NCBI RefSeq assembly: GCF_014633365.1
Contig: NC_068344.1
Span: 32,243,170-32,307,169 of the forward strand
Reading direction: 5' to 3'
Source: Diospyros lotus
Taxonomy: Eukaryota; Streptophyta; Magnoliopsida; Ericales; Ebenaceae
DNA: 64,000 nt
Of this stretch, positions 1 to 64,000 are shown piece by piece (the first letter of the stretch is position 1; the number at the start of each line of letters is the position of its first letter). The translations under genes and the position numbers were made by a program. The notes beneath the pieces were generated by a model that saw only the letters and a list, made by a program, of their open reading frames with translations, ran no database searches and was not told the origin of the DNA.

Positions 1-1431
1 ACGGTATTATTAGTGCGTTCATTACTTAAACTAGAAGTACAAATCACATGAACAACCAGTAATAACTTTTCAATGGTTGAGCGCAAGAAAAAATAATTAC
101 AACGCTGCCAAATTGTTATATCTTGAAGTTAGAACAATGCATACATTTTGATTTAAAATAGAAGAATTAATATGTAGTTTTTTTTTTTTTTTTTTGTGTA
201 AGTAAGAATAAAAAAACAAGAACAACGCCAGAACGACTACATAGCAAGGGCAAAACAAACCTCGAACTACCAAAAAAAACTAGGGCTAAGATAGAATTAA
301 CCACAACCACCTTCTGGACTGAAAATAAAATAAAAGTAAAAATTAGAAATAAAATAAAAGAAAAAAGAAAAAAGAACTAAAGATATATACAATGCCTGAG
401 AGAAAACTAAAATTAATATCAAGCATAAAACTCTAAGATCACAATAACCAGTCTCCAAAGCAAACAAGCTATCTCTCAATGTGGATAAATGGTCTGATCC
501 TTCGAAAGCCTCCAGGCACGACGAAGAGCATTGCTTTGAAGAGATTGATTAAATCAGACAGTCATTAAGCAAACCCACACCATGTATTGAATTTGGTGAG
601 CTAACTAGGAAGATGAAGTCTCCTGATCACATAAACACCTGTTGTTGCGTTCCTTCCAGATGTAGTACACCAAAGCATGACGCACCAACCTATTCGCCAC
701 TTGCAGGGATTTTTTCCACTCCATCCATCCGTTGCCCACCGCACACCAGTATCCTATCAACGCCACAACCAACTAAATTTCTTCGATCTGCAAAAGAAAG
801 ATAGCACCTCTCAGGAATAGAGGCACTCAAAAAATAGGTGGCTGTGTCTTTCTGCATCCGTCTTGCAAAGAAAACATCTATTTGGAAAGGACAAAAACTA
901 GTTAATACGGTTAAGAGTAGATAAACGTTCCCGAATCGCTAACCAGAGAATGAACGAATGGGCACAAATACCCACAAACGACCAAACTAATTGATACTAA
1001 AGAACCTTAGGACGCTAACCCTAAAAGCTCTGGAAAGTGGCCCTAACCGAAAAAACTCCGTTTGATGCTGGGAGCCAATAAGGCTCATCACAGCGCTCAA
1101 GATGAGGGAGACTAGGAAGATGATTCCAAACAAGGTCTGAAGGTGGAGAGGAAGAATTCTCCGGCCAAATCTAAGAACCATCCTCAATAAAACCCGAGAC
1201 CTTAGCCATTATTGAAATTCCTAATTACCTAGGCAGCTGGCGCGAGAAAAGATCAATGAGCACACCTAAAAGGTGCCACTGATTATGCCAAAAGAACGTG
1301 CTCTGACCGTACCCAATTCTCCACCCAAAACGGGATCTCAAAGCCTCCCTTAACAAGAGTAATTTTTGCCAGTACCATAGGCAGGCATAAAGAACTTTAA
1401 GAAACCAAAAGCATGCCTCTTTTACTCTATA

Positions 1432-3947
1432 TGTAATACCCCATGTTTAGATAAGGGCTGCCATGTAATTTTAATAGGTTTAGAATACCGAAAAATGGAT
1501 TTTATAGCAATTTCAGGTACCGAATCAACTACAAGGAATGCCTCGAAGTGAAATTGTCTAAGGAAAAGTATATAGTCTCGATGAGCGTATCGAGTTGGGA
1601 TTTATGGAGTCGAAAAAAATCGGATCAGGAACAATTTTCGGTACAGCTAAAATACAACTGCTATTTAGACTATAAAACCGAATCGTTGTAAGAGGCTCCC
1701 GAAAAACCAACGAAACCTTAGGGGGGCCCTGGTTTTGCGTAACGAACAACCCTTTAATGGTTTTAGGAGGAAACAACAGCCTGGTAAGGACACTGGGGCG
1801 AAATCGTCTTTTTTAACTAGGCTTCAAGTTATTAATTTTATGTTTTCGGTATCGTAATGTCAATTAAATCAGTGTTTGAGGATATTATTATAATTAGATA
1901 ATTATTTTAATAAATTTAAAATAAAATTTGGGGTTAATGCATAATTTTTATATATATTAAATGTAATATACAATATATAGTATATATAAATATACAAATA
2001 TGCGTGTGCGCGTGTGTGCAAAGGCCAGCTTCTGTGGCCGAGATTTTGGATGCAATTGGAGAGATTTGGCAGCCATCCTCTGCAAAATTTTCATGGCCGA
2101 GCGAGATTCACGCCAATTGGAAGTAAATGGCAGCAAGATTTGAGGCGAGATTTGTGGGTTCTTTCAGATATGCGTGGCAGGCAAGCATGCAATAGTGTGT
2201 ATATATATATATATATATATTGGAGAGCAAGCCGTGGCTGCTTATAAATAGGCAAGAAGATTGATCGATTGAGGAGCACCAAGCAAGGAAGATCGAGAGA
2301 AAGCGAGAGTTGCAGCCAAATAGTGGCTGAAGGAAGCAACAGCAAGCAGCCATGGCCACGAACAGCAAGTTGCAGCCATGGCAGCTCGGTTGAAAGCGAG
2401 CAGTAGGGGTGGCGCGGCGGCCCAACAAGGTGCGTGGTGGCTGGCAGAAGTGGGGGAGACCGGCCGAAGTGGCCGAACTCGGCCAAGCCAGCCGCACGGT
2501 AGCGGCAGCCATGGCAGCCGCTGCAAGCAGCAGCGGCAGGGGCAGCGCGCGGAGAAGGCTGCGGCGGCCCGCGGCGGAGGGCATGACGTGGGTGGAGGCC
2601 GGCGGCGGAGGCGGACGAAGGCGTTGGTAGTGGTGGCGGCCGCGGGAAGGAGATGAAGCAGGGGCGGATCGCGCGCAGGTAGGAAGAAGAAGAAGAAGAA
2701 GAAGAAGAAGAAAAAGAGAAGAAAAAGAAAGAAAGAAAAGAAGGAAGAAGAAAGGGAGTTGCAGGAGCAGGGGAGGCGGGAAGAAGAAGAAGGGAGAAAA
2801 AAAAAAGGAAGAAAAGAAAAGAAAATAGGAAAAATCCTAGGAAATTCCCGAAAAGTAAGAAATTATATTTCAGTAATATCCCGAAGATTTTGGCAAGAAA
2901 AATAGCCTGAGCACACGTTTCGAGAATATGACACGCATACCGAGGAAATCAGAGATACTAAGTTAAGGTGAGTAAAATTTTCTAGAAAATTTCAAAAATT
3001 CCAGAATATTATTTTATGAATTTTCGTAGTGAAATATTTGAGAAAATATTTTTAAAAATATTTAATTTGGAATTATTGAGGGAAAATGGGAAGAAATAGA
3101 GAGAAAATTATAGAAAATGCCAGAAATTATGGAAAAATAGATTTTAAAGTTTATTTAAATAATTATGGTGATTATGATGATTTGAGGCTTGAAGTGGCTC
3201 GCACAAATTTTGAGGTTGGCATGCAAATCGAGGCAAGACACGGATATCGAGGTAGCCTGATAAGCTCTAGAAGGTAAGTGGTACTTTCTCGAAAATGTTT
3301 TTATCATATTGACATGTCCTGATATGTATCCATCACGTAGATTGCATACATGACTATGAAATGCATAAATACACGTTAATATCATTGATCACACGCATAT
3401 GAGGCCGTAGGGAGTACGAACTAGCACCGCTGCCTTACCAAGGGTGCACCCATACACCCCGGCTTCGAAAGAGGTGGCCGCTAAAATGGTAGGTAGCAAG
3501 AGGGGTGCAGTTGACACCTACGATGAAAGACATTGCATACACTCATGACATAACATTATGTACCCTTACTTAGATGGTTCATTATCTAACTTGGGTTCAC
3601 CCCTGGAACATTCAACGTTCCAGTCGGGACTTGCAGAGATGATTCCGAGATTGGTGATATGTAGTGGCGTGAAACATCAAAAAGCGAGTAAATGTACCAT
3701 GTTATGTTATGAGTAGTTTAAGAATTATGTACATTGTATTTATTGTCAGACACTTATGAATTAACTTTGTAATGAATGTCATGAGCAGGTTTGATTCAGC
3801 TTCCGCTTTGTATTTATTTCTAGTGTAGATATCTCGCACTAGATAAGGTCTTAGGGAATTTCGAGATAATGTAAAGATAAAAAAAAAAAAAAAATATAGA
3901 CCAAATTTCCTAAGGCATAACACGCCCTGAAGAAGTGGGCTGTTACA
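1432..3947 (+). mobile_element. Solo LTR A (Ty3/Gypsy-like long LTR), inserted in the LINE
   Basis: It begins TGTAATACCCC, ends GGGCTGTTACA and is flanked by a perfect 5 bp duplication CTATA (1427-1431 and 3948-3952). The 2516 bp have TG...CA ends and no retroviral coding sequence, hence a solo LTR. It is closely related to LTRs B and C and more distantly to D. All share a TATA box, a GC-rich block, a GAA-rich tract and a GGGTGCACCCATACACC motif. Length and ends resemble Del/Tekay chromovirus LTRs, but that family assignment is inference. Confidence 0.85.
2243..2250 (+). promoter_or_regulatory. TATA box of solo LTR A
   Basis: TATAAATA lies 811 bp into the LTR. The same octamer occurs at comparable offsets in LTRs D (858) and C (799), and a TATAAAAA variant in B (762), which supports a U3 promoter. 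Confidence 0.6.
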
Positions 3948-6636
3948 CTATAAGTATGCACTCATTTCACCCACAAGGATGCTCTATCCCCTATTAGCAA
4001 ACCCCAAATAAGTTTGCTAACCAAAGCTTGATTCCAAACATAAAAAGGCTTAAGACCCAAGCCCCCCTGATCCTTAGGGCAACAAATCTCACACTAAGCT
4101 ACCTTAGCTCTATGGCAGTTTGCCTCATTGCCACTCCATATGAAATTATGAATAATCTGTTTTATCTCATGGATCACCTTTTTCGGAGAATGAACACAGA
4201 CGCGTGGATAGAACAGATTGAGCCAATTGTAGGCGCCCCCAAAGGAGAGCAACCCATTACGCCAACCACAAATCCTATTTCTCACTTTATCAATGATGGG
4301 CTGGCAAACCCCGTAAGAAAGCTTGGTGGATAGTAGAGGCACGCCTAGATATATCATAGGCAAATCACATTTTCAAAAGCTAGAAGCATTAAGAACATCC
4401 TCTCTCAAGGGTTTATCCCTACAAGAGAGGAAGCAATCACTCCTTAAAGGATTGGTCTTGAGGCCAAACAAAGAAGAAAATCTCTCCAAGCAGGATTTTA
4501 AGATGCTTACCGAAACAAGGTCACCATGAGAGAACATGAGAAGATCATCTGCGGACATGAGCATCACCATCCGAGTCTGCTCACATTTCCAGTGAAACTA
4601 AAAATTCAGGGACCTCGAGTAGTGGCTCACAATACCATGGAGGATCTACATCACAAGAATAAAGAGATAAGGGGACAAGGGGTCCCCTTGACTCAACCCC
4701 CGACCCCTAGGAAAGAAACCATTTAATTGACCATTGATCTTAACAGAATAATGAGGCGTCATAATATACTAGTAGATCCAACTACAAAATTTGGGGGGCG
4801 GGAGAAGTTCATCAATTGAAGTACCATCATGAGGAAATTCTATTCCACTTAGTCATAAGCCTTGGCTAGATCCACTTTAAGCGCACATCGGGGTTGCCCC
4901 TTATAGAGATGATATTGGAAAACCAATTCTTGGGCCAGCAACACATTATCCCCGATCGAACGACCTGGCACAAAGGCAGCCCTAGAACCATCCACCAAGC
5001 TAGATAGCACCGACTTGACCTTATTTGCCAAAATCTTGGTAATGACTTTATAAAAGACATTACAACAAGAAATAGGTCTGAATTGGGATGGCACCTTAGG
5101 GTGGGGAACCTTAGGAATGAGACTGATTATGGTTGTATTCATTTTCCCCAAGAGACAACTAGATGAGAAAAAACTATGCACCGCCTCCACAACATCAGGA
5201 CCTACAAACTCCCAGGGCTTTCTAAAGAACTTAACAGTGAACCCATCCAGCCCAGGAGCCTTATCATCACCCATACTGAAGAGCGCGTTCTTAATTTCCT
5301 TAGCTGAAACTTCAACAATGAGCCCTCCCCACTGATCCTTCTCCAAATGCTTATCAATAAAGGCGGCAACTTCCTCAGAACGCAGAGGAGTTAGACGAGC
5401 ACTTTGACCTATAAGATTTTGGAAATAAGACACCATAATGCTCGCCACCTCCTTCTTAGAGTCCGGAACCGTGCCATTTTCTTTTTGGAGGCTGATGATA
5501 TGATTGTTATTTTGCCGAGCCAACATGGATTGAAAGAAAAAACATGAACACCAATCCCCTTCCGTAGACCACCGGATTCGAGCTTGAATGCAAAAATAAT
5601 CAGATTCTTGAGCGATAGCCATTGAATAATCCATATTGAAGTCAAGCTCGCCCTGACGAAGAGCAGGGTCATGAAGGTTATCATGCATATCTTGTTGAAT
5701 ACTACACAATTTATCTCGGAGAGACGCAACGAGCTCTAAGACATGACCGTTAGACCTATTGAGAGTCTTCATAGCATCCTTAACAGCTTTGATCTTTTGA
5801 GCTACTCAAAACATAGGAACCCCAGGAACACACCTACTCTAGCTAGCAGCTACTTTATCCAAGAATAGGGGATGAGATTAACAAGATGGTTAAGAAACCT
5901 AAACGGACTCCCCTTATTCCAAGTATTTTCAGATAAAAAAACTATCGCAAGGCTATTATCCGAGATCCCTAGCTGAAAGAAATGCGCCTTGCTCTTCGGA
6001 TATCTAACAAGAAAACCATCATTATCCAGGGCTCTATCCAACTTAAGAAAAATATAATCTTCTCCAAATCGCTTGTTATTCCATGTGAGCTTAGGCCCAC
6101 TAAAGGCCAAGTCCTGAAGTGAAACAGAAGAGATAAAGTCATTAAACCTACACATACACAAAGATAGAAAGATTTTCCCACCTTTCATCTTAGAACTATT
6201 GCGACAAACATTAAAATCAACTAAAAGGAGCCAAGGGTCGCTCGCTACTGACATTCCCACTCCTCTTAGAGAATTCCATTGACGAGCTTGGTCCACTTCC
6301 TTATTCCTAGTATAAATACAAGACAAGAAGAATGGAGTGAGAATCTAAGGACCGATCACTCTAACATGAATGAAGTGATCCGACTTGCTTAAAACAACCA
6401 AACTTAGGGCAAACAAATCATGACCTACCCAAATACGACCCCCATCGGACATGCCATAGTTAAAATCCCTTTTCCAGTAGGGCATAATTGCTCGCGAGAC
6501 TCCCTCATCCTACCTTCATGGACCCGCGACTCTAGAATAGCCACTACAGACAGTTTACTTTGAGAAATAAGCGATCAAACCTCCCATTGTTTATGGGCCT
6601 GATTCAGCCCCCTCACATTCTAGGTTACAATCTGCA

Positions 6637-9108
6637 TCATAAGCATTCCTGAGGGGTTGGGTCTGGACTCATGGACTCGTGCTGATTCTTCTCACGCTCT
6701 TGCTTTTTCCTGTTATCCCTCTTAGCTTGAGTTCTCGTTTTCGTCTTATTCATTTTTGAACTCACACTCATTACCCTATCAGACTCTAAACCTTCAACCA
6801 TCTCTCCTTCTTGCACACTAGGGTCTCCCAACTCATTCCTATCATCAGTGTCTTCCTCCGATTCCTTGGGAGAGGGAACATCCCTGCTCTCTTCCAATAG
6901 AGCAAAAAAATTATTCCTATTTATCATTTGGTCATCAGTATCCTTGGGGTCATAAGAAACTGTAACATGATGGGATTCCGGATTATCTATCACTTTCATA
7001 GGATCTGGATTAGGCTCAGTGAGAGGAGTAGATGGGCTTACTTTCTCACTTCTATCAATCACCTCATCCTTCCCCTTTTTACTTTGCACCTTGACAAAGT
7101 CGTCATGCTAACCCCTCTAATGATTTTCGAGTCAGGTTTAGGCTGTCTCAAGCACCTTGAATCTGGGTAACAAAACACTTGACAGTGAGAAAAGATTGAT
7201 GGTATCCAATGATGCTCAACTGGAAGCTTGGAGATACAGGGTTCTTCGATAATTACATCTATATCTTGATCAATGCCTATAAACTTAGGAAATTTAAATG
7301 AAACACTTACCTCCACACATACCTTGGCGTACCCTAACCTAAACCTATCCTTTGTCATAGGATCCGCATGTAGAGGTCGAGATAGTCATCATCGAAATCC
7401 CCTTCAAGGACCACCCTTCTAACAGAATGTTATGAATTAATCTTAACCAAAGAGGGATCGAGGAGTGAGATTCTATGGCTAAATTCATGCCCAATTCCCA
7501 ACATTTTATAATAAATGGTCAATCCACAAAATGATAGGGACTCGCATTAATAGCTTTTAAGATGTTGTCATGAGAATCATAATGAAAAAGAAAAAACCAT
7601 AGTTGTTCGAAAGAACTTCTAAAAGCCCTTGACATTGCCATAAACGCCTAGTAATATTTTTGACCACCAAAAAAAGAAGACGTTTTTCAATAAAATAACC
7701 CACAAGAGTATTCGTCCAATAATCAATGCACTCATTAATAACATCACTAGGGAGCTTAACTATTGGAAAATCAGAAGATGTACTTGAAGGGGGGAAAATA
7801 CTCTAATCTCGTTGGCATTCACTGCAGACGATCGGCAATCACGTCAATCCACAACTTGATGGTTTGCATATAAGTCCACAGTTGATGATTGCTGTTGGGC
7901 CTTAGAGGATTATTGTTATTGGGTCTCCTCTCATAATCCTCGTAATTTGCTTTGCTAGGATCACCCATGCCTCTGGTATTCCTTGGGCTACTTAAATCCA
8001 CATGCTCCATATAAGCAGGATGGGACCCATAATTATCATGCCCATTTCTTTTCTGGATAGCTTCATTTAAACCATTGTGAGGGCCATTGGAACTTTGGCC
8101 CATGACATATTACCCTTGATCATGAAGACGTGACCCAAATTTTCTACATGAGCCATATTGAGGCCTCCTACCCTGCCCAAGAAACTTAGCCACCCGATAA
8201 GGCTCACTTGGTCGACCCGATCTAGTTTCTCTTATCCCCAACAGTCGTCCAGTGTCAGCGAAACTTAACTACCGATGATGGTTTCCTTCTTGCCTAGCAA
8301 GTGTAAAACCCTTCATCTGATCGTCCCTTTGATCGGCTAACATCTCACTATTTGATTGCCCAAGATGAGCATCTGTTACTCGCATCCCACCCTTAAACCG
8401 ATCTGGAAACCCTTCGCCGTTAATGCCACATCGTTGTCGCTTGTGGCTTTTTGCTCGGAATCGCTCCCCTCGCTTGACAGAGCATCGCAAGGGGAGGGAA
8501 CTCACTCACATCCCTCACACAGATCTGCATACCATCCCTATCAATCATTCCCGAACCCCAAGGAACCCTATTTTGACTCACTTGATTTCCATCGGAAGGG
8601 AGATGATGCTCCACTGCCTGCTCCGACACCCGATGCTAATGAATGTTCTGCACGCGTTGCTCGCTTCCTCCGAAAATGCCTTCATCTTTGGCTTGACCCT
8701 TATAAGGATTGGTAGTTTCATCTAGTAGATCATCTTCATCCAAAAGGGGGTGTGAACTTTGCTCAAATCCGCCATTCACTCACTCTCCTAAAGTCGATTC
8801 ACCTGTTCCCCTGTTATCATTAAATGGCCTTTCATCCCCTCTGTTCTCGATCTATTTATTTGTAGTATCTATCATCAGCGAGCTAGCTAGGAATCTTCTT
8901 TAACGACTGCCCAGAACAAACACCATTCAGAAAGGTCATTTCCAATCCCCCCAGATCTACCACTAATCGGCCTTCAAGCTCGCATCCGTTTGAATTAGTA
9001 GCAACTGAATTTCTCAATCATGACCGTCGGGTACTCTTTGAACTGCCGCCCATGATTTGGCTGGGAGGGGGCCGACTTTTGTGGTGCGATCTCTCCGGTG
9101 AAGGCCAT
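6637..9108 (-). pseudogene. LINE ORF1 (DUF4283 / CCHC nucleic-acid-binding) pseudogene
   Basis: The chosen start is the ATG at 9108 near the LINE 5' end; nothing decides this strongly. The conserved part lies at about 7600-7100. It holds a DUF4283-like stretch (ASPYHFVD, PFIIKCWELGMN, IPLWLRL) followed by RFRLGYAKVCVEV and a zinc-knuckle-like region (HHWIPSIFSHCQVF). In plant LINEs this protein binds the element RNA. The C-terminal part (7089-6637) is open, polar and serine/glutamate rich, as usual for the linker. Frameshifts and stops elsewhere break the frame. The TGA stop overlaps the ORF2 start in an ATGA arrangement at 6640-6637, so coupled reinitiation is plausible in the ancestor. Confidence 0.75.
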
Positions 9109-9246
9109 CGGGAATGCATCAGAGGCTTTGGTTGATTTGAAATCACCAATTGTTCGAGCACTTTCCTTTATAGGTTAGAGAGAGAAAATCAACATTACAC
9201 AAATAAAAAGCATCAATTATAGCAAGCGCATCCAAGAATTTTATTT

Positions 9247-9513
9247 GTATAATGTTACTTTTTATTTGAGTAATACTATGCAACTAAATGTATATAAATC
9301 ATAAAGAAATTACTTTTATTCGGAGTGATGTTTTGTGAAAATATTAATGTCATACGATTTTTCTAAAAAAATAATAACAATAAAATAGGATTTATTTGGT
9401 AGAATATTGATGCTCATGCTCTCATTAAATAATCAATAGAGAGTTTGTTTGTATCTCATAATAATCACCGTCTCTTTCTCCATGACACCAGCCACGAAAG
9501 ACCATTAATCAAA
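9247..9513. repeat. Left half of a duplicated segment, interrupted by the MULE
   Basis: About 265 bp closely match 25829-26060, including the shared run GAGAGTTTGTTTGTATCTC and the target sequence ACCATTAATCAAA. The match resumes on the far side of the MULE at 17406-17650. Host-type AT-rich non-coding sequence with no ORF. Confidence 0.85.
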
Positions 9514-9560
9514 GGGAAATTCTATTGGGAACCCGCCAAATTACTCAATATAACCCGTTG
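9514..9560 (+). repeat. MULE left terminal inverted repeat
   Basis: 47 bp starting GGGAAATTCTATTGGGAACC and ending ATAACCCGTTG. It matches the reverse complement of the right end except at four positions. Confidence 0.93.
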
Positions 9561-9922
9561 GACTGAATTTTTATTTTTACTCTTTGCAACCACGAGAATT
9601 ACTATTTACAACCCATAAATTCCCAAATATACCCTCACACAGCCGCACCAGCCACACAATTTCTCACATTTCTCAAACAAACCCTAGCAATCTTCGGCCG
9701 CGAGGAAGAAGAAATCGGACTGATAAATCAGGTACGCCTTCTGTTCAATGTTTAATTTCTTCAATAATCGTACATGGCGGCATCACCATCGACCGCGATG
9801 GCAGCCACCATGGCCGCCATCATCACCACGAACCTCCGCACCGCGAGGTGCGGGGGTTTTAGAAACCCCCTTCCTGGCGGCGACGATGGCAGCCGCCATG
9901 GCCGCCATCGTCAGTCGCGGAC

Positions 9923-10113
9923 CTCCGCACCGTGAGGTGCGGGGGTTTCAGAACCCCCCTCCCCCATCGGCGACGATGGCAGCCGCCATGGCCGCCTTCA
10001 TCAGCCGCGATGGTGCCACCATCGCGGCTGATGAAGGCGGCCATGGCGGCTGCCATCGTCGCCGCTAAGGTGGGGGAGGAGGGTTCTGAAACCCCCGCAC
10101 CGCGAGGTGCGGC
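9923..10113. repeat. Long imperfect palindrome with a perfect 46 bp-arm core
   Basis: The core arms 9969-10014 and 10018-10063 are exact reverse complements around a 3 nt spacer. The inverted repeat extends outward with small indels, with GTGCGGGGGTTTCAGAACCC on the left and its complement on the right. The block is GC-rich in an AT-rich element. Related units (CCGCACC-GAGGTGCGGGGG, GCCGCCATGGCCGCC) recur from 9770 to 10150. Open frames across it are compositional. Confidence 0.9.
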
Positions 10114-10498
10114 GGTCTCAGAGACCCCCGCACCTCACGGTGCGGGGGTCCGAACCCATTCCGGTTCTCGAACCCGCAATTCCGGGTTGGAGAAACCGGA
10201 ACCAGATTTATTAATAAATGTATAATTATATATTTATTTTTTTAGTTTTGTGCCATTTGAATTTTTTTTAAAATATGATTGATTTCATATTAATCTCACA
10301 TGTTATTTTTTATATTAATTATAATTTTACAGTTCACCTTTCTAATAAATCTAATTATTATTAATTTTATTATAAACAATTTTATTTGTCATAATGCATT
10401 TAGACATTTCATATAACATTCTTATATGAATTAAATTAATTTTGTAGTAGATTACTATTATTTTAAAAATGACTAATATGGTACATTCATTTATAGGT

Positions 10499-12678
10499 AT
10501 GGCACGTACTCGAGGAGGAGGAGTAGAGGGAGCTCGTCAGCGTCCGACAGCTTCCACGAGGAGGAGGGTAGAGGGCCATGATGGTCATTTTGTGGCTGAT
10601 ACATCTATTTCAGAGGCGCACATTTCTGAGCAGCCAGGTACTTTGGACTCATCACCTCCTAGTCCTCCAGAGCAGCCATCTACTAGTGCTCCGGAGCAGC
10701 CATCTACTAGTGCTCCGGACGATACTACCGAACTATTTTTGGGAGGCCCTGAAGATCCATCCATTTTAAAGAGTTTTAAAAATCATGTTGCTGTTAGCAT
10801 ATGGGCTGGAGAGGTAAGTGATTATAAAAATAATTTTACATTTAAAATAATTATTATAATGTTAGTAATTATTTTATTATTTTTATGTAATAGGAAAGAG
10901 GTGTATTAAAGTGTAATAGCCATGGACAAAGAATTCCTGATTGGCCATTGGCAAATCAGCAACGTATTTATGATATTGTTGTAAGATCTCAGTTAGCACC
11001 TTTGATAGAATCCACGTATCGATTTGTGAATCCTACAGTTGTGTCAGCCTTTTCAGAGAGATGGCAACCTGAGACTAACACATTTCATCTACCATTTGGT
11101 GAGATGACACTTACGTTAGATGACGTTGCCACTATTCTGAAGATACCAGTTGCTGGCAGCCCTGTATCAGTCCCTCATTTGACAGGTAATGAAGCTCAGA
11201 ATTTACTTTGTCGTTTACTTGGGGTCTCAGTAGTAGAAGCAGCAGGCCAGATAGCTGAGACTCGGGGACCGTATGTGAAATTAGATTGGCTGAGAAGAAC
11301 ATTTATGAACGTACCAAATTCAGCTCCAGATGAAGAGATGTACAATGCTAGTAGGGCATATTTGTTATTTTTATTAGGTTGTACATTATTTGTGGATAAG
11401 AGTGGTACCATGATTTCGATTTCCTATCTTGCATTGTTGGAAGACCTAAGTATATCTGGTACGTATGCATGGGGGGCTGCTTGTTTGGCATATTTATATA
11501 GGCAGCTAGGTATCGCGAGTAGAAGAGATGTCAAGGGAATCTGTGGATATTTAACATTACTTGAGGTAATAATTTAAATTTTATTATTTTGTGCATATTT
11601 TTACTATGTCTTTCCATATATCTTAACAATTATTTACATTAAATGTATACAGGCTTGGATATACGAACATTTTCCATTGACTAGAAGTAAACATAATTTA
11701 TCATATACTGACGAGCTGCCTAGGGCTCATCGCTGGCTTCCTGTTCGTGAGTACGATTCTTTGCAATCTTTGCGAGAGCGACTTGATGACTTAATTGAAG
11801 ATCAGGTATTCTGTTCACACATTATATTTTGCAACTTAATATTGCTCATCATTGAAATTCTAAAACATGTGCAGGTCATATGGACACCATATAGGAGGCA
11901 TCGTGCACAACACCCACTCCATGAGATTGCGTTCTTCTCCGGATGTCTTAAGTGTGGAGGCGTGATTGAGCCATATCATCCGGAGAGGGTTCTGCGACAA
12001 TTTGGGCATAGGCAGAATATACCTCCACCTCCATTATCTCCTATTGAAGCCAAGCGGGGTAGAGCTACGACAACATATAAGGTAATTTATGATTTTATCA
12101 ATGATAGTTGGTCTCGCTGGGATTTTCACTTATTGCCAGCACACCGTCGGGGTGGACTTGCCCTAGTGCCATGGGAGTGCAGTGAAGACTACTTGGCATG
12201 GTATCATCGCATTACACATCGAGTCATACAAAATCCTACAAATAGATCCGGGTTTGACAGAGGTGATCATGATAGAGTGACTCTTGCTGATGTGGTAAGA
12301 TTAATTTTGTAATTGTAATTTTTTTAAATATATTATGTTTAGTTTTTTATATTTAAAATAATTGTCTTGTAGCGCATCATGGCATCACTATCTCCTCTTA
12401 GGCAAGTCATATCAGGTGGATCCACTCAAGATGTAGATGCGTGGAGACGGGCATGTCTTCAGGTATATGATATTTTGACTATTCGTACTGGGTCTTCTTC
12501 TACTGGGTCTCATGCATATACAGTATTTCGCGAAGCACCTTCTAGTATGGTACGAACACCGACGGTGGTTACATCACCTCCGGCAGTAAATATAAATCCA
12601 CCACCTACGAGTTCAGATCCATATCATCCAGCCCCAAGCCCCCCTCAAGAGACAAGAAAAAGGACTGATAGAGATTAA
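10499..12678 (+). CDS. Plant mobile domain (PMD, MAIN-like) protein, five exons, inside the MULE
   Basis: Inferred exons are 10499-10813, 10894-11565, 11653-11805, 11875-12294 and 12373-12678. All four introns (68-87 nt) have GT-AG ends, all junctions are phase 0, and the product is 621 aa. The start chosen is ATG GCA CGT ACT (MARTRGGG), a typical N-terminus for this family; an upstream in-frame ATG exists at 10469. An acidic, proline/serine-rich N-terminus has a short repeat (EQPSTSAP twice). The PMD core follows: RIPDWPL, FHLPFGEMTLTLDDVATIL, a middle helical region (YLLFLLGCTLFVDKSG, YLYRQLG), then VIWTPYRRHRAQHP and WDFHLLPAHRRGG. The C-terminus is low-complexity proline/serine. PMD proteins include the nuclear MAIN/MAIL1 silencing factors, and many PMD genes sit in transposons. 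Its role here is unknown. Confidence 0.88.
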
Positions 12679-13441
12679 TTTTTTTTTGTAATATGAGACT
12701 ATTTGTATTTGCTATAGTGAGTAGAGTCTTATCTATTTGACTACTTATGATGAGGTTCGGATATGTCGCTAAGATATAAATGGTGCCAACCCTTTTCTGT
12801 TTGGATTTAATTTTCTTAGTTTATTTAAAAATTATTTCTATAACTCGAAAAGTAATTTTATTGTTACTAACAAAACTTATTTTAAATACTTATATGTGAT
12901 ATAAGTGATCTATAAAATAAGATATTATAAACTTATTTACATCAGACTCCTTTATATCATAAACTTTAATTATGGGTCAATTAAATCAAATATATCTTTG
13001 TGAAATAGGTTTGTGAATAGGAAATATATAAAACAAGATATTAGTGCAATATAATTCACAAAATAAAATGCAAAAATATATATAAAGTATAGAAAGGCTC
13101 AGATATGAATAACAAATCACCACTTAAGTAACTCCAAAAATAAGACCACTAAGCCCAACGAAACCCAGCCCTGAATCGCCCAACTGTCCTCCTCTCTCGG
13201 CCGAAATGATGGCTATCATACGTAATGGGCTAGGCTTCTCCATCTCTTGAGCAAATGGACTTATGCCCATTTCTCCTCTAAAGAGATAGTAAATAGGCTT
13301 ATGGACTTCAAATTGGGCTGCCAATAAGTGGTGATATGAGTTAATGTTTCAATCACGGGCTGAAGCCTATGAAAATTAAACTTGCCCGAAAAATCATCAT
13401 CGCCTTAAGCCGTATTTGGAAACACAATCTAAGAGTAAGAA
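12679..13441. other. Convergent intergenic region of the MULE
   Basis: The two genes of the element converge here, so both 3' ends and poly(A) sites should lie within it. The sequence is AT-rich up to about 13110. About 13240-13400 is related to 44730-44900 outside the MULE (shared ATTTCTCCT, GCTGCCAAT-AGTGGT and CTTCAATC-like blocks), so a dispersed repeat has been acquired. No ORF is convincing. Confidence 0.6.
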
Positions 13442-16400
13442 TCATGTGTCAGATAAGTCAAAAACTTCCTGTGTTGCCACATCTTGACCTACTAGAGATA
13501 AAAATGCTTGAATTCTGGATATGTATGGCGTTTCCCAATCACGTGCATTATCACATCGAAATCTGTACCAATTCAGTGCGACGGGAGGAATTGGTGACCT
13601 TGGCTTAAGGAATACCTGATAAATGACATATGCAACAAAAATTATTATTAAAACAAACGTATGAAATCCACAATATAAATAAATAAATACCAAAATAAGT
13701 AAGAATACTTGCACAAAATGACAATCATTCACAAATCCTATAGTAATCATCCTGTGTTGTACTGCTGGAGGAGGGATCGATCTAAGTGGAAGATATGTAA
13801 GACACTGGATCCGTGACAAATGCACCAATACGACATTGTATTTTGAAGCAACTAAATGGCCCATGTCAGGTAAAGTCATCCAATGCTCGCACGGTGCAAT
13901 GTTATCAAAGCAATATAATATATGTAGTAACTCATCCACACGCATTTCTGATCCATATATTTGCGTATACATCGCACGAAAAGATTGCAACTCTCCTATC
14001 AGACTAAAACGAATATCTCTCCAATTGTGCTCACTCATACCAAGTAACCCTGCTATCGCGCGAAATCCACAATGTCCATCTGATTCTACATTAACAATAT
14101 TATGCAAGAACGGTTGTATTTGTGGTGGGAAACAATCATCATACCCCTTGAGTCGGTTGGTGTTTCTCTTGGATATCCATGTTGCTAGGGATCTACTGTC
14201 TTGACTAGATTGAACTATTTCAAATAAGGACGGATCACGTTTGGTGGATGTATCAATCTGAATTTTCTTCTTCGATGTTGGCCTACCCTTCGTCCTAACT
14301 TTCATGGTTGGTGGTTGTAGTGAAGTTGTGTCTGGATTAACTATTTCTCTCAACTTTTGCTTTAATACTTGCTTCCCTGGCTCCGGTTCTGAATAAAACA
14401 TTTTATATATACTCTCTATTTCTGGCTCAATCGTTACCTGCGATGACACACCATCATAAGCTGACTGCACTAACTGCAACCTTGTCCAATGAGGATGCAC
14501 AGTTGACAAAGGAATTGGCCGTCCTTGTACCATGAACTCTGCAATTTCATGTGCACAAGGTAAACCATATGTGCTTCTAATCACACATCCACATGAAACT
14601 TTGTCTATCCCAATTTTATAAGCAAGTTGCGACTGCATTAGTACCATATTCAATGCACTTCTCGATATAACACCTCGCAATTCTCTAAAAATTGCTGGCT
14701 TGAAGTTATGTTGCACCAACATTAAACTTTTTTCAAACGACCCCTTAATCTCTACATGTTGTAACTCAATAAGACTGTTGATAATTGTCCATGATGACTC
14801 TAAGTCACCTTGAGAAGATCCAAGATGTCTCTTCAACTTTGCATGTGCACTCTCAGCCCTGTTCGTAGTAACGTTGCCAAAATGCATTATTCTATTTGTC
14901 CATGCTGCAACAAATTTTTCTTTATAATCATTCAACCATGTATTTCTCAGATAATTAAGTGCGCCCTCATATGCATAGTACTCAAGTGTTAACTCATACA
15001 GACGACGTTCATATTCATCCTCAGTCGACGCAAAAACAACCAGGTTCCAACTTAACATAAATTTCTCCCATGTCTCCTTTCTATCAAATAATTTCTTACA
15101 TTTGGCGAGCACATTTTTTGATATATGCCACCTACACAACAAGGTGCTCGTGGTTGGAAACACTTTTTGTATTGCATTCATTAATCCCAATTCTCTATCA
15201 GTTACAATTACTCCTGGACATGTATTGTGAGTTATTAGACTCTTTAATTTCTCCATTGCCCATGTGTAATTATCCTCATATTCATGATCCATAAATGCGA
15301 AAGCAATAGAAAAAGTTAGCTCAGTTGACGTCACACCAACGATCTCTAGCAGTGGATACTTATATCTATTAGTTTTGTATGTACAGTCCATTATTAACAC
15401 ATGGGGAAATGTTTTAAATAACTCTATAGCCATCGGATGAGCCCAAAATAAGTCTGTGATACAATCTGATAATGTATCACTTCTATGCCACTCCACATAA
15501 TTACAATCTTTCAATTTTTTCATCAACTGTTGTATTTGTGATCGACCACCTTTATCCATGACTCTATATCTTTGCCGTGCATTATATATAGTTTTGATGG
15601 TACTCACATTTTTTTTATCTTCTGCCTTTAACGTCATTAAAATATTTCTTGGCTTCACAAGATTGTTAGACATTGTTATCATAATTTGTTTCTCTTTCTC
15701 TGTAAGTCGGCCAGCATATGAATGACCCTCAAGTTGAGCTGCTGGTAAATGATTGTGCAATCCACATACAACTTTCAATATCCAGTATTCATTTGACAAT
15801 TTAACACCAAGTAACTCAAATGGACAACCACACTTTTTTGAACCTGTCATCCTACGATTTGTTTCTCCTATTGTCTCATCTCCTTTTTTTGATGATTTAT
15901 ACTTTCCACTCCGTTCACAAGCAAGACGAACTCTAGGTTTTCTTCCTATACCACCAGATTCAGAACCCTTTATAACAATAACCATTCTATTTTCTTTTCC
16001 AACTATCTTAACCCATTCGATCAGTGTTTCCCTATTACTGAAAATCTGATTCGTAACAAAAGTTTGACTAGCATCAAACGATACGCCATTCTCATTCTCA
16101 AAATTCTCTAAATTTTGATGATCAAATCCCTATTATCAAAACAAAAATAGGATACATAAATTAAAAATGGGTTGTGCTTTAACCAAAATATGAATAAAAA
16201 TATATGAATTAAAAATAACAAAATGGATAATGAAATCGGGTTCGGGCCATTCGAAAAAAAATAGAGATCACCCTCGGGTTCGGGAACCCTCGGGTTACCG
16301 ACTCGTTACAGTCGGGAATCCAAGCGTTCCCCGACTCGCATCTGTCGGGGAACGCTTGGGTTCCCGATTGTAACGAGTCGGGAACCCAAGCGTTCCCCGA

Positions 16401-16983
16401 CAGCTGCGAGTCGGGGAACCCGAGGTTTCCCGACTGTAACGAGTCGGGAACCCTCGGGTTCCCCGACTCGCAGCTATCGGGGAACGTTCTGGTTCCCTAC
16501 TCTCTCGAGTCGGGGAACCCAAGGGTTCCCGACGGCTAAGAGTCGGGGAAGCCGAGCTTCCCCTACTGTAACTCTTCGGGGAACCCGAGCTTTCCCGACG
16601 TATTCCAGTCGGGCATACCCAACTTCCCTGACTGGTCGAGGAAGCTATGTATGCTCGACTGGAATGCGTCGGGGAAGCTCGGGTTCCCCGAAAGTTACAG
16701 TCAGGGAACCTGGGTATCCCCGACTGTAATGTGTCGGAAGCTTAGCCGCCATTCATGTAGTAATTCTCAGCATCAGTTAGCCATTCATGTAGTGATTCTC
16801 AGCATCATGCATCAATCTAAAATACATTACCAGAATATTGACGTGCTGCTGGTGTGATTCATTGTAAACGTGCTGCTGGTGTGATTCATTGTAGTCCACC
16901 TGCTCATTATGCACGATCTGGTGCTCATCATCTTCTCCATAAAACTCTTTCCATCTCATCAATTTTTGGATATAATCATCCAT
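13442..16983 (-). CDS. MULE transposase-SWIM-OTU protease fusion, three exons
   Basis: Inferred exons on the minus strand are 16983-16831, 16129-13709 and 13615-13442. Introns are GT-AG with phase 0 junctions, and the product is 915 aa. Order: a short N-terminus (MDDYIQKLMRW), a FAR1-like zinc-binding region (KKCGCPF, CGLHNHLP), and the MULE DDE transposase with D at about 299 (LIMDCTYKTN), D at about 362 (VIVTDRELGLMNA) and E at about 477 (TNRAESAHAKLKRHLG). A SWIM finger follows (CGC...CAHE, about 564-578), then a linker with a KGRPTSKKK basic motif, then an OTU cysteine protease with D735 and C738 (SDGHCGFRAIA) and H855 (NDCHFVQV). All key residues are present. The transposase should bind the TIRs and cut and paste the element; OTU domains remove ubiquitin-like tags. 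The 93 nt second intron is in frame and stop-free. Confidence 0.92.
16265..16740. repeat. Inverted-repeat array inside intron 1 of the transposase gene
   Basis: Alternating direct and inverted copies of a short unit (GTCGGGGAACCC, GGGTTCCCGAC, AACGCTTGGGTTCCCGA) run for about 470 bp. They contrast sharply with the AT-rich surroundings. The whole array lies in the 701 nt intron between 16830 and 16130 and could fold into many hairpins. The apparent ORF across it is compositional. Confidence 0.8.
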
Positions 16984-17234
16984 AGAGAAAAGTTAAAATT
17001 AACAGAAACAAGAAGAAGGTAATCGCTATAAGTGATTAGAATCAGAAACCTTCGCAAATGTTTAGTGAAAGTGATCGGAGATGGGGCTGCGAAACTTAAA
17101 ATCAGAAACGTTCGTAAAAATTTAATGAAAGTGATGAGAGATTGGGTTGCGAAGAGTTAAGAAAGTAGTTGAAAAAAAGTAGTTAGGTAAGGGTAATAAA
17201 GGCTTTTTAATGAAGGGTAGTTGAGGAATTAAAA

Positions 17235-17281
17235 CAACGGGTTATATTGAGTAATTTCGCGGGTTGACAATAGAATTTCTC
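17235..17281 (-). repeat. MULE right terminal inverted repeat
   Basis: 47 bp, read inward on the minus strand as GAGAAATTCTATTGTCAACC... It is followed on the plus strand by the second TTAATCAAA copy at 17282-17290. Confidence 0.93.
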
Positions 17282-17650
17282 TTAATCAAACTATATTAGA
17301 CTGGAGGGGGCCCATAGCCATTAATAAGTGCCCCACTTTCATAAATAATTATCTGCACGTGCCCCACAAATATATATATATTTTTATTTTCCCACTAACT
17401 TTTAAATTATTTTGAAATGCGACATATATCCAGTCATGGACAATGCTCATTGCTTTTCTTTCCTTTTAAGCAATAGTTAAATCAAGAAACACGGAGACCA
17501 CTCCATCTAGACATATACTCACATTTTCATGTGTTTCACGTGGTTGGAGATATATGCATAAATAACGGAACTTACGTTTTTTTATATCAAGTTTATGCAT
17601 AGTTTTATTTCTTAATTAAGTTTAAAAGATGCTTATGACGAGATTTATTT
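17282..17650. repeat. Right half of the duplicated segment
   Basis: After the second target-site copy, a tract of about 115 bp (17291-17405) has no counterpart in the paralogue. The match then resumes (TTTTGAAAT-CGACATATATC, CATTGCTTTTCTTTCC, CACATTTTCATGTGTTT, TTAATTAAGTTTA) up to about 17650, paralleling 26068-26355. Confidence 0.85.
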
Positions 17651-18234
17651 GATATATTATATATATATTTTTTATTTTAATAAAGAATTCTTAATTTGTT
17701 TCTTTTTTTTGCTGAAACTTATTAATAGAATGTTGTGTCGCGTTCTCACTTATTATTCAAAGAATAGCTTCATGGATATTTATAAAAATCAAACGTGTGA
17801 TGTGGATAATCCCATTATTGTTTAGCTACACTGCCAAAATGAGAAATGTTTTCCCCAACAATTAATTATGGTTATGAAAATGATGCAAACTCTTAAATAT
17901 TGACAATTATAAATAAGTTGGGAATTAAAAATGAAAAATAAATTTCATTCAAACTGATTTACTCTATTTTCAATGAAACGTTGCGTGATTTAATTATGTT
18001 TAGTATTTTAGGTTTGTATAATATATTTTATTTTATTTAAATTCATTTAAGCAAAGAATAGGAGAGAGGAGAGGAAGAGAAATTCCGGAGAGGCTTCCGC
18101 CAAATTTTGATGCTTCCCATTTCCTCACCTTTATTATCACTTTATTTGGTGACCCACACAAACGCACACCTCCAGACCAACAAACTTATTAAAAAAAAAA
18201 AAAAAAAAAACTTGTTCTAGGAATGGAACTACTC
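17651..18234. other. AT-rich spacer 3' of the DUF247 gene
   Basis: No ORF, RNA gene or recognisable element. It contains a 20 nt A-run at about 18191-18210. Confidence 0.6.
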
Positions 18235-18240
18235 TTTATT
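18235..18240 (-). promoter_or_regulatory. Poly(A) signal of the DUF247 gene
   Basis: AATAAA on the minus strand, about 62 nt past the DUF247 stop codon, a reasonable distance for a plant near-upstream element. Confidence 0.5.
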
Positions 18241-18301
18241 TGTTCATATTTCTTGCGGGGAGTACGAAGGAAAGACAAGTCTGAACCGTTTGACAGAAAT
18301 T

Positions 18302-19951
18302 TCAGGTTTCCAAGTCAAACTTTACAGCCCGAGAACAGTTATAAACCGAGCACACTGATTGTATGGCCGTCAGGAAAAAGAGCAAGAGAGCAGCGACAAC
18401 TGAGAGAAACCGCCAAGATTCGTAGACATGCTTCCTCATGAAATTGTATACTCGGACCTTCCTTGTGTTATTGTAGTAGTGGTTCACTTCTTTAATGGCT
18501 ATATCAATGTTATTATAATGCGAGAGCCGAATGGGCTTGCTCAGCCCATTGAAGAGATCGGCAACATCTTGATCACTCTTCAAGCTGTTCAAGACGATCC
18601 CTTTCTTCCTCAACCAAATTGCATCCTGGGCTGTATCTATAATCCCATTGATCAGCTCAATGAATCGAGCGAAAACAAGAAAGTCCAAGACAATGGCGGC
18701 CTCGTACGCTACCATGTTCCTGATTATAACCTCGGAATTCACGTCCAGCTTAAGGACAGGGAGGTAGAATTTTCTGGTTTTTTTGTCAAACCGGATGCTG
18801 GATATATCATCGGCTGGCTTGAATTCAACTCCAGCGTCAATAAGTTGTGATACAGAGGGCATCAATATTTCATCGACTAAGGGCCTGTGGTCTTCCTCAT
18901 CCCCCGAAGTCTCCAGACCTGGGATATTTAGGTTTTTTGTTGCCATTTTAAACAGAAAATTGCAAGGGACTCCAGCCATAGCCCTCATAGGTTTTGTTAC
19001 TTTACTCACCCGGCCAAATTTGAGATTGTCTATGGCTTCCCAGAGTCGGATACAGACCTGAACATTTTGGCTTGCATTCGTAGGGCGTGGTCTTTGGCCG
19101 CTTCCGGTGGTCGACTCATTAGTTGAACTATCCAAGGCACTCCCGTCAATTCTGGGCTCTTGATTGTTGGAAACATTCGATGAGGGCACGGCCAGTTTGT
19201 ACAATAGGTCGAGCAGATGATGATGAGAACCGAAGACTGAGATATTCTGGTAGTCAGGTTTCTTGGGCAGTTTCAATGGAGCAACTTTTTTACAGAATTC
19301 TATGAGGCCAGTACCCCATTTCTGGTTAAGTTGTTCATCATCAGACGAGCACCGGATTGACAAGATCTCCTTGAGAAAAGACATGGGGATTTGGTTTTCG
19401 AGCATCATTATGTCTGCAATGATCGAGTGGTGGGCCAGTTTGTTCCCCAAGTAGTCGATTAGATGAGCCGTCAGAGTTGCATTCGGCTTGTTACCATTCA
19501 TGAGAACATAGTTACTGAGGAACTCGAGCAAGAACGTACCATCGATGGCCATGATCCAGACCAGAGTCTCGTCTTCGATATCGTCCAAGTAGTTGTAGTA
19601 GGATAACCGGACTCGACCCTTAATTTGGAGATCGCAAAGCTTCTTCACAAGTTGTTCGAATTCACCAAGGTGACCGAACAGCTTCGAAGCTTCTATGACG
19701 AAAAGCTTGTAGCACTCCATGCCGACGAGCTCGGAGTGGCAATGGTGAAACGGCCCTAGCCCAATGAGCCGAGGCTCATAGGCCACCGGCCTCATGGCAC
19801 TCAGAGATTTAGGAACGCGAAAGATGGAGACAGGGATCTTTTCATCCTTAACTAGCTCTTTCCGTTCCCTTACTATTTCTTTGACTCGGAGAATGAAGGA
19901 GTTCACTTTATTGCCGCTTGAATTATTGGACTGATCTGGAGCTTTGGCCAT
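18302..19951 (-). CDS. DUF247 (UPF0481) family membrane-anchored protein
   Basis: Uninterrupted single-exon frame of 549 aa. The start is the first ATG, in a good context (AACATGGCC). The N-terminal hallmark (VSIFRVPKSL, AYEPRLIGLGPFHH) is at about residues 41-70. MMLENQIPMSFL lies in the middle, and the variable serine/asparagine-rich stretch (SSTNESTTGSG) around residue 275 is typical of the family. The C-terminal DUF247 part (FYLPVLKLDV, MVAYEAA, DVADLFNGL) precedes one membrane helix at about 515-536 (FLSVVAALLLFFLTAIQSV). Family length is usually 400-560 aa, so it looks complete. DUF247 proteins are plant-specific, mostly uncharacterised and often single-exon; some grass members act in self-incompatibility. 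It is the only convincing non-transposon gene here and lies between the two halves of a segmental duplication. Confidence 0.93.
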   Translation of the reverse strand: MAKAPDQSNNSSGNKVNSFILRVKEIVRERKELVKDEKIPVSIFRVPKSLSAMRPVAYEPRLIGLGPFHHCHSELVGMECYKLFVIEASKLFGHLGEFEQLVKKLCDLQIKGRVRLSYYNYLDDIEDETLVWIMAIDGTFLLEFLSNYVLMNGNKPNATLTAHLIDYLGNKLAHHSIIADIMMLENQIPMSFLKEILSIRCSSDDEQLNQKWGTGLIEFCKKVAPLKLPKKPDYQNISVFGSHHHLLDLLYKLAVPSSNVSNNQEPRIDGSALDSSTNESTTGSGQRPRPTNASQNVQVCIRLWEAIDNLKFGRVSKVTKPMRAMAGVPCNFLFKMATKNLNIPGLETSGDEEDHRPLVDEILMPSVSQLIDAGVEFKPADDISSIRFDKKTRKFYLPVLKLDVNSEVIIRNMVAYEAAIVLDFLVFARFIELINGIIDTAQDAIWLRKKGIVLNSLKSDQDVADLFNGLSKPIRLSHYNNIDIAIKEVNHYYNNTRKVRVYNFMRKHVYESWRFLSVVAALLLFFLTAIQSVCSVYNCSRAVKFDLET

Positions 19952-20060
19952 GTTGGTAATACAGATATTGAGTAATATATATAAAGATCAAAGAAGCTTT
20001 GCAATGCTTTATTTGAGTTGCATACGTGAGATGCATGCAGCTTAGTAAGCAATTGGCTTG

Positions 20061-20068
20061 TATATATA
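20061..20068 (-). promoter_or_regulatory. Candidate TATA box of the DUF247 gene
   Basis: TATATATA lies about 110 nt upstream of the ATG, with CCAATTG just downstream on the minus strand. A second AT-rich candidate lies at about 19975-19986, too close to the ATG for a normal leader. Weak evidence in AT-rich DNA. Confidence 0.35.
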
Positions 20069-20422
20069 CATAGACTGAAGTAATTGTACTGCTGTCTTAG
20101 TGATTCTGCTATTGCGTTTTTATCAAGTTCCTAGACATTGTAATGTCGTTGCAACGGGGGCCGGAGAGAAAGGTATTAGTTCTCCATCCACATTGCGGAA
20201 CATGATTCCATCCATAGATTGGAAGATTTAGACAGGATCATGAGGAATATATACATACGCATCGACTAAATAACATATATTCCTGTTTTTTCGTTAAAAG
20301 ATTTTAAAGTTTATATATTCCTTTCTTTTTTTTTTTGGGGTTAAAGTTCATATTCTTAATGACATATGTAAGTATGACGATTGTGCGTAAGAATATTTGC
20401 GTAAATTAAGCATAGACAAAGT
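20069..20422. other. Upstream spacer of the DUF247 gene
   Basis: Promoter-side AT-rich sequence with a T-run near 20325-20338. No ORF or repeat recognised. Confidence 0.5.
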
Positions 20423-20430
20423 AGTGATGT

Positions 20431-21873
20431 AAGAGGCAGCTCAATCATAAGGCTATTTAGGCGGCTGCCTAAGCCCCATAATTTTGAAGGCCCCAAAATT
20501 CATTTTTTTTTTTTTTGTAATTTATATATATTTTTTATTTTTTAATAATAAATATTTTATTAAAAAAATTGAGTCCAAAATAAAATTTAATATATGAATT
20601 AGAAAATTTTGAAATTTGGTTGGGCATGACTATTTGGTATGATATTTTGTTTGCTGTTAATTCAGTTAGTAAGAGCTTTTTAAAGTAAAGACATGCATGC
20701 ATATTGACCTTGCGATAACTCAAGTAAAATGTCTTCTTTCTTTTTTTGAAACTTATAGGAAAAAAAGATTTCAACCTGCACAGCCAAAGAACTTTTAAAT
20801 GAAACAGAAGTAAATTTCATATTTCGTGAATAATGTGTGATCTGTAAGAAAAAATAATGTGATGAAAATATACAATTTGCTGAAGAATCCTTTAGAGTTG
20901 ATTATTTTATTTACATGTTTGATTAAGTCATTTCTTCTCTTCAAAATAGGTTTGAGCAATATGGAATATATGAAAAAAAATTAAATTTCTATGCAATTTC
21001 AAGAAATTAAAATTAATAGATGAAGATGTTTTAAAAGGATATTGTTTGAATCTTGAAAATGTTCTTAAATATGATGGATGTTTTGATATGGATGACATAG
21101 ATTTATTTTTAGAATTAAGAGTGTTAAAACTTTTCAAGAGAAAAAAAATAGTCCAATAGAAAATTTCCATTACATCAAAAGAGTATTATTTTCTGTATGC
21201 ATATATTGCTTATAGAATATTGTTCATAATTTCAGTTTTAGTGACTTCTGCATAAAGGCATTTTTCAAAATTGAAATTGATAAAATCATATTTAAGATCA
21301 ACTATGTCGCAAGAAAGATTGAATGGATTAGTTATATTATCTATTGAACATAATTTATTACCTAAATTTGATTATGGAGATTTAATCACTAATTTTGCAT
21401 ATCAAAAGGTAAGAAAAATTGATTTTATAAAAAGTTGAATATAGTTCAACACATGTTTGTGAAATGAAAATTTTCTCATTATTTATGCACTTTATCTATT
21501 TAATGCTATCAATTTAATGTTTTGTTTTGTTTTCTTCTATACAAGAATTATGAATGGATAGTTTTTTACTCTACTTGCATCGACAATCTTAAAATTTCAA
21601 GGAAAAATTAGTTTAATTTTTTTTTTATTGAAGCAAGTTGTTTGGCTCTTTTGATCTCTCAAATATTATATTTTAATTGAAAATTCACTATTTTTAAGAG
21701 ATTATCATATGTTATAGTTGATTGAACTTTAATTTTTTTTTAATTTAATAAAATGATAGAATTTTCTTATAAAAAGATGTATTATTTATTTTTTTATAAA
21801 AAAATTAATACTTTTAGAAAAGCACTAACAAACTTTTTCGTCTAGAGCCCCCAAATTAGTTGAGCTGGTTCTA
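20431..21873 (+). mobile_element. Decayed hAT transposon (ZMYM/TTF-type transposase remnant)
   Basis: The 1443 bp element is flanked by a perfect 8 bp duplication AGTGATGT (20423-20430 and 21874-21881). Its termini are imperfect inverted repeats, AAGAGGCAGCTCAA at the left and TAGAACCAGCTCAA read in from the right. The 3' part encodes a hAT dimerisation-domain remnant, and GGCCCCAAAATT near the left end is common in this group. The transposase is mostly deleted and frameshifted. Confidence 0.85.
21250..21426 (+). pseudogene. hAT transposase C-terminal dimerisation domain remnant
   Basis: The frame reads SKLKLIKSYLRSTMSQERLN, then GLVILSIEHNLL and FDYGDLITNFAYQKVRKIDF, the conserved end of TTF/ZMYM-type hAT transposases. 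A stop replaces the expected residue just upstream of HFSKLK. Only this end of the protein is recognisable. Confidence 0.85.
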
Positions 21874-21994
21874 AGTGATGTTTAAGTGGAATTGATAGTG
21901 TTTTGAACATAAAAAGGAAATCTTTCTTGACCAATACCAAACTAATTAATTGTTCTAGTCTAAAATGAATAATTGGAACAACACAGTCTACTAG

Positions 21995-22070
21995 TGATAT
22001 TACACACTAAAATCGTTGAGCATGAAAATCAACCAAAGGATCCAATAAAAGAGGAAAAGAAAGAACAAGA
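21995..22070. repeat. Left flank of LTR D, paralogous to 45888-45935
   Basis: TTGAGCATG-AAATCAAC and the following purine-rich tract match 45888-45935. The match continues on the other side of LTR D at 24522-24665. It marks an older duplicated segment into which LTR D inserted. Confidence 0.7.
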
Positions 22071-24516
22071 TGTAATGTCCCGAGTAAAAAATGAATAAAT
22101 TTAAAATTATTTCATGAAATATAGCATTTTTGGCGGCAATAATGGAATCTTGAAGACAACTTAAGGGTACTCAATAGTCGAATCGATAGAAGAGAGAACC
22201 TCGAGACGTGCATGTTTTAAAGGAAAGAGATACCCATAGCAAGCATATTAAAATAAGATTTTTAGTGCCAAAAGAAGCCAAATAAAGAACGTTTTTTGGT
22301 ACGATTTCGAATCAGATTGAAAAATCAAATTATTGTAAAAGGTTTCCAAAAAGACAATGGAACCTTCGCATAAGTCAAAAATTACATAAGGAACAACCCT
22401 TCAATAGTTTCAGGAAGAAACAAAAAGGTTTACAGTCAAAATGAAGATTCGGGCCTAAGTGTAAATTTTTGAAAATTCCTAAAGAAGGTTGAGATGACAT
22501 TTTTTTTGAAATTTCTGGGGTCAAATGAGAAGTTTAGAACATGAGGGTCTCAATGAAAGTTTTGGAAAACTCAGAGACTTTGTGAAAAGGGCCGAAATTG
22601 TGTTTCAAAAATTGAGGGGGGTGAAATTGTAGTTTTCAAGAAAAGTAGCCATGGCCAACCAACCATCCAATCACCGAAATCGGCCATGGGAAACCCGAGG
22701 AAGTGGCTGGGGAGCCTCGGAGCAAGGCCAAGACAAGCTTCTTAGCTGACAAACGGCAAAAAATTAGTTGAAATTGGCCAACTTTCGACCAAAAGTGGAT
22801 AAATGTTTGGCCACTTTAATCGAGCTTTTGAGGGCATTTTTTGGTGGCTTTGGATCGATCTAGGGCATGAGAGGACACTAGTGGCTTTGGGTTGTGTGAA
22901 ATCAGTCATTTTGTGGGTCGAATTTGAGTATAAATAGATGATGTAATGGCTGAGGATTTTGTAAGTTTTGAACTTTAAATCGACCCAATTTTTGAACAAA
23001 TTGAGAGATGAAAATAAGGGGCTTTTGTTGCCCATGAGTTGAGGATCAATTCTGGAAATTTTGAGACATTTTGATGGCTATTTGAAGGGGTTATGAGGCT
23101 TGTCGGAGAAATGAGGCGATCGAGTTAGCCGAGGTTTTAAGCCCCTGGTTGAAAGCCTTTCGACCATCCTTTCTAGCATCGGGGCACACCATTGTGATTG
23201 ACTGGAGCTGAGGATCATTGAGGTGCAAAGATCCCACGTCGCCGGTGTGCCGTCGCCAAAAAAGACGACCAGCGCATGAAGCTCATGAGCTAATCCTCAT
23301 GCGTAGCCACTTGCGCTAACACATGCAGGCACGTGACCAATTAGGTTTTTTCGATTTTTTTTTTACTATTTTCCTAATTTAATGTTAGGAATTTTTGTGT
23401 AAAAATATTTAGAAAAATATTGATGTAGGCATTTATTTTGAAGTGCTAAAGAAGAAAATTTGAGAAAAATAGAGGAAAAGACAAGATAATTATGAAAAAA
23501 AAGGTTTTAATGATTATTTAAATAAATATCTAGGATAGGGTGCTTTGAGACTTGAGGTGAAGTAGTTTGTGCTATTTTCGAGATTTGGTATGAAAATCAA
23601 AATCGTGCACGCTTTTTTAGATATTTCGAACTTTGTGAAAGGTAAGTGGTATTACTCAATTGGATTTGGTTTCACAATAATAGATTTAGCTTTAAGTGGT
23701 CTTACCAAAATAAACCTAATTCCATGAAAGCGTTTTGATATCACGTTGTCATGTCTTAGTATGCTATGCATCACGTAGTGTACATTTACATTTACTGATG
23801 ACGAAATATGCATATGAGCACGATGAGATTCACGGTCATACATTGCATGGGTTTGGGATTAGGGGCTGGCGCCATTGCTTTGCCAAGGGTGCACCCATAC
23901 ACCTTGGTCTGGCAGGGAGACTGTAAAAATGACGAGTAACAGTTGGGTGCGGTTGACTCAAATGTAAAAATTATGAAATTATGTGCATTGCATACATATA
24001 TGTGCATTAAATGAATGTATCCTTATTTGAATGATTCATCATCTAACTTAGGCTTTACCCCTGGAACATTTAAACGTTCTAGATGGGGTTTGCAACGAAG
24101 GCACAAAAGTGGATAAGATGTAACGACTCAAGGCATCATGGATGCAATAATGTTGTTTCTGCATTTCATTTTCTGTATGAGGATCCAAATATGTATCAGT
24201 CACATTTTGTTAAGTTTCCAATAATGTTGAAAAACTTATGTTATGGTTTACAATCATATTGAAAAACTTAAGTTCTAAAAATGAATAGTCTTGTATTATG
24301 AATTATGTAATATTAATGGGGTTCGATGTATGTTTAGGTTCTAGTCTAGCTTCTAAATTTGATGTTTATGATGATTATGTTTCGAGATAGATGTATGGGA
24401 ATTTTGGGATGTATATGAGGAATGATATGATTTAGCATTAGTATTGAAGGAAAAAAAGAAAAAATATAGTCAAAATTTCCTAAGTTATAACATGTCAGAG
24501 AAAGTGGAGTGTTACA
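22071..24516 (+). mobile_element. Solo LTR D (long Gypsy-like LTR)
   Basis: Starts TGTAATGTCCCG, ends GAGTGTTACA, and has a perfect 5 bp duplication CAAGA (22066-22070 and 24517-24521). The length is 2446 bp with no pol genes. It shares the GGGTGCACCCATACACC motif and late-LTR features with A, B and C but is much more diverged, so it is an older or sister-family insertion. Confidence 0.85.
22929..22936 (+). promoter_or_regulatory. TATA box of solo LTR D
   Basis: TATAAATA 858 bp into the LTR, at an offset comparable to that in LTRs A and C. Confidence 0.55.
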
Positions 24517-24521
24517 CAAGA

Positions 24522-24665
24522 GACAAAAACAATCCCAATACGTATATAGCAATAAAAGAAACAAACAAGAAGGAAAAAAACCCGCACCATCGGCTAACAT
24601 TTAAAAGCCTAATAAAACTAATTATGATTAGTATAAAATATTACATATCAAACTCATTTTATCAA
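24522..24665. repeat. Right flank of LTR D, paralogous to 45936-46062
   Basis: Shared with 45936-46062: TATATAGCAATAA, GAAACAAACAAGAA, CTAACATTTA-AAGCCTAATAAAA and TAATTATGATTAGTATAAAA. Non-coding. The paralogue lacks the LTR. Confidence 0.8.
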
Positions 24666-24734
24666 GAAGTTTCAAAGAGTTGACAACCAGAAATGGGGCG
24701 GATAAAGACTTGGTAAGGGAGAATTTTCTACTCC

Positions 24735-25150
24735 AACTAAAAATAAAAAATAAAATCTGATTTAGAGAATGAAAAAATTCATCTCTAAATCCTAAAATTT
24801 CGTCTCTAACAATTTAGAGACAGAATTTTGATCCGTCCCTAAACTAGTCATCGCTAATAATTGGAGAAGGAATTTTGGTTCCGTCTCTAATAAGAGACGG
24901 AATTTTTTCATCTCAAAAAATAAAAATTCCATTTCAAATTTAATTCTAAAATCTGTTATATTGGTATTTTATAGAGAATGAGTTTTTAATTTAAGGACGA
25001 ATTTTTTTGTTTCTGTCAACTCCTTTTTTAGAGACGAAAACTTCCAATATATATTTCGTCTTTATTAGAGACGAAATCTTCTATCTCCAATGTTAGAGAC
25101 ACCTGTTATTAAAACAAAAATTTAGAGATAGAAATAATTTTGTCTCCAAC
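24735..25150. repeat. CACTA-like subterminal repeat region, truncated
   Basis: Repeated short units of the type TTAGAGACGGAATTT and AAATTCCGTCTCTAA in both orientations, as in the subterminal regions of En/Spm (CACTA) elements. No CACTA terminus is visible at either side, so this is a fragment. Confidence 0.5.
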
Positions 25151-25172
25151 ATAGCTATGCATAAAAAAATTG

Positions 25173-25805
25173 CACCGGCCATCGTCTATATATGGTAGAT
25201 TTTGATGATCGGTTTCGATCATCGAAATGGCCTTGGTCTAGTGACCAATATACCTGAAAACCAAAATGATTTGATGGTTAAATTTAAATAGATATGAGAA
25301 TTATTTTTTTTTTAAATAATACCCGTTTCTAGAAGGACATCACTGGCTACATCCATGGTAGATTTCGATGATTAGAACTAATCATTGAAATCGTTTTGGT
25401 CTGGTAACTAACATACCCAAAAATCAAAACAATTCAATGGTTGGATCTCGATAAGTTCAGAAATTATTTTTTCTTTTCAAAAAGGGGTTCTTATTTTTAG
25501 AAGGGCATCACCGGTCATCGTCCATGGTAGATTCCAACGATCAGACAAATCATTGTCATTGGAATCGTCTTGTTCTGGTGACTAATATATCCAAAAATCA
25601 AAACGATCTAACAACTAGACCTTAATAGATCTGAAAATTATTTTTTTGAAAAAAAAAGTTTTTATTTTTGGAAGGACACTGTTGACTACCGTGCATGGCA
25701 GATTCTGACAATCAGAACTAATCATAAAAATTGCCTTGGTTTGACAACCAAAATACCTAAAAACTAAAACGATATAATAGTTGGATTTTAATGGATCTAA
25801 AAATT
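25173..25805 (+). repeat. Four-copy tandem array with units of about 168 bp
   Basis: Diverged units begin near 25173, 25339, 25508 and 25678. Each has a CAC-GG/TG-CATGGTAGATT-like start, then GATCAGAA, a CTTGGTCTGGTGACCAA-like block and AAAATCAAAACGAT. The spacing is 166-170 bp. The position next to CACTA-like sequence suggests an internal array of such an element. Confidence 0.8.
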
Positions 25806-25828
25806 AAAATTGGAGAACTTTAAGTAAT

Positions 25829-26355
25829 GTTACTTTTTATTTATTTGAGTAATGCTATATAATAGAAACGTATATAAACAAGAAAGAAATAACTTTGTTC
25901 CGAGTGATATTTTTTGGAAAAAAAAAAATAATAATAATAATAATAAGATGGGATTTATTTGGTAGAATATTGATGCTTATGCTCATTAAATAATCAATAG
26001 AGAGTTTGTTTGTATCTCATAATATATAATCACCAGCCACGAAGGACCATTAATCAAACAATTTTATTTTGAAATACGACATATATCTAGCAGGAAGAGG
26101 GGAAAAATAAAACGATTTTAGTATGAAAATGTCATGGATAAAGCTCATTGCTTTTCTTTCCTTTTAAACAATAGTTAAAGCAAGAGAGAGACCACTTTAT
26201 CTGGATTCTACAGATACTCACATTTTCATGTGTTTAGGGTTGGAGATATATTTATATATAGAGGAAGTTACGTCTTAATTTTTATATTAAGTTTATGTAT
26301 AATTTTATTTCTTAATTAAGTTTAGAAGATGCTTATGACAAGTTTTATTTGATAT
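25829..26355. repeat. Paralogue of the MULE target region (empty site)
   Basis: Matches 9247-9513 plus 17406-17650. It has a single TTAATCAAA at the position where the MULE has two flanking copies. Non-coding. Confidence 0.85.
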
Positions 26356-26375
26356 CTATAAAATAAGGTAAGAAA

Positions 26376-26464
26376 GTTTTTGAAAATGTCTCAAATATAT
26401 GAAAGAGACATTTCATTGGTTAAGATGAATTTTTAGTCTATGACCGGGACTAATGGATGAATTT
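26376..26464 (+). repeat. Short dispersed repeat, copy 1
   Basis: GAAAATGTCTCAAAT-TATGAAAGAGACATTT and GGTTAAGAT also occur just after the Copia element (31452-31520) and at 34240-34330. It is the Helitron-like sequence described at 33970. Confidence 0.55.
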
Positions 26465-26653
26465 TTTTAGAGTATTTTACTTGTATAATAGTTTTGTGCT
26501 GTTATATTTCTGATTTTTGTTGCTGAATAAACAATGGCATTTTTGTCATTTTGATATATTAGTTCTAGGATATTTAATAAAGTAGCTGAAACCCCAAATG
26601 GGTTAATGAGGCATTTTATTATCTTTTGTCTCTTTCTCTCTCTGTTCGTGAAA
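26465..26653 (+). repeat. Copia 5' LTR
   Basis: Matches the 3' LTR through TTAGAGTATTTTA, GCTGAATAAACAATGGC and ACCCCAAATG-GTTAATGAGG. It ends near TTCGTGAAA, just before the primer site. The expected TG start is mutated. Confidence 0.85.
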
Positions 26654-26665
26654 TGGTATCAGAGC
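26654..26665 (+). promoter_or_regulatory. Copia primer binding site
   Basis: TGGTATCAGAGC, the classic plant site complementary to the 3' end of initiator tRNA-Met, directly after the LTR. Confidence 0.95.
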
Positions 26666-27010
26666 AATTTTGAAACCCTAGGGCTTCTTTCTATCGAGCC
26701 CTAGGTTGCCTTTCGCCGCATGTTTCGCTTCGCCTCTTCTTCGAATCTTGCTTTGCTTCGCCTTCGAATTTTCAAAGATTTGTGATACGAAGATCAACGA
26801 TTCTGTGAGTCTTCTTTGTTCGGATTCCTTTTTCGATTTCTTCGTATCTTCTTTGTTCGAAGATCGAGAGATCTCAAATTTTTTTAGATCTACAACTTTT
26901 CTCCCTTGCTTGGAGATTTGTTCTCGAAGATTTCTTCTGGAAATCGTGAATCTTGCGATTCCTCTTAATTAGCAAAACTATTCATTCATTTTTTTACCAT
27001 TGACAACGGA

Positions 27011-30000
27011 ATGAGTCATTTCTTCTTACATCATTCTGATAACCCCGGCCTGGTCCTGGTGTCCCAACCATTAATCGGAGATAACTACGCCTCCTGGAGC
27101 CGTGCGATGGTGATCGCTTTGTCGGTAAAGAACAAGCTAGGGTTCATATATGGCTCCGTATCGAAACCTACAGGTGATGAATCTTTACTTAATGTCTGGT
27201 TAAGGAACAATAATATAGTCATTTCTTGGATACTTAACTCTGTGTCTAAGAAAATTTCCGCGAGTGTCATATACTTTGAGTCATTGCAAGATATCTGGAA
27301 ACACCTTAAAGAGAGGTACCAGCAGAGTAATGGTCCTCGGATCTTTCAACTGAGGTGAGAATTAATTAACCTAACTCAGGGTTCATTGTCTGTAAGTGCT
27401 TATTTTACCAAATTGAAAACTATTTGGGATGAACTTGGTAATTTTAGGCCTGTTTGTACATGCGACAATTGTTAATGTGGAGGCATTAGGGCATTAGTAG
27501 AACATTATCACATGGAGTATGTGATGTCATTTTTAATGGGTTTGCATGATTCTTTTGCTCAAGTCAGGGGGTCAATTACTATTAATGGATCCTATTCCCC
27601 CCTTTAATAAAGTTTTTGCTCTAATTTCTCAAGAAGAAAATCAGAGGAATGTAGTAAATCAGACTGTTGGGAATGATTCTGCTCAATTCAATGTTAAACA
27701 TGATATGCCTAAAACTGGTCATGGTTGGTCTACAAAAAAAGAAAGATCATTGTGCACACACTGTGGGCGGTCACACCATTGACAAGTGCTATAAGTTGCA
27801 TGGGTATCCTCCTGGATATAAGTTCAAGAAGAGAAACCCTAGTCAAATACATCTTAATCAAATGAATTCCACTGTTAATCAAGTATGTGAGACTCATCAA
27901 AATTTGTCCAACAATAATCAGGTTATGGGAGATTTTATGCAAAGGTTGAGTCCTACACAATATCAGCATCTGTTGGACATGCTGAACACTCATCTAAATG
28001 TGGCTAAAACACGGGCAGAACTTGATGCTTCCCAAGACCAAGCATCAGGTACTTATTTTTCTATTTCTTTGAGTCCAATTCTCAATAATCCTAGGCATTG
28101 GATAGTGGATTCTGGGGCCACTAGTCATATATATGCTTCAATCAGTCTTCATTTGTTCATTAAAGGCCAATTCAGAACACATATTTTACTCTACCAGATC
28201 ACTCTGGGATTTCTGTATTATATACTGAAAATGTATTGCTTAGTCATTATTTAGTGGTTAAGAATGTCCTGTTTGTGCCTCAATTCAAGTTTAATTTGAT
28301 CTCTGTCAGTGCACTTACAGAAGAAAATTGTATGAGTCTTAGTTTCTTCTCTCGCACATGTATTCTCCAGGATGTCAAACATTCGAAGATGATTGGCAGG
28401 GGTAATCTTCATGGAGGTTTATATGTCATTGATGTTGATTCTATTGATTCTGAATGTCAACCAGTAGATAGAACATGTATTTCTTCTACTCATATGGCTT
28501 ATGTTGTAAGCAAACATACTTGGCATAATAGGCTTGGACATATTTCATTTCATAAGATGGAAAATTTGAAAGATTTGCTAAACTATAAAAACACTGAGGA
28601 TGTTTCTTGTTCCATATGTCCATTAGCTAAATAGAGAAGGTTATCTTTTGTGTCTAATAACCATCTATCTCCATATACTTTTGACTTAGTTCATTGTGAC
28701 ACTTGGCGTCCATATTATGTTCCAACATATGCTGGTTATAGATACTTTCTCACTATAGTTGATGACTGCACACGATTCACTTGGATTTTCTTGATGCAGT
28801 AAAAGTTTGATGCTCGGGTTATTGTTCCTAAATTTTTCTCTATGGTGGAAACACAATTTAACACAAGAGTGAAGAAATTTAGGTCAGATAATGCTCTTGA
28901 GCTCAAATTTCAGGATTATTTTTCTATAAAATGGGTGATACATCAATTTTCTTGTGTAGCAAGGCCTGAGCAAAATTTCGTAGTGGAACGTAAGCATAAA
29001 CATATTCTTAATATAGCTAGAGCACTATTGTTTCAGTCTAGAGTGCCTATTCAATTTTGGGGTGATTGTATCCTCACTACTGTTTTCCTAATTAATAGGA
29101 CTCCAGTTTCTATTTTGAAAGATCAGTCCCCTTACCAGCTTCTCTACCAAAAATCTATTGACTATACCTTCTTCCGCACTTGGTAGTTTATGTTTTGCCT
29201 CTACTTTGTCTTCTCATAGGGCAAAATTTCATCCTTGTCCTACCGCTTGTGCTTTTCTTGGATATCCTCTAGGTATGAAGGGCTACAAACTTTATGACAT
29301 TGCTGTCAAAAATACATTTGTGTCATGTGATGTTTTTCATGAAAATGTATTTCCTTTTCATTCTGTCAGCTCTCCTACTGAGATGGTGGATCTTTTTCTA
29401 GATTTGGTCTTACCGTATTCGAACCTTGATTCTTCTAATTCCTTGGAACATGATTCACCCATTCAATCCTCAGATGTAGCAGAATCTGATTCTTCCAGCC
29501 CTAATTTTCTCCTTGATATTACAGTTCGCAGGTCTTCTCAAATCAACAAACCTTCTTTTTATCTACAGGATTTTCATTGTAATTTGCTGACTAATACTTT
29601 CATTCATGATTCCAGCTCTACTTATTCTTTACACCATTATGTTTCATATTTAACTTTGTATGCCCCTCATAGAACCTTTCTACTCAATGTTTCTTCCAAT
29701 TTTGAACCTCAGTTTTATCATCAAGCAGTGCCATATGGTTATTGGGGAGATGCTATGAAAGCTAAATTAGATATGAATAATACTTGGTCTGTTACTACAC
29801 TGCCTCATGATAAACATTCCATTGGATGCAAGTGGGTTTACAAGATAAAATATAGGTTTGATGATTCTATTGAAATGCACAAGGCCCGTTTAGTTGCTAA
29901 GGGATATACCCAGCAAGAAGGTTTGGACTTATTTGATACGTTTTCCCTAGTTGCTAAGTTAGTCATAGTTAAAGTTCTTCTTGCTTTAGCTACTATAAAT

Positions 30001-31220
30001 AAATGGTTTCTTGTTTAATTTGATGTTAATAATGCATTTCTTAATGGTGATTTATTTGAAGAAGTTTATATGGATCTTCCACTCGGGTATAAGCCTTAGG
30101 TTCCAGCTCTTAATGAGGTGGAGCGATTGGTATGTAAACTTCATAAATCCATATATGGGTTTAAGCAGGATTCAAAGCAATGGTTTTCTAAATTTTCTAA
30201 TGCTCTCATTTCACATGGTTTTCATCAATCTAAGTCAGATTATTCCCTTTTTACTAAGGGTACTAGTGCATCTTTTGTAGCACTTCTTGTTTATGTTGAC
30301 GATATCATCATTGCGGGTTCAGATCTTACAGCAATAGCTTCCCTTAAAGGGTTCCTTCATGGTCAGTTTAAGCTTAAAGACCTTGGACGCTTGAGGTATT
30401 TTCTTGGTCTCGAAATTGTTCAATCAGTTAAAGGTATCTTCTTTTCTCAAAGGCATTATACTCTCCAACTTCTTGAGGATACTGGTTTTCTTTCAAGTAA
30501 GCCTGCTACTTTGCCTATGATTCCTAATGTCAAACTGAATTCTTTTGATGGTGAATTGCTTGAGGATCCATCTGTTTATAGGTGTTTGGTTGGTCGTTTG
30601 CTCTATTTGACCATTTCTAGGCTTGATATTACATTTGCGGTCCATAAACTCAGTCAATATGTTTCTCAACCTAGAAAACCTCATATTGCAGCTGCATATC
30701 ATCTCTTACAATATCTTAAAAGTGCACCCGGTCAAGGTTTGTTATTTTCTACAAATTCTTCCTTACAAAGTTGTGCTTTTTCTGATTCGGATTGGGGGTC
30801 TTGTCTGGATTCTAGGTGATCGATTATTGGCTTTTGTGTTTTTATTGGTGATTTTTTAGTTCCATGGAAAGCTAAAAAGCAAAGCACAGTTTCTCGATCA
30901 TTTGTTGAAGCCGAATATCGAGCTCTCGCTTCTACTATTAGTGAGATTATTTGAATTAATCAACTCTTTACTAATTTTCAGATTTTTCCTACAGCTCCTG
31001 CTTTGCTTTTCTGTGACAATCAAGCGGCTGTCCATATTGTTTCTAATCCGGTCTTCCATGAACGCACCAAGCACATCGAGTTAGATTGTCATTTTGTTCG
31101 GGACAAGTTGACCAATGGCATGTTCAAACTTCTTCCTATTCGCACACAACTTCACTAGCTAATGTGTATACCAAACCTTTGTCTGTTGCTCGATTATTTC
31201 CTTTGCTTTCCAAGATGGCT
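27011..31220 (+). pseudogene. Copia gag-pol polyprotein pseudogene
   Basis: The gag start at 27011 has the Copia N-terminal motif (LVSQPLIGDNYASWSRAM). A zinc knuckle (CTHCGRSHH then IDKCYKLHGYP) is split by a frameshift near 27780. Protease: WIVDSGATSHI near 28100. GAG-pre-integrase: TWHNRLGHIS near 28520. Integrase: VHCDTW, VDDCTRFTWIF and RSDNALELK, where a glycine is usual after SDN. RT: CKWVYKIKY, ARLVAKGYTQQEG, YVDDIIIAG near 30293 and DLGRLRYFLGLEI. RNase [33 protein letters not shown]. At least eight stops or shifts break it, including stops at about 28634, 28800, 30018 and 30819. It encodes no envelope. Confidence 0.93.
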
Positions 31221-31240
31221 ATTCTCAATGTTCATAGTCC

Positions 31241-31254
31241 ATCTTGAGGAGAAG
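31241..31254 (+). promoter_or_regulatory. Copia polypurine tract
   Basis: TTGAGGAGAAG immediately before the 3' LTR, in the expected place for plus-strand priming. Confidence 0.8.
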
Positions 31255-31449
31255 TATTAGAGTATTTTAGTATTGTAATAGTTTTGTTAGTTTTGTGCTA
31301 TTATATTTCTGATTTCTGTTGCTGAATAAACAATGGCATTTTTATCATTTTGATGTATTAGTTCTAGGAATATTTAATAAAGTAGTTGAAACCCCAAATG
31401 AGTTAATGAGGCATTTTATTATCTTTTGTCTCTATCTCTATTCGTGAAA
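31255..31449 (+). repeat. Copia 3' LTR
   Basis: About 195 bp, matching the 5' LTR with several substitutions and a short insertion near its start. Confidence 0.85.
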
Positions 31450-31730
31450 AATTTTAAAATGTCTCAAATGTATGAAAAAAACATTTTAATGGTTAAGATA
31501 AGATTAATGGATGAATTTTAAATATGTATGGATGAATTAATGTATAATGTGATTGATGAGGAGAGCTCATTGTCTCTCTTTTTCTTTCTCTCGTGGACCC
31601 ACCCACCCATCGTCTCATTTTTCGCTCTCTCCCATTCCCTTAGTTATCCGCCGAAGTTGTTCGCCATCGCCTAAAAGTTGTCGCTGCCTGAAGCTCCATC
31701 ACGGCCTCATCACGGTCGACACCTCAAGCT

Positions 31731-31990
31731 GTCTCTACGCCACCATCGCCTGAAGCTCACTGTGTGTGTATGTATATATTTTATGTATATATTGATTTTG
31801 TAAGTGAGACAAGTTGTCTCTACGTTGCCATCGCCTGAAGCTCACTGTGTGTGTATGTATATATTTTATGTATATATTGATTTTATGTATCACTCACTGT
31901 GTGCGTATGTATATACTTTTATGTATATATACTTTTCTTCGCCTGAAACTCCTCGCTGCACTATGTGTGTATGCATATATTTTATGTATG
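31731..31990 (+). repeat. Tandem repeats rich in GTGTGTATGTATATA
   Basis: A unit starting GTCTCTACG at 31731 is repeated at 31815 (84 bp). Shorter partial copies of the GTGTATGTATATATTTTATG part run to about 31990. Confidence 0.75.
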
Positions 31991-33960
31991 GATTATTTTT
32001 GTTTATTATAATTAATGTTATTTGAGAGATGATAGTAAACTGTCAAGAATTATTACTTTTATGTGTTTAACAAAGAATAATTAAAAAATTGTCATGGTTA
32101 TAAAATTATGTGTTTATGTGTGATTAATCTTAATCTTAATTAAAATACAGAATATAATTTTGCTTTTATATAATCACATATATAAATTCTTTGTTATTGA
32201 TTTAGTTATATTGGTAATTCGAAGGATCGCTTAAATTATTTCTCCTTCTACTTCTACGTCTACTTCTACAGGGTTACAGAAAAAAATATTAATAATAATT
32301 GGGAAGGAGGGAAAGGGAATTCTATAATTTAGTTACCATAAAATAAATATGAAATCAATGCTTCCATTGGATTAGAATTTAGATATATGGATGGATCTGT
32401 CACCTGTGGATTGTGATAAAGAAACTAATTATGCAACTCCACCCCATAAATTGTCACATATAAGAATGAAATGAACGAGGATTAGCTTGGATCGGTTTCC
32501 ATTTTTTAAATGACCATAACTAACCGTAATTGTGGTATAATGTCCAAAACTAATGCCCCTCAGTTATGAATAACTAAATAAACAAATAGATAAAATTACA
32601 CCAAGAAACAAAGAAAATATCAATTTCATGAGAGATGTATGGATAACAAATGACTATTCTATAATTAATCAAACCTTTATATGAAGATTTTAGTAATCAA
32701 CACTATTTCGTTTAGGGTTATAATTATCCAATTATGGACCAACTTAGCTGTGCCCATCCCTAATCACACATAAACACATAATAGTAACAATCTTTATAAT
32801 GTTATTCTTTGTTAATTATAGATTAACATGTATAACAATCTTTCTACGTATAAATTAATTAAATATAGCACGTAAACTATTAATCAAATTTTGTATGTAA
32901 ATTTATGATATTTGAATACATAGTAGTTCAAATTTTATGGTGGAATATGTAAGTAGAATGAGTATAACACTGATGTACAATGAGTTGTGATTTACAAATA
33001 TGCTAAATATTTTTTTATATTTAATTTACAATTTTAATGTTAAATTTTTTTTTCACCTTTATTCCATATAATATAGCTTTAGTTTTAATTGATGCTGATG
33101 CTCTTAATTAATTTTAGTTTTAATTAAATTTATATGCTGATGATCTTAATTGTAAACAACTAAAAACAATCTCTTCATAAAATAAAAATTAAATTAAATA
33201 CAAAAACAATCCTCATAATTTTTATAGGACGATTTCTCTATTTTTTTGCCAAGAAGCCCACTTAGCCCAACATCAATGTTGAATAAAATTGAAAAAATAT
33301 TTAATAGTAATTTTACATTATCTAATTTATTTAATAAAGTAGAACAATTTTTAAAAATATATAAAATGTATCAGATATATATTTTATTTGTATAACTGAA
33401 ATGAAGGGATAAATATATTAATGATTGAAATTAATTCTTTTTCCTGCCCAACAATCCCAAGCTCTGCCCATGCCCCATTTTATTTCTCCAGCCACAATCA
33501 TGCGCCTCTGCACCCCTACAAAGCCATCAAATCTCACCTGACTCGTAATTGAAGAAGGATTGTTTGTTCCGGGGTGAAATCGTTCATCCCGGACGCCTCC
33601 ACCCCCGTCTCGACAGAAATGTGGGGGATGTTAATCATGGTGATTCAGTCAATCAACAGCGAAATGATTGTTAGATTAGACAGCTTGTGGTTCCAATACG
33701 ATTGGGTTGAGTGCAATGTGCGCTATTAAGTATAGAAACCTCTTCAAAATTTCAATCAAAATATTTGAATTAATTATAATAAATTTATAAATATTAATAC
33801 ATGTAAATAAACAAACTTATAAATTACAATTATATTCTTTTTACCAAACAGACTTACTGTCAATAGATTAAATATATTACTTATTAACTTATAAACTTAT
33901 ATTATTTTTAATACAAATTTAAAAAATATATAAATTAAATATATCACTATCAATAAATTA
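31991..33960. other. AT-rich non-coding spacer
   Basis: No ORF, RNA gene or bounded element recognised. A less AT-rich patch at about 33440-33720 shows no recognisable coding pattern. Confidence 0.6.
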
Positions 33961-33969
33961 AATTTAACT

Positions 33970-34330
33970 ATTCTATATAATAAAAGATAAGGGTTTTTAA
34001 AAATATATTACATGTATAAAAGTACTTATTATATATTTATTATATTAATTTTTATGCAATTTTAAAAATATATAAATTAAATATATCACTATCGATAAAT
34101 TAAATTTAACTTTTCTATATAATAAGAGAGAAGGGTTTTGAAAATATATAAAATATATTAGAGATATATTTTATTTGTATGACTGAGATACATTTCATTT
34201 GTGGCAAATCTATATAATAAAACAAGAGGATTTTTGAAAATGTCTCAAATGTATCAGAGAGATACATTTGGTTTCAATGACTGAGATTAATTTTCAATGT
34301 ATATGAATGGTTAAGATGAATGATTTTTCC
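33970..34330 (+). repeat. Helitron-like 5' terminal repeats
   Basis: TCTATATAATAARA followed by a G-rich triplet and TTTTGAAAAT occurs at about 33974, 34114 and 34209. The last copy continues into the GTCTCAAATGTAT block found around the Copia element. TC-start termini of this kind resemble plant Helitrons. No CTRR-type 3' end was identified, so the class is tentative. Confidence 0.4.
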
Positions 34331-36245
34331 GCCCACTCACTCCCTAAAACACTGCCCCTCTCTCTCTCCCTTTGTTGCACCCTATCTCCCACTCCCCTCA
34401 CTATCCCTCTCTCTCTCTCACAGACCCACCCACCCATGCTATTGACAGGTGCGGCGGCGATGGGGGGAAGGGAGGGTCGAAGGTAGGTGGGGCAACCGAC
34501 AGGTGCGACGGTGATGAAAGGGGCGAGAAAGATGATGATTGATAGGGGCGATGGCTGTCCGAGAGGGGATATGGGGAGAGGGGAAGCAGCGGCCATGGAG
34601 GTTGTAGGAGCCAGCAGCAGGGCGGCCATGGCAATCGTGGTGTCGGGAGAAGCAGCGAGCAACAACTAAGGCAACGCGCGGTGGCGCATGCAGGCAGCCA
34701 TTGGTGGTTGCGGTGACTAGTAGCTGGTGGTGACCGCTTACAGTGGCGGTTCGTGCCGGAAGGCAGAGGCGTGGGAAGTGGCTTGTAGCTATAACGGTTG
34801 ATGGCAGAGACGACCTTGGCTGCGGAGACGATAGTGGCCAGCAGAGGCCAAATCAACGGGTGGCCGGTGTTGTGAGCTAGTGGTGGCCATGTGTTGCAAG
34901 AAAAAGAAGTAGAAGGGAGAAGGAGAAAAATAAATAAATAAAAGAAAATAAATTCTAAAAAAATAAGAAAAAGAGAGAAAATGTCAAAAAGATTTAGAAA
35001 ATTAAAAAATTCTAAAAATCAATTTGGGCCTCGAAGAGTGTGCTAGTGGCTCGAAAATAGGGGACCCTTGGAGCCTCTAGTTGGGTACTCCAAAATTTTT
35101 TTAAATTTTTATTTTTTAAATATCAATACTTAATTTTATTTGAAATTTTTTAAATAAAAGAACACCGAAGTGTAATTTTTTTATACCAAGTGGGGGACTC
35201 TTTTTCAATTTTTTTAAATTTTAATTTTTAAATATTTTAAATATCAACAGTGTAAGTTTTTGAAATTTTTCAAAATATTATGTAGGTTTTAATACTTAAT
35301 TTTTAAAATTTTTTAAATAAAAAACACCAACCATATAAGTTTTAATGTATAAGAATTTAACATTTAGAATTTGACATGGATAATTCTTCTAAAAGAAATA
35401 AAAATCTTTCTTTTTAAATCATTGATGATTAAATGCTATTTTTAGTGTGAAACTTTATTCAAAATAGGAAGGTTAATTTAAAATTTAATATTTTTATCTT
35501 TAGGTGTTGAATTTTTGATACTTAAAGAATTGTAAAATTGGTTAATCTATCCTATTGAGTTACTTAAAGATGCAAATATTCAAAAATAATTTATTTTTTA
35601 ATTATATTTTTTATTTTAGGCATAATAATTTTTTTTAAATTAAAATAATATAAAAATTAAAGAATTCCCGACCACGCATTGTCGGAGAACCCAAGGTTTG
35701 GGAACTCAAGGTTCTCAAACCCCAAATCGAGGTTCCTCTCCCTGCTGATGGCCGCGGTCAATGACGGCTGATATATATTGTTTGATATTTAATTTTTAAT
35801 TTAATTTATTCAGATTGTAGAACACTTACTGGTGTACTTTATTATATAGATTTAGTAATTTTTTTCTTTTTATTTTAAAATGTAACAAGTATACAATAAT
35901 TTTAATTTCTATTTTTTGTTCAGTGTTTACAATTTTTTTTACTTGCTCTTATATTTTGATTTACAATATATTAGTGAACATTATAAATTTTATATGTTTG
36001 TTTCTTATTTAAGTTTTGTAAAGTGTTAAATACAAGTAAAATTATTACCACCGTATAAGTTATAACTTTATTGTAATCTTAATATTATTTATACTGTGAC
36101 TTTAAGGATGGGTATATGCTAATATTATATATCGTGCAAGGAGATTATAAATATAGATGCATTATATTATATATATTTTTGGATAATGTTACACGAATGT
36201 AAAGATGGATAGAAAGCTAGACAATTCTAATAAAATTACATATGT
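34331..36245. other. CT-rich, GC-rich then AT-rich non-coding DNA
   Basis: A CT microsatellite-like patch (34350-34440), a GC-rich block (34440-34900) with overlapping spurious frames on both strands, then AT-rich sequence. A small inverted motif (CCCAAGGTTTGGGAACTCAAGG) sits near 35690. No gene supported. Confidence 0.55.
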
Positions 36246-37255
36246 AACCCTTAGTGTAAAAGACAAGTTTACCCTCGCTCTCTTTTTCAGTCTTATATAT
36301 CTCTCACTCTCTCTTTCATTTTCATGTTTACTCACCCATTTTCAATCTCACTCTCCCCTTCAAAACCACCATCTCTCAAACCCACACTCTCTCTCTCTCT
36401 CAAACCCACCCCCGCAGGTTGCAACGTCCACCGTCACCCCACCCTTGCCTCTCCATAGTGACGAGCACCGCTGTCACCCCTATCCAGTTGACCACTGTTC
36501 GTTGTCACCCCTCCTTCTTTCGGTCGCACTGTCGTCGCCCCTCCCTCTTTCAATCGGACCACTTTTACATATCTAACCCTTAGTGTAAAAGATAAGTTGA
36601 CCCTCGCTCTCTCTTTCAGTCTTATATATCTCTCACTCTCTCTTTCATTTTCATGTTTACCCACCCATTTTCAATCTCACTCTCCCCCCTCAAAACCACC
36701 ATTTCTCAAACCCACTCTATCTCTCCCCCCCACTCTCTCTCTCAAACCCACCCCCGCAGGTTGCAACATCCATCGTCGCCCTACCCTTGCCTCTCCATAG
36801 TGACGAGCACCGCTGTCACCCCCTATCCAGTTGACCACTGTCCGTTGTCACCCCTCCCTCTTTCGGTCGCACTGCCGTCGCCCCTTCCTCTTTCAGTCGG
36901 ACCACCTTTACATATCTAACCCTTAGTGTAAAAGACAAATTTACCCTCGCTCTCTCTTTCAATCTTATATATCTCTCACTCTCTCTTTCATTTTCATGTT
37001 TACCCACCCATTTTCAATCCCACTCTCCCGCTCAAAACCATCATCTCTCAAACCCACTCTATCTTTCCCCCCCCCCCACTCTCTCTCAAACCCACCCTCA
37101 CAGGTTGCAACGTCCACCGTCGCCCCATCCTTGCCTCTCCATAGTGACGAGCACCGCTGTCATCCCCTATCCAGTTGACCACTGTCTGTTGTCACCCCTC
37201 CCTTTTCTAGTCGCACTGTCGTCGCCCCTCCCTCTTTCGGTCGAACCACCTCACC
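36246..37255 (+). repeat. Three-copy tandem repeat with units of about 330-343 bp
   Basis: Units begin with AACCCTTAGTGTAAAAGA at 36246, 36575 and 36918. Each has a CTCTCTC pyrimidine block, CAGGTTGCAAC, CTCCATAGTGACGAGCACCG and GTTGACCACTG. Similar frames appear in all units because they are repeats, not exons. Confidence 0.93.
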
Positions 37256-37622
37256 CCCACCACCTCCCACAGATTATTGTCGCCTTCACACATAGCGTCA
37301 ATCGGACTTGTTGCGAAAGAACACTTATAAAATAGAAGGGTTAGTACTAAAAATAATAATCAAAACCAAAATATCGAAAACAAGAACACAAATAGCATAA
37401 AAATAGAAATCTCTTTAAGGTGATTCAAGTCTCAAATCTGAGTTTGTCCAGATCGTACCACTCAAGTAACACCAATCAAATAAGGCCACCAAACCACAGA
37501 GAAGCCCCAAAATCCCAAGGACCGAAACCTTTAGATGTTGAAACCCTCTTGCTGATTTACAACTCTCACCAAGAAACCACCCAAAAGATCACTCACCAAG
37601 CGATCCACAAAGGAACAGAGAG
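37256..37622. other. Flank of the large hAT, no gene
   Basis: Moderate-complexity sequence ending in the left target duplication ACAGAGAG (37615-37622). No reading frame or RNA gene recognised. Confidence 0.5.
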
Positions 37623-38679
37623 TAGGGGTGAGCAGAAGTTCGGGTAAACCGAATTAAATGAATCGAACCGATAAGTTCGATGGGTTCGGTTTGATTTTTC
37701 TAAAAAAATAATTCGGTTCGGTTATATTTTTTTCTTAAAAATCGATTATTCTGTTTGGTTAGGTTATTTATACAAAAATAACCAAATAACCGAGTTACCC
37801 GATGGCCCCCCTGTGCCTCGCGCTCGAACCGAAGATATTACCCACCCATGAGTCTGTGACCCAAGTTGGGTCACCCAAACGACACCCCCCTCCCCGCGAG
37901 ACAGGCACTCACCTGGATATGGAGACCAAGATCAACCGATCGAGAGAGAGAGAGAGCCTCCAGCAGATCGCATAAATTGATCGATTTTGTGTCTGTCGGT
38001 GCGTCGCCATCTATGAAGGTCACCTCCGCCTTCCACCCCTTCGCCGTCGGCAGTCGGTCGCGCCTGCCATTCGCTTCACCGTCTGTCTGTCCCCTTCGCC
38101 TCCTTCGTTAGACCCACACCAATGTCATTCCATCATTGTTCTTCATTTCCTTCCTTATGCTTAGACAATCGATCCACACCAACGACCACCGACCGTCGAG
38201 CACTCAGGTTAGTATCGACAGTTAGGTTAGGGTTTTGTAAGACTTTTTAATTTTTTTAACTTTTAGTTGGGTTAATTTCTTGATGTTTTCTTCTACGGGT
38301 TGTTCGTTTGTATTTCCACAAACGGATTTGTATTCTCTCTTGTGTATTTCTTCTGTTCTTCTGCTGCTCTGCATTGTAAATGGGTTTGCATTTTTCTGTT
38401 CTTTTTCACTGTAAATGGATTTGTATTCTTTCTTGTGTGTATTCCTTCGTTTGCACAAATGGGTTGCACAAATGTTATTCCTCTGTTGCTGTAAATCAAT
38501 TTGTTTCTATATCAATTTCTGTATCAATTTTTGATTTTGCACAATTGATTTTCGATTTTTGGTTATGTTGTTGCCAAAATACAACAATTAAAATTTGTGA
38601 TGTGTGGGGTCCACTCGAGCTTGATGTCGGATGAAGTTGGGTTACCGTTAGAGATGCTGTCACAAGGGTTCATCTGAAG

Positions 38680-39000
38680 TTTTCGCCGCTACTAGCCTTT
38701 GCCACAAGCTCTTGCCACTAGCCCTTTGCCACAAGCCCTTGCCACAAGCTCTTGCCTTTAGCCCTTTGCCACAAGCTCTTGCCACTAGCCTTTACCACAA
38801 GCTCTTGCCACTAGCCTTTGCCACAAGCCCTTGCCACTAGCCTTGGCCACAAGCTCTTGCCACTAGCTCTTGCCACTAGCCCTTTGCCACAAGCCCTTGC
38901 CACAAGATTCGTCACAAGGTTTCGCCACAAGACTTTGCCATAAGCTTCGCCACAAGGTTTTGCCACAAGCTTCGAGCTTCGCCACGAGGTTCGCCACAAG
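38680..39000. repeat. Minisatellite in the LTR, TTGCCACAAGC family
   Basis: Many imperfect 11-16 bp units such as CTCTTGCCACTAGCC and CCCTTGCCACAAG, degenerating into TTCGCCGCTAGG-type units up to about 39170. Confidence 0.9.
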
Positions 39001-39351
39001 GTTTCGCCTTCGCTGCTAGGTTTGCCGCAAGACTTTGCCTTTGCCGCTAGGATCGCCGCAAGACTTTGCCTTCGCCGCTAGGATCGCTGCAAGATTTTGC
39101 CTTCGCCGCTAGGTTCGCCGCAAGACTTCGCCTTCGTCGCTAGGTTAGCCGCAAGGTTTGCCGCAAGACTTTGACCCTGTTTATGCTCAAAAAATGTGTT
39201 AAAAGGCTCGCGGGAATCTTCTCCCGTGAAGGCCCTCCGATGCCAAAGTCAGTCTCGGATCCCAATGACTATTCAGGAAAATAGTAAAAGTGTATTCAAA
39301 GTGACTAGTTTTACCGAAGTTGGAAGTCCTCATTAATGTCCTATAGTTGGG

Positions 39352-39359
39352 TATTTATA
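39352..39359 (-). promoter_or_regulatory. TATA box in TR-GAG LTR
   Basis: TATAAATA on the minus strand, conserved in the other LTR at 43765-43772. Confidence 0.5.
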
Positions 39360-39459
39360 GGGCACGGATCTCAAGAGTGTCTGGTGCCGACACATGGCAT
39401 TTTCTCAATGGGTTAAAGCCAAAGAAAATGGGGGGAGTTGCTACGATGTAGCCGTAGGC

Positions 39460-39780
39460 ACCCGAGCCTTGCGGTAGTGTGCCTTGCGGCCAACACTGTC
39501 GTAAGGCAGTAACTTCTTGCGGCTGATTGCCGCGAGGCACCTCGCGGCACGCAGCCCAAGGCTGCGCCTCGCGGCAAACAGCCGCGAGGAGCCTCGCGGC
39601 AAATTGCCGCGAGACTTTATCTCGCGGCATGCAGTCGCGAGAATGCACCTCGCGGCAAACAGCCGCGAGGCTGCTGTGCCTCGCGGCTGCATGCCGCGAG
39701 GCCGAGCCAGCCGCGAGGTTGCACCTCGCGGCTGCTGCTTCTTGCAGCTGCTTTGCAGCCGCAAGTCTTGCCAGCTGGCA
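39460..39780. repeat. Hairpin-rich GCCGCGAGG/CCTCGCGGC cluster in the LTR
   Basis: Many alternating copies of GCCGCGAGG and its complement CCTCGCGGC at short spacing, so the transcript can form many small stem-loops. Frames across it (Arg/Ala-rich) are artefacts. Confidence 0.9.
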
Positions 39781-39859
39781 GCAACAAATTGCTGCCAGCT
39801 TTCTTCCATTTCACTCTTTTTTGATTTTTTTATTTTTATTCTTTTTACATGGCACAAGA

Positions 39860-39890
39860 ATTGCCCCCCACTCTTCTGTTTTGTCTTTAG
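39860..39890 (-). promoter_or_regulatory. TR-GAG polypurine tract
   Basis: On the minus strand the LTR is preceded by AGAAGAGTGGGGGGCAATTC, a purine-rich tract in the expected place. Confidence 0.6.
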
Positions 39891-40059
39891 ACAAAATTGA
39901 AGAGTAAAAAATTAGCCAAAGAGTCAGTTTTAGCTCCTAAATTCGATCTAAGGTTCCAGGATTCCTGAAGATCCAACGTTAGCCAAGGGCTTTAGGTACC
40001 AAATTATCTTCTGGGCAACCATGCCCTTGGGAGATAATTTCCACTGAGGGGTTCTCGTC

Positions 40060-41130
40060 GAGGGTCCGAGCTTGCCGGGAGGCCTAGGCGCTGGATCAAC
40101 CAAGGAGTCGGGTCTAACTGGAGCATAGCACCGGACTCAGTCAAGGGGTCCAGCGAGCCTGCGGGCACAGTCTCCGGGACATCCGATGATCCTATGATGG
40201 ATCATAATGCTCGGGCTATTGTGTTTTCCATGTCCGTCTTTTCGGGGTTAGCCCATTCAGGGAATCTGGGTTTGGCCAGTGGTCCAGCACGGGATTCCTA
40301 CCAGACATCCGAGTTTGCCGGGAGACCTAGGCAACGGATCAACCAGGGAGTCGGGTCTAGCCAAAAAGGCATAGCACCGAACTCCAACGAGGGATCCGGG
40401 TGAGTCTGCGGGCATAGGCATCGAATGTTCTGGCAATCTCGGGCCAACTTGTGGTCATAGGCACCAGATTGCAACTGAATGACTCAATTCTGATAAGCGA
40501 GGTCATGGCAGAGTTGTCATAGGGTTGTTATCTTTTCATGCTTTCCTTGGGCCAGTCTACCTCAGGGGATCTGGGTTTGGCCAGTAGGCTGGCGCGGGAT
40601 TCCTATCAGGCATCCGAGTTTGCCGTGAGACCTAGGCGCCAGATCAACCAAGGAGTCGGGTCTAGCCAAAACGGCATAGCACCGAACTCGAACGAGGGAT
40701 CCAGGTGAGTCTGCGGGCATAGGCATCGGATCCTCTGGTGATCCCAGGCCAACTCGTGGTCATCGGCACCAGATTGCCACTAGGCGACTTGACCTTCGGG
40801 AGCGATCTTGTGCTTGAGCTATCAGGTGATCATTTTTCTTCTTTTCTGCCTTCCTAGGGCCAGTCTACCTCAGGGAATCTGGGTTTGGCCAGTGGTCCAA
40901 CACGGGATTCCTACCAGACATCAGAGTTTACCGGGAGACCTAGGCACCGGATCAACCAGGGAGTTGGGTCTAGCCAAAAAGCATAGCACCGAACTCAAAC
41001 AAGGGATCTGGGTGAGTCTGCGGGCATAGGCATCGGATGTTCTGGTGATCCCGGGCCAACCCGTGGTCATCGGCACCAGATTGCCGCTAGGCGACTTGAC
41101 CTATTGGAAGCGAGCTGTGCTTAAGCCACC
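40060..41130 (-). repeat. 306 bp tandem repeats in the element 3' untranslated region
   Basis: GGRATCTGGGTTTGGCCAGT recurs at 40261, 40567 and 40874, and a partial copy precedes them. Each unit also has CAACCAGGGAGT-GGGTCTAGCC and CATAGCACCGAACTC. About 3.3 copies lie between gag and the purine tract. Confidence 0.92.
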
Positions 41131-41265
41131 ATACCTGCATGACACATATAAATAATCTGGACCCACGGAGATTTTACGTGGTTCGGCTTACAGTTTTGCC
41201 TACTTCCACGGGAATACAGGGGGTATATTCTTTTATTCATCGGGGGACGTTATTACAATGAAAAA

Positions 41266-42903
41266 TTAAGGACAATTCCGGCCTTCAACCGGGCCGAGTA
41301 ACGCTTCAGATGACAGGCTCGACTTTGCATCTCGCACTTCGTCCGTTCCCCTAGGGCTAAAGTTGGGAAGTACTTCTCGAGGTGCACGGTGTTCCAAGCT
41401 TTCCCTACCGCCTCGGCTTATCGTGTGGGGGGTAAGTACCTGTTGGGTTCTTCGCACTTCGTGCTGAGTTTCCCTCCCTCTTCTATTACTTTCCCCTGCG
41501 TCCAAAATTTCCATTTGAATGATAAACTGTTCTGCTCGGTCTAACAACTCCGTCAAAGAGTTTGGCTCAGAGAAAGCTAAGGATCTTCTAAGCGGGGTGT
41601 ATGTAGTTCCATTTAGTAGGGCTGACGCCGCCAATCCGGCTGGGAGATCCCTGACTTCTTGCGTCCCGGCTCTGAATCGCTCGATGTATTGCTTTAGGGA
41701 TTCATTCGGCTTCTGCTGCAAGCTCATTAGATATATTGCGCTCTTCTTTTTTGGGAGATAGATGGAGAATGCATTTAGGAATTCTTTCTTCAATTGCTCG
41801 AATGATCGTATATGTCCAGCTGGTATTTCAGTGAACCACTGCTGAGCTTGTCCTACCAGGGAGAGTGGGAAGGCCCTGCACCTGGTGATCTCATTCCACC
41901 CATGTAGTACGACCACTGCGACAAAACGTTGTAAGTGCTTCTCGGGATCTTCCCTTTCGGAGTACACCGAAAGCTGTGGCAGTTCAAACCCTGGTTGCAC
42001 TGGTTGCCTTTGGAGTTCATCGGATAGAGGAAACCCTTTCAGAGGAGTTACCTTTGGCACCATCATTACCTGCTTCTATTCTAGCACTTATTCTATGAGG
42101 CGTTTGATGTCAGACGTGCTGAGTGTTTCTGGTTTCGCTTCATTTTGGCAAGGAGATGGGTCATAATGGACTCCCGAGTAGGTGTTTTTTGTTGTCTCTC
42201 CATACGTGGGAGTTCTTCTTGCCTTCCTGTTATTTTTCCTTCTCGAGTCTGTTACTTCCGGGACTTGGCTATTCAGCCCTAGAGTTCTGATTCTTGTCCC
42301 TTGGCGAGGGTCCTTTGGAGGGTTGTCCTGGGATCTCTAATGTTCCCTTCTTGTACTGATTTGTCCCATGTGGGGGACGTGAATGTCCGGCATTAGCTCA
42401 CGTAACAATGTAGTGACTCCCTGTAACCTCCTCATATTCTCTTCATTGTTCATCCTGAGCTCATCATTTTGTTGCTTCAGCTCCTCAAAATTCTTCCGTA
42501 ATAGTTCAGAATCTGAGAGTAAGACTGTGGGTGGAGCTATTCTTGAAGTTCCTACGAGGTTTCCATTTGGAATTGAAGACTGTCCAAAGGAGTGTTGTTC
42601 CTGACTAGCAGGCGTTGCATGTGGGACTTGCTTCTCTTGCCTTATTGTATATCTCCTCAATCCAACCACATGTGCTTCTCCTTGCTCGGAACTCTCCATG
42701 CCCCTCGGTCCAGTGGTATGGTTGCATTCGAGCACCGGGAAGTCCCCTGAACGCGCTTCATTGTTAGGGTGTTCTACTGAAAATTCTGGCGCTGTAGAGT
42801 GCGATTGATGAGGGCCTTTCGTGGCTCCCGTTCTGGTACGAGCGCTCCTTTGGGTGGGATCAGGCGGGTTTGCCCAACTAGCTGATCTTGTCCCTCTCGA
42901 CAT
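41266..42903 (-). pseudogene. Retrotransposon gag pseudogene
   Basis: The N-terminal part (42903-42337, 188 aa) starts MSRGTRSASWANPP. It ends in a coiled-coil-like stretch (LLRKNFEELKQQNDELRMN). The frame then shifts and has stops (around DIKRLIE near 42100) before the retrotransposon gag domain proper (42066-41266, 266 aa), with WFTEIPAGHIRSFEQLKKEF and SLKQYIERFR. It ends with charged residues and has no zinc knuckle. In a working element it would form the particle shell. The frame break makes this copy dead unless frameshifting occurs. Confidence 0.88.
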
Positions 42904-42931
42904 CTTATGTTAAAATTGGCTTTTTGTTGCG

Positions 42932-42950
42932 TTTCTCACAGACGGCGCCA
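42932..42950 (-). promoter_or_regulatory. TR-GAG primer binding site
   Basis: On the minus strand TGGCGCCGTCTGTGAGAAAC begins 3 nt past the LTR, a form common in plant Gypsy elements. I do not assign the tRNA with certainty. Confidence 0.8.
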
Positions 42951-42953
42951 AAT

Positions 42954-44248
42954 TGTTGTTGCCAAAATACAACAATTAAAATTTGTGATGTGTGGGGTCC
43001 ACTCGAGCTTGATGTCGGATAAAGTTGGGTTGCCGTTAAAGATGCTGTCACAAGGGTTCGTCTGAAGTTTTCGCCGCCACTAGCTCTTGCCACTAGCCCT
43101 TTGCCACAAGCCCTTGCCACAAGCTCTTGCCTTTAGCCCTTTGCCACAAGCTCTTGCCACTAGCCTTTGCCACAAGCTCTTGCCACTAGCCTTTGCCACA
43201 AGCCCTTGCTACTAGCCTTGGCCACAAGCCCTTGCCACTAGCCTTGGCCACAAGCTCTTGCCACTAGCTCTTGCCACTAGCCCTTTGCCACAAGCCCTTG
43301 CCACAAGCTTCATCACAAGGTTCGCCACAAGGTTTCGCCACAAGACTTTGCCACAAGCTTCGCCACAAGGTTTTGCCACAAGTTTCGAGCTTCGCCACAA
43401 GGTTCGCCACAACGTTTCGCCTTCGCTGCTAGGTTTGCTGCAAGACTTTGCCTTTGCCGCTAGGATCGCCGCAAGACTTTGCCTTCGCCGCTAGGATCGT
43501 CGCAAGACTTTGCCTTCGCCGCTAGGTTCGCCGCAAGACTTCGCCTTCGTCGCTAGGTTCGCCGCAAGGTTTGCCGCAAGACTTTGACCCTGTTAATGCT
43601 CAAAAAATGTGTTAGAAGGCTCGCGGGAATCTTCTCCCGCGAAGGCCCTCCGATGCCAAAGTCAGTCTCGGATCCCAATGACTATTCAGGAAAATAGTAA
43701 AAGTGTATTCAAAGTGACTAGTTTTACCGAAGTTGGAAGTCCTCATTAATATCCTATAGTTGGGTATTTATAGGGCACGGATCTCAAGAGTGTCTGGTGC
43801 CGACACGTGGCATTTTCTCAATGGGTTAAAGCCAAAGAAAATGGGGGGAGCTGCTACGATGTAGCCGCAGGCACCCGAGCCTTGCGGCAGTGTGCCTTGC
43901 GGCCAACACTGCCGCAAGGCAGTAACTTCTTGCGGCTGATTGCCGCGAGGCACCTCGCGGCACGCAGCCGCAAGGCTGCGCCTCGTGAAAAATTGCCGCG
44001 AGACTTTATCTCGCGGCATGCAGCCGCGAGAATGCACCTCGCGGCAAACAGCCTCGAGGCTGCTGTGCCTCGCGACGTGCGGCCGCGAGGCCGAGCCAGC
44101 CGCGAGGTTGCACCTCGCGACTGCTGCTTCTTGTGGCTGCTTTGCAGCCGCAAGTCTTGCCAGCTGGCAGCAACAAATTGCTGCCAGCTTTCTTCCATTT
44201 CACTCTTTTTTGATTTTTTGATTTTTATTCTTTTTACATGGCACAACA
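42954..44248 (-). repeat. TR-GAG LTR (5' LTR in element orientation)
   Basis: 1295 bp with the same internal layout as the other copy: minisatellite 43085-43400, TATA box 43765-43772, hairpin cluster 43870-44160. Confidence 0.92.
43765..43772 (-). promoter_or_regulatory. TATA box in TR-GAG 5' LTR
   Basis: TATAAATA on the minus strand, in the LTR copy that would drive the element's transcript. Confidence 0.5.
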
Positions 44249-44411
44249 GGTTATCGGTTCGGTTAACTCAATTTAGATTTCGGTAAGTTCGGTTAATTGA
44301 GATTAGTCGGTCGGCTCGATTCGGTTATCGCATTCTGGTCGATTCGGTTCGGTTAGTATTTTTTGGTCGATTCGGTTCGGTTATAACCGAATGCACACCC
44401 CTAACAGAGAG

Positions 44412-45887
44412 CACCACTCACAAAGAGATGGATTCAACAACTGTAGGTTGAGAGCTTCTCCTTGAGAGATATGTCAGATAGTATAAATAGAGACAACCAA
44501 CGGATCGACCAAGGGATCCACAAGGAAAGAAGGACCACCACCATGGAAAGGGGGATCGAACCGAGAAAGGCAAGTAAGACTCACGAAGATTGACCATCAA
44601 AAAGAAGCTATCGGGAGAGTAAAGAGAGAGAGAGAGAGAATCGGCCATCAATAAAAGGGCAACAGAGAACACAAGAACCCTTTTATATGACATCCCTAAG
44701 GTAAGGCAAACATGAGAATTGGCTTGGACTTGGGCTTCCTTAAGCCTCGAGCAAATTGGCTTAGCTCATTTCTCCTCCAAATGCTTAATAAAGAGGTTTA
44801 TGGCCTGACTTCTAAATGAGCTGCCAATGAGTGGTACTATGAACGATACTTCAATCCCGGGTCAAAGCTTATGAAGATAAACTCGAAACCTCGTCATAGC
44901 CTTGGGCCTCAATAGGAAACAAAAAATCAGTAGGACCACCATCGCATCCCTAGCATCCGTTCGCATTGCCTCACCCCCACCGACACTCCATCTTTTTCAT
45001 TCTCTCCTTTCCCCCCCCTCCCCCTCTCTCTTCTCGTTTCTTGCCGCCATTGCCACCAATGCAACCGCCGTTTGTCGTTCCGGCTTCTCTCTCTCTCTCT
45101 CTGGGTCTCTATTAAACCAACATATATATATAAATATATAATATATGATATATATGATATTATATATTACTTACATATTATTTATTTTCTTATCTATTTA
45201 TATTACTTGTATAAATTTGAAACAACAGCCTAAGATTTTGTTTAACTTTAAATATAATTTTGATTTTTGTAAAATAAAATATTAAGTCTTTGTATAATTT
45301 TACAGATAATTTTTAACCTTTCAATTCAAGCAATATAAATAAAATAATAACATATAAATATACATAATTATTTATACATAAAATTTTATATTTTGTATGA
45401 ATAATAAAGAGAAAAAATATAATTAAAATTATAAATTATTTAAACTAATTATTCTAGAGAATAGTGGATTAAAAAAAATAAATTTATTTGATGCAACTTT
45501 CATAGACGTATTTGACTTTTCCTTTATTTCGAGAGAAATTTTTTAGTAGAATTCATAATGTTTCTTTAACCGCCTTTTCTTATCTTCTATCTATTTTGTT
45601 ACTTTTAAAAATTTTGAATTAAAAGTTTTTAAAACTTTCAAGAGTATAATTTGACTTGCTATTTTTAAAAATTTATTTTTTAATTTTGTTTTATTTTTTA
45701 AGTTATAAAATATAAATCAAAATATAAACTATAATATGATAATATTTATTTTTAATAAAAAATATATTTGTATATCCATGATAATATAATTATATATTTT
45801 TTTATTTATTATTCATACAAAATATAAAATTTTATGTATTTTATAATTATCTTATATATAAATAATAACATAAAAATATATTTTAAC
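44412..45887. other. Spacer with a dispersed repeat and AT-rich tail
   Basis: 44412-44700 has no recognised gene. 44730-44900 is related to the MULE-internal stretch 13240-13400. 45100-45887 is very AT-rich with TATATA runs. No coding sequence supported. Confidence 0.55.
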
Positions 45888-46062
45888 TCAAAATCCTTGA
45901 GCATGCAAATCAACTGAAGAAAGGAGAAATCCCAACACATATATAGCAATAAGAGAAACAAACAAGAATGAAAAAACCTGCACCATTCACTAACATTTAG
46001 AAGCCTAATAAAAACTAATTATGATTAGTATAAAAATATCACATATAAAATCAATTTACACA
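45888..46062. repeat. Paralogue of the LTR D insertion site
   Basis: Matches 21995-22070 and 24522-24665 joined together, without any LTR between them. Confidence 0.78.
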
Positions 46063-46934
46063 TAAAAAAAAAAAGAGAGGGAGAAATCCCTGCTTGAGTG
46101 ACGAGACGAAGAGGTGACTTTCGCCTTCAGTGCTCGATCAAGTCTCTCCTTAATTATATAGAGCTACAAGCCTGTAATACCCCATGTTCGTTACCACGTA
46201 ATTTCGATGAGTTTAAAATGCTGAAAATTAGCTTAATAATAGTTATAAGTACCGAATCGACTGCAGGGAATGCCTCGGAGTAAAATTGTTTAAGGAACAT
46301 AATATCGTTTCGATGAGTGTTCTGAGATAAGATTTATGGTATCGAAAGAAATTGGATCGGGAACAGTTTTCGGTACAACTAAAATGCAGCTGTCATTTAG
46401 GCTGCAAAATCAAATTATCGTAAGGGGCTTCCGAAAAATCAACGGAACCCTAGGGGCGCTCCGGTTTTAAGTAACGATCAACCCTTTAGTAGTTTTGGGA
46501 TGAAACAATAGCCCGGTGAGGACACTAGGGTGAAATCGGTATTATCGAGTAACTTTAAAGTTATTAATTTTGCATTTTATGTATCGAAATGCAAATTAAT
46601 TCAGTATTTAAAGGTATAATTGAAATTAAGGAGTTGCCCAAGTGAAATAGGATGAAAGTTGGAATTTGATTATGTAATTTTCTATATATATTAATGTGAT
46701 AGTTAGTGTATAAATATATATATATATACGTGGCAGAGGTGTGAAGCCATGCCTCTGTAAAGTCTTCCGTGCCTTTGCAATTCAAAGCCCATGCCCTGCA
46801 ATCTTTGAGCCACGCCTCTGCAACCCGAAGCTTACCCCTGCAAGATTGTAGCCACGTCTCTCTGTAAGATTTGAAAGATTTGGCATGGAAGGAAGTATGG
46901 GCAAAAGCGTGAGGTGAGGCGATGGGAATTGGCT

Positions 46935-46944
46935 ATAAAAAAAG
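46935..46944 (+). promoter_or_regulatory. TATA box of LTR B
   Basis: TATAAAAAAA 762 bp into the LTR, in line with LTRs A, C and D. Confidence 0.5.
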
Positions 46945-49900
46945 GGGAGGCTATGAGCAAATGGAAATGAGAAGTAGCAGGGAGATCGAGAGAGAGAGTT
47001 GAGTGAGAGAAGGAGCTCGCAATAGAAAGTTGTGGTTGAGAGGTCGAGGAAGAAGCCGGGAGCTGAACCTAGTGGCATGAAGAAGCACTCTAAAGCAGCC
47101 GGAGTAGGCTGCAGCAACTTGCGGTAGCCAAGGCCTCAAGCTTCCAGCAAGCTCGTGCGGCCATGGTCGCGGGCGTGGAGCAACTGGTCGTGGTGGTGGC
47201 GCAAGCGGAGCAGCGAGCAGGGAGGCCGGATGCACACGGGGGTGGCCGGAGGCTACGCGCGATGGCGTTGGCAGGCCGTAAAGGCTGACGGGAGGGCCAG
47301 ACAGGCCGTGTGCAGGTGCTGGTTCGGCCGCTAGAAGAAGGAGCAGAGGAGAGGAAGAATGGAAGAAGAAGGGAAGGAGGAGGAAGGAGAAGAAGAAAAT
47401 AAAAGAAAAGAAAATAAAAGGAAAGGAAGAAAAGAAGAAAGGAAAAGAAAAAAAGAGAGGAAGGATGGCTGGTCGCATGAATTGCATGGGAGGAAGAAGA
47501 AGAGAGGAGGAAGAAAAAGAAAAGAAAAAGGAAAAAAAGAAAAAAATAGAGGAAAAATAGAAGAAAATAGAGAAATTTTTTAGAAAAATATCGAAAATTG
47601 GGAAATAGAGTTTTATTGTTATTCCAGAGGTTTTGGGCGAGAAAACGATTCGAGCACGCATTTTGGGAATATGACACGCATACCGAGGAAGCCAGAGATG
47701 CTAAGTTAAGGTAAGTAAAATTTTTTAGAAAATTTTAGAAATTCAAGAATATTATTTTATAAATTTTCGTAGGGAAATATTTGAGAAAATATTTTAGAAA
47801 TATTTAGTTTGGATTTATTGAGGAAAAATAGGAAGAAATAGAGAGAAAATTAAAGAAAATGCAAGAAATTATGAAAAAATAGATTTTAATATTTATTTAA
47901 ATAATTATGATAATTAGGATGATTTGAGGCTTAAGTTGGAGTGACTTGTGCGAATTTTGAGATTGGCACGCAAATCGAGGCAATGTATGAATATCGAGGT
48001 AAGTGGTACTTCCCAATTAAAGTTAGTTTTATGGAAAATGCTTAGTTTATAAGTGATTTATGTTCCTCAAAAATGTTTTCACTATATTGACATACTCTGA
48101 TATGTACCCATTACGTAGACCGCATACATGACATGACTATGAAATGCATAAATACACGTTGATATCATTGATCACATGCATTGAGGCTGTAGGGAGTACG
48201 AACTGGTATTGCTACTTTACCAAGGGTGCCCCCAGACACCCTGACTTCAAAAGATGTGACCGTAAGAACGGTAGGTAGCATGAGAGGTGCAGTTGACACC
48301 TACGATGAAAGACATTGCATACACACATGATATAACATTATGTACCCTTACTTAGATGATTCATCATCTAATTTGGACTTTGCCTCTGGAATATTCAAAT
48401 GTTCCAGATGGAGAGTGTAGCAGATACGGGAATGAATGAAGCATGAAATGACACTTAGCAGAGTGTATGATAAATGAAATGTATGTAACGTAGTCCCTGT
48501 ATTTAAATTCTGCTACTTTAGATTCTGAACGTTTTGAGAAATGTTGAAGATGTAAGAATTTATTTATAATTAATGTTAAGATATCAAGTTTCGATCATTG
48601 CTTCCGCATTTGATGTGTATAATGATTCTCTTTCAAGATAAATAAATGGGAATTCTGGGACGTGTAACAGCCTACTTCTTTAGGGCGTGTTATGCCTTAG
48701 GAAATTTAGACTATATTTTTTTTTTTTTATTACCTTATCCCGAAATTCCCTAAGACCATATCTAGTGCTAGACGAGATATCTACACTAGAAAATAAATAC
48801 AAAGCGGAAGCTGAATCGAACCTGCTCATATAATAATAACTAGACATGGCATTCATTACAAAGTTAATGCATAAGCGTCTGACAATACAAAGTACATAAT
48901 TCTTAAACTACTCATATTACAATATAACATGATACATTTACTCGCTTCTTGACGTCTCACGTCACTATATATCACCATTCTCGGAATCATCTTTGCAAGT
49001 CCCGACTGGAACGTTGAATGTTTCAAGGGCGAACCCAAGTTAAATGATGAACCATCTAAGTAAAGGTACATAATGCTATGTCATAAGTGTATGCAATGTC
49101 TTTCATCGTAGGTGTCAACTGCACCCCTCATGCTACCTACCATTTTAGCGGCCACCTCTTTCGAAGCCGGGGTGTATGGGTGCACCCTTGGTAAGGCAGC
49201 GGTGCCAGTTCGTACTCCTTACGGCCTCATATGCGTGTGATCAATGATATCAACGTGTATTCATGCATTTCATAGTCATGTATACATTCTACGTGATAGA
49301 TACATATCAGGACATGTCAATATGATGAAAACATTTTCAAGGAAGTACTACTTACTAACCAAGCATTTTCTATAAAACTAACTTTAATTGAGGAGTATCA
49401 CTTACCTTCTCAAGCTTATCGGGCTACCTTGATATTCGTGCCTTACCTTGATTTACGTGCCAACCTCAAAATTTATACCAGTCTCTTCAACTTCAGCCTC
49501 AAAGTATCCTAATCACCATAATTATTTATATAAACATTAAAATCTATTTTTTCATAATTTCTGGCATTTCCTATAATTTTCTCTCTATTTCTTCCTATTT
49601 TTTTCTCAATAAATCTAGATTAAATATTTCTAAAATAATTTCTCAAATATTTCACTATGACAATTCATAAAATAATATTCTTGAATTTTTGAAATTTTCT
49701 AAAAAATTTTACTTACCTCAACTTAGCATCTCTGACTTCCTCGGTACGCGTGCCATCTCCTCGAAATGCGTGCCTGAATCATTCTCTCACCCAAAATCTC
49801 TGAAATATTAGTAAATATAAAAATCCTAATTTTTGAAATTTTTTTGGGATTTTTTGACATTTATTTTTTTCATTTTCCTCCCATTTTTTCTTTTCTTTTT

Positions 49901-50184
49901 CCTTTCTTTTCTTTTCTTTTTTTCATTTTCTTTTTCTTTCCTTTTCATTTTCTTTTCTTCTTTTCTCTTCTTCCCCACTTCATCTTCTTCGCGCCACTGC
50001 TTCTTCTCCAGCAACCATGCATCATTTTTTTCTTTTCTTTCTTCTTTATTTCCTTTTCTCTTTCTCTTTCTTTTCTTTTTTGTTTCTTTTCTTCTTCTCC
50101 TTCCGTCCTTCCTTCCTTCCTTCCTTCTTCTTCTTCTTCTCCTTCTTCTTCTTCTTCTGCAACGCCTGCGCATGCACCCAGCAC

Positions 50185-51406
50185 TAGGGCCGGCCCTAGG
50201 CCAGGGCTACCAGGGCCACAGCCCAGGGCCCATAAGTGAGGGGGCACAATTTTTTTTTTTAAACTTATGTATATATGTATATAAAAAATAAAAAATAAAA
50301 ATTAACAAAAGAAGCTGCCACTTGTACCCTGTCAAAAGAAGATTTCATTTCTATTTTTATTTTGTTGGTATATGTGATGATTGTTTTTACTTCGATTAAT
50401 TGTGGAGGATAAAAGTAGGGGTATCAATGGTTCGGATTGGTCCGATTCTATAAGAATCTAGTAACCGAACCATTTTTAAAGGTTCCGAAAAAATAAGAAC
50501 CATAAACAAACCATTACATATATAAAACCAAGCCATGACCAATCCGTCAACATTTAACTTCTAAATATTTTTGCAAAATATTAACTTCTAAATAACTTCA
50601 ATTTCGGTTCTATCCAATCAACATTTAACTTCTAAATATTTTTACAAAATATTAAATTACAAACAAATTTGTTAATTAAAATAAACCCATAACTTCATTA
50701 ATGCTTCAAGTTTTGAAGTAAAAGTAGAACAAAATAATTCATATACTATCTCATCAAATGAGATTACATCGACCATTTAGTATAGCAATAGCGCATAAAA
50801 TGTTAGAAATAAAAGAGTTAATAAATCTCGCTAGTTTCCTAAGAAGTGATACTATTTATACATATGTCTATATATATATACTCAAAAAATTATAATATAT
50901 ATATAAGTATAATATCGGTTTCGGTTCGATTCGAACCATGGTTTGAAAAAAAAAAATTAGTAATCAAACTAAATATATTGGTTCTTAATTTTTTAAAACC
51001 ATAACCTAACCATCGAACCATATAACCAATTCAAAAGGCATGGTTCGGTCCGGTTTGGTCCAGTTTACCAATTTTTAAATATTTTTTGACAACTCTAGAT
51101 GAAAGGAAGATTGATCAAATTAAGAAATGCTTACGGAGATTCGAGAGGAAGTATGTAGACTCAAATATGTTGTTTTTATTTTTTAATACAATATTTACAA
51201 TGCAAGGTATTCTTTTTCCTTCATTTGAGATTTTATCCTATTAGATTTTCTCTAAATAAGGTTTTAATGAGGTCCCAAATTATTCTTTGTAAATTCTTAT
51301 AATTTTAATAAAATTAATTAATTAATATTTTTTTTATTTAATTTATATAATGGGGCACACTTAAAAAAATTTGCCCAGGGCCTCCAAAAACTCAGGACCG
51401 GCTCTG
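50185..51406. mobile_element. Nonautonomous hAT inside LTR C
   Basis: 1222 bp. The ends TAGGGCCGGCCCT and (inward) CAGAGCCGGTCCT are imperfect inverted repeats. A perfect 8 bp duplication CCCAGCAC flanks it (50177-50184 and 51407-51414). No transposase. It contains a second hAT at 50416-51097. Confidence 0.9.
50416..51097. mobile_element. Nested nonautonomous hAT (GGTTCGG-type)
   Basis: 682 bp with ends TAGGGGTATCAA and (inward) TAGAGTTGTCAA. The 8 bp duplication GATAAAAG/GATGAAAG has one mismatch (50408-50415 and 51098-51105). Subterminal GGTTCGG/CCGAACC repeats. No coding sequence. Confidence 0.82.
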
Positions 51407-51779
51407 CCCAGCACCTGCGACCAACCCCTCCGCGATGCCCAGCCGCCGCCGTCTGTTGCTCCGCCCGTCACCGGCCACCGCGGCCTCGCCAACAGCTGCT
51501 CGAGCCCTTATCGACCTCCGTCGCGACTGCTGCCGGTTGCGCCTACTTGCTGAAAGCTCGCGGCCATGGCTGCCGCGAGCTGTTGCAGCCAACGATTGGC
51601 TGCTAGCTTCTCCTTCTCGATCTTCTACTCTTTCTTGGCCGATCTCTCTCTCGCGAGCTCTCTCGCTTGCTCTCGGCCTTGGCTCAGCCCAAGCTTCCTC
51701 TCTCAATCTCTCTTCCCTCTGCTTCCCTCGGCCAAGCATTTCTCTCAAACTCTCTGCTTCCCTCACATCTCCTTGCTGC

Positions 51780-51787
51780 TATTTATA
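51780..51787 (-). promoter_or_regulatory. TATA box of LTR C
   Basis: TATAAATA on the minus strand, 799 bp from the LTR C start. Confidence 0.55.
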
Positions 51788-52693
51788 GCCTCCTCGCCGC
51801 TCCCTCATTGCCATGCCCCTACCTACTTGCGTGAAAAACTCTCTTACCGTACAAAATCTCCCATAAGTCATGGCTTGCAGAGCATGGGATGGATTTGCAG
51901 GGAATGGGAGAAAATTACAGAGGACGTGGCTGATGGCTGATTGCAGCAAGGTGTGGACTTAAAGTTATGGAGATTTTTGGAGGTATGAAGGTTGCAGGCG
52001 CTGCTACGTACATACATATCAATATATATATATATATAATGTTATATATATTATATTATATTAATAACAATTTTATGTTTTTAAACTTCAAATTTTATCA
52101 TAAATTTATTAGAATAATTCTCTAATTGCAATAATATCCTCAAATTCTGAATTAATTGACATTATAATACCGAAAATGCAAAATTAATAACTTTAAAATT
52201 ACTCGATTTGGACGATTTTGCCATAGTGTCCTCACCGGCCTATTGTTTCATCTCGAAACTACTGAAGGGTTGCTTATTACGAAAAACCGGAGCCCCCCTA
52301 GGATTTCGTTAATTTTTCGGGAGTCTCCTACAATGATTCGATTTTACAGCCTAAATAGGAGCTGCATTTTAGCTGTACCGAAAACTGTTTTCGATCTGAT
52401 TTCTTTCGATACCATAAATCTTATCTCGATACGCTCGTCGAGACCATATAAATTTCCTTAGATAATTTCACTCCGAAGCATTCCCTACAGTCGATTCGGT
52501 ATGTATAACTGCTATCAAATTAATTTTTCGATATTCTAAACTCATCGAAATTATGTGGCAACTTTCTACGAACATGGGGTATTACAGGACGATTTTGAGG
52601 AATGATGTGGTGTAGCATTAATGTTTGAAAGAAAAAATTTATTATCCCAAAATTATCTCAAATTATAATGCGCCCGAGAAGCGGGGCGTTACA

Positions 52694-53329
52694 AGTGTAA
52701 CTCGCAAGTGAGCTAAAGGCCCCCGGATTACAACAGACTTACAAACTTAACAAAAGAAGAAAAAGAAATGCCTATAAAATTAGATATCTTTAGCAGTCGT
52801 ATGGCTGTCCCTCCCGCTCCCGCGTATTGTCATCGAACTGTAAATTGGACAATAGATTAAGGAGCAACTTAAAAACAGCATCTTTAGTTAATGCCCCATT
52901 TCTTGCCATCTTTACCAGTGCTCAATCATCTGATTAATTAAAACATGACAACGTTGCACATGTTGGGAATCAATAATACGAGTAGTTGTACATTTTTTTT
53001 ATGTTCCTTGTGCTGTATAAAAATTCAACTTTTATGGGGAGGAATATGAATGGTACTTCTTTTAAGGTTATTATATATGATTACATGTGAAGGATGTGTT
53101 TAGTAAGAGAGTAATTTTTTTATTAACAAGAGAATAATTTACATCAAAGCAAGCACTACAAGAAATGAGAAATTGTGATTCAAGTATACAAGCCTCAACT
53201 CAACACTCAAAGATGCGAACTCTAGATAGATAGACCAATCAAATCTAACTAAAAAAGAAAGAAAAAATGAAAGAAAATTCGATGAGGGCCCACCAAAACA
53301 CCCAAGATAGCCATAATAGAAAAGGAGCA
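52694..53329. other. Unassigned spacer
   Basis: No ORF, RNA gene or bounded element recognised. A lone CACTACAAGAAAT at 53153 resembles a CACTA terminus but has no partner. Confidence 0.5.
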
Positions 53330-53403
53330 GCCCAAACAAAGCTAATGAAACCGGGGCTTCAAAAGAGCCCAAACAAAGCTAATGAAACTAGGGTTTCAAA
53401 AGA
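53330..53403 (+). repeat. Two-copy 37 bp tandem duplication
   Basis: GCCCAAACAAAGCTAATGAA units at 53330 and 53367, differing at three positions. Confidence 0.85.
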
Positions 53404-53414
53404 AACAAACGTAA

Positions 53415-53600
53415 TGTAGCATCTCGCATCGAGCGATAGGAAAGACCAGAACAACTTATCTTAATGTCCTGATGGGTCTACGCAATTTTCTCAGGGGTCA
53501 TCCATTCTTATAAGATTCCTCAGCTCAAACACGCTTAACTCGATAGTTCTTTGTCTACATTTAGCTCAAAAGCTATCAAACTGGTATTGTTAATTTCTTT
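53415..53600 (+). mobile_element. Cassandra-like TRIM LTR (solo or fragment)
   Basis: Begins TGTAGCATCTCGCATCGAG and carries a 5S rRNA-derived block, the hallmark of Cassandra terminal-repeat-in-miniature elements. Only one copy is visible here, so it is a solo LTR or a fragment. The 3' boundary is approximate. Confidence 0.7.
53467..53550 (-). other. 5S rRNA-derived sequence within the Cassandra-like LTR
   Basis: Read on the minus strand it contains CGAGTTAAGCGTG, then a GGATGGGTGACC-like block (AATGGATGACC) and CCCATCAGGAC-like remnants, in 5S order for the internal promoter region. Diverged, so not a functional 5S gene. Confidence 0.7.
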
Positions 53601-54520
53601 CCTTATTCTCGGTATATACTATCATTCTCTGAGTTCTAAAACTGTTATCTTCTTGTTTTACTTTTTAGTATTGAGTTTTGAATTCATTTTAGTTTTATCT
53701 TTTGAGTGTTTATTTTGAGATTACTAAAAATACGTTCTTTTTGTTTATAGTGTTTTTCATGTTTTGAAAATTTTGAGCGTATTTGTGATAAAAAAAATAA
53801 AATGACTTTTTGTTATTTCAAGTTTTCTTTACAATTTTTTTTTCTTATTTTTGAAAATATGAAAGTAAATACGTATTTACTAATTTGAAAAATGGAAAAC
53901 TAAAAATAGTCTAAAAATAGTAAAGAAAATTAAACAAGACCTTATTTTCCCTTTACTTTGTTTTTTTCCCCCTTAGTAACATTTCTAAAAATACAAAGGC
54001 ATAGCTTGTAATTTCACAAGAGATATTAAAACCGATCCAAAAGCTTAAATCTTTGAATATAGGCCAAAAAGTATGTTAAAAGAGGGAGGCTGTCCTAATT
54101 TAATCTTTTATTATCAATCTTAAATTTTTAAGCATTGTCTTGATGATGTATATATATACCAAAATATATGATCTAATTCTCCCTTACGTCAGCCCAAAAA
54201 GAAATATCTCCACTTACTACAACAAGACCACACACATGGATGCGCTTGTAGGCCATTTAATTGAAAGCAGTCACATTGCACCATTGCAGTTCAAACACGG
54301 TACCGTCCAAAGCCAATAAATGAGATTCCCCTTATCCTAAATATTGATTGACAAAGATGATAAACGAATAAATAGAATAGAGAAAAGAAATGCAAGGTCT
54401 ATTTAATTTGTTGGAATAGCATATCAGTCCTATGATTATTATCCCTTGCTTTAGTTGATGTTGAAAAAGCAAAAAAGAATTCGAAGCCATGAATGAAGGG
54501 ATCCAATTATAAATTAAAGA
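53601..54520. other. AT-rich spacer, possibly with a MITE
   Basis: About 53590-53950 resembles 60960-61660 in composition and motifs (GAATTCATTTT-AGTTTT, GAAAACTAAAAA-TAG), consistent with two diverged copies of one small AT-rich transposon. No clear termini or coding sequence. Confidence 0.4.
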
Positions 54521-56079
54521 GGAATAAGAGGGGGGTTGTTTGGCTTTTGTTTTTCTGTTTTCCTTAAACAAGGTATAAATAGGGATTTTTAAAAAAAACT
54601 GCAAAACCATAAAAATCGCATGAATTTTTTAGAGGAATGGTTTAAGAAATTCATAAATCGTGTGGTTTGTAGTTTGATAAAAAAAAAATTGATTTTTAAC
54701 CAAACCGCTCACACCACATGTAACATCCCAATAATTTGGGAGTAGTTAATAATTATTAAATTTTGCATTTAGAGTAATATTTGATTTATTTGGGATTGAA
54801 TAATTTAATGGATAGTTGATAATTATTAATTATGATGTATAAGGTGATTATAAAATATTTGCGGGTTTAAGAGAAAATATTTATTTATGTGGTTTTGAGG
54901 AAATAGGAAATTTAGGTAATTAATTATTCTATTTGGGAACATTTATGGAAATACGAAAGAATTAAAATAAAGTAATTTGGATGAATTTTTGGAAATTTGG
55001 GGTGTAAATGGAATAAGAAAAAAAAGAGGTGTGAGGGCGTAAGTGGCAGTCTCGGAAGTTCAAGGATGCTAGTGCAAAATTTAGAAAGTGGCTGGAAGTC
55101 ACCTTAAATTTAATTAAGGGTGCATATTGGTTGAAGGTGGCAGCTAGATTAGGTGGTACGCGTGCGAGGGAGGGAGCGGGCGGTCACAGGGTCCAGCTGG
55201 GTCATGCGCGCGTACTGGGGGAGAAAATGCTAATTTTATCAGCAAAGATGGTACCTTCCAGCTGTTGCCACGTGGCTCTTCCCTAGCCACTCTTTTTGCA
55301 CCCATTTTAAGTCCAAATCGGGCGTCTCCAAGCAAGCAAAATTAGAGAGCAATTGAGGAAGAAGAAGCAGCGTGCAATGATGAAGAATGGAGGAATTTGG
55401 GAGAAAATTCAAGATTAAACTTGGTTTAATCTAAGTTTAATTAGACAGGTGAGTGAAGAAATGAGTATTAATAATTTTGGGTCCGATTTTGTTAATTTTG
55501 GGAGTTTATGTTAATTTACAGCGTGTATTAATTTGGTGGCATGCGAGCGTAAAAATGTTGAAATCAGCTAAATAGAGGCAAGCTCCTTTCTACCTTTGTG
55601 AGCTCCTTTCATTTTGTGAACCCCATGTCTTTCTTTAATTCGTTTCGGTTTCGCGTGTTAATTATACGAATCGAGGATTTTATTGGCATAAATTAATTTA
55701 AATTAAATATGAGACTCATTGGGATTTTATTTGTTGTGTGCCTACGGGGTATTTTGTACCGCCCCCATTCCTTTCGAAATGATGTTGAACCCAACTTAAG
55801 GACTAGGTTCTTAGTGGTACGAGTTTATTTATGGATTTCTTGGGGGTGTGGATTGGCTAAGGCTATCGAGCAATGGGGCATGGGTCGGCTATTTGGTGAC
55901 GTTGGAGTAGACTATTGTACGGCCCTAAAGTGGTCCATCGGGTGGACACTCCCAGTCACTAACCGTTGACCGATGTCGGACACTACTGACTAGCTCTGCC
56001 ATTATGTAATTTATTGTATGATTCGATATGATGTATTATCATTCTTGGTTTGATATGCACATGGGTACATGATGCATGT

Positions 56080-59000
56080 TGTAGTGGCCCTCTCCCGGAT
56101 AATCCTGCTAGCAAAGGAAATCTGAAAGGAGGTCGTCACAAAATGGATATAGAAATAATAACCCGAATTTATCACCCATTTTTTTTTTACTTGCTCACTA
56201 ATCATCAGGAGCCAAAATAAACATCTCCATAATGCTCACTACAAATAGGAGCTCAAAATAAATATTACACACCCTTTACATTATCATCTTGGGCTTATCA
56301 CCCATACAATTTTCAAATAAAAGGGCACTAAGGTTCTAACAACACATTGAACCCTCTATTTCCTGCCCTCAACATTTCACCCATAGATCTTGAGGCTGGG
56401 ACATCCCTGTACACAACTAAACCCGGGCTCTAGTCTCATTTGGACTCGCCCTTAGCAATAGCTTATCCCTTACCTCGAATGACAGGAATAAGCAAGGTGA
56501 TCCACAAGGCTCAGCAAGTATATATATTACAACAATAAGGACAATAGAGTCAAGGCATGGATAAACCAAAATGGAATAAACCCAACTTCCCACGTACGAG
56601 TAACATTTCCCATTAGATCCCATTATTATTGTCATTCCCATGCCATTGTTATTATGCATTTCATGCATCATTTCATTTCTCAATCATTATGATCATTTCC
56701 ATGCCATTGGCATTATGCAATTTATGTATCATTTCATTTCTCAATCATTATGATCATTTCCATGCCATCGTCATTATGCATTTTATGCATCATTTCATTT
56801 CTCATGAATATATACTTTTCCATGCAGCATATCGGCCTTCAAGGCCTTTCATTCACATGCATGCATACATATACATAGAAAAATCATTTAGCCATTCACT
56901 TGGCTTGAGCATCGCCTACCGGGTTTATGGCCACCTTACCCGCGTCAAGCGCTCTTTAGGATATCCTTTTCTCACCCCGCGGTACATAACCGCCACGCAA
57001 AATAATAAATGCACAAATAATAATACCATGCAATGCTCATGCTCATGTAGGTTTCAAATGAACATATCAAATATGTTTCATTATTAGCAATATTCTCATC
57101 ATAATCATCATGCGCATTTAGACATTTCAAGATTATATCCTCACATGAGCCAATGGTATTTTCATCACATAATTTAGCATCATTCATTGAGATTCATCTC
57201 CATATCATTTCTCAAGGTCAAACAAGTTGACTACATGAATTCACCATTAAAAACTCATGATTTTTATTTTTAATTCTCATCATTAATTAACTTCCCCATT
57301 TTTGGAACATATATATATATCCGCGAGATGATTTTGAAGCCAACTAAAACATCACAAGAGCTTTGGGGAAGGATTACAAGCATTAGAAAAGAATTGGACC
57401 AAAAAGAAAGAATTAATGCATTCTGTTAATTGACCAAATGAAAGAGTTAGTCAACCGACTGAGGACTTAGTCAACCGATGAAGAAGAGCTTAGTCGACTA
57501 AATAGGGACTTGGTCGACCGAGTAAAAACACTTGGTCGACTAACAGAAGCTTATATTATCACTTGGTCGACCGACTAAAGCACTTGGTCAACCGACTGAA
57601 ATACTTGGTCGACTAACAGAAGTTTAAATTATCACTTGGTCGACCGACTGAAACCACTTGGTCGACTAACAGCCCACTTGGTCAACTAACTAAAATACTT
57701 GGTCGACTGACTGAAATACTTGGTCGACCAACAGAGGCCTGAAACTTAAAAATAACAACGATAACCCACAAAACTCAACCTCCCAAGCAAGATACACCAA
57801 ATCTTGCTTCTCTAACACTTCTAATCAATCAAGTGTCATTCCTTTGAGAATTTAGGGTGAACTAAACCCTAATGAAAACTCACAAAAAGACCCATCGATG
57901 ACAAAACACAAGAGTTTAACGGAATAAGAAAATAATCCACCAATCATTATAGGCTCAAGATTTAGATCTTCTAAGAACTAGAAGATTCGAAGACAAGGGA
58001 ACCAAGAAGGAAATCAACTTGACCCAAGAGGAAAAGAACCCAAGGCTTACATTAATAAGGAAAGTCAACATGGACTTGCATTGAGATAACATAGAAGGAA
58101 CAAGACCTTGCATTTAGAATGAGAACTTGCTTCCAAAAGGAAACAAGGAGGAAGGGAACTTGCCATGAAAAAGAAATAGAGAAGAAACTTGTATAACCAA
58201 AAAAAAATGCAAGAAGAACTTGCCTTTGATGAAGAAAAACCCAAGGAGAAGAATGCACCCAGCTGCAACTTCACTTCAAGCTTCCATGGACATCAAAATG
58301 GAGAAGAAGAAGAAAAGAAGAAGAAGAAGAAGAAGAAGAAGAGAAGAAGTTTCTGCCGAATGGAAGAAGAAAGAGGAAGAAAAGAATGGAGGAAGAAACA
58401 AAAGAAGAGAAAGCATGGGGGAGAATGGGCTGCACGTCCATCCCAACCACCCCCCTTGCAATTTTACCTTTTTACCCACCTTGCACACTCACACAATTTA
58501 AAATATCAAATGCCCATTTTTGGAATTTCTCATTTTCCTTATTTTTTTCTCATTTTCTTTACTCAACCTCATTATGAAATTCCCTAATTGCCCTCACCTT
58601 TTTCAATAAAGCAAGGACCATTTGGTCACTTTGCATTTTACAATTCTTTTCTTCTTTTCTTTTTAATCCACGAAATACAAATATATATGTATATATATAT
58701 ATATAATTTCATTTATTAAATTCCATCTCTCATATTTTACACATGGGCCTAAGCCCAATTCAAAAATTCACTCATACTCTTACATAGGCCCAAGCCCAAC
58801 TCATTGGCTCAATTAATTATAATGGCCTATTTCCATTAGCCCACCAAAAGGGCCTCAACATAACATTAAGCCCAATGGGCTTCACAACTATACAACACTT
58901 GCCATATACAAAGTCTCCCCTTGGGCTCAACCCAAGTTTCCAAAGACCAATCCATAAATTTAATACATCATTTATTTATATAATTTTTGCCACATCAAGA

Positions 59001-59268
59001 TATGCACATATATATCTAACTATATATAATGCCCATGCCCACTTTACTAATTGCCCAATTCATTTTAGACCCATGAGATTTCTCTAAACCCATCACATTC
59101 ATGGACCTTAAACACTTGGCCCAAATGGGCAACCCAATTCATGAATTTAAATACATAAATTTTGACACTAAAGAATATTTCCCAACATTCAGTTTAATAA
59201 AGCAAATTCTCCAAATTTTCACAATTAAAATATTAATAAACTTTTAGACCCACTAACGGGTCGTTACA
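56080..59268 (-). mobile_element. Solo LTR F, inverted inside LTR E
   Basis: On the minus strand it starts TGTAACGACCCGTTAG and ends GAGGGCCACTACA, 3189 bp. The flanking 5 bp CATGT/CATTT match at 4 of 5. It has a minisatellite (57441-57735) and a GAA-rich tract (58300-58345) like the other long LTRs. No pol sequence. Confidence 0.72.
57441..57735. repeat. CTTGGTCGACC minisatellite in LTR F
   Basis: Thirteen copies of a core of the form CTTGGTCGAC(C/T)(G/A)A(C/G)T, spaced irregularly. The TGGTCGACCA core is itself a palindrome. Confidence 0.92.
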
Positions 59269-60763
59269 CATTTTAGGGTATTCATTTATTGAGTATGCTT
59301 GGATACGGACATTCTAGCATGGTTAGATTGCATCTAGCACGGGCATATGCATCACGTGTGGTTTACTATGTGGGCGGAGCATGGCCTGATGCCTAGATGT
59401 ATGGGCACCAGTGTATCTAGTTAATGCTCATTATGTCATTGCATTTTTATGGGCATTGCATGGTTACCGACAATTCACAGGTCTCAGATGGGAGGATCGT
59501 TCTGAGGAAGTCTATAGCTTGGCTATTCTACAACTCGAGTGTCTGGAGGACCGACGCAAGTACTCAGGTGACGAGAGCACCGACTCGGTACGACGCGCAC
59601 AGGTTTGTTGGAGATATATGTTGCCTTTCAAGGCAACGGAAGGTTGGTATGGGACTTGGGTGCCGTGTGTTTTGTGTGGGTCCCAAAGACTGATACGTGA
59701 TTTTATTTACGCTTTTATATTGTGTTGGGCATTTCATGGTTTGTGTGTGCTTGGGGGTTGGTGTTCTGGAGATAGTTTACTAGATATATTCAGCCTACAG
59801 CCTTCATTTCTTTATGCTTGCTGAGTCTCTCAACTCACTTTGCTTTTCATCATTCCTTGTAGTGGCAGCATGGGTCAAGGGTAAGGGAGACATCATTTAG
59901 CGGCAGAGTCGGTATGGTGTACAGGCTGTTCCATCAGTCCCCATCATTCCCGTTAGCCCTAGTTGACTCTGATGTATGAGCGGGAGTCCCTATATTATTT
60001 TTGGGTGAGTCAGGCCATTCCTCGTGTCTCATGTATGTCGGCACAGGAGTCTGTATATATTTAGCTATCATGTGACCACTGAGCTAGTGGAGTACCCGTA
60101 GTGCATGCATGTGTATAGCTTAGGTTCCGTTGTTTTAATTCTTGTGTATGCATGCCAGGGTAGTTCTTGTCTTGTGTTTCATTTTTTTTTCTCCTTCCGT
60201 AGGCACTCCCGTTCGGGTACTCCGGGTGGTTGGCATATCTGAGTGGGGGTGCTTACACCACATCACAATATATAAAAATTAAAAAAATAAACCCTAACCT
60301 TTTAATTTTTTAACTTTATTATTCCTCTTAATATTGCAGATAAGTCCGTTATGATAACAAATATTATAAACCTTGATTAATGATGAAGTTGAAGTTGGAA
60401 CATATTTGCTTGACCATGAATTATATTGTGAATTTTTGTGTTATTTTTATGTTATGAATATGTGATTGTGTTGTAGATTTTGAACTTTTAAGTTTGCATT
60501 TCGATTGGATTGTAACTTATTTTACTTTGAATTCCATGACTTTAATTAGTTATGCTTGGCATTTGGATAGTTATGGCATGTTTTGGATAAACTGTGAAAA
60601 TCACACTGAACCGCATAGCAAAATGCGGTGCAGTCTAGTGCTATTTACGCAGACCAAATCAGATCGTGTAGTTTATTGTATAAAAAAAATCACACATATA
60701 ATTTGACATATTAAAAATGGCTTAGACGGAGCAAACCTCACCCTAAACACCCCTAGGTATAAG

Positions 60764-61790
60764 GCTAAATGAATTAGCATGAGTCAAATACTTTGAGACA
60801 AGTTCAAGCCTAATGTTTTAAAGAGCTTAAACATGCATGGCTAAGCTCTAGACCTAGATTTATAGGTCAAATTGACACCCCAAAGGAAACTACAATAATA
60901 AAATAGAAAGAAAAACAATAACTAAATAAAAAAAACAAGGAAACCAAGGACTTACAAACAAGTTAGAGATAAGGAAAGCTAAGTTTGCGTTTGGATTTTT
61001 AATTTTTAATTTTAAATTCATTTTTAGTTTTCTATTTTAATAGTCTATTTTTAGAAAATTAAAAATGTGTTTTTTTTGTCATTTTAAAAAATTATTTCTT
61101 AAAACAAAAAATTAAAAAAAGCATTTACTTTAAAATTTTGAGAAAAATACTTTATGATATTTTATTAAATAAATTTGATTATTAAATGATAAAATTAACT
61201 TTTTTAATCAAATTTTACTATTAAAATAAAATAATAAATTTAATTAATAAATTACTGTCATCTAGTGATAATTTATATTAAATATTATTATACATAATAT
61301 GTGTAATATATTTAATAATATACTATATGTTATTCTATATTTTTAATTATAATATATATACTATATTTTTTAAATTTTAAATAAATATATAATATTATTT
61401 TTAAAATTTAAGAATAATTTTTTTTTCTTTTTTTCTCTTTGCTTTTTTAGAGCCAAAACATGATAAATGGATTGTGTTTTCCATATTTTGGACTTAGAGA
61501 TTGTTTTAGCTGAAAACAATCAAAACAATATTTTGTTGTTTTGGGTTTCCTTTATAATTTTTTTTTGTTTTTGAAAATGATAAAATAAACATATTTTTAT
61601 TATTTTAGAAAACTAAAAACTAAAAATGGTATGAAAATAATAAAGAGAACGCAGTCTAAATCTCTAACTTTGAGACAAAATGAGACAAACTAATTGACCA
61701 ATATTGGAGTGGTTGATAGGAAAAGATCAAATTAATATCCAAACACAATCTATATCAGGATGGAGTATAAATCATGAAGCAAGGACTCAC
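60764..61790. other. AT-rich spacer, possible MITE copy
   Basis: 60960-61660 resembles 53590-53950 and may be a small AT-rich transposon with a GCGTTTGGATTT-like left end and a GAACGCAG right end. No gene. Confidence 0.4.
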
Positions 61791-61793
61791 AAA

Positions 61794-63619
61794 CACTACA
61801 AAAAATTCAGCATTTAGTGATGAAAAATTCCATCGCGAAAAGTTAAATTTTCGTCCCTAAAATTGGCGTCACTAAATTTTAGTGATGAAATTTATTGATG
61901 GAAAAAATTCTGTTACTAAAATCAATGATTTAGCGGATGCATTTTCGTCTCTAATCAACAACGAAAATCTATTTTGTTGCTGAATTTAGCGCATGCTCGC
62001 AAAATCAAAAATAACACCAGCCTCCCTGCATGCGTGCGCTGCGTGGTCACGCCTTTGCTCACCCACATGGCAACACTGGGATAACAATCTCAGCAATAAT
62101 CCCAAGCGTTGCACCTTGGAATCGAACCCCCAACCTCTAAGGATCAAACACCTATATGTGAGCACACAAGCCAATCAATCTAGAAGCCTCCTTAACTATT
62201 AATTTGCATAAAATATATTTATAATATTTTCTTCCAAACTTTTCAAAATTATATTTACACTCCAAAATTTCTGAAACTTATTTAATGGATATTAATTTTA
62301 ATATTAATGTTAGTAGAGGGAAATGAATATTAATTTTAATTTTAATATTTATTAATTTTATTTTGTTACTAATTCAAATAGAAGTTTATAAATTATTATA
62401 TTAGTAGCGAAAAATTCTATTCTTATTTTGATTTTAATTTGTAATTTTATATTTTATTAATTTTGCAACTTAATGACAAAATTTTTCATCACTAATTTGG
62501 GATTTAATTGGAATTTTTATGTTTAAATGTAATTTTTAGTTATTTTAGAGTCTTTTGTTTTGAGTTGGGCCTTTAATGTAAGAGCCTAATCTGTCAAGAG
62601 GCTGCAGCCCTTTAGGATTATTATTTAAATATTTTTCTATCATTATGGGGTTTTGAATTTTCTTTTGATTTGTTACTATAGCCCATGGGCATTTTTAGTT
62701 AAGTTGGTGAAATTGAGTAAAAAATATAAATTTAGTTGCTAAAATGTAAAATTAAAGTATGAATTTCACATTACATATAAACTATATTTAATTTAAATTT
62801 TTTTAATTTTTTATGTGTGAAATTATTTTTTTAATTTAAACTTTTGATTTTTAATTTATTTCTTTTTTGTTTTTAGTGACGATTGTTCCGTTGATAAAGT
62901 TTTAAATTTTTATTTAAAATTTTTTCTTTTTAATTTAATTTTCTTTTTAATTTAAATTTAAAATTTTAATTTTTAATTTAATTTTTTGGTTTTTAACTAA
63001 GGATTTGTTCCGTTGCTAAATATTAAATTTTAATTTATTTTTTTCTTTTTTAGCGAATGATTGTGCTGTCGCCAAAGTTTTAAATTTTCTATTTAATTTT
63101 TTTTAAAGACAAATTTTGTTTCGTCTCTAAAATTTTTATTTTTATTTTTTTCTTTTTTAGCAACGAATTTTTTCCGTGACTAAAGTTTTAAATTTTTAAT
63201 TTTTTTTTTGGTTTTAGTGACGGATTTGTTTAGTCGCTAAATTTTGAATTTTGAATTTAATTTTTTTTTCTAATAACTGATTTGTTCTGTCGCTAAAGTT
63301 TAAAATTTTCAATTTAATTTTTTCTTATGCTTTTTAGCAACGGATTTGTTCCCTAACTAAAGTTTAAATTTTTAATTTAATTTTTTTAGTAATTGATTTA
63401 TTCCGTCGCTAAAATTTTAAAAATATTAAAAATTATTTAGTGACGGGATTTTCGTCACTAATTCCGTTACTAAATTTAGTGATGGGTCTTTTCGTTTCTA
63501 ATTCCGTCGCTAAATTAAAAAAATATTTAAAATATTAGAGATAGAATATTCATCTCTAATTAGTGAAGGAATAATTCCGTCACTAAATTTCGTTACTAAA
63601 AACCATTTTTTTTGTAGTG
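61794..63619. mobile_element. Nonautonomous CACTA (En/Spm-like) element
   Basis: 1826 bp starting CACTACAAAAAATTCAGC and ending TTTTTTTGTAGTG, with the 3 bp duplication AAA (61791-61793 and 63620-63622). Subterminal repeats such as TTAGTGACGGAATT and TTCCGTCGCTAAA are frequent in both orientations. No transposase. A tRNA-like B-box (GGTTCGATTCC, minus strand) lies near 62120. Confidence 0.9.
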
Positions 63620-63622
63620 AAA

Positions 63623-64000
63623 CAAGCTACGGTGTTGTCCTCACCTTAAGGATCCTAAGGAAGCTTTCTCACTTGAAGTAATATGAAGGTTAGCGAAACT
63701 GTCCATTGAGAAAGAGTGAGGGTTTTAAGTGAGGAGATGGCAAAAGGAAAGGGAGAAAAAATAGTACGGGAGAAGGTTGGAGCAGAAAAAAAAAAAAAGA
63801 GGGTGTCCAATGGGGTAGATCAAACAGGGAGGGGAAGAGGAAGGCTAAATCAGAGGAAAAAATTAAAACAGAACAGATATCACTAACAATGAAACCTTGG
63901 CTTAACCTTGAGAAAAGATTGATGGAAATAAGGAGGAAAGCATCATTGCCAACAAGGAGAAGAACTCTTTTCTTTTGTTGTCGTCAAAACCAAGGGTTTT
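63623..64000. other. Unassigned right edge
   Basis: Purine-rich, moderately AT-rich sequence. No supported gene; any feature continuing past the window cannot be judged. Confidence 0.5.

Follow-up and report, generated by a model that had tools for sequence, protein, structure and literature searches.

The 64,000-nucleotide window of Diospyros lotus DNA analysed here holds a MULE in which a transposase gene with an OTU domain lies beside a separate gene for a plant mobile domain (PMD) protein. The locus raises the question of whether this pairing is a single odd insertion or the mark of a family, and of what the PMD gene does for the element. The complete MULE is 7,768 bp in length (9514–17281; Table 1) and is recognizable as such by a 9-bp TSD (MULE range 8–10 bp), TIRs, and a DDE transposase with a SWIM finger. 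The structural reading of the initial annotation was borne out throughout: the 9-bp duplication is perfect, the TIRs match at 43 of 47 positions, both multi-exon genes have open frames, the DDE and SWIM motifs and the OTU residues (D735, C738 and H855) stand at their expected places, and the PMD core is present. The element is an intact MULE with defined borders, in which the PMD gene is separate from the transposase-OTU gene.

Table 1. Features of the element and its borders, in window coordinates.
Feature	Position	Strand	Evidence
Left TSD, 9 bp, TTAATCAAA	9505–9513	.	Identical to right copy, 17282–17290
Left TIR	9514–9560	+	43/47 match with right TIR
Left subterminal array, upstream of PMD gene	9759–10208 (borders approximate)	.	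GC 0.66
PMD exon 1	10499–10813	+	ATG, GT donor; length 297–345 in nine copies
PMD exon 2, PMD core	10894–11565	+	PF10536, E 2e-42
PMD exon 3	11653–11805	+	Open frame, phase 0
PMD exon 4	11875–12294	+	Second part of PF10536 matched by the frame that holds exons 3 and 4, E 6.3e-16
PMD exon 5 with stop codon	12373–12678	+	Open frame
Transposase-OTU exon 3 with stop codon	13442–13615	-	Public model P0002 spliced at same junction
In-frame intron within OTU region	13616–13708	-	GT...AG; absent from public model P0002
OTU domain, exon 2 part	13709–14179 (start approximate)	-	D735, C738, H855; runs on into exon 3
Transposase-OTU exon 2	13709–16129	-	Open frame; N-terminal region, DDE, SWIM, most of OTU
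SWIM zinc finger (CxC...CxH)	14549–14596	-	CGC...CAH motif, by eye
MULE DDE domain	15113–15400	-	PF10551, E 1.3e-26, residues 244–339; DDE motifs located
Transposase intron 1	16130–16830	-	Phase-0 GT donor and AG acceptor
Right subterminal array inside transposase intron 1	16259–16738 (borders approximate)	.	33/66-bp units, TCGGGGAA x11
Transposase exon 1, 51 aa	16831–16983	-	Inferred: ATG at 16983, open frame to GT donor
Right TIR	17235–17281	-	43/47 match with left TIR
Right TSD, 9 bp, TTAATCAAA	17282–17290	.	Perfect repeat of 9505–9513

The PMD gene, on the + strand, encodes 621 aa in five exons, all in phase 0, with GT-AG introns and a frame open throughout. Exon 1 forms a variable N-terminus and includes a 24-bp repeat (10653–10724). 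Exon 2 places the protein within the PMD family, with a PF10536 score of 146.1 bits against a cut-off of 34.9, and the phase-0 intron that ends this exon sits at the same place as in DUF1985 genes.

The transposase-OTU gene lies on the - strand and encodes 915 aa in three exons, also with an open frame. Of ten copies examined, eight had a located exon 2 acceptor, and the start string of exon 1 was present in all eight. The protein also matched PF00872 (E = 1.5e-5), and the N-terminal region of exon 2 gave a weak FAR1 match (E = 0.053) that fell below the FAR1 cut-off. Sequence-profile searches of the transposase gave no match to the Pfam OTU family up to E = 1; the OTU assignment is supported instead by the predicted fold of the C-terminal region, which is that of an OTU domain. 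The D, C and H residues were each kept in at least 90% of 72 aligned rows (C330 and H447 in P0002 numbering). More than 130 residues of the OTU region were covered in 98 of the 120 best listed transposase homologues and none in 12, and on these comparisons the OTU-bearing transposase is as widespread as the PMD group of the element. The public names of OTU transposases include 'PKS-NRPS hybrid synthetase cheA-like', 'FAR1-RELATED SEQUENCE' and 'OTU domain-containing'.

Within the 630-Mb D. lotus genome, 20 further loci were retrieved with the element's left end as query, together with L029, a member of a distant subfamily (subfamily II). The first 187 bp of the element had 41 matches in its own genome, six of them at ≥99% with the window's own counted. 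Perfect 9-bp TSDs were found at 16 of 22 loci, window included, and 15 of these were distinct because L015 and L016, which have TSD and flanks in common, represent one duplicated insertion. The six loci lacking a perfect TSD (L010, L023–L026 and L028) were nested or truncated copies or could not be resolved. Of the 20 copies retrieved with the left end, seven aligned over >7.1 kb at 98.5–99.5%, and L012 and L013, on separate contigs and with different TSDs, diverged by 0.05% over 5,636 bp, indicating very recent movement. With the transposase read from the exon 2 acceptor onward, both genes were open in four of ten copies examined (window, L012, L013 and L016). A stop interrupted the transposase of L009 and L011, the PMD was broken in L015 and L017, and the PMD of L022 was open, L022 and L029 having been examined in part only.

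The association of the two genes extended well beyond these copies. Two transposase searches, with 1022 and 812 first-look candidates (51 and 121 scored) and 68 and 122 matches, were merged into 128 loci, and 144 PMD loci were merged from 150 listed of 151 matches. A convergent PMD lay within 15 kb at 105 of the 128 transposase loci, and within 6 kb at 94; PMDs in the same orientation occurred at three and divergent ones at none. When PMD coordinates were shifted by 50–500 kb as a control, six trials gave 0–2 pairs. Unpaired loci numbered 23 of 128 for the transposase and 39 of 144 for the PMD, and truncation and unscored candidates may explain many of them. In this multi-copy family, which has transposed recently, the transposase-OTU gene is accompanied by a convergent PMD gene and moves with it, and the genome-wide census rules out a single odd insertion. 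The concern that PMD and transposase genes might be found elsewhere only as separate elements did not hold in the D. lotus genome. The initial annotation had called the pairing unusual, which is wrong in the sense of a single oddity, since the element belongs to a large, old and recently active family; its interpretation is partly supported, as it names the right kind of element but draws the scope too narrowly. The element is a new MULE variant.

The window element carries two palindromic GC-rich arrays that had escaped the initial annotation; one precedes the PMD gene and the other lies within transposase intron 1. Single-strand folding gave z scores of -24.8 for the left array (TRF period 90) and -28.8 for the right array, and TCGGGGAA did not occur in the remaining 56 kb of the window. 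The left GC-rich stretch measured ∼285–775 bp in 15 complete subfamily I copies and ∼215 bp in L029; eight copies at least 98.5% alike spanned the former range, from ∼285 bp (L017) to 775 bp (L012). Between L012 and L013 it differed by ∼260 bp in length, although the two copies are otherwise nearly identical. GC-rich stretches occur towards both ends in the lineages examined, flanking the gene pair on both sides in the window element, L029, L040, L041 and L042 (for L040–L042, judged relative to the gene pair), and the commonest 8-mers were unlike between these five.

Comparison of the window element with subfamily II (L029, which has two stops per gene as aligned) gave dS values of 0.95 (PMD core), 0.73 (transposase part) and 0.87 (OTU), with dN/dS of 0.21, 0.21 and 0.19, respectively, and similar values with other borders. 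The corresponding dN/dS values were 0.24, 0.23 and 0.19 against L040, and 0.30, 0.32 and 0.17 against the more broken L042. Among close copies dN/dS was higher and noisy (PMD core 0.15–0.66), as expected if many copies are decaying. Both genes are under purifying selection, and a dN/dS of ∼0.2 at dS 0.7–1.0 across PMD, transposase and OTU implies that their association is old within this lineage. The gene modules are not locked together: L041 pairs a transposase and OTU near subfamily I (dS 0.27 and 0.30 against the window element) with a PMD at dS 0.91 from that of the window, about as distant as the subfamily II PMD. Exchange of the PMD gene between lineages would be the simplest account of L041.

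In a tree built by a quick method, with several long branches flagged, the element PMDs fell into a wide group with long branches, which comprised 45 of 61 rows and included Cinnamomum, Acorus, Papaver, Stephania, Rosaceae, legumes and Camellia. This group stood apart from the host MAIL2 group with an SH-aLRT of 100, in a tree without certain PMD-A or PMD-B references. The separation, together with an identity of ∼34% between the element PMD and host MAIL2, rules out a recent capture of host MAIL2. A candidate linkage of PMD and transposase in Camellia, based on one contig size (1421859) common to the P0090 and P0173 matches, was compatible with chance by a rough estimate and was rejected. Soybean and other chromosome-size contigs were also common to the two lists of 120 homologues, and carry little information. 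Transposon-borne PMD genes, MULEs included, have already been published, as transposase fusions in grasses and Amborella (PMC5418596, in part), and PMD-C is said to be mainly genic in eudicots (PMC7156037, in part).

Structure prediction offers a lead on the function of the PMD. The protein modelled was P0121, a close public relative of the window PMD with one in-frame intron retained, and its predicted fold matches that of VANC21, a DNA-binding protein through which the MULE VANDAL21 escapes silencing. Of the features of the VANC family, a DUF1985 domain above the Pfam cut-off was not found: P0121 gave no match, and five of ten PMDs in the same test did match. Weak DUF1985 matches occurred in 44 of 87 relatives (best E = 1.1e-4), and the comparison of profiles drew on three DUF1985 sequences only, two of them nearly identical. 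A search of PDB sequences with the PMD profile up to E = 10 returned 26 sequences, all CBP/p300 chains (best E = 0.32), and VANC21 was not among them. No publication joining DUF1985 with the plant mobile domain was found in a literature search that did not reach the VANC21 structure paper (9LNJ). The earlier suggestion that the accessory domains could oppose host silencing gains support from the fold match of the PMD, from which we infer the anti-silencing activity itself; the companion suggestion, that OTU protects the transposase, is a guess.

The element is probably, if by no means certainly, a two-gene MULE that mobilises itself and carries an anti-silencing gene of its own. The PMD would bind the subterminal arrays, as VANC21 binds its own repeats, and would remove or block silencing marks over the element, allowing expression of the transposase. 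The transposase would cut at the TIRs, and OTU might remove ubiquitin either from the transposase or from a protein involved in silencing or chromatin. Several observations argue against this reading. In Arabidopsis the host PMD proteins MAIN and MAIL1 promote silencing (PMC5418596 and PMC7156037, in part), the PMD profile missed VANC21 in PDB, and the modelled P0121, a relative and not the window protein itself, lacks a DUF1985 match. Compared with the VANC21 motif the array units are longer, and they are palindromic, loci of both kinds are in part unpaired, L029 contains stops, dN/dS among close copies is noisy, and L041 carries a distant PMD.

Some of the same evidence can be read in other ways. 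The PMD could be a transposition helper like mudrB of MuDR, with the arrays as binding sites of the transposase or helper and not as anti-silencing targets, as the convergent two-gene layout near the TIRs, the GC-rich stretches towards both ends and the coupled selection on PMD and transposase would allow; the predicted PMD fold, however, matches an anti-silencing protein, and we hold the helper role to be rather unlikely. Silencing could also be opposed genome-wide and without binding to the element's own DNA, if the PMD were a decoy acting on the host MAIN/MAIL/PP7L silencing complex, either as a competitor or as a poison. Host PMDs do act in silencing, and an anti-silencing role for TE-borne PMDs has already been suggested as a possibility (PMC5418596 and PMC8616336, in part), but a decoy would not need the arrays, and the distance of the element PMD from host MAIL2 in both tree and identity makes such a role unlikely.

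If instead the OTU protease were the main accessory function, shielding the transposase from ubiquitin-dependent degradation while the PMD served only as a DNA tether, then the breadth of the OTU region among the best listed homologues, the conservation of D, C and H, and the predicted OTU fold would be accounted for, but PMD conservation and the VANC21 match would not, and we judge this improbable. A PMD gene carried without function, as a host fragment captured by transduplication, would be in keeping with the capture of genes by MULEs and with the PMD-C capture inferred in grasses and Amborella (PMC5418596, in part). This reading is highly improbable and already close to refuted by the linkage at 105 of 128 transposase loci, the dN/dS of ∼0.2 over a dS of ∼0.95, the position of the element PMD outside MAIL2, and the copies with both genes open.

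The predicted likeness of the PMD to VANC21 is the most valuable point of this analysis, as it provides a testable function for the element and for the wider PMD family. Because the structure of VANC21 with its target DNA has been solved, the test is direct: PMDs should bind specific DNA. Published accounts treat PMD as a domain without a known function (PMC7156037 and PMC8616336, in part), and the fold match would suggest a function for this large and poorly understood plant family, whose host members control silencing, meristems and gene expression. Specific DNA binding would also agree with the 'DOWN' motif in the promoters of MAIN/MAIL1-dependent genes (PMC7156037, in part). More tentatively, PMD and VANC (DUF1985) may form one superfamily of sequence-specific DNA-binding proteins controlling silencing, in which host silencing factors such as MAIN and MAIL1 share their fold with an anti-silencing protein, and the two-gene PMD/transposase-OTU MULE may be an old, possibly angiosperm-wide, self-desilencing transposon with coevolving PMD and arrays. 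The element adds a second MULE lineage for the study of anti-silencing, in the persimmon genus, where near-identical copies point to recent movement. Some public 'MAIN-LIKE' gene models, P0121 among them, are transposon genes.

VANDAL21 (Hiun) of Arabidopsis is a MULE and, judging from the modelled fold, resembles the window element in pairing a transposase gene with a gene of the VANC fold. Both have fast-changing repeats in noncoding parts, whose place and behaviour in the window element are read directly from the sequence. Tandem repeats that change fast, situated upstream of VANA21 and within introns of VANB21 and VANC21, are described as the targets of VANC (PMC8756742, PMC5735166 and PMC10398659, in part). 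These motifs are short and tandem, whereas the arrays of the window element are palindromic with units longer than the 9-base VANC21 motif. VANDAL21 differs further in having three ORFs (VANA, VANB and VANC) instead of two genes, in a VANC that carries DUF1985 where the window element has PMD, and in the absence of OTU, present in the window transposase, from the available parts of its description. The PMD-C MULE fusions of grasses and Amborella also show a MULE-borne PMD, but there it is fused to the transposase, whereas the eudicot window element has a separate, convergent PMD and a transposase with OTU (Ikeda et al., 2017; PMC5418596, in part). Plant MULE transposases with a C-terminal OTU have the same domain order as that of the window, with ≤53% identity over nearly full length outside Diospyros. 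Finally, MuDR of maize is an autonomous two-gene MULE with convergent genes, a 9-bp TSD and long TIRs, and its second gene, mudrB, convergent with the transposase, is needed for insertion; mudrB is not known to be a PMD. The window element is like MuDR in its two convergent genes and 9-bp TSD, and differs in having TIRs of ∼47 bp in place of long ones.

The related locus L041 of the Diospyros lotus genome carried a transposase near subfamily I, the group of the window's own element and its close copies, together with a PMD of a different lineage, a mismatch that is a sign of modules having been swapped between elements.

In public gene models, an AWS-SET pair, which is of the histone methyltransferase type, was found N-terminal to the transposase in homologues of the transposase-OTU protein from Rosaceae (P0018, P0020, P0023, P0025, and P0080) and Phlomoides (P0084). 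These proteins were MULE-OTU-type, except that the OTU part was not seen in P0080. Identity between Rosaceae and Phlomoides was ~69–73% for the AWS-SET part and ~39–42% for the remainder of the proteins. The arrangement may represent either a true fusion or a gene-model chimera.

Coordinates of the features discussed (G000, D. lotus genome)
Feature	Location	Strand	Remark
L041	G000:C15:28153200-28160200		
Non-LTR reverse transcriptase-like open frame	window:4849-7107		judged by eye
24-bp repeat, PMD exon 1	window:10653-10724		encodes variable peptide repeat
Open frame, 561 aa	window:18302-19987	minus	~1 kb right of element; presumably DUF247-like gene
Candidate copia-like element, open frame	window:27658-30819		judged by eye
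Candidate gypsy-like gag, open frame	window:41266-42909		judged by eye

A PF09331 search of the D. lotus genome gave at least 150 DUF1985 (VANC-type) matches (150 of 324 candidates scored), many of them without stops. Among copies of the element, PMD exon 1 ranged from 297 to 345 bp, and its variable peptide repeat recalls VANC proteins, in which regions of tandem peptides likewise vary.
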